From positions 3,906,001 through 3,970,000 of the forward strand of contig OZ025249.1 in the NCBI GenBank assembly GCA_964019135.1: a stretch of DNA of 64,000 nt. The letters are read 5' to 3'. Origin of the DNA: Arenicola marina. Its lineage: Eukaryota; Annelida; Polychaeta; Arenicolidae. Numbering within the stretch: position 1 is the first letter of the stretch; each line of letters opens with the position of its first letter. Position numbers and translations under genes: made by a program. Shown here piece by piece: positions 1 through 64,000 of this stretch. The notes beneath the pieces were generated by a model that saw nothing but the letters and a program-made list of their open reading frames with translations, was not told the origin of the DNA and did not search any database.

Positions 1-592
1 CTGGATTAAGAACAGCCTAACATTCTTATCTGTTCCCGATTCGACATTCCTGGTTGCTACGCAACAAGGCATATAATCAGTAAAGGTATTTGTTAACATG
101 ACAAAAGCTGTTCACAAAGTGCCTACCCTAATTTGTTGTTTCATCGGCATGGCTAACATAGTCATAACACAAGACAAAACCACACATTTCATATCCCGAC
201 TACCAAACACAAATTCTGTCAACTTACCTTGAGACATAGTCTCTCATCCATCACCTAAACAACACCCCTCCGCATATCATTAGCAAAGCAACCACACATT
301 CGCTGAAAAGTTATGCGTCTCATATTAAGGACCATTTATTAATCGGTCATAAGGAATGTTGTGAAGCCTCATATTGTTATGTTTGCCACGCACGCACGGA
401 ATAGGTATTTAGCTTTCTTAAATTTTTACTCTTGATCGTCTGTGTTGTAGTAATTCGAAATACCATATTTGCTGTTGTTAATAAATTATATAGTGCATAT
501 GAACTCAGGAACCATATGTTAGAATCAGTGTCGTTTTTAGCGTAACTGGCTTTGTGTTAAACTTGTTTATTATTATCATTTTTTTTTTTTTT

Positions 593-746
593 GAGGTGGC
601 TCACATGCTAGCGACTGCTTAGCAGTCTTAATGTGAGTCTCCTCGGTCAGGCAACCCTATCTAATTTTTGTGTTTTTTATTTTCTGTTTGTTTTGTTATG
701 TTTGCTTGACCCAATAAAACGATTCAGATTCTGATTCTGATTCTGG
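593..746 (+). mobile_element. 3' end of a non-LTR retrotransposon (LINE), copy A
   Basis: This short block ends with an AATAAA signal followed by a tail of repeated GATTCT hexamers. That is the usual 3' terminus of CR1/L2-like LINEs in animals, which end in short tandem repeats rather than poly(A). No reverse transcriptase frame is visible upstream, so this is a 5'-truncated insertion or a related short element. The family call rests on the tail type only. Confidence 0.55.
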
Positions 747-1504
747 CCTTGATGTTTATTACACCCAAGACCTGGACGTCTCATTGGTGCAGGAGTCCGG
801 ACCCCACGGCAGCCCATGGTCAACAGACGAATATGGGAGACGGCAATCCAGTTATACGGTTTGTTTGAACTGCCGCCATGATGTACAATGAAACTGGAAG
901 GTCATTGAAGCTTTGGCTAAAAACTCCGTTCCGTCTTCACAGAGAGCGGGCCAGTCAGCAGTCAGAGAAAGGCCCCCGCGTGTACGAGTGCCCCCTTTGA
1001 GGTGATATAGCACGATTTATTGTGTTCAACATCACAAGCCGAGGCAAGACAAGCCCCTGTAACTTGATATTGCAACTCGCTTGATGCTGCATGTCGATGC
1101 CTAGGATGAGACGTGGTAGCGCGGAAGGCGTATTACTTCCGGTTTGCTGCTCTCGGCGGGCACACCACGGTAGATATTGGAGGGGGTGCGGGGACGGGGC
1201 GGAGGGTAGTAACTATTATGCTTGGGGCACTTGAGGAGAGTGTGAACTTAGGTTGGAGTGCGAGGGGGGGTGGGGGAGGCGATGGGTAGGGCGGGTACGG
1301 GAAGGCCTCCACTCGATACTGACCAGCGGTCCTTTAACTGATATGACTATCTTTCAGTGTGAGACAAGCGGTGGCGGCAGAACGAGGAGAGAGGCAAAAA
1401 AAGGGGGGGGGGGGGGTAGAGGGCGAGGAGCGGAGAAGGTGGGGCTGGGGCTCGGTGGGGTCTGTTGAATGTTGGTCTTGTGATTGCACCCTGCATCACT
1501 CGTC

Positions 1505-1850
1505 CATGGCCTTCAAACCACCACCCCACCACCACTCTACACCTACCCTACCACCACCTGCAACCACCATACTACTCTCATCCCGATTGCTGCCGCCCTC
1601 TCCTGACCCTTTCACCCATTTCCCTTCCCAACTCCCCAACCCCCAACACCCAACCCCCAACACCCGAATACCAGCCGATGTCCACTTCACCTACCCCCCC
1701 AGCTCTCTTCCCCCCATTTCCAGCCTTCAGCCTCGGCTCTCCTCTTCCTCCAGCCTCCCCTCCACCCTCCCTCCCTCCCTCCCACCCTCCCCCTCCACCT
1801 TCCCTCTCTCCCACCAACCCCCCCCACTCGGTGTCCATGGCCCCGGCGTT
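1505..1850. repeat. C/A-rich low-complexity stretch (copy A)
   Basis: The + strand is almost free of G: runs of CCACC, CCCAACC and CCTCCCTCC follow one another. Open frames on both strands here come from the skewed composition. The same stretch recurs at 13805-14160 with small indels. I see no gene in it. Confidence 0.8.
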
Positions 1851-2707
1851 GCGTCCCCGCGTTCATCACGGCCGCTGACAATGAAGGTCGTTGGGGTGTC
1901 GTCAGACGGGATGACTGGTGGCTGCACCGGGTCCCGGGCGGTCTGTGGGGTGTGCCGTTTGGGGGGTGGGGGGGGGGGGGAGTGCCGGGGTGAGAGAGGG
2001 ACACCACGGCGACTGTTGCTGGCACTGAAGGACATCACACTGTTACAGGCAAAGACCAAGAGAGGGACACAGTGGGGGCGTGAGTGGGCGGTATGGAACG
2101 GGAGGGCGGGGCGGTCACTTTGGGGTCTATTGAAGGATAAAGATAACGGTGTCGAGAGTCGGTCCTGCGATCTGTCACCGCTAAGTGAAAGTCAACACCT
2201 TGATCAACGAGCGAGTCCTGACCATTAGTCTGAACAGCGGGTGTTATTGAAAACTTTGGCAAGGATGACATTATACAGGGTGTCCCAAAGGTGTTTATAC
2301 AGCTCCGTCCGAGTTGGTGCAGCAGTCCCGCACCTTGTGGACTACTGGGAGGGCTTCCACCACACCGATACACACACATCCGCCACATCCACACAGCTGT
2401 CCTCGTCGAGACTATTACTCGACGATATTTATTCCAATTTGCCATATATCTATATTTCATTGTGAAAATGAATGGGTTACAAGACCCGTACTATTATACC
2501 TGATATTTATACCAAAACGAAACATCGATCCTTTATTAAAATCATTTATTACTGCTTGAAAACAATGGTTTATTTTCATCCAATCCTTTTTTGACACAAT
2601 TATTATGAAAACAAAGCTCCACTCACAATCATTACATATATGCTGTTGCATTCCATTATTTACTTATTGTACTTTTGTACTAACATAACGCTCGATCTAT
2701 TGTCACT

Positions 2708-4430
2708 GGCTACACTAGTGCCGTGCCTCTGATGAGTAGGGTGTAACATTACAACTATGGCTACACTAGTGCCGTGCCTCTGAGAGGTAGGGTGTAACAT
2801 TACAACCATGGCTACACTAGTGCCGTGCTTCCGAGAGGTAGGGTGTAACAATAAAACCATGGCTACACTAGTGGCGTGCCTCTGAGGATTAGGGTGTAAC
2901 ATTACAACCATGGCTACACTAGTGCCGTGCCTCTGAGGAGTAGGGTGTAACATTACAACCATGGCTACACTAGTGCCGTGCCTCTGAGGAGTAGGGTGTA
3001 ACAGTACAACCATGGCTACACTAGTGCCGTGTCTCTGAGGAGTAGGGTGTAACATTACAACCATGGCTACACTAGTGCCGTGCCTCTGAGGAGTAGGGTG
3101 TAACATTACAACCATGGCTACACTAGTGCCGTGCCTCTGAGGAGTAGGGTGTAACATTACAACTATGGCTACACTAGTTCCGTGCCTCTGAGAGGTAGGG
3201 TGTAACATTACAACCATGGCTACACTAGTGCCGTGCCTCTGAGGAGTAGGGTTTAACATTACAACCATGGCTACACTAGTGCCGTGCCTCTGAGGAGTAG
3301 GGTGTAACATTACAACTATGGCTACACTAGTGCCGTGCCTCTGAGGAGTAGGGTGTAACAGTACAACCATGGCTACACTAGTGCCGTGTCTCTGAGGAGT
3401 AGGGTGTAACATTACAACCATGGCTACACTAGTGCCGTGCCTCTGAGGAGTAGGGTGTAACATTACAACCATGGCTACACTAGTGCCGTGCCTCTGAGGA
3501 GTAGGGTGTAACATTACAACTATGGCTACACTAGTGCCGTGCCTCTGAGAGGTAGGGTGTAACATTACAACCATGGCTACACTAGTGCCGTGCCTCTGAG
3601 GAGTAGGGTTTAACATTACAACCATGGCTACACTAGTGCCGTGCTTCTGAGAGGTAGGGTGTAACATTACAACCATGGCTACACTAGTGCCGTGCTTCTG
3701 AGAGGTAGGGTGTAACATTACAACCATGGCTATACTAGTGCCGTGCCTCTGAGGAGTAGGGTGTAACAGTACAACCATGGCTACACTAGTGCCGTGCCTC
3801 TGAGGAGTAGGGTGTAACATTACAACCATGGCTACACTAGTGCCGTGCTTCTGAGGAGTAGGGTGTAACATTACAACCATGGCTACACTAGTACCGTGCC
3901 TCTGAGGAGTAGGGTGTAACATTACAACCATGGCTACACCAGTGACGTGCCTCTGAGGAGTAGGGTGTAACATTACAACCATGGCTACACTAGTACCGTG
4001 CCTCTGAGGAGTAGGGTGTAACATTACAACCATGGCTACACCAGTGACGTGCCTCTGAGGAGTAGGGTGTAACATTACAACCATGGCTACACTAGTACCG
4101 TGCCTCTGAGGAGTAGGGTGTAACATTACAACCATGGCTACATCAGTGACGTGCCTCTGAGGGGTAGGGTGTAACATTAAAACCATGGCTACACCAGTGA
4201 CGTGCCTCTGAGGGGTAGGGTGTAACATTACAACCATGGCTACACCAGTGACGTGCCTCTGAGGAGTAGGGTGTAACATTACAACCATGGCTACACTAGT
4301 ACCGTGCCTCTGAGGAGTAGGGTGTAACATTACAACCATGGCTACACTAGTACCGTGCCTCTGAGGAGTAGGGTGTAACATTACAACCATGGCTACACCA
4401 GTGACGTGCCTCTGAGAGGTAGGGTGTAGC
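2708..4430. repeat. 51-bp minisatellite, about 34 units (copy A)
   Basis: The unit contains the palindrome CACTAGTG and the string GTAGGGTGTAACATTACAAC. The period is 51 bp (17 codons), so the minus strand stays open for 590 codons with a 17-residue repeat of the type LHPTPQRHGTSVAMVV. Units toward the right end carry variants (ACCAGTGACGTGCC), showing partial homogenisation in blocks. There is no signal peptide or other domain and unit differences are not biased to silent sites, so I do not call it a gene. Confidence 0.95.
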
Positions 4431-5612
4431 ATCTTGGAGGGTCAAGGGCGTCAGATATGACCTCGACCACGTGGACACACGTTATGGCGACACGGGTCTG
4501 TGACACGTCGTGATGAATAGCGGCCGTGGCACAGGGTCTGCAGCACCTCCCCCCCCCTCCCCACGTTAGCCAGAGACCACCATCCCCGCCCCCCGCCCCC
4601 GGCCCCCCGCCTTGCACCTCACAGTGCCGTTCCTTGGCAACGAAATCTGCGCACTAGCGCCACGTGGCAGAAGATTCCCGCAGCGTCTCCCTCGAAGTCG
4701 CCGATGAAGATAAGTTGACCAAGAGAGACAAGTTGCACGATATGTTTTGTTTGGTGGCAAGTATTGCGGCAGGAGTTGGTTGATTAATTGCCGTTTTGTG
4801 TGGGGTTCGTCCTATTGGTAAAGACTGAAGCCTTGGGGCAGTACGACACGCGACACGCCTAACTCTCGTTACGTTCATGGAACGCCTCACTTAATTTCAG
4901 TCTGATGGTGTTTCTTTAACTCGGTATATTAAATTAAATACACGATTTTGTGAATGACATGTTTTAAAGGGGTTTGTGTTCTAGTTGTGAGACTGGATTA
5001 AGACCGGCACACACTGAACTAACATATTGACAGACATACCAGAGATGCGCGTACTAATTCTCATACACAATAAAAGATAACGCAGAGTAAACTGGACAGG
5101 TCCATCTGCTTCCGGTTCCGTTCAAGTGTTTCCGGTGTAGCACAATGTTTGCCGGGTCTTCATCAATGTTGTACTTCCCATTTGCGCTTTACAAGGGTTC
5201 TCAGTGGTAATGTGAGTTTGATACTAATGTTTATTGTTCAAATGTATGCATTTCAAGTAAACGTAAACATTTATAAAATAGACAATAGATTGTCACAAAC
5301 GATACAGGTTTCATCCATTCGCGTGCAAAAAATTCTGCCAATGAACGAATTGACAGTGACCTTAACCTTAACCTTGTCCACACATTCATAGAGACCCACA
5401 CGGATAGCCAACGGCTTGTTTGTATTGCACACTTGGCCATGGCTAGCCGCAGCATTGTTATATTAGCACCCGACCGCTGTATCTCTGTCGGCGTGTCTGA
5501 CCTTCATCTGGCCGTGTCATTGTCTCGGTGAACTGACCCCGGCGATAAGCTCGTCCTGCCCGGCGCCCCTTAATTGTGCAGCAACCCCGATCAAAGCGCC
5601 TCTAGCATCATC
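4431..5612. other. Unique sequence between arrays (copy A)
   Basis: About 1.2 kb of mixed-composition sequence, repeated in copy B at about 16302-17485. It includes a C-rich run near 4550-4615. Only short open frames are present, none recognisable. I see no gene. Confidence 0.6.
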
Positions 5613-6350
5613 CTGGCCAAGGACCCCTCCCTGTCCGCCATCAGTCTGGCCAAGGACCTCTCCCTGTCCGCCATCAGTGTGGCCATGGACCCCTCCCTGT
5701 CCGCCATCAGTCTGGCCAAGGACCCCTCCCTGTCCGCCATCAGTCTGGCCACGGACCCCTCCCTGTCCCCCATCAGCCTGGCCAAGGACCTCTCCCTGTC
5801 CACCATCAGTGTGGCCATGGACCCCTCCCTGTCCGCCATCAGCCTGGCCAAGAACCCCTCCCTGTCCGCCATCAGCCTGTCCAAGGACCCCTCCCTGTCC
5901 GCCATCAGTCTGGCCAAGGACCTCTCCCTGTCCGCCATCAGTGTGGCCAAGGACCCCTCCCTGTCCGCCATGAGCCTAGCCAAGGACCCCTGCCTGTCCG
6001 CCATCAGTTTGGCCAAGGACCCCTGCCTGTCCGCCATCAGCCTGGCCAAGGACCTCTCCCTGTCCGCCATCAGTGTGGCCAAGGACCCCTCCCTGTCCGC
6101 CATCAGCCTGGCCAAGAACCCCTCCCTGTCCGCCATCAGCCTGGCCCAGGACCTCTCCTTGTCCGCCATCAGTCTGGCCAAGGACCCCTCCCTGTCCGCC
6201 ATCAGTCTGGCCAAGGACCCCTCCCTGTCCGCCATCAGCCTGGCCAAGGACCCCTCCCTCTCCGCCAATAGCCTGGCCAAGGACCCCCCCCCCCGTGGCC
6301 ACGGACCCCTCCCTGTCCGCCATCAGCCTGGCCAAGGAGCCCCCCCCCTG
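5613..6350. repeat. 33-bp minisatellite, about 22 units (copy A)
   Basis: The unit carries GGCCAAGGACCCCTCCCTGT and GCCATCAG. The period is 33 bp (11 codons), so both strands are open: the plus strand reads an 11-residue repeat of type LAKDPSLSAIS, the minus strand LARLMADREGS. The same family occurs at 17486-17740 and, inverted, at 23190-24150. Open frames on both strands argue for repeat structure rather than coding. Confidence 0.95.
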
Positions 6351-6971
6351 AGCAAGGACCCCCTCCCCTTCCGCCGCGGCCTGGCGATAGGGACGGGAAC
6401 TCACGAGCCGTTGACGCCAGACCCAGCCACGCCCGATAGCCATAACCCGCGCTATAACGCACAGAACGAGGCTTCCCAATGAGCCCCACCGACCAATTTC
6501 AGCCTGTAATTTCGACCACCTGCCCTGAAGTGTCCCCTGGCCTTGGGAACGCGTCGCTGGAAAACGGCATGACACATCCGGGCTTCCGTAAAATAAGGCG
6601 CCATTGACAACGGGAAGAGTGGGTGTTTACATCCCCAGTAACTTACAGAGGTATATTGTTGTATGCGTCCCGGACACTGTAACGACAACACGGACACATC
6701 ATCCTGATACAACACAACGCTGGCAACTGCGAATAGACTTTGATGGAACATTTACCACTGCACCAGTTAACGTCCACAAGACATTATTCTAATTGCGAAA
6801 TGGAAGCTTTCACCCCGTGGATTAACCTTCGCCGCTCTTATTGGATCCACTCGTAATTTAACCTCAACGCCCCGACAGGGACGCCCCCCCCCCCCTCCCC
6901 CCGCCTCACCCAACGCCATCCCAGCCACCTCCGCCGGATCGATGTTCACTGTAATGCCGGGATGTGGGTTT

Positions 6972-8050
6972 CGGGTAGAGGGTGGAGCAAGGAATTCTGT
7001 GCATATATGACGGGTAGAGGGTGGGGTGGGTGGGGCATGGATGCTGTGCAATGGATGCTGTGCAATGGATGACGGGTAGAGGGTGGGGCAAGGGATTATG
7101 TGCAATAGATGACGGGTAGAGGGTGGGGTGGGTGGGGCAAGGGATGCTGTGCAATGGAGGACGGATAGAGGGTGGGGTGTTTGGGGCAAGGGATGCTGCG
7201 CAATGTATGACGGATAGAGGGTGGGGTGGGTGGGGCAAGGGATGCTGTGCAATGGAGGACGGATAGAGGGTGGGGTGTTTGGGGGAAGGGATGCTGCGCA
7301 ATGTATGACGGGTAGAGGGTGGGGTGGGTGGGGCAAGGGATGCTGCGCAATGGATGACGGGTAGGGTTGGGGTGGGTGGGGCAAGGGATGCTGTGCAATG
7401 GATGACGGGTAGAGGGTGGGGCAAGTGATGCTGTGCAATGGACGACGGATAGAGGGTGGGGCAAGGGGTGCTATGCAATGGATGACGGGTAGATGGTGGG
7501 GCGGTCGGGGCAAAGGTTGCTGTGCAATGGATGACGGGTGGAGGGTTGGTGGGCGGGGCAAGGGGTGCTGTGCAATGGATGACGGGTAAAGGGTGGGGTG
7601 GTCGGGGCAAAGGTTGCTGTGCAATGGATGACGGGTGGAGGGTTGGTGGGCGGGGCAAGGGGTGCTGTGCAATGGATGACGGGTGGAGGGTTGGTGGGCG
7701 GGGCAAGGGATGCTGCGCAATGTATGACGGGTGGAGGGTTGGTGGGCGGGGCAAGGGGTGCTGTGCAATGGATGACGGGTAGAAGGTGGGGTGGGTGGGG
7801 CAATGGATGCTGTGCAATGGATGATGGGTAGAGGGTGGGGTGGGTGGGGGAAGGGATGCTGCGCAATGTATGACGGGTAGAGGGTGGGGTGGGTGGGGCA
7901 AGGGTTGCTGTGCAATGGAGGACGGATAGAGGGTGGGGTGTTTGGGGGATGGGATGCTGCGCAATGTATGACGGGTAGAGGGTGGGGTGGGTGGGGCAAG
8001 GGATGTTGTGCCATGGATGACGAAGAGAGGGTGTGTGTGTGGAACAAGGG
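6972..8050. repeat. G-rich 49-bp minisatellite, block 1 (about 22 units)
   Basis: The unit contains GGGTAGAGGGTGGGGTGGG, then GGGGCAAGGGATGCTGTGCA. The period is 49 bp, not a multiple of three, and the C-rich strand has no stop in any frame of a unit, so several minus-strand frames are open together. Every unit has six runs of three or more G on the plus strand. Its left edge is the breakpoint of the segmental duplication. Confidence 0.93.
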
Positions 8051-8185
8051 GTGCTGTTCAATGGTGGGGTGGTGGCAGTGAGAAAGGGAGGGGTCGGTAT
8101 GAAGGGTGTTGGTTAGATTATATCGATACATCCCTGTCACACACACTCGGGTTTCATATCAAAGGCCCAGATTCGTGTCCCGCAC
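8050..8185. repeat. Array-flank segment, copy 1
   Basis: A roughly 130-bp non-repetitive segment (TTGGTTAGATTATATCGATA within it) follows the first G-rich block. It recurs at 10797-10925 after the second block with a few substitutions. Array plus flank were therefore duplicated as one unit. Confidence 0.88.
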
Positions 8186-10800
8186 GTGCAATGGATGACG
8201 GATAGTGGGTGGGGTGTTTGGGGCAAGGGATGCTGCGCAATGTATGACGGGTAAAGGGTGGGGTGGGTGGGGCAATGGATGCTGTGCAATGGAGGACGGA
8301 TAGAGGGTGGGGTGTTTGGGGCAAGGGATGCTGCGCAATGTATGACGGGTAAAGGGTGGGGTGGGTGGGGCAATGGATGCTGTGCAATGGAGGACGGATA
8401 GAGGGTGGGGTGTTTGGGGCAAGGGATGCTGCGCAATGTATGACGGGTAAAGGGTGGGGTGGGTGGGGCAATGGATGCTGTGCAATGGAGGACGGATAGA
8501 GGGTGGGGTGTTTGGGGCAAGGGATGCTGCGCAATGTATGACGGGTAAAGGGTGGGGTGGGTGGGGCAATGGATGCTGTGCAATGGAGGACGGATAGAGG
8601 GTGGGGTGTTTGGGGCAAGGGATGCTGCGCAATGTATGACGGGTAAAGGGTGGGGTGGGTGGGGCAATGGATGCTGTGCAATGGAGGACGGATAGAGGGT
8701 GGGGTGTTTGGGGCAAGGGATGCTGCGCAATGTATGACGGGTAAAGGGTGGGGTGGGTGGGGCAATGGATGCTGTGCAATGGAGGACGGATAGAGGGTGG
8801 GGTGTTTGGGGCAAGGGATGCTGCGCAATGTATGACGGGTAAAGGGTGGGGTGGGTGGGGCAATGGATGCTGTGCAATGGATGATGGGTAGAGGGTGGGG
8901 TGGGTGGGGCAAGGGTTGCTGTGCAATGGAGGACGGATAGAGGGTGGGGTGGGTGGGGCAAGGGATGCTGTGCAATGGAGGACGGATAGAGGGTGGGGTG
9001 TTTGGGGCAAGGGATGCTGCGCAATGTATGACGGGTAAAGGGTGGGGTGGGTGGGGCAATGGATGCTGTGCAATGGATGATGGGTAGAGGGTGGGGTGGG
9101 TGGGGGAAGGGATGCTGCGCAATGTATGACGGGTAGAGGGTGGGGTGGGTGGGGCAATGGATGCTGTGCAATGGATGATGGGTAGAGGGTGGGGTGGGTG
9201 GGGCAAGGGTTGCTGTGCAATGGAGGACGGGTAAAGGGTGGGGTGGGTGGGGCAATGGATGCTGTGCAATGGATGATGGGTAGAGGGTGGGGTGGGTGGG
9301 GGAAGGGATGCTGCGCAATGTATGACGGGTAGAGGGTGGGGTGGGTGGGGCAAGGGTTGCTGTGCAATGGAGGACGGATAGAGGGTGGGGTGTTTGGGGC
9401 AAGGGATGCTGCGCAATGTATGACGGGTAAAGGGTGGGGTGGGTGGGGCAATGGATGCTGTGCAATGGATGATGGGTAGAGGGTGGGGTGGGTGGGGGAA
9501 GGGATGCTGCGCAATGTATGACGGGTAGAGGGTGGGGTGGGTGGGGCAAGGGTTGCTGTGCAATGGAGGACGGATAGAGGGTGGGGTGTTTGGGGCAAGG
9601 GATGCTGCGCAATGTATGACGGGTAAAGGGTGGGGTGTTTGGGGCAAGGGATGCTGCGCAATGTATGACGGGTAAAGGGTGGGGTGGGTGGGGCAATGGA
9701 TGCTGTGCAATGGAGGACGGATAGAGGGTGGGGTGTTTGGGGCAAGGGATGCTGCGCAATGTATGACGGGTAAAGGGTGGGGTGTTTGGGGCAAGGGATG
9801 CTGCGCAATGTATGACGGGTAAAGGGTGGGGTGGGTGGGGCAATGGATGCTGTGCAATGGATGATGGGTAGAGGGTGGGGTGGGTGGGGGAAGGGATGCT
9901 GCGCAATGTATGACGGGTAGAGGGTGGGGTGGGTGGGGCAAGGGTTGCTGTGCAATGGAGGACGGATAGAGGGTGGGGTGTTTGGGGCAAGGGATGCTGC
10001 GCAATGTATGACGGGTAAAGGGTGGGGTGGGTGGGGCAATGGATGCTGTGCAATGGATGATGGGTAGAGGGTGGGGTGGGTGGGGGAAGGGATGCTGCGC
10101 AATGTATGACGGGTAGAGGCTGGGGTGGGTGGGGCAAGGGATGCTGTGCAATGGAGGACGGATAGAGGGTGGGGTGTTTGGGGCAAGGGATGCTGCGCAA
10201 TGTATGACGGGTAAAGGGTGGGGTGTTTGGGGCAAGGGATGCTGCGCAATGTATGACGGGTAAAGGGTGGGGTGGGTGGGGCAATGGATGCTGTGCAATG
10301 GATGATGGGTAGAGGGTGGGGTGGGTGGGGGAAGGGATGCTGCGCAATGTATGACGGGTAGAGGGTGGGGTGGGTGGGGCAAGGGTTGCTGTGCAATGGA
10401 GGACGGATAGAGGGTGGGGTGTTTGGGGCAAGGGATGCTGCGCAATGTATGACGGGTAAAGGGTGGGGTGGGTGGGGCAATGGATGCTGTGCAATGGATG
10501 ATGGGTAGAGGGTGGGGTGGGTGGGGGAAGGGATGCTGCGCAATGTATGACGGGTAGAGGGTGGGGTGGGTGGGGCAAGGGTTGCTGTGCAATGGAGGAC
10601 GGATAGAGGGTGGGGTGGGTGTGGCAAGGGATGCTGCGCAATGTATGACGGATAGAGGGTGGGGTGGGTGGGGCAAGGGATGCTGTGCAATGGAGGACGG
10701 ATAGAGGGTGGGGTGGGTGGGGCAAGGGATGCTGTGCAATGGATGAAGGATAGTGGGTGGGGTGGGTGGGGTTGGTGGGGTGGGTGGGGCAAGGGATGCT
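8186..10800. repeat. G-rich 49-bp minisatellite, block 2 with higher-order repeats (about 53 units)
   Basis: The family is the same as at 6972-8050. From about 8200 to 8880 two variants alternate, one with GGGGTGTTTGGGGC and one with GGGGTGGGTGGGGC, giving a 98-bp higher-order repeat. From 8880 to 10600 four- to five-unit blocks (about 196 bp or more) repeat. All three minus-strand frames are open for about 860-910 codons because the unit has no C-strand stop. This is a composition effect, not a gene. Confidence 0.95.
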
Positions 10801-10925
10801 GTTCAATGGTGGGGAGGTGGCAGTGAGAAGGGGAGGGGTCGGTATGAAGGGTGTTGGTTAGATTATATCGATACATCCCTGTCACACACACTCGGGCTGC
10901 ATATTAAAGGCCCAGAGTCGTGTCT
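10797..10925. repeat. Array-flank segment, copy 2
   Basis: Second copy of the segment at 8050-8185, differing by a few bases, directly after the second G-rich block. Confidence 0.88.
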
Positions 10926-11390
10926 CGCGCACCCCGGGTCAAACTCTTCTGCACGCACAACCTCTCCACTCCCGTCCTGCCCACCCCCACCCGGGGTCAA
11001 ACGTTTCTGCACGGCTATCGTACCCCGTCCCTCCCTCCTCGCCCCCACCCAGGATCACACCCCTCTGCCCGGGCTACACCCTCCCTTCCCGGCAAGAGTC
11101 CAACCACCCGGACCACCCCGCCACCGTCACCCCCCCCACCCTCTCCCCCCCATTAGCCACTCATCCCCGTGGCCTGCGGATCATCGCCCCAATCACTCCC
11201 CCGCCGATTAGGGCCCAAGCCACCCTCATCCTGCGACCCTCCCCCCGCCGGCCACCCACCCGCTGGCCTGCCCCAGCCACCGGGCCCCCGGCCACCTCCC
11301 CCCGGTGGCCTGCGGGTCAGGGCCCCAGCTAACCTCACCCCGCCGGCCACCCACCCCCTGGCCTGCCCCAGCCACCGTGATTGGTGGACC
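10926..11390. repeat. C-rich low-complexity region with short direct repeats
   Basis: The stretch is strongly C-rich. Imperfect duplications are visible, such as GGGTCAAAC followed by TTCTGCACG (twice near 10935-11020), and a roughly 50-bp motif with GGCCACCCACCC and TGGCCTGCCCCAGCCACC twice in 11240-11375. I see no supported gene. Confidence 0.6.
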
Positions 11391-12308
11391 ATTTGGCAGA
11401 TATTAATGCGCTGTTACCCTTCGACGTCACTTCCGATTCCGGGTCAAATTGCGCTGCCAAGTCTGAAGGAGATCAGCGAAAATGTCGTCGGGATGTGGAG
11501 TTGGAGGTTGTCCAGGGGGAAAGGGGGGGAGGGGGGGGGGGTAAATATGCCATAAATATGCCATATTTCACTCATTCCGTTTTGCCGGCACAAGAGTGGC
11601 CGAATCATGAATAAAACCCATTATTGGATCCATGCCTCTTCCTCCGATGCCAAGTTTGATATTGACACTGGACAGTGAATTAGTCGGATTTAAGAAATAA
11701 GAGGAAGTAACGGGCCATTGAGATAATGGTTACCCCGCGAGACATTAAATAAGACCATTGTTGGTTTCATGCATAATTGAGTATACAAGTTAGAAACGTT
11801 TGCTACCAGCCTGTTCTTAGGTGGTTAACAGACCATTTAATTAAGACCCATGCATGCCCAGTATGTCAGTAATCCAGTAATCCAGGGCCGAGATGTAACA
11901 CGCCAGCCGCCCCCCCCCCTCTCTTGTCTAGCCGTGAGTTTGCATGTAAAAAAAGAGTACAGCCTCCTCTAGCAAAATATTTGATCGAGTTTCATCTCCC
12001 TTAATGGCTATTTGATGTGTTATTTCAATACAATCTAAAACTATATTATAGTTTATTAATATTAATATCATATGAAGAGCCATTCGAGACGAGATATCTT
12101 AAAAGACGAATGTGACATATTTCGGCAATATTTGTGCGAATCTGTGCTTTATGCTTATGTCAATATAAACTCGTATGAGACCTTATAGCTCACCTCACCT
12201 CATAATAAATGTTAGCTTTTTTTATAAAACTGTTACTTAATAGACCGTTCCAGATAAACTTTCCGGTAAGTATTACATTAAATGATGGAATCACAGCTTA
12301 TATTTCAC
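11391..12308. other. Unique AT-rich spacer
   Basis: About 0.9 kb of mostly AT-rich sequence left of copy B. It has no long open frame, RNA gene or repeat I can identify. It cannot be compared with copy A because the window begins at the matching boundary. Confidence 0.5.
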
Positions 12309-12901
12309 TGGATTAAGAACAGCCTAACATTCTTATCTGTTCCCGATTCGACATTCCTGGTTGCTACGCAACAAGGCATATAATCAGTAAAGGTATTTGT
12401 TAACATGACAAAAGCTGTTCACAAAGTGCCTACCCTAATTTGTTGTTTCATCGGCATGGCTAACATAGTCATAACACAAGACAAAACCACACATTTCATA
12501 TCCCGACTACCAAACACAAATTCTGTCAACTTACCTTGAGACATAGTCTCTCATCCATCACCTAAACAACACCCCTCCGCATATCATTAGCAAAGCAACC
12601 ACACATTCGCTGAAAAGTTATGCGTCTCATATTAAGGACCATTTATTAATCGGTTATAAGGAATGTTGTGAAGCCTCATATTGTTATGTTTGCCACGCAC
12701 GCACGGAATAGGTATTTAGCTTTCTTAAATTTTTACTCTTGATCGTCTGTGTTGTAGTAATTCGAAATACCATATTTGCTGTTGTTAATAAATTATATAG
12801 TGCATATGAACTCAGGAACCATATGTTAGAATCAGTGTCGTTTTTAGCGTAACTGGCTTTGTGTTAAACTTGTTTATTATTATCATTATTATTTTTTTTT
12901 T

Positions 12902-13055
12902 GAGGTGGCTCCCATGCTAGCGACTGCCCAGCAGTCTTAATGTGAGTCTCCTCGGTCAGGCAACCCTATCTAATTTTTGTGTTTTTTATTTTCTGTTTGT
13001 TTTGTTATGTTTGCTTGACCCAATAAAACGATTCAGATTCTGATTCTGATTCTGG
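12902..13055 (+). mobile_element. 3' end of a LINE, copy B
   Basis: Same element as at 593-746, carried along in the segmental duplication: AATAAA followed by repeated GATTCT. It differs at a few bases, including CCCAGCAGTC in place of CTTAGCAGTC. Confidence 0.55.
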
Positions 13056-13804
13056 CCTTGATGTTTATTACACCCAAAACCTGGACGTCTCATTGGTGCA
13101 GGAGTCCGGACCCCACGGCAGCCCATGGTCAACAGACGAATATGGGAGGCGGCAATCCAGTTATACGGTTTGTTTGAACTGCCGCCATGATGTACAATGA
13201 AACTGGAAGGTCATTGAAGCTTTGGCTAAAAACTCCGTTCCGTCTTCACAGAGAGCGGGCCAGTCAGCAGTCAGAGAAAGGCCCCCGCGTGTACGAGTGC
13301 CCCCTTTGAGGTGATATAGCACGATTTATTGTGTTCAACATCACAAGCCGAGGCAAAGTGGCCCCTGTAACTTGATATTGCAACTCGCTTGATGCTGCAT
13401 GTCGATGCCTAGGATGAGACGTGGTAGCGGGGAAGGCGTATTACTTCCGGTTTGCTGCTCTCGGCGGGCACACCACGGTAGATATTGGAGGGGGTGCGGG
13501 GACGGGGCGGAGGGTAGTAACTATTATGCTTGGGGCACTTGAGGAGAGTGTGAACTTAGGTTGGAGTGCGAGGGGGGGGGGGGGGAGGCGATGGGTAGGG
13601 CGGGTACGTGAAGGCCTCCACTCGATACTGACCAGCGGTCCTTTAACTGATATGACTATCTTTCAGTGTGAGACAAGCGGTGGCGGCAGAACGAGGAGAG
13701 AGGCAAAAAGCGGGGGGGGGGGGGTAGAGGGCGAGGAGCGGAGAGGGTGGGGCTGGGGCCCGGTGGGGTCTGTTGAATGTTGGTCTTGTGATTGCACCCT
13801 GTAT

Positions 13805-14180
13805 CACTCGTCCATGGCCTTCAAACCACCACCCCACCACCACTCTACTCCTACCCTACCACCACCTGCAACCACCATACTACTCTCATCCCGATTGCTG
13901 CCGCCCTCTCCTGACCCTTTCACCCATTTCCCTTCCCAACTCCCCAACCCCCAACCCCCAACCCCCAACACCCAACCCCCAACACCCGAATACCAGCCGA
14001 TGTCCACTTCACCTACCCCCCCAGCTCTCTTCCCCCCATTTCCAGCCTTCAGCCTCGGCTCTCCTCTTCCTCCACCCTCCCCTCCACAATCCCTCCCTCC
14101 CTCCCACCCTCCCCCTCCACCTTCCCTCTCTCCCACCAACCCCCCCCCCTCGGTGTTCATGGCCCCGGCGTCGCGTCCCC
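13805..14180. repeat. C/A-rich low-complexity stretch (copy B)
   Basis: Counterpart of 1505-1850, with two extra CCCAACC-type repeats near 13945-13985. I see no gene. Confidence 0.8.
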
Positions 14181-15037
14181 GCGTTCATCACGGCCGCTGA
14201 CAATGAAGGTCGTTGGGGTGTCGTCAGACGGGATGACTGGTGGCTGCACCGGGTCCCGGGCGGTCTGTGGGGTGTGCCGTGTGGGGGGTGGGGGGGGGAG
14301 TGCCGGGGTGAGAGAGGGACACCACGGCGACTGTTGCTGGCACTGAAGGACATCACACTGTTACATGCAAAGACCAAGAGAGGGACACAGTGGGGGCGTG
14401 AGTGGGCGGTATGGAACGGGAGGGCGGGGCGGTCACTTTGGGGTCTATTGAAGGATAAAGATAACGGTGTCGAGAGTCGGTCCTGCGATCTGTCACCGCT
14501 AAGTGAAAGTCAACACCTTGATCAACGAGCGAGTCCTGACCATTAATCTGAACAGCGGGTGTTATTGAAAACTTTGGCAAGGATGACATTATACAGGGTG
14601 TCCCAAAGGTGTTTATACAGCTCCGTCCGAGTTGGTGCAGCAGTCCCGCACCTTGTGGACTACTGGGAGGGCTTCCACCACACCGATACACACACCTTCG
14701 CCACATCCACACAGCTGTCCTCGTCGAGAATATTACTCGACGATATTTATTCCAATTTGCCATATATCTATATTTCATTGTGAAAATGAATGGGTTACAA
14801 GACCCGTACTATTATACCTGATATTTATACCAAAACGAAACATCGATCCTTTATTAAAATCATTTATTACTGCTTGAAAACAATGGTTTATTTTCATCCA
14901 ATCCTTTTTTGACACAATTATTATGAAAACAAAGCTCCACTCACAATCATTACATATATGCTGTTGCATTCCATTATTTACTTATTGTACTTTTGTACTA
15001 ACATAACGCTCGATCTATTGTCACTGGCATGACCACT

Positions 15038-16301
15038 ATGGCTACACTAGTGCCGTGCCTCTGATGAGTAGGGTGTAACATTACAACTATGGCTACACTA
15101 GTGCCGTGCCTCTGAGAGGTAGGGTGTAACATTACAACCATGGCTACACTAGTGCCGTGCTTCCGAGAGGTAGGGTGTAACATTAAAACCATGGCTACAC
15201 TAGTGGCGTGCCTCTGAGGATTAGGGTGTAACATTACAACCATGGCTACAATACTGCCGTGCCTCTGAGGAGTAGGGTGTAACATTACAACCATGGCTAC
15301 ACTAGTGCCGTGCCTCTGAGGAGTAGGGTGTAACAGTACAACCATGGCTACACTAGTGCCGTGTCTCTGAGGAGTAGGGTGTAACATTACAACCATGGCT
15401 ACACTAGTGCCGTGCCTCTGAGGAGTAGGGTGTAACATTACAACCATGGCTACACTAGTGCCGTGCCTCTGAGGAGTAGGGTGTAACATTACAACTATGG
15501 CTACACTAGTGCCGTGCCTCTGAGAGGTAGGGTGTAACATTACAACCATGGCTACACTAGTGCCGTGTCTCTGAGAGGTAGGGTGTAACATTACAACCAT
15601 GGCTACACTAGTGCCGTGCTTCTGAGAGGTAGGGTGTAACATTACAACCATGGCTACACTAGTGCCGTGCCTCTGAGGAGTAGGGTGTAACAGTACAACC
15701 ATGGCTACACTAGTGCCGTGTCTCTGAGGAGTAGGGTGTAACATTACAACCATGGCTACACTAGTGCCGTGCCTCTGAGGAGTAGGGTGTAACATTACAA
15801 CCATGGCTACACTAGTGCCGTGTCTCTGAGGAGTAGGGTGTAACAGTACAACCATGGCTACACTAGTGCCGTGTCTCTGAGGTGTAGGGTTTAACATTAC
15901 AACCATGGCTACACTAGTGCCGTGCCTCTGAGGAGTAGGGTGTAAAATTACAACCATGGCTACACTAGTGCCGTGCTTCTGAGAGGTAGGGTGTAACATT
16001 ACAACCATGGCTATACTAGTGCCGTGCCTCTGAGGAGTAGGGTGTAAAATTACAACCATGGCTACACTAGTGCCGTGCCTCTGAGGAGTAGGGTGTAGCA
16101 TTACAACCATGGCTACACTAGTGCCGTGCCTCTGAGCTGTAGGGTTTAACATTACAACCATGGCTACACTAGGGCCGTGCCTCTGAGGAGTAGGGTGTAA
16201 AATTACAACCATGGCTACACTAGTGCCGTGCCTCTGAGATGTAGGGTTTAACATTACAACCATGGCTACACCAGTGACGTGCCTCTGAGGAGTAGGGTGT
16301 A
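15038..16301. repeat. 51-bp minisatellite, about 25 units (copy B)
   Basis: Same unit as 2708-4430 (palindrome CACTAGTG, 51-bp period), about nine units shorter. The minus strand is open for about 435 codons with the same 17-residue repeat. Unit order differs from copy A in the middle, showing array turnover since duplication. Confidence 0.95.
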
Positions 16302-17485
16302 GCATCTTGGAGGGTCAAGGGCGTCAGATATGACCTCGACCACGTGGACACACGTTATGGCGACACGGGTCTGTGACACGTCGTGATGAATAGCGGCCGT
16401 GGCACAGGGTCTGCAGCACCTCCCCCCCCCCTCCCCACGTTAGCCAGAGACCACCATCCCCGCCCCCCGCCCCCGGCCCCCCGCCTTGCACCTCACAGTG
16501 CCGTTCCTTGGCAACGAAATCTACGCACTAGCGCCACGTGGCAGAAGATTCCCGCAGCGTCTCCCTCGAAGTCGCCGATGAAGATAAGTTGACCAAGAGA
16601 GACAAGTTGCACGATATGTTTTGTTTGGTGGCAAGTAATGCGGCAGGAGTTGGTTGATTAATTGCCGTTCTGTGTGGGGTTCGTCCTATTGGTAAAGACT
16701 GAAGCCTTGGGGCAGTACGACACGCGACACGCCTAACTCTCGTTACGTTCATGGAACGCCTCACTTAATTTCAGTCTGATGGTGTTTCTTTAACTCGGTA
16801 TATTAAATTAAATACACGATTTTGTGGATGACATGTTTTAAAGGGGTTTGTGTTCTAGTTGTGAGACTGGATTAAGACCGGCACACACTGGACTAACATA
16901 TTGACAGACATACCAGAGATGCGCGTACTAATTCTCATACACAATAAAAGATAACGCAGTGTAAACTAGACAGGTCCATCTGCTTCCGGTTCCGTTCAAG
17001 TGTTCCGGTGTAGCACAATGTTTGCCGGGTCTTCATCAATGTTGTACTTCCCATTTGCGCTTTACAAGGGTTCTCAGTGGTAATGTGAGTTTGATACTAA
17101 TGTTTATTGTTCAAATATATGCATTTCAAGTAAACGTAAACATTTATAACATAGACAATAGATTGTCACAAACGATACAGGTTTCATCCATTCGCGTGCA
17201 AACAATTCTGCCAATGAACGAATTGACAGTGACCTTAACCTTAACCTTGTCCACACATTCATAGAGACCCACACGGATAGCCAACGGCTTGTTTGTATTG
17301 CACACTTGGCCATGGCTAGCCGCAGCATTGTCATATTAGCACCCGACCGCTGTATATCTGTCGGCGTGTCTGACCTTCATCTGGCTGTGTCATTGTCTCG
17401 GTGAACTGACCCCGGCGATAAGCTCGTCCTACCCGGCGCCCCTTAACTGTGCAGCAACCCCGATCAAAGCGCCTCTAGCATCATC
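16302..17485. other. Unique sequence between arrays (copy B)
   Basis: Counterpart of 4431-5612 with scattered single-base differences. No recognisable gene. Confidence 0.6.
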
Positions 17486-17745
17486 CTGGCCAAGGACCCC
17501 TCCCTGTCCGCCATCAGTCTGGCCAAGGACCTCTCCCTGTCCGCCATCAGTGTGGCCAAGGACCCCTCCCTGTCCGCCATCAACCTGGCCAAGGACCCCT
17601 CCCTGTCCGCCATGAGCCTGGCCAAGGACCCCTCCCTCTCCGCCATGAGCCTGGCCAAGGACCCCTGCCTGTCCGCCATCAGCTTGGCCAAGGACCCCTG
17701 CCTGTCCGCCATCAGCCTGGCCAAGGAGCCCCTCCCTCCTGACCA
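17486..17745. repeat. 33-bp minisatellite, about 8 units (copy B)
   Basis: Same unit as 5613-6350 but about 14 units shorter, the largest length difference between copies A and B. It shows how quickly this array changes length. Confidence 0.93.
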
Positions 17746-18369
17746 AGGACCCCCTCCCCTTCCGCCGCGGCCTGGCGATAGGGACGGGAACTCACGAGCC
17801 GTTGACGCCAGACCCAGCCACGTCCGATAGCCATAACCCGCGCTATAACGCCCAGAACGAGGCTTCCCAATGAGCCCCACCGACCAATTTCAGCCTGTAA
17901 TTTCGACCACCTGCCCTGAAGTGTCCCCTGGCCTTGGGAACACGTCGCTGGAAAACGGCATGACACATCCGGGCTTCCGTAAAATAAGGCGCCATTGACA
18001 ACGGGAAGAGTGGGTGTTTACATCCCCAGTAACTTACAGAGGTATATTGTTGTATGCGTCCCGGACACTGCAACGACAACACGGACACATCATCCTGATA
18101 CAACACAACGCTGGCAACTGCGAATAGACTTTGATGGAACATTTACCACTGCACCAGTTAACGTCCACAAGACATTATTCTAATTGCGAAATGGAAGCTT
18201 TCACCCCGTGGATTAACCTTCGCCGCTCTTATTGGATCCACTCGTAATTTAACCTCAACGCCCCGACAGGGACGCCCCCCCCCCCCTCCCCTCCCCCCGC
18301 CTCACCCAACGCCATCCCAGCCACCTCCGCCGGATCGATGTTCACTGTAATGCCCGGATGTGGGTTTCG

Positions 18370-19134
18370 CCACGTGTAGACAAGACGATGGCCGCAAATC
18401 ACGCCGGATACCTCAATCGGCCGCCCGTTTATCCTCGTGCCACCCTTCCCCCTCCCCCTATCCCCCTGCCCCGCTACCACACCCACCACCGCCACGGCCT
18501 GGGCTCCCTCCACATACGTGTCGCCACCGCGGGATATTGGGCTGGGGATGGCCAACACATCCGGGTAGTTGACTCTTCTACGCCCCCCTCCCCCCCACCA
18601 GCCTCTCCCCTTCCACCCTCCCTTCCCCCGCTTGTTGCCATGTAGAACTTAATGATTGCGGCCTGGAAAGTGGGAATCTTTACGCATGGCTTGAAGGCTC
18701 CCTCTGGTGCTGGTGTTGTCTTAGAGTGTATAGAGTGTGATGTCATTGTCTGGTGAAGGATGTCCCGGGCACAGCGTCACGCCGGGACAATGGCCAGCAT
18801 GGATGCCGTCCGGGCCTGGAGTGCGTGGGCGCCGTGTGAAGACACGTGATGGCGGCCTGTCGGATTATCCCCCTCAGCCCTCAGCAGACACCGAGCGACC
18901 GAACGTCGTCACTTCCCCATTAACGGGCCTCGTTTGCATCTTGTATTGCGGGGAGCATCGTTATCGCTTCCCAAATGCCCTATTCGCGCCCGGATATGGA
19001 CAGCATAAGTGAGGCGAATTACCTTGCCTTCCGCTAGTTTGTTTTGTGTTTGATCACTTGGCTGGTGGTATGCTTGCCATGGTGGTGGCCTCTCACACCC
19101 GGAATCCACTCACTGGTATGATCAATCATTGATT
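18370..19134. other. Unique sequence right of copy B
   Basis: About 0.77 kb starting at the duplication breakpoint. It has C-rich runs near 18430-18480 and 18580-18630. The longest open frames (about 90 codons) resemble nothing I know. No gene supported. Confidence 0.45.
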
Positions 19135-20945
19135 TACCTCCTTGGTCACGCCTCCTTCTCAGTGAAGCTTACCCAGTCAATTAAGGATGAAATCGTCGAG
19201 GCTCTCACTCTGGTAGTGAACCAAACACTAACTACGGGTGTATTTCCCACTAAATTAAAAAAAGCGAAGGTCGTACCGGTTTTTAAAAAGTGAGACAAAG
19301 ATGAATTCAATAATTATGGTCCTATATCCATTCTACATGCTCTTTCAAAGGTACTAGAAAGAATGATGGCAAATTAAATGCATAGATTTTTTTAATGAAA
19401 ACAACGTGTTTGTAAGTAGTCAATACGGTTTTTGCCCCAAACATTCAACTGATACGGCTGTATTGGAAATAGTGGATCGTACCCTAATGGCGATGGACAA
19501 AAATGAATCTCCCATTAACATTTATCTTGATCTTTCCAAGGCCTTCGATACAATAGATCATGGCATATTGTCAAAAAAACTACATCACTATGGTATACAA
19601 GAAGTGGCACTAGACTTGTTCAAAAATTATCTTTCGGATCGTCAACAATATGTGGATATCGATGGCACTGCCTCAAACCTTTGTAACATAACCACTGGGA
19701 TTCCGCAAGGGTCTATTCTTGGCCCTCTTCTCTTTATCCTTTATATCAACGACCTACCATCTGCTAGTGATTTCTTTAAATATATAATTTATGCTGATGA
19801 TACTACACTTTTGTTCTCTATAAGCCTCCTCACAACGGGCTTGTCGTCTGCCAATATGAACTTAGTATGCCGCAAAATCAGCCACTGGTTAGACGCCAAC
19901 AGACTTGTCCTTAATGTGCAAAAGTCTAAATTTATGGTCTTTCACACTCCTCAAAGAAAAATCACACCCCCTATTCTTGTGATTAATAATCAACAAATGT
20001 GTAGACAATTTTAACTTACTGTATATCACCTTGAACAAACCCATGAAGTGGCATACTCAGATTCAGAAAATTGCAACACGAGTCACAAGGGCGATTGGGG
20101 TCATAAACCGGTTAAAATACACGCTTCCTCAGCATATACTGTTAACGTTGTACAACACGCTTATCTTACCGCACATCACATATGGGATCATGGTCTGGGG
20201 ATATGACAATGCTCGCCTCTTTAAACTTCAGAAAAAGGCAATGAGAGTCATTACACTTAGTAAATACAACGCACATTCGGAACCCCTATTTAAGCAATTA
20301 AGATGCCTTAAACTCCCTGACATTCACAAAATTCAAGTACTAAAATTTTACTACACCGAACACTCTACCGAAATATTTTCGCAGTATACCGCTTCTCCAA
20401 TAAAGGGGTGTTCATCACTATGATAACAGTCATCAGTTCCATGTCTTTAGCGGCAACATTCCAGCATTCATTCGCGCTTCAATGTATCCAACACAGTATG
20501 GTTTATTTGATTAATAATGAGCTTTTAACCACTCTCGAGAAAATGTTATCACGTAGTCGTCTTGACTTCTCTAACTACCTAAAATCCTTGATATTGGAGA
20601 CATATACATATGTATGCACCGTGGCTAATTGTTACATTTGTCTTAACTGAGGCATATATGAAACATTGACATACCTCCTATATCACTTGTTTAGCATATA
20701 AATGTGGGTTGTGTTATTTTGTTTCATGTATTTAGTTTTGAGTTGGAGTTTATGTTAAGCTGTGAACTGCAAGTCGTTATCTTGGCTCGAGCAATTACGT
20801 CATACTCATTTCTGACCCTCAGGTGGTCCAGGCGACAGCGACCTCTGGTCTTAGCCTGGATCTCCTAACCCATACCATTATAGCTTCCAGTCGTTTATCT
20901 GTATATTCTGTCATGTAATAGTTAAATAAATGAAATGAATCCTGA
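19135..20945 (+). mobile_element. Degenerate, 5'-truncated LINE (Jockey/CR1-type reverse transcriptase)
   Basis: This is the 3' part of a non-LTR retrotransposon. Visible reverse transcriptase motifs in order are LDLSKAFDTIDH (about 19530-19565), IPQGSILGPLLFILY, and the catalytic YADD at 19790-19801, followed by thumb and C-terminal sequence (TLILPHITYGIMVWGY) in another frame. The 5' end, including any endonuclease domain, is missing; homology starts around IKDEIVEALT (19180). It is dead: stops at about 19291 and 19374, a frameshift in the T-run near 19386, another break near 20014-20031, and further frame changes near 20405. The 3' end has AATAAA followed by GAAATGAATCCTGAATCC. The clade is inferred from motif style. 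Confidence 0.88.
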
Positions 20946-21423
20946 ATCCACGTATGCACTTATCCCTATAAAACTGTCACACTATCATAGCTTGTCTCTG
21001 CACTAATATTTGCATGTGTCACGTGTGAAAGAGTGGGTATATTGTTGTATTGGGAATGATGATATGTAGGGAACAGTAGTAGGAGACATTGCGCCACTGC
21101 GACCTCTGAGCAGTAAAGGAAAGCAACATCCTAAATATCGCGGATTAAGACAGCTTTAAGGAATTGGTTTTCTTTGTCCTGGATTTGTCCTTGCCTTGAA
21201 CGTTTATTCATTTATCTCCCCAAAGATGTTTCCACGTCAGCTGTTTTTGAGACCTACTCTCTGAGGCACACGAACTGATCACTTATTTATCACACTTATT
21301 TATCACACTTTTACCTTTTTAGGACGAACAGATAGACGTTTGTGCTTAGATATTATAATATTATCACTATTATGAATATATCTGGCATAAATTCAACCTG
21401 TTATTAGTTAAATGTACTAAAAC
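20946..21423. other. Unique AT-rich spacer
   Basis: Nothing recognisable apart from a small duplication (CACTTATTTATCACA, about 21280-21310). Confidence 0.5.
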
Positions 21424-22488
21424 TAGCCCAGCTGGTAAGTACCGGACCGGTTAGCCCAGCTGGTACAATACCGGACTGGTTAGCCGAGCTGGTACAGTAC
21501 CGAACCGGTTAGCCCAGCTGGTACAGTACCGGACCAGTTAGCCCGGCTGGTACAGTACCGGACCGGTTAGCCCAGTTGGTACAGTACCGGACCAGTTAGC
21601 CCAGCTGGTACAGTACCGGACCGGTTAGCCCAGTTGGTACAGTACCGGACCGGTTAGCCCAGCTGGTACAGTACCGGACCTGTTAGCCCAGCTGGTACAG
21701 TACCGGACCGGTTAGCCCAGCTGGTACAGTACCGGACCAGTTAGCCCGGCTGGTACAGTACCGGACCGGTTAGCCCGGCTGGTACAGTACCGGACCGGTT
21801 AGCCCAGCTGGTACAGTACCGGACCGGTTAGCCCGGCTGGTACAATACCGGACTGGTTAGCCCGGCTGGTACAGTACTGGGCCGGTTAGCCCAGTTGGTA
21901 CAGTACCGGACCGGTTAGCCCAGCTGGTACAGTACCGGACCGGTTAGCCCAGTTGGTACAGTACCGGACCGGTTAGCCCGGCTGGTACAGTACCGGACCG
22001 GTTAGCCCAGCTGGTACAATACCGGACCGGTTAGCCCAGCTGGTACAGTACCGGACCGGTTAGCCCAGCTGGTACAGTACCGGACCAGTTAGCCCGGCTG
22101 GTACAGTACCGGACCGGTTAGCCCGGCTGGTACAATACCGGACTGGTTAGCCCGGCTGGTACAGTACCGGACCGGTTAGCCCAGTTGGTACAGTACCGGA
22201 CCGGTTAGCCCAGTTGGTACAGTACCGGACCGGTTAGCCCGGCTGGTACAGTACCGGACCGGTTAGCCCAGCTGGTACAATACTGGACCGGTTAGCCCAG
22301 CTGGTACAGTACCGGACTGGTTAGCCCAGCTGGTACAATACCGGACTGGTTAGCCCAGCTGGTACAATACCGGACCGGTTAGCTCAGCTGGTACAGTACC
22401 GGACCGGTTAGCCCAGCTGGTACAGTACCGGACCAGTTAGCCCAGCTGGTACAGTACCGGACCGGTTAGCCCAGTTGGTACAGTACCA
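21424..22488 (+). repeat. 29-bp minisatellite with tRNA D-arm / A-box-like unit, about 37 copies
   Basis: The unit reads GGTTAGCCCAGCTGGTACAG then TACCGGACC, with variants such as GTTGG for GCTGG and AATACC for AGTACC. TAGCCCAGCTGG matches the RNA polymerase III A-box consensus TRGCNNAGYNGG at every position. The following bases resemble tRNA positions 20-32 (TAGAGCACCGGAC in many tRNAs). No B box, anticodon loop or acceptor stem is present, so these are not tRNA genes. The array probably grew from a tRNA or tRNA-derived SINE fragment; that origin is inference. Confidence 0.93.
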
Positions 22489-22905
22489 GCGGGCATGGTA
22501 CATCATGCATTACGCGGTGGAGTACTAATGAATTGTATCGCCCACAACAAACAGTAAAGAACTGCAAATTAAAGGCATATGCTTGATTGTAGCTAACAAC
22601 GTTAGGCCTAACTGTCTATTCATCGTGGGGACAATCGATGGACACGCCCAGGCCATCAGGGTGGTTCCAGTAGGATTAGCACGGAAAACTAATCAAAAGT
22701 ATGACAAAGTTGATGTACAGCAGAGAACGGAGCGTCAGGCGCCAGGCAGATCGAACGACGACCCAGTTGTGAACACCGCACGTCGCCCGTGCCGCACCAT
22801 TGTATGAGAATGTCGCCAGAAAAAGACCGGTATTTCCGTGGAGGGGTCCATACCGCTGCCATTCACTGTACCCCATGTCTTTGTCTGACGCCACTGATGA
22901 CAGGA
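22489..22905. other. Unique spacer
   Basis: About 0.4 kb between the 29-bp array and the inverted duplication. It holds a 74-codon open frame from 22583 that I do not recognise. No gene supported. Confidence 0.45.
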
Positions 22906-24190
22906 ACCCACTCTTACCGTTGTCAATGGCGCCCTACCTTACGGAAGCCCGGATGTGTCATGCCGTTTTCCTGCGACGCGTTCCCAAGGTCAGGGGACAC
23001 TTCCGGGCAGGTGGTGGAAATTAGAGGCGGAAATTGATCGGCGGGGATCGTTGTGGAGCCTCGTTCTGGGGGTTATTGCGCGGGTTATGGTGGTCGGACG
23101 TGGTGGGGTCTGACGTCAACGGCTCGGGGGTCCCCGGCCCAACCGCCCGGCCGCAGCGAGGGGGGGAGGGGGCTTGGTCAAGGGGGGGGGGGTCCTTGAC
23201 CAGGCTGATGGCAGACAGGCAGGGGTCCTTGGCCAGGCTGATGGCGGACAGGCAGGAGTCCTTGGCCAGGCTAATGGTGGACAGGCCGGGTCCTTGGCCA
23301 GGCTGATGGCGGACAGGGAGGGGTCCTTGGCCAGGCTGATGGCGGACAGGGAGGGGTCCTTGGCCAGGCTGATGGCGGACAGGGAGGGGTCCTTGGCCAG
23401 GCTGATGGCGGACAGGCAGGGGTCCTTGGCCAGGCTGATGGTGGACAGGCCGGGGTCCTTGGCCAGGCTGATGGGGGACAGGGAGGGGTCCTTGGCCAGG
23501 CTGATGGGGGACAGGGAGGGGTCCTTGGCCAGGCTGCTGGTATGGTCTCTGGCGGACAGGGAGGGGTCCTTGGCCAGACTGATGGCGGACAGGCAGGGGT
23601 CCTTGGCCAGGCTGATGGGGGACAGGGAGGGGTCCTTGGCCAGACTGATGGCGGACAGGGAGGGGTCCTTGGCCAGACTGATGGCGGACAGGGAGGGGTC
23701 CTTGGCCAGGCTGATGGGGGACAGGGAGGGGTCCTTGGCCAGGCTGATGGTGGACAGGCCGGGGTCCTTGGCCAAGCTGATGGGGGACAGGGAGGGGTCC
23801 TTGGCCAGGCTGATGGCGGACAGGAAGGGGTCCTTGGCCAGGCTGCTGGTATGGTCTCTGGCGGACAGGGAGGGGTCCTTGGCCAGACTGATGGCGGACT
23901 GGGAGGGATCCTTGGCCAGGCTGATGGTGGACAGGGAGGAGTCCTTCGCCAGGCTGATGGCGGACAGGGAGGGGTCCTTGGCCAGGTTGATGGCGGGCAG
24001 GAAGGGGTCCTTGGCCCGGCTGATGGCGGACAGGCAGAGGTCCTTGGCCAGGCTAATGGCGGACAGGGAGGGGTCCTTGGCCAGGCTGATGGCGGTGGGA
24101 GGGGTCTAGGCCAGGCTGATGGCATGGCCTCTGGCGGACAGGGTGGGCCCTTTGGTCAGGGGTGTCGGGCGGTAAAGGGCGCCGGATATG
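22906..24190 (-). repeat. Inverted, diverged third copy of the 33-bp array and its flank (copy C)
   Basis: Read on the minus strand, 22906-23160 aligns with the unique flank right of the 33-bp array in copies A and B (6405-6620, 17790-18010), including GACACATCCGGGCTTCCGTA. Identity is roughly 85-90% by eye. The 33-bp array itself runs from about 23190 to 24150 in inverted orientation (about 29 units), with two 24-bp interruptions containing GCTGCTGGTATGGTCTCTGG. This copy is clearly older than the A/B split. Confidence 0.9.
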
Positions 24191-25560
24191 GGTGGCTTAT
24201 CGCCGGGATCTGTCTCCATTTTACCGACACAATGACACGGCCAGATCAGGCAGGCGTCGCCCTCACCCCCCGGGGGAACAATGAGGCCGGCTCGGTGACG
24301 AGAGAGGGGTAGCCATGACAATGCCTCTTTGTCTGGCGATGTTTGGTATAATGTTTGACATCACATGGATTTAGACGGCGCAAACAATGTACGTTAAGGC
24401 GGCATAAGATTGCACATTGAGCCTGGCTCTCCATGGTTTGTATATGACTACGTGCAAGATACATGCATAAAGTCGCGCTTATTCTGACATAAAAGTCCAT
24501 TGCCTTGTCATACTCGGCTGTGATCTAGCACGCACTTGTCTTATCACACTCATAACTTATCGTGTATATATCGTGTCTTTTCATTGTCATTCTTGGCCAT
24601 TCTAACAGTGCTTATGGATGCAGTGCGGTTTGTTTATGCTGCAATGCTAGTAGATGCAGCATGCGAATATTTACTGGCGAAAAAAACAGTAAGCTTATAT
24701 GTCTTAAAGGCATTTCTTGGCAGACAATGCGCAACGCCAGTGAGTTAAATAGTATCATTAAACATCCACGCGATAAAACATAAATCTTAAGTCGGACCGG
24801 ACCAGTTATTGTGGGTTATCTTGTACAGAACGGAAATCAGGAACTCGCCATTGCCTGAAAGGACGCGCTGCTTGTTCTAACCGGAAACACTTCTAAGGGA
24901 CCGGAAACACTTCTAAGGGACCGGCAACGCATGAAGTGCTCTTAAGGGTGCGGTTTGTTCTAGGTGATTGTTTAATTCGCCGCCCGAGTACCACAACCCG
25001 CGGCCTGAACACGTGTCATGTGGTAAATTAAGAAAGAACTTATTGCGCTGAACCGAACGGATGACCATTATGTGAAAGAAACAAAAAATCTTTAAGGCCC
25101 TTAGTCGGGGTTGAACAATTCACGCCCGTCAGAGATTGCTAAATGCTATCGCCGCGACGCACAAAAACAGCTCGCAGTGTAACCAAAAACACCGAAGTTA
25201 AACCCTTCATGAGAGTCGCAGCAGTTCCTGAAGCCATTCTTACCACGGTGTTTCTTGTAAAATAACCTGGGTTAAAGTTCCGTCGTGGGCGATGCCAGTT
25301 CATTGTGGTCGGCGAGGGGGATACCGCGGGACTGTATCTGCCACGAGCGGCTGGTTAGCCATTTGGATGGCAAGGGGGAGAGGGAGGGGTACGCGGGGGT
25401 TGGTGCGATAGGGGGGTGGGGTGGGGCCACCAGAGATCAGGGATCGCGAGTGGGTTGCTATGGATACATAACGAGGTAGGAGCTGGTGGGAATGGGTGAT
25501 GATGGTAGCGGTTCCCCGGGAGGGTGGGGGGGGGGGGGGGAGCGGTTTGGAGACAATGTG
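24191..25560. other. Unique sequence with a small tandem duplication
   Basis: About 1.4 kb without a supported gene. At about 24880-24920 a 22-bp motif (GGAAACACTTCTAAGGGACC) occurs twice in a row. A G-rich run lies near 25370-25545. Confidence 0.45.
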
Positions 25561-25565
25561 AAGTG

Positions 25566-25654
25566 GCCGCCATTAATCACGTGATCACAGGACAAGCAGC
25601 CTTAAATACCCGCTTCGGAGTGAGAGCGGATACCACGTGGTCTGGTCACGTGAC
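25566..25654. promoter_or_regulatory. Cluster of CACGTG E-boxes including a CLEAR-type site
   Basis: Three CACGTG hexamers lie within 80 bp in non-repetitive sequence: 25578-25583, 25634-25639 and 25647-25652. The last sits in GTCACGTGAC, which equals the CLEAR consensus bound by MiT/TFE bHLH factors. GCCGCCATT (YY1-like) is at about 25566. No transcription unit is identifiable nearby, so regulatory function is inference from motif density alone. Confidence 0.35.
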
Positions 25655-26603
25655 AACCATAAACCATGTCCTTGACTTCTGAACACCACTTCTAGCCCCC
25701 ACCCGCCGCTCACCTCTTCTCCCACTGTCCCACCCCGACACGACGCCATGTGTCGCGCCCCCCCCTAGTCTTGTCAAGATCTGGGCAATAGAATTGTGCC
25801 TGACAGGCAGTTAACTGGACTTCTTAGAGCTGGGATGAAAGTTCTAGATGGTCTTAACTCAGAAAGCCACACTGAGGGCTTTGCTTCAGTTAGCTGTGAT
25901 GATTTGGGGATTGGGCCCACGCCTTATTTCTGAAACCTATACCGAGACAAGCCAATTGTTTTGTCCCTCAGCCTTTTTATGTGCCTCACAATCATTCAAA
26001 TTTCTGTCTCAAATACTTCTTAGTTTATATTATTCATTGCTTTATGCACGTTTTCATTTAACACAGGGAATATAATCCGGGCTTGATATTAAGGCCTCGC
26101 TTGCACCACGTACCATGACAGCCGTCAGCCACCGTGGTAGCGAGGATCACACGGGTATTTGGGATTGATTGAACCGTTCAGACTAGATCTACACGGGTAC
26201 GTGTGGCCACGCTATCTGCAGCGAATCTCCCTCGCCACCATTGGCATGTCTGTGACGTGCTCCAACACAAAAGGTTACACCCGTGGCTTGGGACTAGAAG
26301 GATGAGTGGAACAACCCATGAAAAAACAAATCAATAAGAACTTATAAATATACTTTACAGTCGGGAAGAATGAAGCAAAACTGAATGAATGCGAAATATG
26401 ATGTCGTAATCGGAGGTCGATATCTTCTTTCTCTGTCGCTGCGTTGTGTCTCTGATTCGGTGAGTTCCTCGCTCTGTGCTGTTTATTACACGATTCTCAC
26501 CGACTTGGACTATTTTCGAATTCTTTAATCATGCACAAAAAACTTGGGGATATTATTACGTATTGATGCAAAACTGTACACTATAAACAAGGGGAGGAGG
26601 GGG
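25655..26603. other. Unique spacer before the E-box array
   Basis: About 0.95 kb with no recognisable gene; AT-rich in the middle. Confidence 0.45.
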
Positions 26604-29600
26604 AGAAAAAGGGAGAGGCACCACGTATTCCCTGAGAAGAAGGCCGAGGCACCACGTGTTGTCTGAGAAGAAGGGCGAGGCACCACGTGTCCTCTGAGAA
26701 GAAGGGCGAGGCATTACGTGTTCTCTGAGAAGAAGGGCGAGGCACCACGTGATCTCTGAGAAGAAGGGCGAGGCACCACGTGTTCTCTGAGAAGAAGGGC
26801 GAGACACCAGGTGTTCTCTAAGAAGAACGACGAGGCACCACGTGTTCTCTGAGAAGAAAAACGAGGCACCACGTGTTCTCTGAGAAGAAAAACGAGACAC
26901 CACGTGTTCTTTGAGAAGAAGGGCGAGGCACCGCGTATTCTCTGAGAACAAGGGCGAGGCACCACGTGTTCCCTGAGAAAAAGGGCGCGGCCCCACGTGT
27001 TCCATGAGAAGAAGGGGGAGGCACCACGTGTTCTCTAAAAGAAGGGCGAGGCCCCACGTGTTCCATGAGAAGAAGGGCGAGGCACCACGTGTTCTCTAAA
27101 AGAAGGGCGTGGCACCACGTGTGCTCTAAGAAGAAGGGCCAGGCACCACCTGTTCTCTAAAAGAAGGGCGTGGCACCACGTGTGCTCTAAGAAGAACGGC
27201 CAAGCACCACGTGTTACCTGAGAAGAAGGGGGAGGCACCACGTGTTCCCTGAGAAGAAGGCCGAGGCACCAAGTGTTCTCTAAAGGAAATGCCTGGCACC
27301 ACGTGTTGTCTAAGAAGAAGGGCGAGGCACCACGTGTTCTCTGAGAAGAAGGGCGAGGCACCATGTGTTCTCTGAGAAGAAGGGCGAGACACCACGTGTT
27401 CTCTAAGAAGAACGGCGAGGCACCACGTGTTCTCTGGGAATAAAAACGAGGCACCACGTGTTCTCTGAGAAGAAAAACGAGGCACCACGTGTTCTTTGAG
27501 AAGAAGGGCGAGGCACCGCGTATTCTCTGAGAACAAGGGCGAGGCACCACGTGTTCCCTGAGAAAAAGGGCGAGCCCCACGTGTTCCATGAGAAGAAGGG
27601 CGTGGCACCACGTGTGCTCTAAGAAGAAGGGCCAGGCACCCCGTGTTCTATAAATGAAGGGCGTGGCACCACGTGTGCTCTAAGAAGAAGGGCCAGGCAC
27701 CACGTGTTACCTGAGAAGAAAGGGGAGGCACCACGTGTTCCCTGAGAAGAAGGCCGAGGCACCACGTGTTCTCTAAAAGAAGGACCTGGCACCACGTGTT
27801 GTCTAAGAAGAAGGGCGAGGCACCAGGTGTTCCATGAGACGAAGGGCGAGGCACCACGTGTGCTCTAAGAAGAAGGGCCAGGCACCGCGTGTTCTCCGAG
27901 AAGAAGGGCGAGAAACCACGTGTTCTCTGAGAAAAAGGGCGAGACGCCACGTGTTCTCTGAGAAGAAAAACGAGGCACTACGTGTTCTCTGATAAGAAGG
28001 GCGAGGCACCACGTGTTCCCTGAGAAGAAGGGGGAGGCACCACGTTTTCCCTGAGAAGAAGGCCGAGGCACCACGTGTTCTCTAAAAGAAGGGCCTGGCA
28101 CCACGTGTTCTCTAAGAAGAAGGGCGAGGCACCACGTGTTCTCGGAGAAGAACGACGATGCACCACGTGTTGTCTGAGAAGAAGGGCGAGGCACCACGTG
28201 TTCCCTAAGAAAAAGGGCGAGGCCCCACGTGTTCCCTGAGAAGAAGGCCGAGGCACCACGTGTTCCCTGAGAAGAAGGCTGAGGCACCACGTGTTCTCTA
28301 AAAGAAGGGCGTGGCACCACGTGTTTTCTAAGAAGAAGGGCGAGGCCCCATGTGTTCTATGAGAAGAAGAGTGAGGCACCACGTGTTCTCTAGAAGAAGG
28401 GCGTGGCACCACGTGTGCTCTAAGAAGAAGTGCCAGGCACCACGTGTTCTCAGAAAAGAAGGGCGGGGAACCACGTGTTCTCTGAGAAGAAGGGCGAGAC
28501 GCCACGTGTTCTCTGAGAAGGAAAACGAGGCACCACGTGTTCTCTGATAAGGAGGCGAGGCACCACGTGTTCTCTGAGAAGAAGGACGAGGCATCACGTG
28601 TTCTCTAAGAAGAAGGGCGAGGAACCACGTATTCTCTGAGAAGAGGGACGAGACACCCTGTGTTCTCTGAGAAGAAAAACGAGGCACCACGTGTTGTCTG
28701 AGAAGAAGGGCGAGGCACCACGTGTTCTCTAAGAAGAAAGGGCGAGACACCACGCCACGTTTTCTCTGAGAAGAACGACGAGGCACCAGGTGTTGTCTGA
28801 AAAGAAAGACGAGGCATCACGTATTCTCTAAGAAGACGGGCGACGCACCACGTTTTCTCGGAGAAGAGCGAGGCCCTAAGTGTTCTTTGAGAAGAACGAC
28901 GAGGCACCACGTGTTGTCTGGAAAAAAAGGGCGAGGCCCCACGTGTTCCCTGAGAAGAAGGGGGAGGCACCACGTGTTCCCTGAGAAGAAGGTCGAGGCA
29001 CCACGTGTTCTCTAAAAGAAGGGCGTGGCACCACGTGTTCTCTAAGAAGAAGGGCGAGGCCCCACGTGTTGCCTGAGAAGAAGGGCGAAGCACCACGTGT
29101 TCTCTAAGAAGAAGGGCGAGGCCCCACGTGTTCTCTAAAAGAAGGGCGTGGCACCACGTGTGCTCTAAGAAGAAGGGCCAGGCACCACGTGTTCTCTGAG
29201 AAGAAGGGCGAGGAACCACGTGTTCTCTGAGAAGAAGGGCGAGACACCACGTGTTCTCTGAGAAGAAAAACGAGGCACCACGTGTTCTCTGAGAAGAAGG
29301 GCGAGGAACCACGTGTTCTCTGAGAAGAAGGGCGAGACACCACGTGTTCTCTGAGAAGAAAAACGAGGCACCACGTGTTCTCTGAGAAAAAGGGCGAGGC
29401 CCCACGTGTTGACTGAAAAAAAGAGGCGAAGGGCGAGGTACCACGTGTTCTCTGAGAAGAAGGGCGAGACACCACGTGTTCTCTGAGAAGAAAAACGAGG
29501 CACCGCGTATTTTCTGAGAAGAAGGGCGAGGCACCACGTGTTCCCTGAGAAAAAGGGCGCGGCCCCACGTGTTCCATGCGAAGAAGGGCGAGGCACCACG

Positions 29601-32117
29601 TGTTCTCTAAGAAGAAGGGCGAGGCACCGCGTGTTCTCTAAAAGAAGGACGTGGCACCACGTGTGCTCTAAGAAGAAGGGCCAGGCACCACGTGTTCCCT
29701 GGGGAGAAGGCTGAGGCACCACGTGTTCTCGGAGAAGAACGACGATGCACCACGTGTTGTCTGAGAAGAAGGGCGAGGCACCACGTGTTTCCTAAGAAAA
29801 AGGACGAGGCCCCACGTGTTCCCTGAGAAAAAGGCCGAAGCACCATGTGTTCTCTAAAAGAAGGACGTGGCACCACGTGTGCTCTAAGAAGAAGGGCCAG
29901 GCACCACGTGTTCCCTGAGGAGAAGGCCGAGGCACAACGTGTTCTCGGAGAAGAACGACGAGGCACCACGTGTTGTCTGAGAAGAAGGGCGAGGCACCAC
30001 GTGTTCCCTAAGAACAAGGACGAGGCCCCACGTGTTCCCTGAGAAGAAGGCCGAGGCACCACGTTTTCCCTGAGAAGAAGGGCGAGACACCACGTGTTCT
30101 CCGAGAAGAAAAACGAGGCACCACGTGTTGTCTGAGAAGAGGTCGAGGCACCACGTGTTCTCTAAGAAGAAGGGCGAGACACCACGTGTTCTCTGAGAAG
30201 AAGGCCGAGGCACCACGTGTGCTCTAAGAAGAAGGGCCACGAACCACGTGTTCTCTGAGAAGAAGGGCGAGACACCATGTGTTCCCTGAGAAGAAAGGCG
30301 ACGCACCATGTGTTCTCTGAGAAGAAAAACGAGGCACCACGTGTCGTCTGAGAAAAAGGGCGAGGCACCACGTGTTCTCTGAGAAGAACGACGAGGCACC
30401 ACGTGTTGTCTGAGAAAAAAGACCAGGCACCACGTGTTCTGTAAGAAGAAGGGCGAGGCACCACGTGTTCTCTGAGAAGAACGACGAGGCACCACGTGTT
30501 GTCTGAGAAAAAAGACCAGGCACCACGTGTTCTGTAAGAAGAAGGGCGAGGCACCACGTGTTCTCGGAGAAGAACGACGATGCACCACGAGTTGTCTGAG
30601 AAGAAGGGCGAGGCACCACGTGTTCCCTAAGAAAAAGGACGAGGCCCTACGTGTTTCCTGAGAAGAAGGCCGAGGCACCACGTGTTCCCTGAGAAGAAGG
30701 GCGAGGCACCGCGTGTTTTCTAAAAGAAGGGCGTGGCACCACGTGTTCTCTAAGAAGAAGGGCGAGGCCCCACATGTTCAATGAGAACAAGAGCGAGGCA
30801 CCACGTGTTCTCTGAGAAGAAGGGCGAGGCACCACGTGTTCTCTGAGAAGAAGGGCGAGGCACCACGTGTTCTCTGAAAAGAAGGGCGAAGCACCACATG
30901 TTTTATGAGAAGAAGGGCGAGGCACCACGTGTTCTCTAAGAAGAAGGGCGAGGCACCACGTGTTCTCTGAGAAGAAGGGCGAGGCACCACGTGTTGTCTG
31001 AGAAGAAGGGCGAGGCACCACGTGTTCTCTGAAAAGAAGGGCGAGGCACCACGTGTTTTCTGAGAAGAACGACGAGGCACCACGTGTTCTCTAAGAAGAA
31101 GGGCGAGGCACCACGTGTTCTCTGAGAAGAAGGGCGAGGCACCACGTGTTGTCTGAGAAGAAGGGCGAGGCACCACGTGTTGTCTGAGAAGAAGGGCGAG
31201 GCCCCACGTGTTCTCTGAGAAGAAGGGCGAGGCCCCACGTGTGGTCTGCGAAGAAGGGCGAGGCACCACGTGTGGTCTGAGAAGAAGGGCGAAGCACCAC
31301 GTGTTGCCTGGGAAGGAGGGCGAGGCGCCACGTGTTCTCTGAGAAGAACGACGAGGCACCACGTGTTGTCTCAGAATAGGAGCGAGGCACCACGTGTTGT
31401 CTGGGAAGGAGGGCGAGGTCCCACGTGTTCTCAAAGAAGAAGGGCGAGGCACCACGTGTTCTCTGAGAAGAAAGGCGGGACACCACGTGTTGTCTGAGAA
31501 GAAGGGCGAGGCACCAGGTGTTCTCTGTGAAGACGGGTTAGGCACCAGGTGCTTTCTGTGAAGAAGGGCGAGGCATCAGGTGTTCTCTGTGAAGAAGAGC
31601 GAGGCACCACGTGTTCTCTGAGAAGAAGAGCGAGGCACCACGTGTTCTCTGAGAAGAAGAGCGAGGCACCACGTGTTTTATGGGAAGAAGGGCGAGGCAC
31701 CACGTGTTGTCTGGGAAGGAGGGCGAGGCACCACGTGTTTTATGAGAAGAAGGGCGAGGCACCACGTGTTCTCTAAGAAGAAGGGCGAGGCACCACGTGT
31801 TCTCTGAGAAGAACGACGAGGCACCACGTGTTCTCTAAGAAGAAGGGCGAGGCACCACGTGTTCTCTGGGAAGACGGGCGAGGCACCACGTGTTCTCTGA
31901 GAAGAAGGGCGAGGCCCCTAGTGTACTATGAAAAGCAGGCGTGGCACCACGTGTTCTCTAAGAAGAAGGGCGAGGCACCACGTGTTCTCTGAGACGAAGG
32001 GCGAGGCACCACGTGTTCCCTGAGCAGAAGGGCGAGGCACCACGTGTTCCCTGATAAGAAGGGCGAGGCACCACGTGTCCTCTGAGAAGAAGGGCGAGGC
32101 ACCACGTGTTCCCTGAG
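26604..32117. repeat. 31-bp minisatellite built on CACGTG, about 178 units
   Basis: The unit reads GAGGCACCACGTGTTCTCTG then AGAAGAAGGGC. Most units keep the palindrome CACGTG; variants include CACGTA, CACGTT, CATGTG and CGCGTG. A second dyad, TTCTCTGAGAA, lies beside it. The period is 31 bp, close to three helical turns. Longer blocks (for example units with GTGCTCTAAGAAGAAGGGCC) recur as higher-order repeats. Because 31 is not a multiple of three and the C-rich strand lacks stops, many minus-strand frames of 100-300 codons overlap; these are not genes. Confidence 0.96.
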
Positions 32118-32400
32118 CGCTCATCTCAATCGCTTCACCCGTTCATCTATCACCAGACCACGTTTGCGTTGTGAAGTGGCAATTTTTTTTTGGGGGGGGC
32201 GGAGGGTTTGCGCCTCGTATTCGTCTATTTTTAAGCTCCACTGGATTACTCCGTGAAAGGCCTTCCCATCATTGGCTGAGTCAAGAGTGGAAACTCAACA
32301 TCCTAGCGGCTGCCATCCATAACGGTGACACACTTATACTAATCGTTAGGACATCACGGCTGCATTTTCTCCTTTCAGATTTCTCTCCTTCAGCAGGAAA
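32118..32400. other. Unique spacer
   Basis: Short non-repetitive stretch with a T8/G8 run at about 32180-32200. Nothing recognisable. Confidence 0.45.
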
Positions 32401-32690
32401 ATACATGAGCTGAGAGATACAAGAGCTGAGAGATACAAGAGCTGAGAGATGCAACACCTACACATGCCTCAGCAGAGAGACGCATGGGCTGAGAAATACA
32501 TGAGCTGATACATGCATGAGTTATATATCACTGAGCTGTATATAGAGAAGTCGAGCGATGCATTATTAGAGATATGCATATCGTAAGTTATATACACATG
32601 AGCGATCTATGCCTGAGCTGAGCTGACATTTGATTTGAAACATACCTGATAAGCTTGAGCTATACATAGTCGATCTACCTATTCCTGGGC
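32401..32690. repeat. Degenerate GAGCTGAGAGATACA-type short repeats
   Basis: GAGCTGAGAGATACAAG occurs three times in tandem at about 32405-32455. Decayed relatives (ACATGAGCTGA, TGAGCTATACATAG) follow up to the clean 31-bp array. This looks like an older edge of the next array. Confidence 0.6.
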
Positions 32691-33222
32691 TGAGATGTAC
32701 CTGAGCTATATATCCCTGGGTTGAGATGTACCTGAGCTATATATCCCTGGGTTGAGATGTACCTGAGCTATATATCCCTGGGTTGAGATGTACCTGAGCT
32801 ATACATCCCTGGGTTGAGATGTACCTGAGCTATATATTCCTGGGTTGAGATGTACCTGAGCTATATATCCCTGAGCTGAGGTGTACCTGAGCTACATATC
32901 CCTGGGTTGAGATGTACCTGAGCTATATATCCCTGGGTTGAGATGTACCTGAGCTATATATCCCTGGGTTGAGATGTACCTGAGCTATATATCCCTGGGT
33001 TGAAATGTACCTGAGCTATATATCCCTGGGTTGAGATGTACCTGAGCTATACATCCCTGGGTTGAGATGTACCTGAGCTATATATCCCTGAGCTGAGGTG
33101 TACCTGAGCTACATATCCCTGGGTTGAGATGTACCTGAGCTATATATCCCTGGGTTGAGATGTACCTGAGCTATATATCCCTGGGTTGAGATGTACCTGA
33201 GCTATATATCCCTGGGTTGAGC
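32691..33222. repeat. 31-bp minisatellite (TGAGCTATATATCCCTGGG), about 17 units
   Basis: The period is 31 bp; the unit combines CTGGGTTGAGATGTACC with TGAGCTATATATCC. A six-unit block ending in the variant CCCTGAGCTGAGGTG appears twice (about 32700-32890 and 33010-33110), a higher-order repeat. Confidence 0.93.
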
Positions 33223-33300
33223 TCCCTCTGTTCCCTGTCCGAAGAGCTCCCTTCACTCCCTGTCCGAAGATCTCCCTACACTCCCTGTCCGAACATACCC
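33223..33300. repeat. Three short tandem units (CTCCCTGTCCGAA)
   Basis: A unit of about 26-29 bp with CCCTGTCCGAAGA occurs three times with variation, immediately right of the 31-bp array. Confidence 0.7.
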
Positions 33301-34302
33301 CCCCCCCCAACCCGGCGAGCCCGAAGAGCTTCCTGGCTGTCGTTCTGCCCTGACTATGAATGTTGCCATCGGTCGGCAGCCGATCGCCGGCCGACTCACT
33401 GGTCCGCGGCACGTTGGGCTGCGGCTCGGGGGGCTGTGGGCTGAGTTGGACGGTCACAGCGCACACGCCTCCCCCTGGCTGTGCCTGGTGTGGCTGTGGC
33501 TGGTGTGCCTATCCCCCGGTGTGGGACCTCCCAGCGCCAGATCCTCCCCGGCCGTTGTGAGGGCCGGCCACTCGTCATCCCCGCTCAGTGGACAGCCTGC
33601 ACGACCAGCCTAATCACCGCCCTCTAAGGACGGGTTCGGCGCGAAGCCGTCCGCTGAAGGGTGCTACAACAACTCGATGGACTGCAGAAAACTTCTCCCA
33701 TATTCTCGTCAAGTATCGTCCATAGGGTTGTCTGCCGTGAAGTAAAAATATTTATTTATTGATCCATCTGAGCTCAAAGAACCGACGAGTTTGTGCCTCA
33801 GGTTGATGTAAATCGTTCCATACGTTACATACGGTGGATACCAGACCGCGACACTGGATAGAGCGGTTGACGCGGAACGGACCTGTAGGAAATACGCTAA
33901 CACTGTAAGTAATGAATATGTTCTACGGTAGACGATGTCGCACTGTTGGCTGATATATGTGTTCGTACTTTATTGTCTTTGCACGTAGTTGCTTTCGGTG
34001 GTCCCAAGACTTAGAGTGTTCGATTTACACGAAGCTGACGGGAAGCCGGAACCACCTGCTTTCAGCCGTCTGCCCACATCGCATCGGGTCACGTGTTTAG
34101 CATGTCGACATGGCGCAGGTCAGTTTAGGCAGTGGCATGGGTCATGACCATCTGGTTGTGTCCAGTAAAGCACTGTTTATTTCCCACATTGTGACTGTTT
34201 GTTAATAACACCAATAAGTCTTTTTCATTTCATTCATGAATGAAAAGGCGTAATCAGGCGTTACAGAAATAATTCGGAAAATACGACTTTTTGTGCTCAA
34301 AC
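33301..34302. other. Unique spacer
   Basis: About 1 kb, GC-rich to 33660 and AT-richer after it. Open frames up to 108 codons are unrecognisable. No gene supported. Confidence 0.45.
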
Positions 34303-35457
34303 TTACTCCACGCCTTGGTCCACCACCGGAATTTTACCCCACACCCTGGTCTATGAGATTGTTTGTGTGTAAGCAATATTTATGTACGATCTTTCCTCGC
34401 ATCCTGGTCTTCCATCAAGATCTAACCCTACACACTGGTCTACCACCTAAATCTTACCCTACACACTGGTCTACCACCTAAATCTTACCCCACACCCTGA
34501 TCTACCACTTAAATCTTACCTCACACCCTGGTCTACCACCTAAATCTTACCCCACACCCAGATCTACCACTTAAATCTTACCTCACACCTTGGTCTACCA
34601 CCTAAATCTTACCCCACTCCCTGGTCTACCACTTAAATCTTACCCCACACCCTGTTCCACCTAATTCTTACCACACACCCTGGTCTACCACCTAAATATC
34701 ACCCTACGCCCTGTTCTATCACCAAAATCTTACCCCACACCCTGGTATACCACTTAAATCTTACCTCACACCCTGGTATACCACCTAAATCTTACCCCAC
34801 ACCTTGGTTTACCACCGGAATCTTACCCCACACCCTGGTTTACCATCAGAATCTTACCCCACACCCTGTTCCACCTAATTCTTATCCCACACCCTGGTCT
34901 ACCACCTAAATATCACCCTACGCCCTGTTCTATCGCCAAAATCTTACCCCACACCCTGGTATACCACTTAAATCTTACCTCACACCCTGGTCTACCACCT
35001 AAATCTTACCCATAACTTGGTTTACCACCGGAATCTTACCCCACACCCTGGTCTACCATCAGAATCTTACCCCACACCCTGGTCAACCACCTAAATGTTA
35101 CCCCACACCCTGGTCTACCATCAATATCTTACCCCACACCCTGGTCTACCGCCTACATCTTACCCCACACCCTGGTCTGCCACCTACATCTTACCCCACA
35201 CCCTGGTCTACCACCTACATCTTACCCCACATCCTGGTCTAGCACTTACATCTTAACGCACACCCTGGTCTAGGAGATTATTTTTGTGCAAGCAATATTT
35301 ATTTACTAGTTGCTACGATTGCTTCCCTCGCATCCTGGTCTTCCTCGAAGATCTTACCCTATACACTGGACTACCACCTAAATCTTACCCCACACCCTGG
35401 TGTACGAGATCATACCCCACACCCTGGTCTACCACCGAAATCCTACCCCACACCCGC
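34303..35457. repeat. 31-bp minisatellite (CTACCACCTAAATCTTACCC), about 37 units
   Basis: The period is 31 bp, with the unit ending CCACACCCTGGT. Interruptions at both ends share AGCAATATTTAT and CCTCGCATCCTGGTCTTCC (about 34370-34420 and 35290-35345). The array is therefore flanked by a duplicated roughly 70-90-bp segment. Confidence 0.93.
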
Positions 35458-37024
35458 TACTGGCTATTACTTGGCCATCATGATGACGTCATTATCTCAA
35501 ACGTCGGTGCCATTCATCATATACGGAGACACGTGTTTTTTGCTGACTCGCTTTTGACGCTGACTGGAGCAATTGTCCGATCCCGGCTCTGTGAGTCGCC
35601 GACGGCCGCCAGATGTCGCTGCGTCGCTGAAGCACCACTCAGTCAATGTAAAGGACCTAACGCGCGGGGCAATCAAGCCAATCAAGGCGGTCAATCAGCA
35701 ACATGAGTCAATCAGGAGCTTTAGAGGAGACACAGTCCCATCGACCGGCTCCCTTCAACTGATGGTTACAGTAGGCTTACTGTTACTTTGGATATTGAAA
35801 CAAGAAAAACGAAATATTCTTTTTCTCATGGTGTCGTGGATGTCTGTGAATTAGTGTATCAGAAATCTTCCCCTTGGAGTGAGAAGCTCTCTCTGAAGAT
35901 CGGGTGTTCAGTCGTGTTCTCGATGTCGTTATTCTGGACCACGTGTCGCCGCCGAGAAACGGATTTTAATGTACCACGTGACGGACCGCGTTCAAATGGT
36001 CCCGGCCACTTCCGGTCTTTACCAGAGGCTGCCGCTGACGGTCAGAACGAAAGCGAGGCACGCAGGGCATGCCAGGAATGGGCATCGCTTCCCTCTTGAG
36101 CGGCATAGAGTAGTGAATAATTGGCGACTTCATAGTGATAAACGAGCGACCGATGGTAGGGAGGAGGAATCACACGGTTGTGAATGCCCATCTGGTGACA
36201 TTCAATACACATTTAGCTGTCACTTATAATCGATATTTGAAAGTTGACTTGTGTGGAAAATATTTCCTATTCATTATTTGACGACCGTCTCGGTTTACCG
36301 CCAACAATTCACATTGAGTGAAGACGAACCTTGCGGATATGTATACATAAGGGTTGCGAGGCTGATATATATATTTTTTTATCTCCATTGGATGAAATCG
36401 ACCACTGCATAGATTTCTAGAGGCGGCAGCGCTCCGGATCAAATTGAATTATTGAGCCAATCATTTGATGGGAAGCCGACCATTGGTCGTCGCAACGCTG
36501 CGGTCCGTGGGCCCAGACAGAAAGTAATGGTTGCCATGCCAATTACGCTATTTCTATGCAACAGAGGACAGACAGTCTGTGGGAATTTATTGCGCCAGAA
36601 TCCCAACAAATGTATTTCTTGGCGATTGGTGGCTGGAGGAACTGCCCCGGTCACAGTCTGCACACCCGGGGCAACAACACTAAAGCCGAGGGCGCCAACA
36701 AATCTCAGCCCTTAGCGGACAATTTCTCATGAGGTGGACAAGTTTTGTTCTGTTCCGCGCTCGGCGTTGCTTGCTTTCATCACTGGTGGTAGGGTATGGG
36801 AGGGGGGTAGTAGGGTTTGGGAGGGGGGTAGTAGGGTCTGGGAGGGGGACTCGTGGTTATTCCGTCTTTAATATCCCAGCCCTCCAGCCGAACTATGGTT
36901 GACATTGCTTCACAGTAATCGTTGGCTTATACCTTTACATTGGGCGATAACACCGGTAGTGTTAGGTGATGTCCCAGGCAATTTCCGTGCGGACAGTCGT
37001 CAACTAAGTTAACCGTGAGCAATG
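35458..37024. other. Unique sequence
   Basis: About 1.6 kb with a perfect CRE-type octamer TGACGTCA at about 35484. A G-rich triplicate (GGGAGGGGGGTAGTAGGGT type, 36786-36850) could form a quadruplex. Open frames up to 140 codons are not recognisable. Confidence 0.45.
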
Positions 37025-39781
37025 CTTATTACTAATGGTCCATCCTCCATGTTGTTAACTAATGGTCCATCTCCCATGCGGTTTACTAATGGTCCATCTC
37101 CCATGCGGTTTACTAATGGTCCATCTCCCATGCGGTTTACTAATGGTCCATCACCCATGCGGTTAACTAATGGTCCATCCTCCATGTTGGTTACTAATGG
37201 TCCATCTCCCATGCGGTTTACTAATGGTCCATCTCCCATGCGGTTAACTAATGGTCCATCCTCCATGTTGGTTACTAATGGTCCATCCTCCATGTTGTTA
37301 ACTAATGGTCCATCTCCCATGCGGTTTACTAATGGTCCATCTCCCATGCGGTTTACTAATGGTCCATCTCCCATGCGGTTTACTAATGGTCCATCTCCCA
37401 TGCGGTTTACTAATGGTCCATCTCCCATGCGGTTTACTAATGGTCCATCTCCCATGCGGTTAACTAATGGTCCATCCTCCATGTTGGTTACAAATGGTCC
37501 ATCCTCCATGTTGTTAACTAATGGTCCATCTCCCATGCGGTTTACTAATGGTCCATCTCCCATGCGGTTTACTAATGGTCCATCTCCCATGCGGTTTACT
37601 AATGGTCCATCTCCCATGCGGTTTACTAATGGTCCATCTCCCATGCGGTTAACTAATGGTCCATCTTCCATGCGGTTTACTAATGGTCCATCTCCCATGC
37701 GGTTTACTAATGGTCCATCTCCCATGCGGTTAACTAATGGTCCATCTCCCATGCGGTTTACTAATGGTCCATCCTCCATGTTGTTAGCTAGTGGTCCATC
37801 CTCCATGTTGTTAACTAATGGTCCATCTCCCATGCGGTTTACTAATGGTCCATCCTCCATGTTGTTAGCTAGTGGTCCATCCTCCATGTTGTTAACTAAT
37901 GGTCCATCCTCCATGTTTTTAACTAATGGTCCATCACCCATGCGGTTAACTAATGGTCCATCTCCCATGCGGTTTACTAATGGTCCATCTCCCATGCGGT
38001 TTACTAATGGTCCATCTCCCATGCAGTTAACTAATGGTCCATCCTCCATGTTGTTAACTAGTGGTCCATCCTCCATGTTTTTAACTAATGGTCCATCCTC
38101 CATGTATTTAACTAATGGTCCATCACCCATGCGGTTAACTAATGGTCCATCTCCCATGCGGTTAACTAATGGTCCATCCTCCATGTTGTTAACTAATGGT
38201 CCATCTCCCATGCGGTTTACTAATGGTCCATCTCCCATGCGGTTAACTAATGGTCCATCTCCCATGCGGTTTACTAATGGTCCATCCTCCATGTTGTTAA
38301 CAAATGGTCCATCCTCCATGTTTTTAACTAATGGTCCATCTCCCATGCGGTTAACTAATGGTCCATCTCCCATGCGGTTTACTAATGGTCCCTCCTCCAT
38401 GCTGTTAACAAATGGTCCATCCTCCATGTTTTTAACTAATGTTCCATCTCCCATGCGGTTTACTAATGGTCCATCCTCCATGTTGTTAACAAATGGTCCA
38501 TCCTCCATGTTTTAACTAATGTTCCATCTCCCATGCGGTTTACTAATGGTCCATCCTCCATGTTTTTAACTAATGTTCCATCTCATATGCGGTTTACTAA
38601 TGGTCCATCCTCCATGTTTTTAACTAATGGTCCATCTCCCATGCGGTTAACTAATGGTCCATCTCCCATGCGGTTTACTAATGGTCCATCCTCCATGTTG
38701 TTAACAAATGGTCCATCCTCCATGTTTTTAACTAATGTTCCATCTCCCATGCGGTTTACTAATGGTCCATCCTCCATGTTGTTAACTAATGGTCCATCCT
38801 CCATGTTTTTAACTAATGGTCCATCTCCCATGCGGTTTACTAATGGTCCCTCCTCCATGTTGTTAACAAATGGTCCATCCTCCATGTTGTTAACTAATGT
38901 TCCATCTCCCATGCGGTTTACTAATGGTCCATCCTCCATGTTGTTAACAAATGGTCCATCCTCCATGTTTTTAACTAATGTTCCATCTCCCATGCGGTTT
39001 ACTAATGGTCCATCCTCCATGTTGTTAACTAATGGTCTATCTCCCATGCGGTTAACTAATGTTCCATCTCCCATGCGGTTTACTAATGGTCCCTCCTCCA
39101 TGTTGTTAACAAATGGTCCATCCTCCATGTTTTTAACTAATGTTCCATCTCCCATGCGGTTTACTAATGGTCTATCTCCCATGCGGTTTACTAATGGTCC
39201 ATCATCCATGTTATTAACTAATGTTCCATCTCCCATGCGGTTTACTAATGGTCCATTTCCCATGCGGTTAACTAATGGTCCATCCTCCATGTTGTTAACT
39301 AATGGTCCATTTCCCATGCGGTAACTAATGCTCCATCCTCCATGTTGTTAACTAATGGTCCATCTCCCATGCGGTTAACTAATGGTCCATCCTCCATGTT
39401 GTTAACTAATGGTCTATCTCCCATGCGGTTAACTAATGTTCCATCTCCCATGCGGTTTACTAATGGTCCCTCCTCCATGTTGTTAACAAATGGTCCATCC
39501 TCCATGTTTTTAACTAATGGTCCATCTCCCATGCGGTTTACTAATGGTCTATCTCCCATGCGGTTTACTAATGGTCCATCATCCATGTTGTTAACTAATG
39601 TTCCATCTCCCATGCGGTTTACTAATGGTCCATTTCCCATGCGGTTAACTAATGGTCCATCCTCCATGTTGTTAACTAATGGTCCATCTCCCATGCGGTT
39701 AACTAATGGTCCATCTCCCATGCGGTTTACTAATGGTCCATCTCCCATGCGGTTAACTAATGGTCCATCTCCCATGCGGTA
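37025..39781. repeat. 27-bp minisatellite (ACTAATGGTCCATCTCCCAT), about 102 units
   Basis: The period is 27 bp (9 codons), so both strands are open for about 500 codons: plus TNGPSPMRF, minus NRMGDGPLV. Two main unit classes, CCCATGCGGTT and CCTCCATGTTGTT, alternate in irregular blocks, and the segment near 39040-39250 recurs near 39420-39660. Equal openness of both strands, with no start context or domain, argues against a gene. Confidence 0.95.
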
Positions 39782-41640
39782 TGTAAGCATCATTGCTTGG
39801 CATCCGTCCGTCTGCGAAAGACGATGGATTTGCAGCTTTGTGTTGGTAATTAAATTTGCTTCGCGGCATTTGCCCTTATGACTGAATTGACGTTTCAAAT
39901 CAACGCAGAGCCCGTCATGGTGGGCCATTCCCTCTCGCACGAAACGTGACCATCCCCTCTTTAGGATGCTAGATCCTCCCAAGAATTCGAATACATCCTT
40001 AAAGTCTTCCTGCCACGCTTGCAAACATCCTTAAACCTTAAACCTGAGCTTCGGCCGTCCAGTTGACATTTTTTGCCGGCGCCAAGCTCACCGTAGAGCA
40101 CATCCTTTGGAATGCGTTCTTCTTGGATACGATAAACGTTCCCAGGCCAACGAAGACGTCACACGACCATTAACGAAGGCCCTTCAGGGCGCGTGTCTGT
40201 CAATGCATTAGCAATACAGCGAATCAACACGTCGACAAATCTCCCTTTGCATCGGCTCAAATATAAATGTAAATAAATGCGGTTAGCCTGATGCACAAGG
40301 CAAATAACAGCTTCGCGATACAAAGCAATTTGCAACGGATTTCAGGGAATGAAACATATCAAAGAGTGTACTTTAAACCCAGATATTTTCTTTTCATCTT
40401 TTAAAATATATTTTCTTTTCATCCTTTAAATTATATTTTCTTTTTATCTTTTAAATAATATTGTCTTTTCATCTTTTAAATTATATTTCTTTTCATCTTT
40501 TAAATTATATTTTCTTGAGTTTTCCTACATTATAAATATGCATTGACATTGATATAGTATTATAGATATTAATTTAAATCTTCTGTTAGAATACCGCGCA
40601 TATAAAAGATACCTGTCACGTAAAGTTGTCTTCGGTAGAATCCGATGTTTGGGTTATGAATATAAACACAAATATATCACTGTATGTTAACGACTATAGG
40701 TAACTAGAAAGGAGTAAACAAAATAGAAGAACTCTGACTCGCATGGTGCTCGATATAACGGCCCGGGTTCCATCCCATTGTGCGGAGACCCCCGTTACCA
40801 TGGGATAGGCCCGAAGGCGCGGTCTGCGATTACCAACACGCTCTAGGACTGCCAAAGAATGTCCCCGCCGATATAATAGTTCTTCAGTTTTAGTTGTGTT
40901 TATTCGTATATATTTATTAGAAGCCACGATGGGTAGGTAGATATATCCTTGACACAGCAGTAAGCGTAGAACTGTCTTTCATCATAATACGGCCGGCGCC
41001 TTTTCGAGGCAAGGCTCATCGTTTGCTTTGTACGATTTGCTGGAATTGGGTAACTAAACGCCGCATGGCCGGAACCCTGGTTCTGTTGGACCATGAGGCG
41101 GGGTGTGCGGGTGGGTGTGGGTCGGGGGGTCCGGAAGGGGGGATGGGGGTCTCGCAAACACCCCCACAACCCGTGCTGTCCCCTGGCGCCCTAAGCGCCG
41201 CTCGCGGCTCCCGCTCCAGGCGCCAGGGCGGCCATCGAGTCGCTGTTAGTGAGGTTTACTTACCCCTTCAGTGGCTTCACAACCCTTGACTTGCGGGGGC
41301 TGACTGCGAGAGGCTGTGGGTGAGGGGAGGGGCGGTGAGATGGGGGTCTGGTAGGTGGAGAACGCGAGGGGCCGAGGGGAGTGGGTGGGATGGGATGGGA
41401 GTCTGATAGGTGGAGGACGCGAGGGGACGCATGTCTCCACTCTCCGCAATCCGCCGCGATGTGAAGTTTATTCACTTTTATTAGACCCCCCTCCCTTCCA
41501 TCTCCCTCTCGATCACTCCAATGTGGTCCTCTCGAATTTGCCGTCCGCGGCATACTCCGTATCACCTCGCATGACATTCCTGCCCCGTCTCACATCACCC
41601 TATTCACCCTCACGCCAGCAGCTATAAAGGCAAACAGTCC
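39782..41640. other. Unique sequence with a short AT-rich tandem repeat
   Basis: About 1.85 kb. At 40380-40515 a unit of about 25 bp (TTTTCTTTTCATCTTTTAAA) occurs five to six times. An imperfect inverted pair (GAAGAACT at 40724, AGTTCTTC at 40880) is noted. A 106-codon minus-strand frame from 41577 ends at GGGGTAAGTA, a donor-like site, but the protein is unrecognisable. No gene supported. Confidence 0.45.
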
Positions 41641-43133
41641 CTTCGTTCCATCTCCGTCCTCTCTCCGTCCTCTCTCTATCCTCCCTCTCCTCTCTCTGTC
41701 ATCTCTCTATCCTCTCTGTCCTCTCTCTATCCTTCCCTTCCTCTCTCCGTCCTCTCTCTATCCTCCCCTTCCTCTCTCTGTCCTCTCTATCCTTCCCCTC
41801 CTCTCTCTGTCCTCTCTCTATCCTCCCCTTCCTCTCTTCGCCCTCTCTATCCTTCCCTTCCTCTCTCTGTCATCTCTCTATCCTCCCCCTCCTCTCTCCG
41901 TCCTCTCTCCCTCCTCTCTCCGTCCTCTCTCTATCATCCCCTTCCTCTCTCTGTCCTCCCCTTCCTCTCTCTATCCTCCCTCTCCTCTCTCTGTCCTCTC
42001 TCTATCCTCTCTGTCCTCTCTCTATCCTCCCCTTCCTCTCTCTGTCCTCCCCTTCCTCTCTCTATCCTCCCTCTCCTCTCTCTGTCCTCTCTCTATCCTC
42101 TCTGTCCTCTCTCTATCCTCCCCTTCCTCTCTCTGTCCTCCCCTTCCTCTCTCTATCCTCGCTCTCCTCTCTCTGTCCTCTCTCTATCCTCTCTGTCCTC
42201 TCTCTATCATCCCCTTCCTCTCTCTGTCCTCCCCTTCCTCTCTCTATCCTCCCTCTCCTCTCTGTCCTCTCTCTATCCTCTCTGTCCTCTCTCTATCCTC
42301 CCCTTCCTCTCTCTGTCCTCCCCTTCCTCTCTCTATCCTCCCTCTCCTCTCTCTGTCCTCTCTCTATCATCTCTGTCCTCTCTCTATCCTCCCCTTCCTC
42401 TCTCTGTCCTCCCTCTCCTCTCTCTGTCCTCTCTCTATCCTCCCCTTCCTCTCTCTGTCCTCCCCTTCCTCTCTCTATCCTCCCTCTCCTCTCTCTGTCC
42501 TCTCTCTATTCTCTCTGTCCTCTCTCTATCCTCCCCTTCCTCTCTCTGTCCTCCCCTTCCTCTCTCTATCCTCCCTCTCCTCTCTCTGTCCTCTCTCTAT
42601 CCTCTCTGTCCTCTCTCTATCCTCCCCTTCTTCTCTCTATCCTCCCCTTCCTCTCTCTGTCCTCCCCTTCCTCTCTCTATCCTCCCTCTCCTCTCTCTGT
42701 CCTCTCTCTATCCTCTCTGTCTTCTCTCTATCCTCCCCTTCCTCTCTCTGTCCTCCCCTTCCTCTCTCTATCCTCCCTCTCCTCTGTCTGTCCTCTCTCT
42801 ATCCTCTCTGTCCTCTCTCTATCCTCCCCTTCCTCTCTCTGTCCTCCCCTTCCTCTCTCTATCCTCCCTCTCCTCTCTCTGTCCTCTCTCTATCCTCTCT
42901 GTCCTCTCTCTATCCTCCCCTTCCTCTCTCTGTTCTCCCCTTCCTCTCTCTATCCTCCCTCTCCTCTCTCTGTCCTCTCTCTATCCTCTCTGTCCTCTCT
43001 CTATCCTCCCCTTCCTCTCTCTGTCCTCCCCTTCCTCTCTCTGTCCTCCCCTTCCTCTCTCTATCCTCCCTCTCCTCTCTCTGTCCTCTCTCTATCCTCT
43101 CTGTCCTCTCTCTATCCTCCCCTTCCTCTCTCT
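41641..43133. repeat. Polypyrimidine minisatellite with 91-bp higher-order repeat
   Basis: About 1.5 kb of almost pure C/T on the plus strand, interrupted only by single A or G in CTATCC and CTGTCC. Short units (CCTCTCTCTATCCTC, CCCCTTCCTCTCTCTGTC) are arranged in a regular 91-bp higher-order repeat; for example CTATCCTCTCTG starts at 42002, 42093 and 42184. Such homopurine-homopyrimidine DNA can form triplexes. Confidence 0.95.
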
Positions 43134-43540
43134 GCCCACAGTCCGGCCAATTACACTTTTGCTGACCATCAATTCATTCATGTTTATTTTGTTGGTCGAT
43201 ACATATAATGTGTTTTTGACAATCCGCATACCTCCGGGTTCCTATGGGGCACGGTGTGCATATGGACGTGAAGATAAGGCTGATCCCCTCCGCCCGCCCT
43301 CTCCGCCCCTGCCCCCCGCCCCTCACTCCGCCCCTCCCCCCGCTCCTCACCCCCCCCCCCCCCGCCCTCCCCACCCCTCCCCCTCCCGCCCGGCCCGATG
43401 GCGGCCGCCGCGGAATGGCTCCTCTGCCCTCCTGTTGATCTGTCCCTGGGGTCACTGGGAGTGGGGGTTGGGGGGAGGGGGGGGTGAAGGTAAAGACACA
43501 GGCGGATAAATCGCCTTAACGTTCCCTCCCAGTGTAAGTC
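43134..43540. other. Short spacer with C-rich run
   Basis: Non-repetitive for about 150 bp, then C-rich (43280-43410) and G-rich (43440-43500). No gene supported. Confidence 0.45.
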
Positions 43541-44797
43541 AGTCCGTCAGGCGGGATGGACCGTCCACTCCCATACCTAGCCGTCCGTCAGGCGGGATGG
43601 ACCGTCCACTCCCATACCTAGCCGTCCGTCAGGCGGGATGGACCGTCCACCCCCATACCCAGCCGTCCGTCAGGCGGGATGGACCGTCCACTCGCATACC
43701 CAGCCGTCCGTCAGGCGGTATGGACCGTCCACTCCAATACCCAGCCGTCCGTCAGGCGGGATGGACCGTCCACTCCCATACCCAGCCGTCCGTCAGGCGG
43801 GATGGACCGTCCACTCCCATACCCAGCCGTCCGTCAGGCGGGATGGACCGTCCACTCCCATACCCAGTCGTCCGTCAGGCGGGATGGACCGTCCACTCGC
43901 ATACCCAGCCGTCCGTCAGGCGGGATGGACCGTCCACTCCCATACCCAGCCGTTCGTCAGACGGTATGGACCGTCCACTCCCATACCCAGCCGTCCGTCA
44001 GGCGGTATGGACCGTCCACTCCCATACCCAGCCGTCCGTCAGGCGGGATGGACCGTCCACTCCCATACCCAGCCGCCCGTCAGGCGGGATGTACCGTCCA
44101 CTCGCATACCCAGCCGTCCCTCAGGCGGGATGGACCGTCCACTCCCATACCCAGCTGTCCGTCAGGCGGGATGGACCGTCCACTCCCATACCCAGTCGTT
44201 CGTCAGGCGGGATGGACCGTCCACCCCCATACCCAGCCGTCCGTCAGGCTGGATGGACCGTCCACTCCCATACCCAGCCGTCCGTTAGGCGGTATGGACC
44301 GTCCACTCCCATACCCAGCGGTCCGTCAGGTGGGATGGACCGTCCACTCCCAAACCCAGCCGTCCGTCAGGCGATATGGACCGTCCACCCCCATACCCAG
44401 CCGTCCGTCAGGCGGGATGGACCGTCCACTCCCATACCCAGCCAGCCGTCAGGCGGTATGGACCGTCCACTCCCATACCCAGCCAGCCGTCAGGCGGGAA
44501 GGACCGTCCACTCCCATACCTTGCCGTCCATCTGGCGGGATGGACCGTCCACCCCCATACCCATCCGTTCGTCAGGCTGTATGGACCGTCCACTCCCATA
44601 CCCAGCCGTCCGTCAGGCGGGATGGAACGTCCACTCCCATACCCAGCCGTCCGTCAGGCGGGATGGACCGTCCACTCCCATACCCAGCCGTCCGTCAGGC
44701 GGTATGGACCGTCCACCCCCATACCTAGCCGTCCGCCAAGCGGTATGGACCGTCCACTTCTATACCCAGCCGTCCGTCAGGCGGGATGGACCGTCCA
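43541..44797. repeat. 41-bp minisatellite (GTCCGTCAGGCGGGATGGAC), about 31 units
   Basis: The period is 41 bp, the unit ending CGTCCACTCCCATACCCAGCC. All three plus-strand frames are open for 200-425 codons because the unit has no stop in any frame. GGATGGACCGTCC contains a GGACGGTCC-type dyad. Not a gene. Confidence 0.95.
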
Positions 44798-44954
44798 GGC
44801 CATGTCTGCCACTGGTTTGGTATGGTCTAATTTACCATCTGCTCATCGGAACCGAGCTTGTCTCATATGTATAATTTGAGACCCGTTTGATATGTTTCAG
44901 TTTCAGTGTCGTTTATTTGAGCAAGGACAGTATGTAACACATCGAATGTACTCA

Positions 44955-45190
44955 AAATAACATATAGCGACCAGGAGACATATAGCGACCAGGAGACCTA
45001 TAGCGACCAGGAGACCCCTATTATATAGCGACCAGGAGACATATAGCGACCAGGAGACCCCTATTATATAGCGACCAGGAGACCCCTATTATATAGCGAC
45101 CAGGAGACATATAGCGACCAGGAGACCTATAGCGGCCAGGAGACATATAGCGACCAGGAGACCCCTATTATATAGCGACCAGGAGACCCG
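44955..45190. repeat. Short tandem repeat (TATAGCGACCAGGAGAC)
   Basis: About eleven copies of a 17-18-bp core, some separated by CCCTATTA spacers, in irregular order. Confidence 0.88.
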
Positions 45191-45259
45191 TGAAATAAAA
45201 GTAACAAAGAAAAATGTGACGGAGAAAACGTACATACTTATCTACCGCAATGTCGCCAA

Positions 45260-45430
45260 AGGGCGCACTGATCTGGTCTGCCACTGATCTCATCTGCCAA
45301 GTCAGATCTGCCACTGATCTGATCTGCCACTGATCTGATCTGCCACTGATTTGATCTGCCAAGTCAGATCTGCTACTGATCCGATCTGCTACTGATCTGG
45401 TCGGCCAAGTAAGATCTGCCACCGATCTGG
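45260..45430. repeat. Degenerate CTGATCTGATCTGCCA repeats
   Basis: About nine imperfect 16-20-bp units. They share TCTGCCACTGAT with the adjoining 42-bp array and may be its founder region. Confidence 0.75.
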
Positions 45431-47193
45431 TCTGCCAGTGATAAGGTGTGAGTTGGTCTGATATACCAGTGGTCTGCCACTGATAAGGTGTGAGTTGGTC
45501 TGATATACCACTGGTCTGCCACTGATATGGTGTGAGTTGGTAGGATATGCCACTGGTCTGTGACTGATATGGTGTGAGTTGGTCTGATATGCCACTGGTC
45601 TGCCACTGATATGGTGTGAGTTGGTCTGATATACCACTGGTCTGCCACTGATCCGGGACGAGTTGGTCTGATATACAACTGGTCTGTCACTGATATGGTG
45701 TGAGTGGGTCTGGTATGCCACTGGTCTGCCACTGATATGGTGTGAGTGTGTCTGATATACCACTGGTCTGTGACTGCTATGGTGTGAGTGGGTCTGGTAT
45801 GCCACTGGTCTGCCACTGATATGGTGTGAGTTGGTAGGATATGCCACTGGTCTGTGACTGATATGGTGTGAGTTGGTCTGATATGCCACTGGTCTGCCAC
45901 TGATATGGTGTGAGTTGGTCTGATATACCACTGGTCTGCCACTGATCCGGGACGAGTTGGTCTGATATACAACTGGTCTGCCACTGATATGGTGTGAGTG
46001 GGTCTGGTATGCCACTGGTCTGCCACTGATATGGTGTGAGTGTGTCTGATATACCACTGGTCTGTGACTGCTATGGTGTGAGTGTGTCTGATATGCCACT
46101 GGTCTGTGACTGCTATGGTGTGAGTGGGTCTGGTATGCCACTGGTCTGCCACTGATATGGTGTGAGTTGGTCTGATATACCACTGGTCTGCCACTGATCC
46201 GGGACGAGTTGGTCTGATATACAACTGGTCTGTCACTAATATGGTGTGAGTGGGTCTGATATACCTCTGGCCTGCCACTGATATGGTGTGAGTTGGTCTG
46301 ATATACCAGTGGTCTGCCACTGATATGGTGTGAGTTGGTCTGATATACCACTGGTCTGCCACTGATATGGTGTGAGTTGGTCTGATATGCCACTGGTCTG
46401 TGACTGCTATGGTGTGAGTGGGTCTGGTATGCCACTGGTCTGCCACTGATATGGTGTGAGTTGGTCTGATATACCAGTGGTCTGCCACTGATATGGTGTG
46501 AGTTGGTCTGATATGCCACTGGTCTGTGACTGCTATGGTGTGAGTGGGTCTGGTATGCCACTGGTCTGCCACTGATATGGTGTGAGTTGGTCTGATATAC
46601 CAGTGGTCTGCCACTGATCCGGGACGAGTTGGTCTGATATACCATTGGTCTGCCACTGATATGGTGTGAGTGGGTCTGATATACCACTGGTCTGCCACTC
46701 ATATGGTGTGAGTGGGTCTGATATACCACTGGTCTGCCACTGATATGGTGTGAGTGTGTCTGATATACCAGTGGTCTGCCACTGATATGGTGTGAGTGGG
46801 TCTGATATACCACTGGTCTGCCACTGATATGGTGTGAGTGGGTCTGATATACCAGTGGTCTGTGACTGATATGGTGTGAATGGGTCTGATATACCAGTGG
46901 TCTGCCACTGATATGGTGTGAGTGGGTCTGATATACCACTGGTCTGCCACTGATATGGTGTGAGTGGGTCTGATATACCACTGGTCTGTGACTGATATGG
47001 TGTGAGTGGGTCTGATATACCAGTGGTCTGCCACTGATATGGTGTGAGTGGGTCTGATATACCAGTGGTCTGCCACTGATATGGTGTGAGTAGGTCTGAT
47101 ATACCAGTGGTCTGCCACTGATATGGTGTGAGTGGGTCTGATATACCACTGGTCTGCCACTGATATGGTGTGAGTGGGTCTGATATACCACTG
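45431..47193. repeat. 42-bp minisatellite (GGTCTGCCACTGATATGGTG), about 42 units
   Basis: The period is 42 bp (14 codons). The minus strand is open for 600 and 441 codons in two frames (for example a 14-residue repeat with SGRPVVYQTHS). Two large-scale block repeats are visible, such as units with CCGGGACGAGTTGG at 45648, 45948 and 46198. Two long frames on one strand argue for absence of stops rather than coding. Confidence 0.95.
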
Positions 47194-47347
47194 GTCGGCG
47201 GCTGCCTGCAATACACGGTTAATAAGCACGGCATTCAGATTAATGTCGACAACGCATAAACCACTCGCAGCTGGCGATATAAAAGTCCTCCAGTCTGTCT
47301 GTCGGTCGGTCGAATCGGACATCTAACTGTGACTACTACATGAGTCA
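47194..47347. other. Unique sequence right of the 42-bp array
   Basis: Short unique stretch leading into the CRE/TATA element. It contains small repeats such as GTCTGTCTGTCGGTCGGTCG at about 47295. Confidence 0.45.
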
Positions 47348-47372
47348 TGACGTCATGGCGAATGATATAAAA
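47348..47372 (+). promoter_or_regulatory. Candidate core promoter: CRE octamer plus TATA box
   Basis: A perfect palindromic CRE (TGACGTCA, 47348-47355) is followed 10 bp later by TATAAAA (47366-47372). A start site about 25-30 bp downstream would fall near 47397. An E-box CACGTG lies at about 47430. The order and spacing are those of a compact animal promoter, but all the motifs are short and could be chance. Confidence 0.3.
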
Positions 47373-47449
47373 CCCCGGGTAACAGAACACATCTGTACCA
47401 AAAGCATTTCCCAGGGTGCACCACGGGCCACGTGGTGAGCACACGCGTC

Positions 47450-47483
47450 ATGATGAGCGATAAAACAGGACAATTACAGGAAG
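47450..47483 (+). CDS. Candidate first coding exon fragment (hypothetical)
   Basis: About 50 bp downstream of the predicted start site is ATGATG opening a short frame MMSDKTGQLQE. It runs into a good 5' splice site (GAAG followed by GTAAGC, intron starting 47484). Unspliced, the frame stops a few codons later. Promoter, ATG and donor in the right order make a small first exon possible. No partner exon is recognisable in the repeats downstream, and the product is unknown. This may be coincidence. Confidence 0.15.
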
Positions 47484-47562
47484 GTAAGCCATAGAAGAAG
47501 AGCCATGAAGAGCTGACCATGCTGCGGACACGACCTTTGTCCGTGAGCGGGCTGGTATAGAA

Positions 47563-48595
47563 ATAGACCGGCGTGTCTTAGGTATAGACCGGCGTGTCTT
47601 AGGTATAGACCGGTGTGTCTTAGGTATCGACCAGCGTGTCTTAGGTATAGACCGGCGTGTCTTAGGAATAGACCGGCGTGTCTTAGGTATAGACCGGCGC
47701 GTCTTAGGTATAGACCGGCGTGTCTTAGGTATAGACCGGCGTGTCTTAGGTATAGACCGGCGTGTCTAAGGTATAGACCGGTGTGTCTTAGATATAGACC
47801 GGCGCGTCTTAGGTATAGACCGGCGTGTCTTAGGTATAGACCGGTGTGTCTTAGATATAGACCGGCGCGTCTTAGGTATAGACCGGCGCGTCTTAGGTAT
47901 AGACCGGCGCGTCTTAGCTATAGACCGACTAGTCTGAGATATAGACCGGTGAGTCTTAGGTATAGACCGGTGCGTCTTAGGTATAGACCGGTGTGTCTTA
48001 GATATAGACCGGCGCGTCTTAGGTGTAGACCGGCGCGTCTTAGGTATAGACCGGCGCGTCCTAGCTATAGACCGACTAGTCTGAGATATAGACCGGCGCG
48101 TCTTAGGTATAGACCGGTGCGTCTTAGGTATAGACCGGCGCGTCTTAGGTAGAGACCGGTGCGTCTCAGGTATAGACCGGCGCGTCTTAGGTATGGACCG
48201 GTGAGTCTTAGGTATAGACCATTGTGTCTTAGGTATAGACCGGTGTGTCTTAGATATAGACCGGCGCGTCTTAGGAAAAAACCGGCGCGTCTTAGGTATA
48301 GACCGGTGAGTCTTAGGTATAGACCGGTGCGTCTTAGGTATAGACCGGCGCATCTTAGGTATAGACCGGTGCGTCTTAGGTATAGACTGGCGCGTCTTAG
48401 GTATAGATCGGCTAGTCTGAGATATAGACCGGTGCGTCTTAGGTATAGACCGGTGCGTCTTAGGTATAGACCGGCGTGTCTTAGGTATAGACCGGCGTGT
48501 CTTAGGTATAGACCGGCGTGTCTAAGGTATAGACCGGTGTGTCTTAGGTATAGACCGGCGCATCTTAGGCATAGACCTGTGCGACGCTGAGTTAC
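47563..48595. repeat. 21-bp minisatellite (GGTATAGACCGGCGTGTCTT), about 49 units
   Basis: The period is 21 bp (7 codons). The plus strand reads RYRPACL and the minus strand IPKTRRS or LYLRRTG, all open for 140-195 codons. Unit variants GCGC/GTGT/GTGC are mixed, and a block with ACCGACTAGTCTGAGATATA recurs three times. Confidence 0.95.
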
Positions 48596-48599
48596 GACC

Positions 48600-48762
48600 G
48601 GTACACCGGACACTCAGGTAGGCAAGGTATACCGGACACTTAGATAGGCCCGGTACACCGGACACTGAGCTAGGCTCGGTGCACCGAACGCTGAGCTAGG
48701 CCCAGTACACCGGACACTGAGCTAGGCCCGGTACACCGGACACTGAGCTAGGCCCGGTACTG
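48600..48762. repeat. 26-bp tandem repeat (GGTACACCGGACACTGAGCT), about 6 units
   Basis: The period is 26 bp, immediately after the 21-bp array with which it shares ACCGG. Confidence 0.85.
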
Positions 48763-49884
48763 TCCCTGCCTGTGGATGCCTCAGCACGGTTATTAGACCG
48801 GAAGTAGAGCTCTGTTAGGGTGACAGGCGGACTAGAGGAGATGGGTTTGCCCATCATGGCGGGGCGGGGTCATCACACGCAATGGGTGTGGAGGCTAGGA
48901 CACGATCTAGTGCTCGCGGCCACTTCCAGGGGGTGCTGGGGTGAGGCGGCACCAGCCATTAAAACAAGCACTGGGTTTACCACGCTGAGGGTAATTGCAC
49001 GTTGCCTATCGGTCATCATATCACATCACCCCGGGGGTTAACCCGCAATCACCCTGGTGTGTGTGTGCTAGGTGGGGGGAGGGTGCAGAGGGAGGGGGGG
49101 GGGGCGCACCGCTTTGAAGGGATTTGGGCTGACAGTCTATTTGAACTGATTGCCATTGGTCTGATATGGTCTAATCTGCCTGACCTCTCGTTCTGACCTC
49201 TTGGGCTGACAGTTCTCACTCAACTCTCGTGCGGACGTCTCGGGTTGACCTCTGCGAATGACCCTTCATTTCAACCCTGCGGGCTAACCTGTCACCCTGA
49301 ACTCCTGGGCTGACCTGGGCTGCCCTCCCGAGCTGACATGTTAGGCTAAGCGTATTAGCAAGTGCCGGCCTGTCCGCCCCTAATCCAGACAATAACCTGG
49401 GTGGTCGAGAGCCGCACGAGCCGGTTGTACCCACACTAGAGGCCCCCGGGAGTAGCCCTTGGAGGTGTCGAGGGCGGCCAGCCGGGCAGCCATCCCAAGC
49501 CGCCGGCAGGGCAGCCGGCAGGGCAGCCAGGGGGGGCAGCCAGGAGCGAGGGCATCCTGGAGCCTTGTCCCGTCACTTGGCAAGATGAAGTGGGGAGAGA
49601 GGGGGTGGGGGCGACTGGAAGGAAGGAAACTGAGTGGAATGTCTAGAAGCGTCCAGGGAGGCGGAGAGAAAAAAAACCTGACGAGGGGCGATCTCACAGG
49701 AAGGACTCGCCAGGGACCGACAGGGGGCGCTATCTGATCATGTGACACCAAGCGGAAGTAATTACTCCCCGTAGACAAACTACGACTCTTGAAGAGGGGG
49801 GCACAGCTATACCCCCCCTCCACCATACCCCGACCCCCGCCAGACCCCGCTCCGTTCCCCTCTGTGTGGTGATAAGGGCCGCTT
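48763..49884. other. Unique sequence
   Basis: About 1.1 kb, GC-rich, with short repeats of GGGCTGACCT type (about 49200-49335) and GGGCAGCC (49485-49540). The longest frames (up to 193 codons, minus strand) run into the 44-bp array and resemble nothing known. No gene supported. Confidence 0.45.
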
Positions 49885-52800
49885 AGCTGACCACTGGTAT
49901 CCGGGTATCTGAGACACGGAACCAGCTTAGCTGACCACTGGTATCCGGGTATCTGAGACATGGAACCAGCTTAGCTGACCACTGGTATCAAGATATCTGA
50001 GACACGGAACCAGCTTAGCTGACCACTGGTATCCGGGTATCTGAGACATGGAACCAGCTTAGCTGACCACTGGTATCCGGGTATCTGAGACATGGAACCA
50101 GCTTAGCTGACCACTGGTATCCGGGTATCTGAGACACGGAACCAGCTTATCTGACCACTGGTATTCGGGTATCTGAGACATGGAACCAGCTTAGCTGACC
50201 ACTGGTATCCGGGTATGTGAGACATGGAACCGGCTTAGCTGACCACTGGTATCCGGGTATCTGAGACATGGAACCAGCTTAGCTGACCACTGGTTTCCGG
50301 GTATCTGAGACATAGAAACCAGCATATCTGACCACTGGTATCCGGGTATGTGAGACATGGAACCAGCTTAGCTGACCACCGGTATCCGGGTAACTGAGAC
50401 ATGGAACCGGCTTAGCTGACCACTGGTATCCGGGTATGTGAGACATAGAAACCAGCATATCTGACCACTGGTATCCGGGTATGTGAGACATGGAACCGGC
50501 TTAGCTGACCACTGGTATCAAGATATCTGAGACACGGAACCAGCTTAGCTGACCACTGGTATCCACATATCTGAGACATGGAACCAGCTTAGCTGACCAC
50601 TGGTATCCGGGTATCTGAGACATGGAACCAGCTTAGCTGACCACTGGTATCCGGGTATCTGAGACATAGAAACCAGCTTATCTGACCACTGGTATCCGGG
50701 TATCTGAGACACGGAACCAGCTTAGCTGACCACTGGTATTCGGGTATCTGAGACATGGAACCAGCTTAGCTGACCACTGGTATCCGGGTATGTGAGACAT
50801 GGAACCAGCTTAGCTGACCACTGGTATCCGGGTATCTGAGACACGGAACCAGCTTAGCTGACCACTGGTATTCGGGTATCTGAGACATGGAACCAGCTTA
50901 GCTGACCACTGGTATCCGGGTATCTGAGACATGGAACCAGCTTAGCTGACCACTGGTATCCGGGTATCTGAGACATAGAAACCAGCTTATCTGACCACTA
51001 GTATCCGGGTATCTGAGACATGGAACCAGCTTAGCTGACCACTGGTATCCGGGTATCTGAGACACGGAACCAGCTTAGCTGACCACTGGTATTCGGGTAT
51101 CTGAGACATGGAACCAGCTTAGCTGACCACTGGTATCCGGGTATCTGAGACATGGAACCAGCTTGGCTGACCACTGGTATCCGGGTATCTGAGACATGGA
51201 ACCAGCTTAGCTGACCACTGGTATCCACATATCTGAGACATGGAACCAGCTTAGCTGACCACTGGTATCCATGTATCTGAGACATGGAACCAGCTTAGCT
51301 GACCACTGGTATCAAGATATCTGAGACATGGAACCAGCTTAGCTGACCACTGGTATCGGGGTATCTGAGACATGGAACCAGCTTAGCTGACCACTGGTAT
51401 CCACATATCTGAGACATGGAACCAGCTTAGCTGACCACTGGTATCCATGTATCTGAGACATGGAACCAGCTTAGCTGACCACTGGTATCAAGATATCTGA
51501 GACATGGAACCAGCTTAGCTGACCACTGGTATCCGGGTATCTGAGACATGGAACCAGCTTAGCTGACCACTGGTATCTGGGTATCTGAGACATGGAACCA
51601 GCTTAGCCGACCACTGGTATCCGGGTATCTGAGACATGGAACCAGCTTAGCTGACCACTGGTATCCGGGTATCTGAGACATGGAACCAGCTTAGCTGACC
51701 ACTGGTATCCGGGTATCTGAGACATGGAACCAGCTTAGCCGACCACTGGTATCCGGGTATCTGAGACATGGAACCATCTTAGCTGACCACTGATATCCGT
51801 GTATCCGATACATGGAACCAGCTTAGCTGACCACCCACTGGTAGCCATTATCTGAGACATGGAACCAGCTTAGCTGACCACTGGTATCCGGGTATCTGAG
51901 ACATGGAACCAGCTGACGCTGACCACTGGTATCCGGGTATCTGAGACATGGAACCAGCTTAGCTGACCACTGGTATCAAGATATCTGAGACACGGAACCA
52001 GCTTAGCTGACCACTGGTATTCGGGTATCTGAGACATGGAACCAGCTTAGCTGACCACTGGTATCCGGGTATGTGAGACATAGAACCGGCTTAGCTGACC
52101 ACTGGTATCCGGGTATCTGAGACATGGAACCAGCTTAGCTGACCACTGGTTTCCGGGTATCTGAGACATAGAAACCAGCATATCTGACCACTGGTATCCG
52201 GGTATGTGAGACATGGAACCAGCTTAGCTGACCACCGGTATCCGGGTAACTGAGACATGGAACCGGCTTAGCTGACCACTGGTATCCGGGTATGTGAGAC
52301 ATAGAAACCAGCATATCTGACCACTGGTATCCGGGTATGTGAGACATGGAACCGGCTTAGCTGACCACTGGTATCAAGATATCTGAGACACGGAACCAGC
52401 TTAGCTGACCACTGGTATCCACATATCTGAGACATGGAACCAGCTTAGCTGACCACTGGTATCCGGGTATCTGAGACATGGAACCAGCTTAGCTGACCAC
52501 TGGTATCCGGGTATCTGAGACATAGAAACCAGCTTATCTGACCACTGGTATCCGGGTATCTGAGACACGGAACCAGCTTAGCTGACCACTGGTATTCGGG
52601 TATCTGAGACATGGAACCAGCTTAGCTGACCACTGGTATCCGGGTATGTGAGACATGGAACCAGCTTAGCTGACCACTGGTATCCGGGTATCTGAGACAC
52701 GGAACCAGCTTAGCTGACCACTGGTATTCGGGTATCTGAGACATGGAACCAGCTTAGCTGACCACTGGTATCCGGGTATCTGAGACATGGAACCAGCTTA

Positions 52801-53983
52801 GCTGACCACTGGTATCCGGGTATCTGAGACATAGAAACCAGCTTATCTGACCACTAGTATCCGGGTATCTGAGACATGGAACCAGCTTAGCTGACCACTG
52901 GTATCCGGGTATCTGAGACACGGAACCAGCTTAGCTGACCACTGGTATTCGGGTATCTGAGACATGGAACCAGCTTAGCTGACCACTGGTATCCGGGTAT
53001 CTGAGACATGGAACCAGCTTGGCTGACCACTGGTATCCGGGTATCTGAGACATGGAACCAGCTTAGCTGACCACTGGTATCCACATATCTGAGACATGGA
53101 ACCAGCTTAGCTGACCACTGGTATCCATGTATCTGAGACATGGAACCAGCTTAGCTGACCACTGGTATCAAGATATCTGAGACATGGAACCAGCTTAGCT
53201 GACCACTGGTATCCGGGTATCTGAGACATGGAACCAGCTTAGCTGACCACTGGTATCTGGGTATCTGAGACATGGAACCAGCTTAGCCGACCACTGGTAT
53301 CCGGGTATCTGAGACATGGAACCAGCTTAGCTGACCACTGGTATCCGGGTATCTGAGACATGGAACCAGCTTAGCTGACCACTGGTATCCGGGTATCTGA
53401 GACATGGAACCAGCTTAGCCGACCACTGGTATCCGGGTATCTGAGACATGGAACCATCTTAGCTGACCACTGATATCCGTGTATCCGATACATGGAACCA
53501 GCTTAGCTGACCACCCACTGGTAGCCATTATCTGAGACATGGAACCAGCTTAGCTGACCACTGGTATCCGGGTATCTGAGACATGGAACCAGCTTAGCTG
53601 ACCACTGGTATCCATGTATCTGAGACATGGAACCAGCTTAGCTGACCACTGGTATCCAGGTATCTGAGACATGGAACCAGCTTAGCTGACCACTGGTATC
53701 CGGGTATCTGAGACATGGAACCAGCTTAGCTGACCATTGGTATCAAGATATCTGAGACATGGAACCAGCTAAGCTGACCACTGGTATCCGGGTATCTGAG
53801 ACATGGAACCAGCTTGCTGACCACTGGTATCCAGATATCTGAGACATAGAACCAGCTTGCTGACCACTGGTATCCAGATATCTGAGACATGAAACCAGCT
53901 TGCTGACCACTGGTATCCAGATATCTGAGACATGGAACCAGCTTGCTGACCACTGGTATCCAGATATCTGAGACATGGAACCA
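49885..53983. repeat. 44-bp minisatellite (TTAGCTGACCACTGGTATCC), about 93 units
   Basis: The period is 44 bp, the unit continuing GGGTATCTGAGACATGGAAC. Many variant units (AAGATATC, CACATATC, TTCGGGTA, AGCATATC) act as landmarks. They show that about 50110-51900 and 51960-53580 are the same block in tandem: offset 1856 bp in the first part and 1680 bp after a four-unit length change, with almost no substitutions. The last five units (53810-53980) lack TA in TTAGCTG, giving a 42-bp period. Confidence 0.96.
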
Positions 53984-54228
53984 GTGAGAGGTAGCTGAAG
54001 CCAGATCGCACTCCTCAGGTGGCACGCTAACAAAACACTAACAATAACACTTGTTATTGTGGCAATAACACCACAGAGATTGCGTCACCTCAGTGCGGAA
54101 TTACTCGGGGGATTCTGGGTGAGTGCCATCCCTCCTGTTAATCTGCACGGCAGCCATAACTGTGGTGACGAGGAGCGAAACGCTTGCCTCCGCGCCACAC
54201 CCTCCTGGCTGTGTGTGTGCGTGTGGAC
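53984..54228. other. Unique sequence left of the gap
   Basis: About 245 bp, no gene recognisable; it ends in a GTGTGTGTGCGTGTGG run directly before the gap. Confidence 0.5.
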
Positions 54229-54428
54229 NNNNNNNNNNNNNNNNNNNNNNNNNNNNNNNNNNNNNNNNNNNNNNNNNNNNNNNNNNNNNNNNNNNNNNNN
54301 NNNNNNNNNNNNNNNNNNNNNNNNNNNNNNNNNNNNNNNNNNNNNNNNNNNNNNNNNNNNNNNNNNNNNNNNNNNNNNNNNNNNNNNNNNNNNNNNNNNN
54401 NNNNNNNNNNNNNNNNNNNNNNNNNNNN
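54229..54428. other. Assembly gap (200 N)
   Basis: A run of exactly 200 N. The round length suggests a gap of arbitrary declared size, so true spacing across it is unknown. Open frames crossing it are meaningless. Confidence 0.99.
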
Positions 54429-54690
54429 CTCCATTATGGTTTGGACAGAGAAGGTTCGCAAGGCATTTCATTCAGCGATGTCTCTTTTCGAAGTGTCCCG
54501 GCAATTTTTTTCGCAAATGACATTATATCTCCCATGTGCTTGGCAGAAAGGCACGCGAGGCTTTCTCGGCGTCAGAGTCACTCGCCGTACAGACTTCGCA
54601 ATCCCATTTACAGACACTCCCATAGACTTACATCACATGGACGCCGTGGAAGCTTTCTGGCGGGTCCTCAGGCCGTGGTGGAGGATTCCT
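54429..54690. other. Unique sequence right of the gap
   Basis: About 260 bp between the gap and the LINE. A plus-strand frame is open but unrecognisable. Confidence 0.4.
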
Positions 54691-55920
54691 TTACTCTTGC
54701 AACGACCTCCCCGATGTTGACATCATTGTTTTGAATTCCTTAGCAGATTTCATTAACTTTGATTCTTTTTTTAGCATATTCCATAACTTGTTGCCTTGAT
54801 ACTTCACTGACTTATGGCCATAGTGTGTTGTCTTAACGCGTGGCATACATAGAGTTGGTCCATGTTTCAACATGCAATTGCTTTCCTTTAAACGATGCAT
54901 GTCATGAAGGTAACTGGGTCCAATCGTGTTAATACTCTTGTAAACGTCTAAAGCTATACCGCGCAAACGCTCAACATACAGCAAAGTTCTACCCGCTTTG
55001 TTCCTCAATTTTTTATATGCTGATCCAAAATCATTGACAACAAATCTCAGTGCACGTTCTTGTATCTTTTCAATCCTACACATCTTTTTTATATCTCAAA
55101 AATGCCACAAAAAAGGGACAATAATTAAAATGTGAATAGATAAATGAATGAAATAATGTAAGTTTACTATCAACATCCATTGATTTAGACACCCTAACTA
55201 ATACATTAAGACGTTTATCAGCCTTTTTGCACAAACTTGATATGTGGTTGCCCCAATTCAATCTGGAAGCCAGTCGAATACTTAATAATGTTACTTCCTG
55301 TTCCGCTGCCAGTTCTGTACCAGAAACATCCAGCCTCACATATTTCGTTTCGCCTCTCAATTACGGTTGTTTGGTACTTGCTTGGGTTGGCTTTCATGTA
55401 ATTATCGGTGAACCACGTTGTTATTTCCGATAAAGTCTTCTCTAGTGCTACCTTAACCTTGCTAAAATCCTTTCCTTGAGCCGCCACAGTCCTAGCATCA
55501 GCCTTGTTATACTTATCGGCTTCCGGTGAGACGGATACTAATAGGTCATTCCATTAATAAATATTACAGATCTTGGCCAAAAACAGAACCCTGTGGTGCT
55601 CCTTTTCTGAGGGAGAGCCACTCGCTCCGATTATTTTCGAGCTTTACCCTCTGTTCGCGGTTCGTAAGATAACTTGCAACAAGCGAACAAGATTGCTTAC
55701 TGATGCCATAAGCGTTCATCTTGATAATTAATAATCTGTGTGGAAGACAATTGAATGCCTTGGAGACTTCCATTAGTATAGCTCCCATAACTGGATTATT
55801 ATCTAATGCATTTTTGGGAATATTCAAAGAAGCTCTTCAGTAAACGTTGGCAGCTGTGTCCCTTTCTAAACCCAGAGAGTCTGGGTGATAGCCTGAGTTA
55901 AACATATGTCCAGCGATTAC
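54691..55920 (-). mobile_element. Degenerate LINE fragment (CR1/Jockey-type reverse transcriptase)
   Basis: On the minus strand, from high to low coordinates: a decayed fingers region (about 55920-55830), MEVSKAFNCLPHRLLIIKM (about 55780-55720), RKGAPQGSVFG (about 55605-55575), NYMKANPSKYQT (about 55410), then a C-terminal part with IQERALRFVVNDF and LRGIALDVYKSIN ending at 54691. The usual YADD is read as KADA at 55494-55505, so one catalytic Asp is lost. Stops and at least three frame changes split it. Both ends of the element are missing. It is a different, less complete LINE than the one at 19135-20945. Confidence 0.85.
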
Positions 55921-56213
55921 CAAGTTTAAAATCGAAACGTATTCACCCACGAGATGAATTTTCGGAATTAAGAAAGTGCTGTAATTATATTGAATATCAT
56001 TACTGGATCAGGAGCACCAGGAAACCGTGCTGGCGAGGCCATGGTGAATGCCTTGCTCGTGCCTAACTTATCGTAACTGACGTCCTTGTTATATATACCG
56101 TCCCTGAGCCGTTATTCATAACAATGACGTAAGTTATGCTTGATATGTGCGTTTTCGTCGTAGCCTCACCAGCTACTGCCAATATTATTTATAACATGGA
56201 GAAGAGGAATGAC
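55921..56213. other. Unique spacer
   Basis: About 290 bp, AT-rich, nothing recognisable; possibly further decayed LINE. Confidence 0.4.
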
Positions 56214-56592
56214 GCTGGATGGGATGTCTATATTGTCATTGCCATGGTCTGGATGGGATGTCTATATTGTCATTGCCATGGTCTGGATGGGATGTCTATA
56301 TTGTCATTGCCATGGTCTGGATGGGATGTCTATATTGTCATTGCCATGGTCTGGATGGGATGTCTATATTGTCATTGCCATGGTCTGGATGGGATGTCTA
56401 TATTGTCATTTCCATGGTCTGGATGGGATGTCTATATTGTCATTGCCATGGTCTGGATGGGATGCCTATATTGTCATTGCCATGGTCTGGATGGGATGTC
56501 TATATTGTCATTGCCATGGTCTGGATGGGATGCCTATATTGTCATTGCCATGGTCTGGATGGGATGTCTATATTGTCATTGCCATGGTCTGT
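56214..56592. repeat. 34-bp minisatellite (CTGGATGGGATGTCTATATT), about 11 units
   Basis: The period is 34 bp, the unit ending GTCATTGCCATGGT. Units are nearly identical (variants GCCTATATT, CATTTCCATGG), so the array is young. Three plus-strand frames are open through it (repeat type SLPWSGWDVYI), which follows from the period. Confidence 0.95.
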
Positions 56593-57309
56593 GCCATGTC
56601 AAGATCTCCGAACCGCCATGATGGCATTGGTTGTGTACCGCTAATTACAACACGAGCCCATTGTACGGCTGTAGCGACAAACACGCCACTGTGAGGGCAA
56701 TAACTACATTGAGTCTGTAAGGTTTCTTAATGTAGTTTAAGATACGATAATCGGTTAAACAAATGACGAAAAATGATACGTTATGACAGGCAAGGCAACG
56801 AAACCACTGGTTGGCACCAATATCCTCCCTGCTTATAGGTGGCCATATTGTTCCGGGCAAGGACATGGGCTCTATCCAGGTTAGTTCAACGGGGAGGAAA
56901 ACTGCACCCGCAACTGCCAATGATAATGAGATAATAAAAATAACACAGGAATTGTTTGCAAACTGAGGATTGAAGGGACCATTCTTCCGGTAATTAGCGA
57001 ATAAAAAGCAAGCTAACGTAATTAGGCACCCAGCGTGAGTCCTTCTGCCGGGAGGGAGCTGTGACGTGTTTGTGTAATAGGCCTGCTAACATTGTGGATA
57101 AGTGTCTGGACGCCGCCGTCTCGTGCGGCAGACAGTGATGGACAAGGCACAGCAGGCGATGTCCCCGGCGGCAATCCCGACATCCTATTACAGGAAAGTA
57201 TTCATCCCGGAAACATTGTTAGCACAGCATAAAAAAAGTGAAACTTTGAAGGACCGCCTCCTGTGGCGCCGTTGGTGGCGGTGGATGGAGATTGGATTAC
57301 CGCGCTGGA
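56593..57309. other. Unique sequence
   Basis: About 0.7 kb. A 77-codon plus-strand frame from 57102 is basic and Trp-rich near its end, with no recognised domain. No gene supported. Confidence 0.4.
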
Positions 57310-57370
57310 GCCGCCATCCATTTCCCAGGCGGTGACGTCATTGATTTCAGCGTGGCGGCCATGTTGGCGG
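57310..57370. promoter_or_regulatory. Candidate regulatory element with CRE and YY1-like motifs
   Basis: A perfect CRE octamer TGACGTCA (57333-57340) lies between CCGCCATCC (57311) and GCGGCCATGTTGG (57355-57367), both YY1-like, in locally GC-rich unique sequence. It is about 1.7 kb upstream of the first recognisable cyclase exon and could be its promoter or belong to a minus-strand transcript. Motif evidence only. Confidence 0.25.
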
Positions 57371-58151
57371 GTCTGAGATTGCGTAATAGATAGCTCGGGC
57401 GCCCGAGCGGTCTCACTTACCTGGGGACGCCTCTAGGGACCTCGGCTCCCTCACTGCAGGGATGCTTTATGTCCAGGCACCTTGGACGCAACAAGCCAAT
57501 CGGTGGCGAAGGACAGGAGGACGGACGCCGGGAGATAACCAGAAATGTCTGTATAAAAGAGGGTTTTGTGGGCGTCCCCAGAGGAGGAGAGTGGGGGGGG
57601 GGGGTCAGATTTCTATGGTATCCCGCTGTGACCACCTCATCTCGGTCTCAATCTCCCGCTGATATTGACCGTCTTGAAGTCAGATGATGTCGCAATATAT
57701 TTTATCCATAAAAGGTGACTCGCGCAGCGAGACATCAACGTGATCAAACGATATCTTTTACGAGATTTAAGATAGGAGAGAGGAGGCGGGTGCACATATG
57801 TCATCCCTGCCTCCGCCCCCCCACCCCCCAAGACACGCGTTTTTCCCTCCGCTCTTCTGACCATGTATATCGTTGGCTGGCCGTCTATCCCGTGCCGTCG
57901 CACCCCTCGCCTCACACTGGGGGACAGAGATGGGGGTTTCTCGTGATACGGCCCGACCCTGACCTTTATGATTAGAATGATGCAGCGGCTGAGGTCCTGG
58001 GCTCCGGTCGTCAGATACATCAGATATGTTTACCCATACACTGAAATCTACACACCGCCCCTATCTTCTTCAAGGCCGTATAGCTATGGCATTATGGCTG
58101 GGATATGACGGTCATGAGAGGGGGGTGGGGGGGGGCAGTGGTCTAGGTGGC
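57371..58151. other. Unique sequence with a minus-strand donor-like site
   Basis: On the minus strand a frame of about 72 codons starting at 57635 ends in a consensus donor (CCCCAG followed by GTAAGT, exon end at 57421). The protein is proline-rich and unrecognised. No acceptor or partner exon was found, so this is not called as a gene. Confidence 0.3.
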
Positions 58152-58697
58152 TGGGAGGTTGGATGCTGCTGACACCAGTCGCCAGATGGGATGCTGCTGA
58201 GTGCTGACACAGATGGGACGCTGCTGACACCAGTCACCAGATGGGATGCTGCTGAGTGCTGACATCAGATGGGATGCTGCTGACACCAGTCACCAGATGG
58301 GATGCTGCTGACACCAGTCGCCAGATGGGATGCTGCTGACACCAGTCACCAGATGGGATACTGCTGACACCAGTCACCAGATGGAATGCTGCTGACACCA
58401 GTCACCAGATGGGATGCTGCTGACACCAGTCACCAGATGGGATGCTGCTGACACCAGTCACCAGATGGGATGCTGCTGACACCAGTCACCAGATGGGATG
58501 CTGCTGACACCAGTCACCAGATGGGATGCTGCTGACACCAGTCGCCAGATGGGATGCTGCTGACACCAGTCACCAGATGGAATGCTGCTGACACCAGTCA
58601 CCAGATGGGATGCTGCTGACACCAGTCACCAGATGGGATGCTGCTGACACCAGTCACCAGATGGGATGCTGCTGACACCAGTCGCCAGATGGATGCT
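58152..58697. repeat. 28-bp minisatellite (CCAGATGGGATGCTGCTGAC), about 19 units
   Basis: The period is 28 bp, the unit ending ACCAGTCA or ACCAGTCG. The first few units have deletions (GCTGAGTGCTGACA); the rest are nearly identical. Confidence 0.95.
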
Positions 58698-58799
58698 GCT
58701 GGCTGCCGGGTATGCGTGTCTGACTCTGTACCTCTCACCCAGAGTGCTGATTGCAGATAGGCGACCCAACGAATGATGGATGTGGTATGATGCACATTG

Positions 58800-58940
58800 G
58801 AGGGCGGGAGGGGAAGCACGGGGTGGAGTGTGGGTAGAGTGAGGTGGGAGGGCGGGAGGGGAGGAATGTGGTGGAGTGTGGGTAGGGTGAGGTAGGAGGG
58901 CGGCAGGAGAGGAATGGGGTGGTGGAGTGTGGGTGGGGTG
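58800..58940. repeat. 48-bp tandem repeat, 3 units, G-rich
   Basis: The unit contains AGGGCGGGAGGGG and GTGGAGTGTGGGTAG. It lies within what would be the intron or 5' region just before the cyclase exon. Confidence 0.8.
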
Positions 58941-59024
58941 ATTTGGAAGATTTTAAACATGCCGGCGACCCTCTGGGCGGGGACACGCAATGTGTGATTG
59001 ATCTTATGTGTTATCTTCTTGCAG

Positions 59025-60902
59025 ACACTGAAGGTTTGACCGATGGAAGCGCCGCCGTGACAAGAAAGATGTAATGGACACGGGTCTCTCCACCCCACCC
59101 TCCACCCAAGGTCACGCACTTCAAGGCCATGGTAGCGGGGAAAACAGTCAAGGCCATGACGGCGAGGAGGGTCAAGGTCACTCGTCGTTGGAGCGTTCAG
59201 ACGGCGGCCACGCCTTGACAACGCGGGACAGCGACTGTTCCTCCGGCGTTGGCATGGTGATGTGTTCCCGGCTGAGTGGGGCGTCGCAGCGGCCCCCTCG
59301 CAGGATGTCGGAGTCGCGTCTCCACGCGACGGCGGCTCGCGGGGGTCGCCAGGCTCGGCTGTTCAGCATCAGCTCGGTGTTCGAGGAGGATCGCTGGGTG
59401 ATTCAGGCGCAGATCGAGCACCGGCGGCGAGAGAAATACAAGCAGATGTGCCGGATGTTGGCGCTCATGATGCTTCCGGTGGTGGCGCTGCTGGCGGTGA
59501 CGGCCGTGCTGCTGGCCGGCGCCATCTTGAAGCAGCAGGGCGCCTCCCGCGCCATCACGCACGTCGACTGCTTCTTCTCCCTCAGCGCCGTGGTGGACAC
59601 CATGCAGCATGAGAAGGTCCTCACCGCCTCGGCCCTCATCCTGGCCCGGGCAGGGGTCGGGCGGGCCGCCGCCGGGGGCAGGAGGCGCAGGGCCGGGGCC
59701 CGCACCCTCGGGCCCGGGGCGGAGGCGGGGGCGGAGGCGGGGACGGGGGCGGGGGCGCCGCCGGGTGGGGCCTGGGTGGTGGACGTCCTGGCCGGGGACC
59801 CGCACCCCATCAACCTTACGGTGGCGCGGGGCGGCGTGGACGCGGCCATCCTGACCTCGGTGTGCTGGCCCTCGGCCCTCGCCGGCCAAGCCTTCCAGGG
59901 CGACAACTGGACCGCCGGCTCCAACACCACGCGCACACATCTCCACACTCGCCAGACGGCGCTGCGGCTGCTGGAGGACTTCCGGGCGACCGTGGAATCC
60001 TCGCCAGGGGGCGGGGCGACGCTGGAGGAGGCGGTGACGTTCTTCCAGGACATCGTGGGTGAGTTGTTGAACTGGACCACGGTGACGGTGATGCTGCCCG
60101 GTGAGTCTGTCGACATCTGGACCCCGTGTGTGGCCAAGAGCGTGCTCCTCCGGGCCAGCGCCATCTACGGGGCGCAGCGCATTCTCGGCGAGGCGGCGCT
60201 GACAGACTGCCGCCTGCCCGGCCCCCAGAGGGCGCTGCTCGAGCGCCTGGACGGCCAATCAGAGGCCTACCTGGCTGAGAGCTTCCTCTACCAGCCCAGA
60301 TCCCGCGAGACCTTCCAGTCGTTACTCCACAAAGACCCGTCCGTCAGCGAGACTATAACCCGAATCAAAACCATGATCAAACAGGAAGATTTCAACGGCG
60401 TATGCGCGGCGATGACGTCACACGCCCGTCGGGAGATGCGGGAGGCGTGGCTGGTGGCGATGGACGCGTACACCCGGGTGATCGGGGAGGTGCGCACTTC
60501 GCTGGCGGTGGAGCTGCGGCGCGAGCTAGGCGCCCTGACCCGCGACACCAACCGGCAGATCGCCATCTACTCCGTTGTCGCCGGCCTCGTCACCCTCATC
60601 TGCGTCCTCGCCAGCCTCTGGTACGCCTCCTGCATCCAGACCCTGACCCACACGCTCAGCATGTACGCCCTCCGCTCCTCCGAGAAGTCCAAGGAGCTGG
60701 CGCAGGAGAAGCGGAAGACGGATAGCCTGCTGTACGAGATGATGCCACCCTCCGTGGCCGACCAGCTGAAGGAAAACCACGAGGTCCAGGCCGAGTACTT
60801 CGAGGCAGTCACCATCTGCTTCGCCGATATCGTGGGCTTCACCACGCTGTCCTCCATGAGCACCCCATTCCAGGTGGTCGACCTACTGAATTCACTCTAC
60901 AG
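59025..60902 (+). other. Exon of the NIT-type guanylate cyclase gene (5'UTR part plus coding)
   Basis: The 5' edge is set by a pyrimidine-rich acceptor (TTATCTTCTTGCAG, AG at 59023-59024). The 3' edge is set by the donor CTCTACAG then GTGAGG (intron starts 60903). A TGA at 59029-59031 is in frame with the coding start, so the exon begins in 5'UTR if this acceptor is used. A five-codon upstream frame (59043-59060) precedes the main start. Earlier non-coding exons and the promoter are not identified. Confidence 0.7.
59043..59060 (+). promoter_or_regulatory. Upstream open reading frame in the cyclase leader
   Basis: ATG GAA GCG CCG CCG TGA: a five-codon frame ending 13 bases before the main ATG. 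Its -3 base is C, a weak context, while the main ATG has G at -3 and G at +4. It could lower translation of the receptor. The effect is inference. Confidence 0.35.
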
Positions 60903-63900
60903 GTGAGGCTGGTGACTATTCCAGGTGGTCGACCTACTGAATTCACTCTACAGGTGAGACTGGTGACTATTCCAGGTGGTCGACCTACTGAATTCACTCT
61001 ACAGGTGAGACTGGTGACTATTCCAGGTGGTCGACCTACTGAATTCACTCTACAGGTGAGACTGGTGACTATTCCAGGTGGTCGACCTGCTTAACTCATT
61101 CTACAGGTGAGACTGGTGACCATTCCAGGTGGTCGACCTGCTTAATTCACTCTACAGGTGAGACTGGTGACCATTCCAGAGGGTCAACCTGCTTAATTCA
61201 CTCTACAGGTGAGACTGGTGACCATTCCAGGTGGTCGACCTGCTTAATTCACTCTACAGGTGAGAATGGTGACCATTCCAGGTGGTCGACCTGCTTAACT
61301 CATTCTACAGGTGAGACTGGTGACCATTCCAGAGGGTCGACCTGCTTAATTCACTTTACATGTGAGACTGGTGACCATTCCAGGTGGTCGACCTGCTTAA
61401 TTCACTTTACATGTGAGACTGGTGACCATTCCAGGTGGTCGACCTGCTTAATTCACTCTACAGGTGAGACTGGTGACTATTCCAGGTGGTCGACCTGCTT
61501 AATTCACTCTACAGGTGAGACTGGTGACCATTCCAGGTGGTCGACCTGCTTAATTCACTCTACAGGTGAGACTGGTGACCATTCCAGAGGGTCAACCTGC
61601 CTAATTCACTTTACATGTGAGACTGGTGACCATTCCAGGTGGTCGATCTGCCTAATTCACTCTACAGGTGAGACTGGTGACCATTCCAGAGGGTCAACCT
61701 GTTTACGTGCGGATTACCTTGTCTACCTCGTGTAATTACTAGACATTGGCCTCAATATATGAAAGCGGTTTTCCTGTTGCATTAACAGTGTCATTCGTAA
61801 TACCTACTTGATTCTGGATGATTAGATATTTTTGTTTTTGATGACTAGGTCATTGCAACATTTAATGACTTGGCAAGTGCTATGCTAAATGTGTCTTTCT
61901 TTACTCTTATCTTTGCCTTATAACTAATTAATTTGCCTCATGACCGTCTGGCTTTGTCAGATGAGTAGAAAAAACCGTTGTCGAATATATACTTTTGTCT
62001 ATGACGTTGGCTAGGTGGCCTAGACATTGGCTATGTCTAACTGCACATTATGTCTAGTATCTAGTGCCTAGACGTTGTCTATGTCTAACTGCACATTATA
62101 TCTAGTATTTTAGTGCCTAGACGTTGTCTATTTCTAACTGCACATTATGTCTAGTGTGTAGTACCTAGACGTTGTCTGTGTCTAACTGCATATTACGTCT
62201 AGTATCTAGGGCCTATACGTTGTCTTTGGCTAACTGCAGACTATTGCTAGCGTCTAGTGCCTAGACGTTGTCTTTGTCTAACTGCACACTATTTCTAGCA
62301 TATCGTGCCTAGACGCTGTCGATGTCTAACTGAACATTACGTCTAGTGTCTAGGGCCTATACGTTGTCTATGTCTAACTGCAGACTATTTCTAACGTCTC
62401 GTGCCTAGTCGTTGTCTTTGTCTAACTGCACATTACGTCTAGTGTCTAGGGCCTATATGTTGTCTATGTCTAACTGCACATTATGTCTAGTGTCTAATGC
62501 CTAGACGTTGTCTGTGTCTAACTGCACATTACGTCTAGTATCTAGAGCCTATACGTTGTCTTTTGCTAACTGCAGACTATAGCTTGCGTCTAGTGCCTAG
62601 ACGTTGTCTTTGTCTAACTGCACACTATTTCTAGCATCTCGTGCCTAAACGCTGTCGATGTCTAACTGAATATTACGTCGAGTGTCTAGGGCCTATACGT
62701 TGTCTATGCCTAACTGCAGACTATTTCTAGCGTCTCGTGCCTAGACGTTGTCTTTGTCTAACTGCACATTACGTCTAGTGTCTAGGGCCTATACGTTGTC
62801 TATGTCTAACTGCAGACTATTTCTAGCGTCTCGTGCCTAGACGTTGTCTTTGTCTAATTGCACATTACGTCTAGTATCTAGGGCCTATACGTTGTCTTTG
62901 GCTAACTGCAGACTATTGCTAGCGTCTAGTGCCTAGACGTTGTCTTTGTCTAACTGCACACTATTTCTAGCATCTCGTGCCTAAACGCTGTCGATGTCTA
63001 ACTGAATATTACGTCGAGTGTCTAGGGCCTATACGTTGTCTATGCCTAACTGCAGACTATTTCTAGCGTCTCGTGCCTAGACGTTGTCTTTGTCTAACTG
63101 CACATTACGTCTAGTGTCTAGGGCCTATACGTTGTCTATGTCTAACTGCAGACTATTTCTAGCGTCTCGTGCCTAGACGTTGTCTTTGTCTAATTGCGCA
63201 TTACGTCTAGTGTCTAGGGCCTATACGTTGTCTTTGGCTAACTGCAGACTATTGCTAGCGTCTAGTGCCTAGACGTTGTCTTTGTCTAACTGCACACTAT
63301 TTCTAACATCTTGTGCCTAGGCGCTGTCGATGTCTAACTGCACGTTACGTCTAGTGTCTAAGGCCTATACGTTGTCTATGTCTAACTGCAGACTATTGCT
63401 AGAATCTCGTGCCTAGACGTTGTCTTTGTCAAACTGCACATTATGTCTAGTGCCTAATGCCTAGACGTTGTCGATGTCTAACTGCACATTACGTCTAGTG
63501 TCTAGGGCCTATACGTTGTCTATGTCTAACTGCAGACTATTGCTAGCGTCTAGTGTCTAGACGTTGTCTTTGTCAAACTGCACATAATGTCTAGTGTCTA
63601 ATGCCTAGACGTTGTCGATGTCTAACTGCATATTACGTCTAGTGTCTAGGGCCTAGACGTTGTCTATGTCTAAACGGCCTTTGTCTCCATAATCGTCCCG
63701 GCCTTTCCTAATGGATCGATACTATACATTTGTCTATGTCTATCTGCACATCATGTCTAGTGTCTAGTGCCTGGACGCTGTATTTTATGTCCGCCGCTCC
63801 CCCCCCCCCTACAGCCTGTTCGACGCTGCCCTCGACAAGTATGACGTGTACAAGGTGGAGACCATTGGCGACGCCTACATGGTCGTCAGCGGGCTGCCCG

Positions 63901-64000
63901 AGAAGAACGAGAACCACGTGCTCGAGATCGCAGATATGTCCCTGGACATCCGGGAGGCCGTCAGTCAGTTCAAGATCCCGCACCTCCCGGATCACAAGCT
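59074..64000 (+). CDS. Membrane guanylate cyclase with NIT-like extracellular domain (5' part; exons 59074-60902 and 63815-64000, continues beyond window)
   Basis: The product should make cGMP from GTP at the cell membrane. Exon 1 encodes 609 residues plus two bases: a Ser/Gly/His-rich cytosolic N-terminus (1-125), TM1 (about 128-152), an extracellular region (153-495) with NIT-like helices ([16 protein letters not shown], about 175-190), TM2 (about 497-519), a signalling helix ([33 protein letters not shown]-type, about 538-565) and the start of the cyclase domain ([15 protein letters not shown], metal-binding Asp at 585). Exon 2 continues [20 protein letters not shown]; the Glu of [10 protein letters not shown] is the purine-selecting residue of guanylate rather than adenylate cyclases. 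Four N-glycosylation sequons (247, 278, 284, 333) all lie between the TMs, supporting topology. A Gly/Ala/Arg-rich insert (192-236) is unusual. Start: first in-frame ATG after an upstream stop. In the annelid Platynereis, NIT-domain cyclases act in nitric oxide signalling; that role here is inference. Confidence 0.9.
60867..61705 (+). repeat. 51-bp minisatellite made of exon end plus 5' splice site, about 16 units
   Basis: The first unit begins inside the cyclase exon (60867) and includes the last 36 exon bases (encoding [11 protein letters not shown]) and the donor. The same sequence, ATTCCAGGTGGTCGACCT to CTCTACAGGTGAGACTGGTG, then repeats every 51 bp through the intron start. The four copies next to the exon match it almost perfectly. 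Later copies read CTGCTTAATTCACT, which still encodes Leu-Leu-Asn-Ser. Three or four have TTTACATGTGAG, losing the G before the GT. Confidence 0.95.
60903..63814 (+). other. Phase-2 intron of the cyclase gene, largely minisatellite
   Basis: A GT-AG intron of about 2.9 kb: donor CAG then GTGAGG, acceptor of C-run plus TACAG. It splits a Ser codon (AG|C) inside the cyclase catalytic domain. About 0.8 kb is the exon-derived 51-bp array, about 1.8 kb is a 48-bp array, and about 0.3 kb between (61706-62004) is unique AT-rich sequence. Confidence 0.85.
62005..63775. repeat. 48-bp minisatellite with 7-unit (336-bp) higher-order repeat, about 37 units
   Basis: The unit contains CTAGACGTTGTCTATGTCTA then ACTGCACATTACGTCTAGTG. 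A landmark variant (CTAAACGCTGTCGATGTC) at 62645 and 62981 shows a 336-bp, seven-monomer higher-order repeat. It lies wholly in the cyclase intron, ending about 40 bp before the acceptor. Confidence 0.94.
63815..64000 (+). other. Second recognised cyclase exon (partial, runs off the window)
   Basis: It starts after TACAG at 63814 and encodes the heart of the catalytic domain: [18 protein letters not shown], then [17 protein letters not shown] and [15 protein letters not shown], open to the last base. The window ends in mid-domain, before the usual HSG motif. Confidence 0.92.

Follow-up and report, generated by a model that had tools for sequence, protein, structure and literature searches.

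A 51-bp minisatellite copied from an exon end and its 5′ splice site, probably tolerated by splicing, in a guanylate-cyclase gene of Arenicola marina

In the 64,000-nt stretch of Arenicola marina DNA analyzed here (assembly GCA_964019135.1, contig OZ025249.1, positions 3,906,001 to 3,970,000; hereafter the window), the last bases of a receptor guanylate-cyclase exon and its 5′ splice site are repeated in tandem in the following intron. This raises the question of whether such a series of near-identical donors regulates the gene, leaks into its transcripts, or is simply tolerated. The exon in question (59025..60902, + strand) was recognized by its open frame and Pfam matches; its first ATG is at 59074, and we infer that its 5′ limit lies at gcag|ACACTG. 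Pfam placed NIT, HNOBA, and positions 1–39 of the 183 of Guanylate_cyc in this exon, and the catalytic domain is carried on by the next coding exon (63815..64000, + strand, running beyond the window to about 64026) and later ones. The order NIT, HNOBA, cyclase, together with PDB chains for the catalytic part, identified the gene as a NIT-domain guanylate cyclase, and a four-exon model gave 744 amino acids and no stops. Platynereis NIT-GC, as described in passages of PMC10584369, likewise combines a NIT domain with a guanylate cyclase, a likeness at the level of domains.

The sequence-only reading had proposed that the 36-base exon end and its donor were amplified into a 16-unit minisatellite with about 15 intronic donor copies 51 bp apart, and both proposals held. 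TRF reported an array at 60865–61705 (period 51, 16.5 copies, 93% match, score 1402), and splitting from 60867 gave 16 complete units followed by a partial 17th (61683..61705, + strand), where the array ends. Each unit consists of 36 nt of exon and 15 nt of intron sequence and so spans the boundary. The exonic part of the first unit (60867..60902, + strand) is the last 36 coding bases, ending with the AG of a split codon, and is followed by the authentic 5′ splice site (60903..60908, + strand), GTGAGG after CAG, at the 75th percentile of 72 local donors. The 15 intronic copies (60918..61682, + strand) hold decoy donors after 60953, 61004, 61055, 61106, 61157, 61208, 61259, 61310, 61361, 61412, 61463, 61514, 61565, 61616, and 61667. 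Twelve decoys are CAG|GTGAGA and three (61361, 61412, and 61616) are CAT|GTGAGA, so that GT is kept in 15/15 copies and AG|GT in 12/15, three units being without AG. CTCTACAGGTGAGA is exact in 10 of the 15 intronic copies, TTCTACAGGTGAGA occurs in 2, and TTTACATGTGAGA in 3. Genome-wide, the CTCTACAGGTGAGA 14-mer occurs 18 times, 10 of them in the array; the other eight matches (five on C3, one each on C9, C10, and C11) were considered as array copies and rejected, their contexts being unrelated, and the search revealed no second array of the 14-mer in the one assembly.

The codons CTA CTG of the present exon are common to units 1–4 only, and units 5–16 have CTG CTT or CTG CCT in their place. 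Compared with the exon unit, units 2–4 differ by 1 and units 5–16 by 3–10. An outward gradient, as re-seeding from the exon would give, had a rank correlation of 0.49 (p 0.065) in the window, and among the 10 arrays that had sufficient units, not one reached p 0.05 (L030: 0.32, p 0.054); the gradient is thus suggestive only. Tandem arrays are prone to misassembly, but these units differ among themselves, the locus lies inside a 61.5-Mb contig, and similar arrays are found at many separate genes, making an assembly artefact extremely improbable.

The intron that holds the array (60903..63814, + strand) is 2912 nt long and of phase 2. It also contains a second, unrelated minisatellite (62018..63673, + strand) with higher-order periods of 96, 144, and 336 bp, and no GT scoring at least 7 in the local donor position weight matrix (PWM) was found in 61711–63799. 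Duplication of an exon piece containing AGGT could itself have created the intron by a Rogers-type gain: each piece between AG|GT units has the form GT...AG, and such gains are proposed for amphioxus repeats and for human gene repeats in passages of PMC3087553, PMC10809524, and PMC2812944. However, the paralog L033 has an intron at the same position and in the same phase with no array at its donor, and L029, compared at the acceptor only, shares the acceptor position. Moreover, the acceptor at 63814 lies outside the repeat unit, and the intron length of 2912 nt is not evenly divisible by 51. We therefore regard this origin as very unlikely; since L033 has the intron without the array, the intron is probably the older of the two.

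In a PWM built from this genome, 12 of the 15 decoys scored 12.02, compared with 10.71 for the real donor; a first PWM from textbook frequencies had put the real donor just above the decoys, an order that the genome-derived matrix reverses. The CAG|GTGAGA decoys are at the 92nd percentile as donors in the local matrix. When scored as acceptors, the 12 AG|GT units reached 5.9–7.4, corresponding to the 35th–58th percentile of 62 real acceptors, and the real acceptor scored 7.0 (an earlier acceptor PWM that took in exon bases was set aside because the conserved GTGGAG at the exon start skewed it). Thus, 12/15 intronic units are dual-specific in sequence, with AG|GT in both acceptor and donor context, and the exon end (60902) is also AG|GT, preceded by acceptor-like sequence. 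A separate acceptor-like ATTCCAG had been proposed to allow pseudo-exons of 29 nt. The motif is indeed present in all 17 units, followed by GTGG in 13 of the 16 full ones and by AGGG in units 7, 10, and 15 and in the partial 17th; the pseudo-exon is possible on paper, with an acceptor at the 19th–35th percentile of real ones.

In the gene model, splicing from a later donor (units 2, 3, 6, and 16 were tested) would end the protein at residue 610 with ..NSLYR-stop in every case, as predicted earlier for any later donor. This stop would be premature, since the model has three further coding exons beyond it, but it is also generic, as AG|GTGA in phase 2 yields AGG TGA; likewise, a retained 51-bp unit brings TGA and cannot be kept without frame damage. 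The suggestion that the protein is cut before its active site was correct in part: the second motif, ETIGDAY, lies downstream of the cut and would be lost, and the first, FADIVGF, lies upstream of it. We take these to be the second and first metal-binding Asp motifs, respectively. Later donors would lead to a stop, but the companion claim, that a working protein comes from the first donor alone, is not a necessary one, because the units up to CTACAG are also ordinary-scoring acceptors in 12/15 cases and a subsequent splicing step could excise the extra GT...AG segment. Read-through meets a stop in unit 1 of the arrays in the window gene, L023–L026, L030, and L065, and later elsewhere (L075, unit 2; L047, unit 4; L071, unit 6; L032, unit 7; L020, after 32 units). 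There is no common design across the arrays in which a decoy means a stop.

Of 60 guanylate-cyclase loci fetched, 42 were used and L047 was added; 16 were left out as overlapping used ones, and L015 and L016 as near-copies of L014. Junctions were hand-curated from tblastn ends, those of a second sample (14) and of kinases (12) being read by eye. Donors of L010, L011, L018, the middle exons of L013/L014, and the first exons of L030 and L032 were left unplaced, as were some acceptors. Before de-duplication, 11/87 curated donors were spanned by an array, the window donor standing outside the count; once the recent duplicates L014 and L024–L026 had been dropped, which took out 7 donors and 7 acceptors, the count was 8/80, with L077, whose array touches 1 exon nt, not scored as spanned. 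The second sample added 3/14 (L095, L097, and L102), giving 11 of 94 de-duplicated donors, which are not fully independent as there are several per gene (earlier tallies had slightly different denominators, 83 and 97). One of the 11 is a second array in the window gene itself, at L047 1643–1823 (43 bp × 4.2), beginning in CACCAGCGAAG|GTAAGG. Arrays spanned 5/67 guanylate-cyclase acceptors, and two second-sample introns (L093 and L105) had acceptor-type arrays; among 12 kinase exon ends, one (L083) had a diverged donor-like array. Array edges were about 2.9 times commoner per base in exon ends (11 in 5,640 nt) than in nearby intron (24 in 35,236 nt; p 0.006), the second-sample intron length having been entered by hand. 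The genome is rich in minisatellites, and the 51-bp array is one of many.

GT was kept in 297/308 decoys of 12 arrays, 109 of the 308 coming from the related L023–L026, and the 12 arrays showed no consistent difference between donor columns and other columns. Donor columns were conserved as well as or better than the rest in 10/12 arrays and less in L032 and L065. In nine de-duplicated arrays, there were fewer GT mismatches (summed, p 0.028), with p 0.16 for invariant columns and p 0.55 for the nine donor columns; these tests were run without the second-sample arrays L095, L097, and L102. We take this as no clear signal of either purging or preservation of decoys. The results bear on the view that decoys are used at a low rate dependent on array length, producing waste transcripts with no regulatory role. 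Such a leak would fit the strength of the decoys, the isoform ladders described for human UBC in passages of PMC10809524, and the lower donor-column conservation in L032 and L065; however, its cost would predict decoy loss, which is at odds with the retention of GT and with the 10 other arrays, and the real donor lies upstream of every decoy. We consider it unlikely.

The sequence-only reading had further suggested that array length could tune receptor output as a splicing rheostat. In such a scheme, competing donors would divert a regulated share of the pre-mRNA to the stop-containing form and to NMD, and array length would set the receptor level. The higher scores of most decoys and the immediate, premature stop would suit this idea. 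Against it, like structures occur in other genes with differing read-through outcomes, the stop is generic, most units are dual-specific in sequence, and the decoys are not clearly preserved. In addition, passages of PMC3087553 suggest normal splicing in amphioxus by RT-PCR, and the UBC authors, in passages of PMC10809524, saw no tissue or feedback regulation. The rheostat is therefore quite improbable, and nothing shows that the window array regulates its gene.

The account that we favor, with a probability of about 0.72, is that the 51-bp array is an exon-seeded ‘mirage’ in a pre-existing intron, which splicing tolerates and which most probably has no effect on the mature mRNA. Mirages, boundary-spanning minisatellites of amphioxus, are described for Adh3, the globins BflGb6 and BflGb9, PGBD5, and TnC in passages of PMC3087553 and PMC3902484. 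RT-PCR reported in the former suggests that they leave regular splicing undisturbed, and the latter states the same for Adh and TnC, which we count in favor of the mirage account. The window array agrees with them in its tandem exon–intron boundary copies, which in amphioxus lie on the donor or acceptor side, in having AG/GT in many but not all units (AG|GT in 12/15), and in a functional boundary copy at the edge of the array, with the four-exon model intact. It differs in its 16 units of 51 bp, compared with 3 or 6 units of 150–160 bp in BflGb6 and 10–72-bp units in Adh3, according to the same sources. Here, moreover, arrays span two donors in the same gene and roughly one in nine of the family's donors, and they are described from genomic DNA. 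Mirage-type arrays are thus already known from lancelets; here they are recurrent in a guanylate-cyclase family of a worm whose mitochondrial gene order is of the annelid type, which would extend mirages to a second phylum, and normal splicing of the 51-bp array would be carried over by analogy across that distance.

Under the favored account, tandem duplication of the exon end and 5′ splice site would have seeded the minisatellite; the exon copy would have stayed intact because it is coding, and further copies would have grown into the intron. Normal mRNA could then arise by two inferred routes. The exon may be recognized from its 5′ end, so that the most upstream donor is chosen; alternatively, splicing may start at a later donor, and the GT...AG segment left behind would be excised in a further step. 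The second route is open because 12/15 intronic units and the exon end have AG|GT preceded by acceptor-like sequence; a wrong donor may thus leave a segment that has the form of a GT...AG intron in its own right, making the array a ladder of dual-specific sites. It is not general, since the L023–L026 arrays have CCA|GT and no AG. An exon end able to serve as acceptor was a weak predictor of arrays in the first set (9 vs 72 donors; one-sided p 0.034, or 0.080 with the window gene excluded), and the second sample did not bear this out, AG|GT being present in 1/3 array-bearing exon ends. Tentatively, and with much more doubt than confidence, we extend the idea to exon-seeded arrays here as a class: entry and exit at any rung would give the same mRNA, leaving the arrays almost invisible to selection, which, if true, would explain both the roughly 1 in 9 family donors with an array and the edge excess at exon ends. 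Ladders of isoforms, which tandem AG|GT arrays can give in UBC, would in this gene cause leakage into mRNA that carries the stop, and the less conserved donor columns of L032 and L065 are what mild purging would give; both would speak against a silent mirage.

Other systems share single features with the array. In human UBC, tandem units each carry an AG|GT able to serve as 5′ or 3′ site, and these dual-specific sites are in use (passages of PMC10809524); there, however, the units are coding and in frame and site use is shown, whereas here they are intronic and stop-carrying, with a separate acceptor, and known from sequence. Drosophila recursive-splicing ratchet points also juxtapose acceptor and donor (passages of PMC8605326), but in long introns, as opposed to many copies in a 2.9-kb intron originating by exon duplication. 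Variable internal tandem repeats in human duplicated genes are likewise boundary minisatellites that alter gene structure, reported in passages of PMC2812944 to form new introns or longer exons, whereas the window intron probably predates its array.

Choice of the 5′ splice site among near-identical neighbors has usually been studied with built minigenes holding two or three. If cDNA showed use of the first donor only, this would be strong evidence for upstream-first choice; multi-step removal would reveal a natural dual-specific splicing ladder. The family offers a natural series of tandem-donor genes, with array-free paralogs that have the same kind of intron as controls, the number of tandem donors per gene ranging from 4 to about 60.

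The 51-bp minisatellite at 60865–61705 (TRF: 16.5 copies, 93% match) spans the end of an exon and the donor after 60902. Pfam assigned this exon to the NIT and HNOBA domains followed by the first 39 positions of the guanylate cyclase domain, the coding of which continues in the exon that starts at 63815 and in later ones past the window end. Joining four exons gave a stop-free gene model of 744 aa, and comparison with PDB chains showed that its catalytic part most resembles membrane guanylate cyclases. NIT-GCs have been reported in the annelid Platynereis (PMC10584369). Past the window end, in locus L047 (1027–1036; window 64027 on), the donor following an HTG codon is GTCCGG, which looks weak, and the next exon begins GTCCCTG.

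Unit 1 of the array is the exon end itself, with the donor CAG|GTGAGG; units 2–4 are mutually identical and one base off unit 1, and units 5–16 carry 3–10 differences from it. The sequence-only reading had held that the intronic copies carry a GTGAGA donor or a variant and that use of a later donor adds AGG TGA, an in-frame stop. Both claims were borne out: GT is retained in 15/15 intronic copies (CAG|GTGAGA in 12, CAT|GTGAGA in three), and in-silico translation from the donor of unit 2, 3, 6 or 16 ended the protein at residue 610. The immediate stop is no special device: any AG|GTGA read in this phase gives the codons AGG TGA. A read-through stop is already present in the first unit of the window gene, L023–L026, L030 and L065, and comes later in L075 (unit 2), L047 (unit 4), L071 (unit 6) and L032 (unit 7). 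In L020, read-through meets a stop only after 32 units. There, from position 1749 (contig C4, ~41.59 Mb, reverse strand), a 33-bp donor-spanning array of GNGRRVIGIHS repeats has no in-frame stop over the 32 units beyond the donor, and it could therefore be coding or skipped. A further array lies within the window intron at 62018–63673, with higher-order periods of 96, 144 and 336 bp.

The strength of the downstream donor-like sites (decoys) was scored with a PWM built from 72 donors of the A. marina genome. Twelve of the 15 window decoys scored 12.02 (92nd percentile), above the authentic donor at 10.71 (75th), and the CTACAG of those 12 units scored 5.9–7.4 as an acceptor (35th–58th percentile of 62 real acceptors; the authentic acceptor of the intron scored 7.0). 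Thus, an ordinary acceptor adjoins a strong donor in most window units. A segment left by later-donor splicing would start with GT and end with AG, and could be removed in a second step. In human UBC, tandem AG|GT sites have been shown to be usable both ways (PMC10809524); two-way use of such sites in the window array is putative. A predicted link between an acceptor-like exon end and an array was weak in the first set of donors and failed in a second sample of 14 donors. The acceptor-like ATTCCAG noticed in each unit does look like a splice site, but it is coding (F-Q), and the resemblance is explained by an intron that paralogs such as L021, L067, L072, L073, L076 and L079 have at that Gln/Val junction.

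Across 12 arrays, 297/308 decoys have GT. Donor columns were more conserved than the rest of the unit in 10 of these arrays and less conserved in two (L032, L065); against other non-CpG columns, the difference was not consistent on three measures (p 0.028, 0.16 and 0.55).

The window intron is in phase 2 (..LY AG|C..), and an intron of L033 matches it in position and phase, with no array at its donor; the window array is thus probably younger than its intron. L029, compared on the acceptor side only, has the same acceptor position.

Minisatellites make up 53% of the non-N window (31 merged arrays; TRF, period 10–100, score at least 100); a run of N, either a gap or withheld sequence, occupies 54229–54428. 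In the 867-Mb genome, of which the window is C2:3906001–3970000, 87 donors and 74 acceptors were located by hand in guanylate-cyclase loci selected by domain match, independently of repeats. Excluding the window donor and including the window gene's later donor (L047 1643–1823), arrays that included 8 or more exon nt spanned 11/87 donors and 5/74 acceptors, or 8/80 and 5/67 with recent duplicates dropped, L029 and L033 representing one array type. By eye, 3/14 donors of the second sample were spanned (L095, L097, L102); in L093 and L105, from the same sample, an intron carried an acceptor-type array. Among 12 kinase exon ends inspected by eye, one (L083) has a diverged donor-like array after it, in L081 an array begins at about intron base 5, after the exon end, and the remaining 10 had none. 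Several arrays exceed that of the window: L020 (46 units of 33 bp) and L030 (37 of 42 bp), both still running where the fetched sequence stops, and L032 (60 of 20 bp). One 77-bp acceptor-type array, seen by eye in three paralogs (L029 1957–2631, L033 2068–2443, L105 256–401), comprises the intron end and the start of the GPCVAGVVG exon.

In both sets together, array left edges were 2.9 times as frequent per base in the last 60 exon nt (11 in 5,640 nt) as in the first 400 intron nt (24 in 35,236 nt; one-sided p 0.006). The excess was 2.5-fold in the first set alone (p 0.029; p 0.052 without L047) and 4.3-fold in the second (p 0.074). On the acceptor side it was 2.8-fold (p 0.060), or 2.25-fold with L029/L033 as one (p 0.14). 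Array cover at sampled points rose from 1–4% within the exon (20–90 nt in) to 11% at the donor itself, and reached 15–20% from +40 onward. Junctions are therefore at least not avoided by arrays, and the edge excess may arise because the exon copy is conserved and so preserves the founder unit.

Minisatellites spanning exon–intron boundaries have been termed mirages in amphioxus; one globin mirage differs between two haplotypes (6 vs 3 units), and regular splicing seemed undisturbed by RT-PCR (PMC3087553). No annelid example of such arrays appeared among the titles listed from open-licence PMC papers. Earthworm metallothionein minisatellites are placed in the first intron, and the available text does not state boundary spanning (PMC12783039). 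The window array is filed as a mirage, notable for number and phylum.

Elsewhere in the window, a block at 1516–6375 is duplicated at 13935–17758 (offset ~11.9–12.3 kb) with the order of its 51-bp and 33-bp arrays kept, and the 33-bp unit recurs in inverted orientation at 23185–24123. A reverse-transcriptase domain (PF00078) at 19367–20011 is probably a transposon fragment.

Dozens of open kinase-like frames of ~280–310 aa, most of the domain in a single exon, lie on one chromosome (C3, ~45–57 Mb, also 14–40 Mb), in what looks like a large lineage expansion; C5:5402476–5437356 holds five kinase copies with identical scores at ~8.5 kb spacing. Nine small contigs (C443, C465, C504, C330, C652, C609, C497, C684, C232) gave strong protein kinase matches with in-frame TAA/TAG only and no TGA, a pattern that fits a ciliate-type code and possibly a contaminant or symbiont. 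The mitochondrial contig, from which the animal is taken to be an annelid, reads TGA as Trp and, by our reading, has AGA where Ser is conserved in COX1 and the gene order ND3, ND2, COX1, COX2, ATP8, COX3, which is the annelid mitochondrial order.
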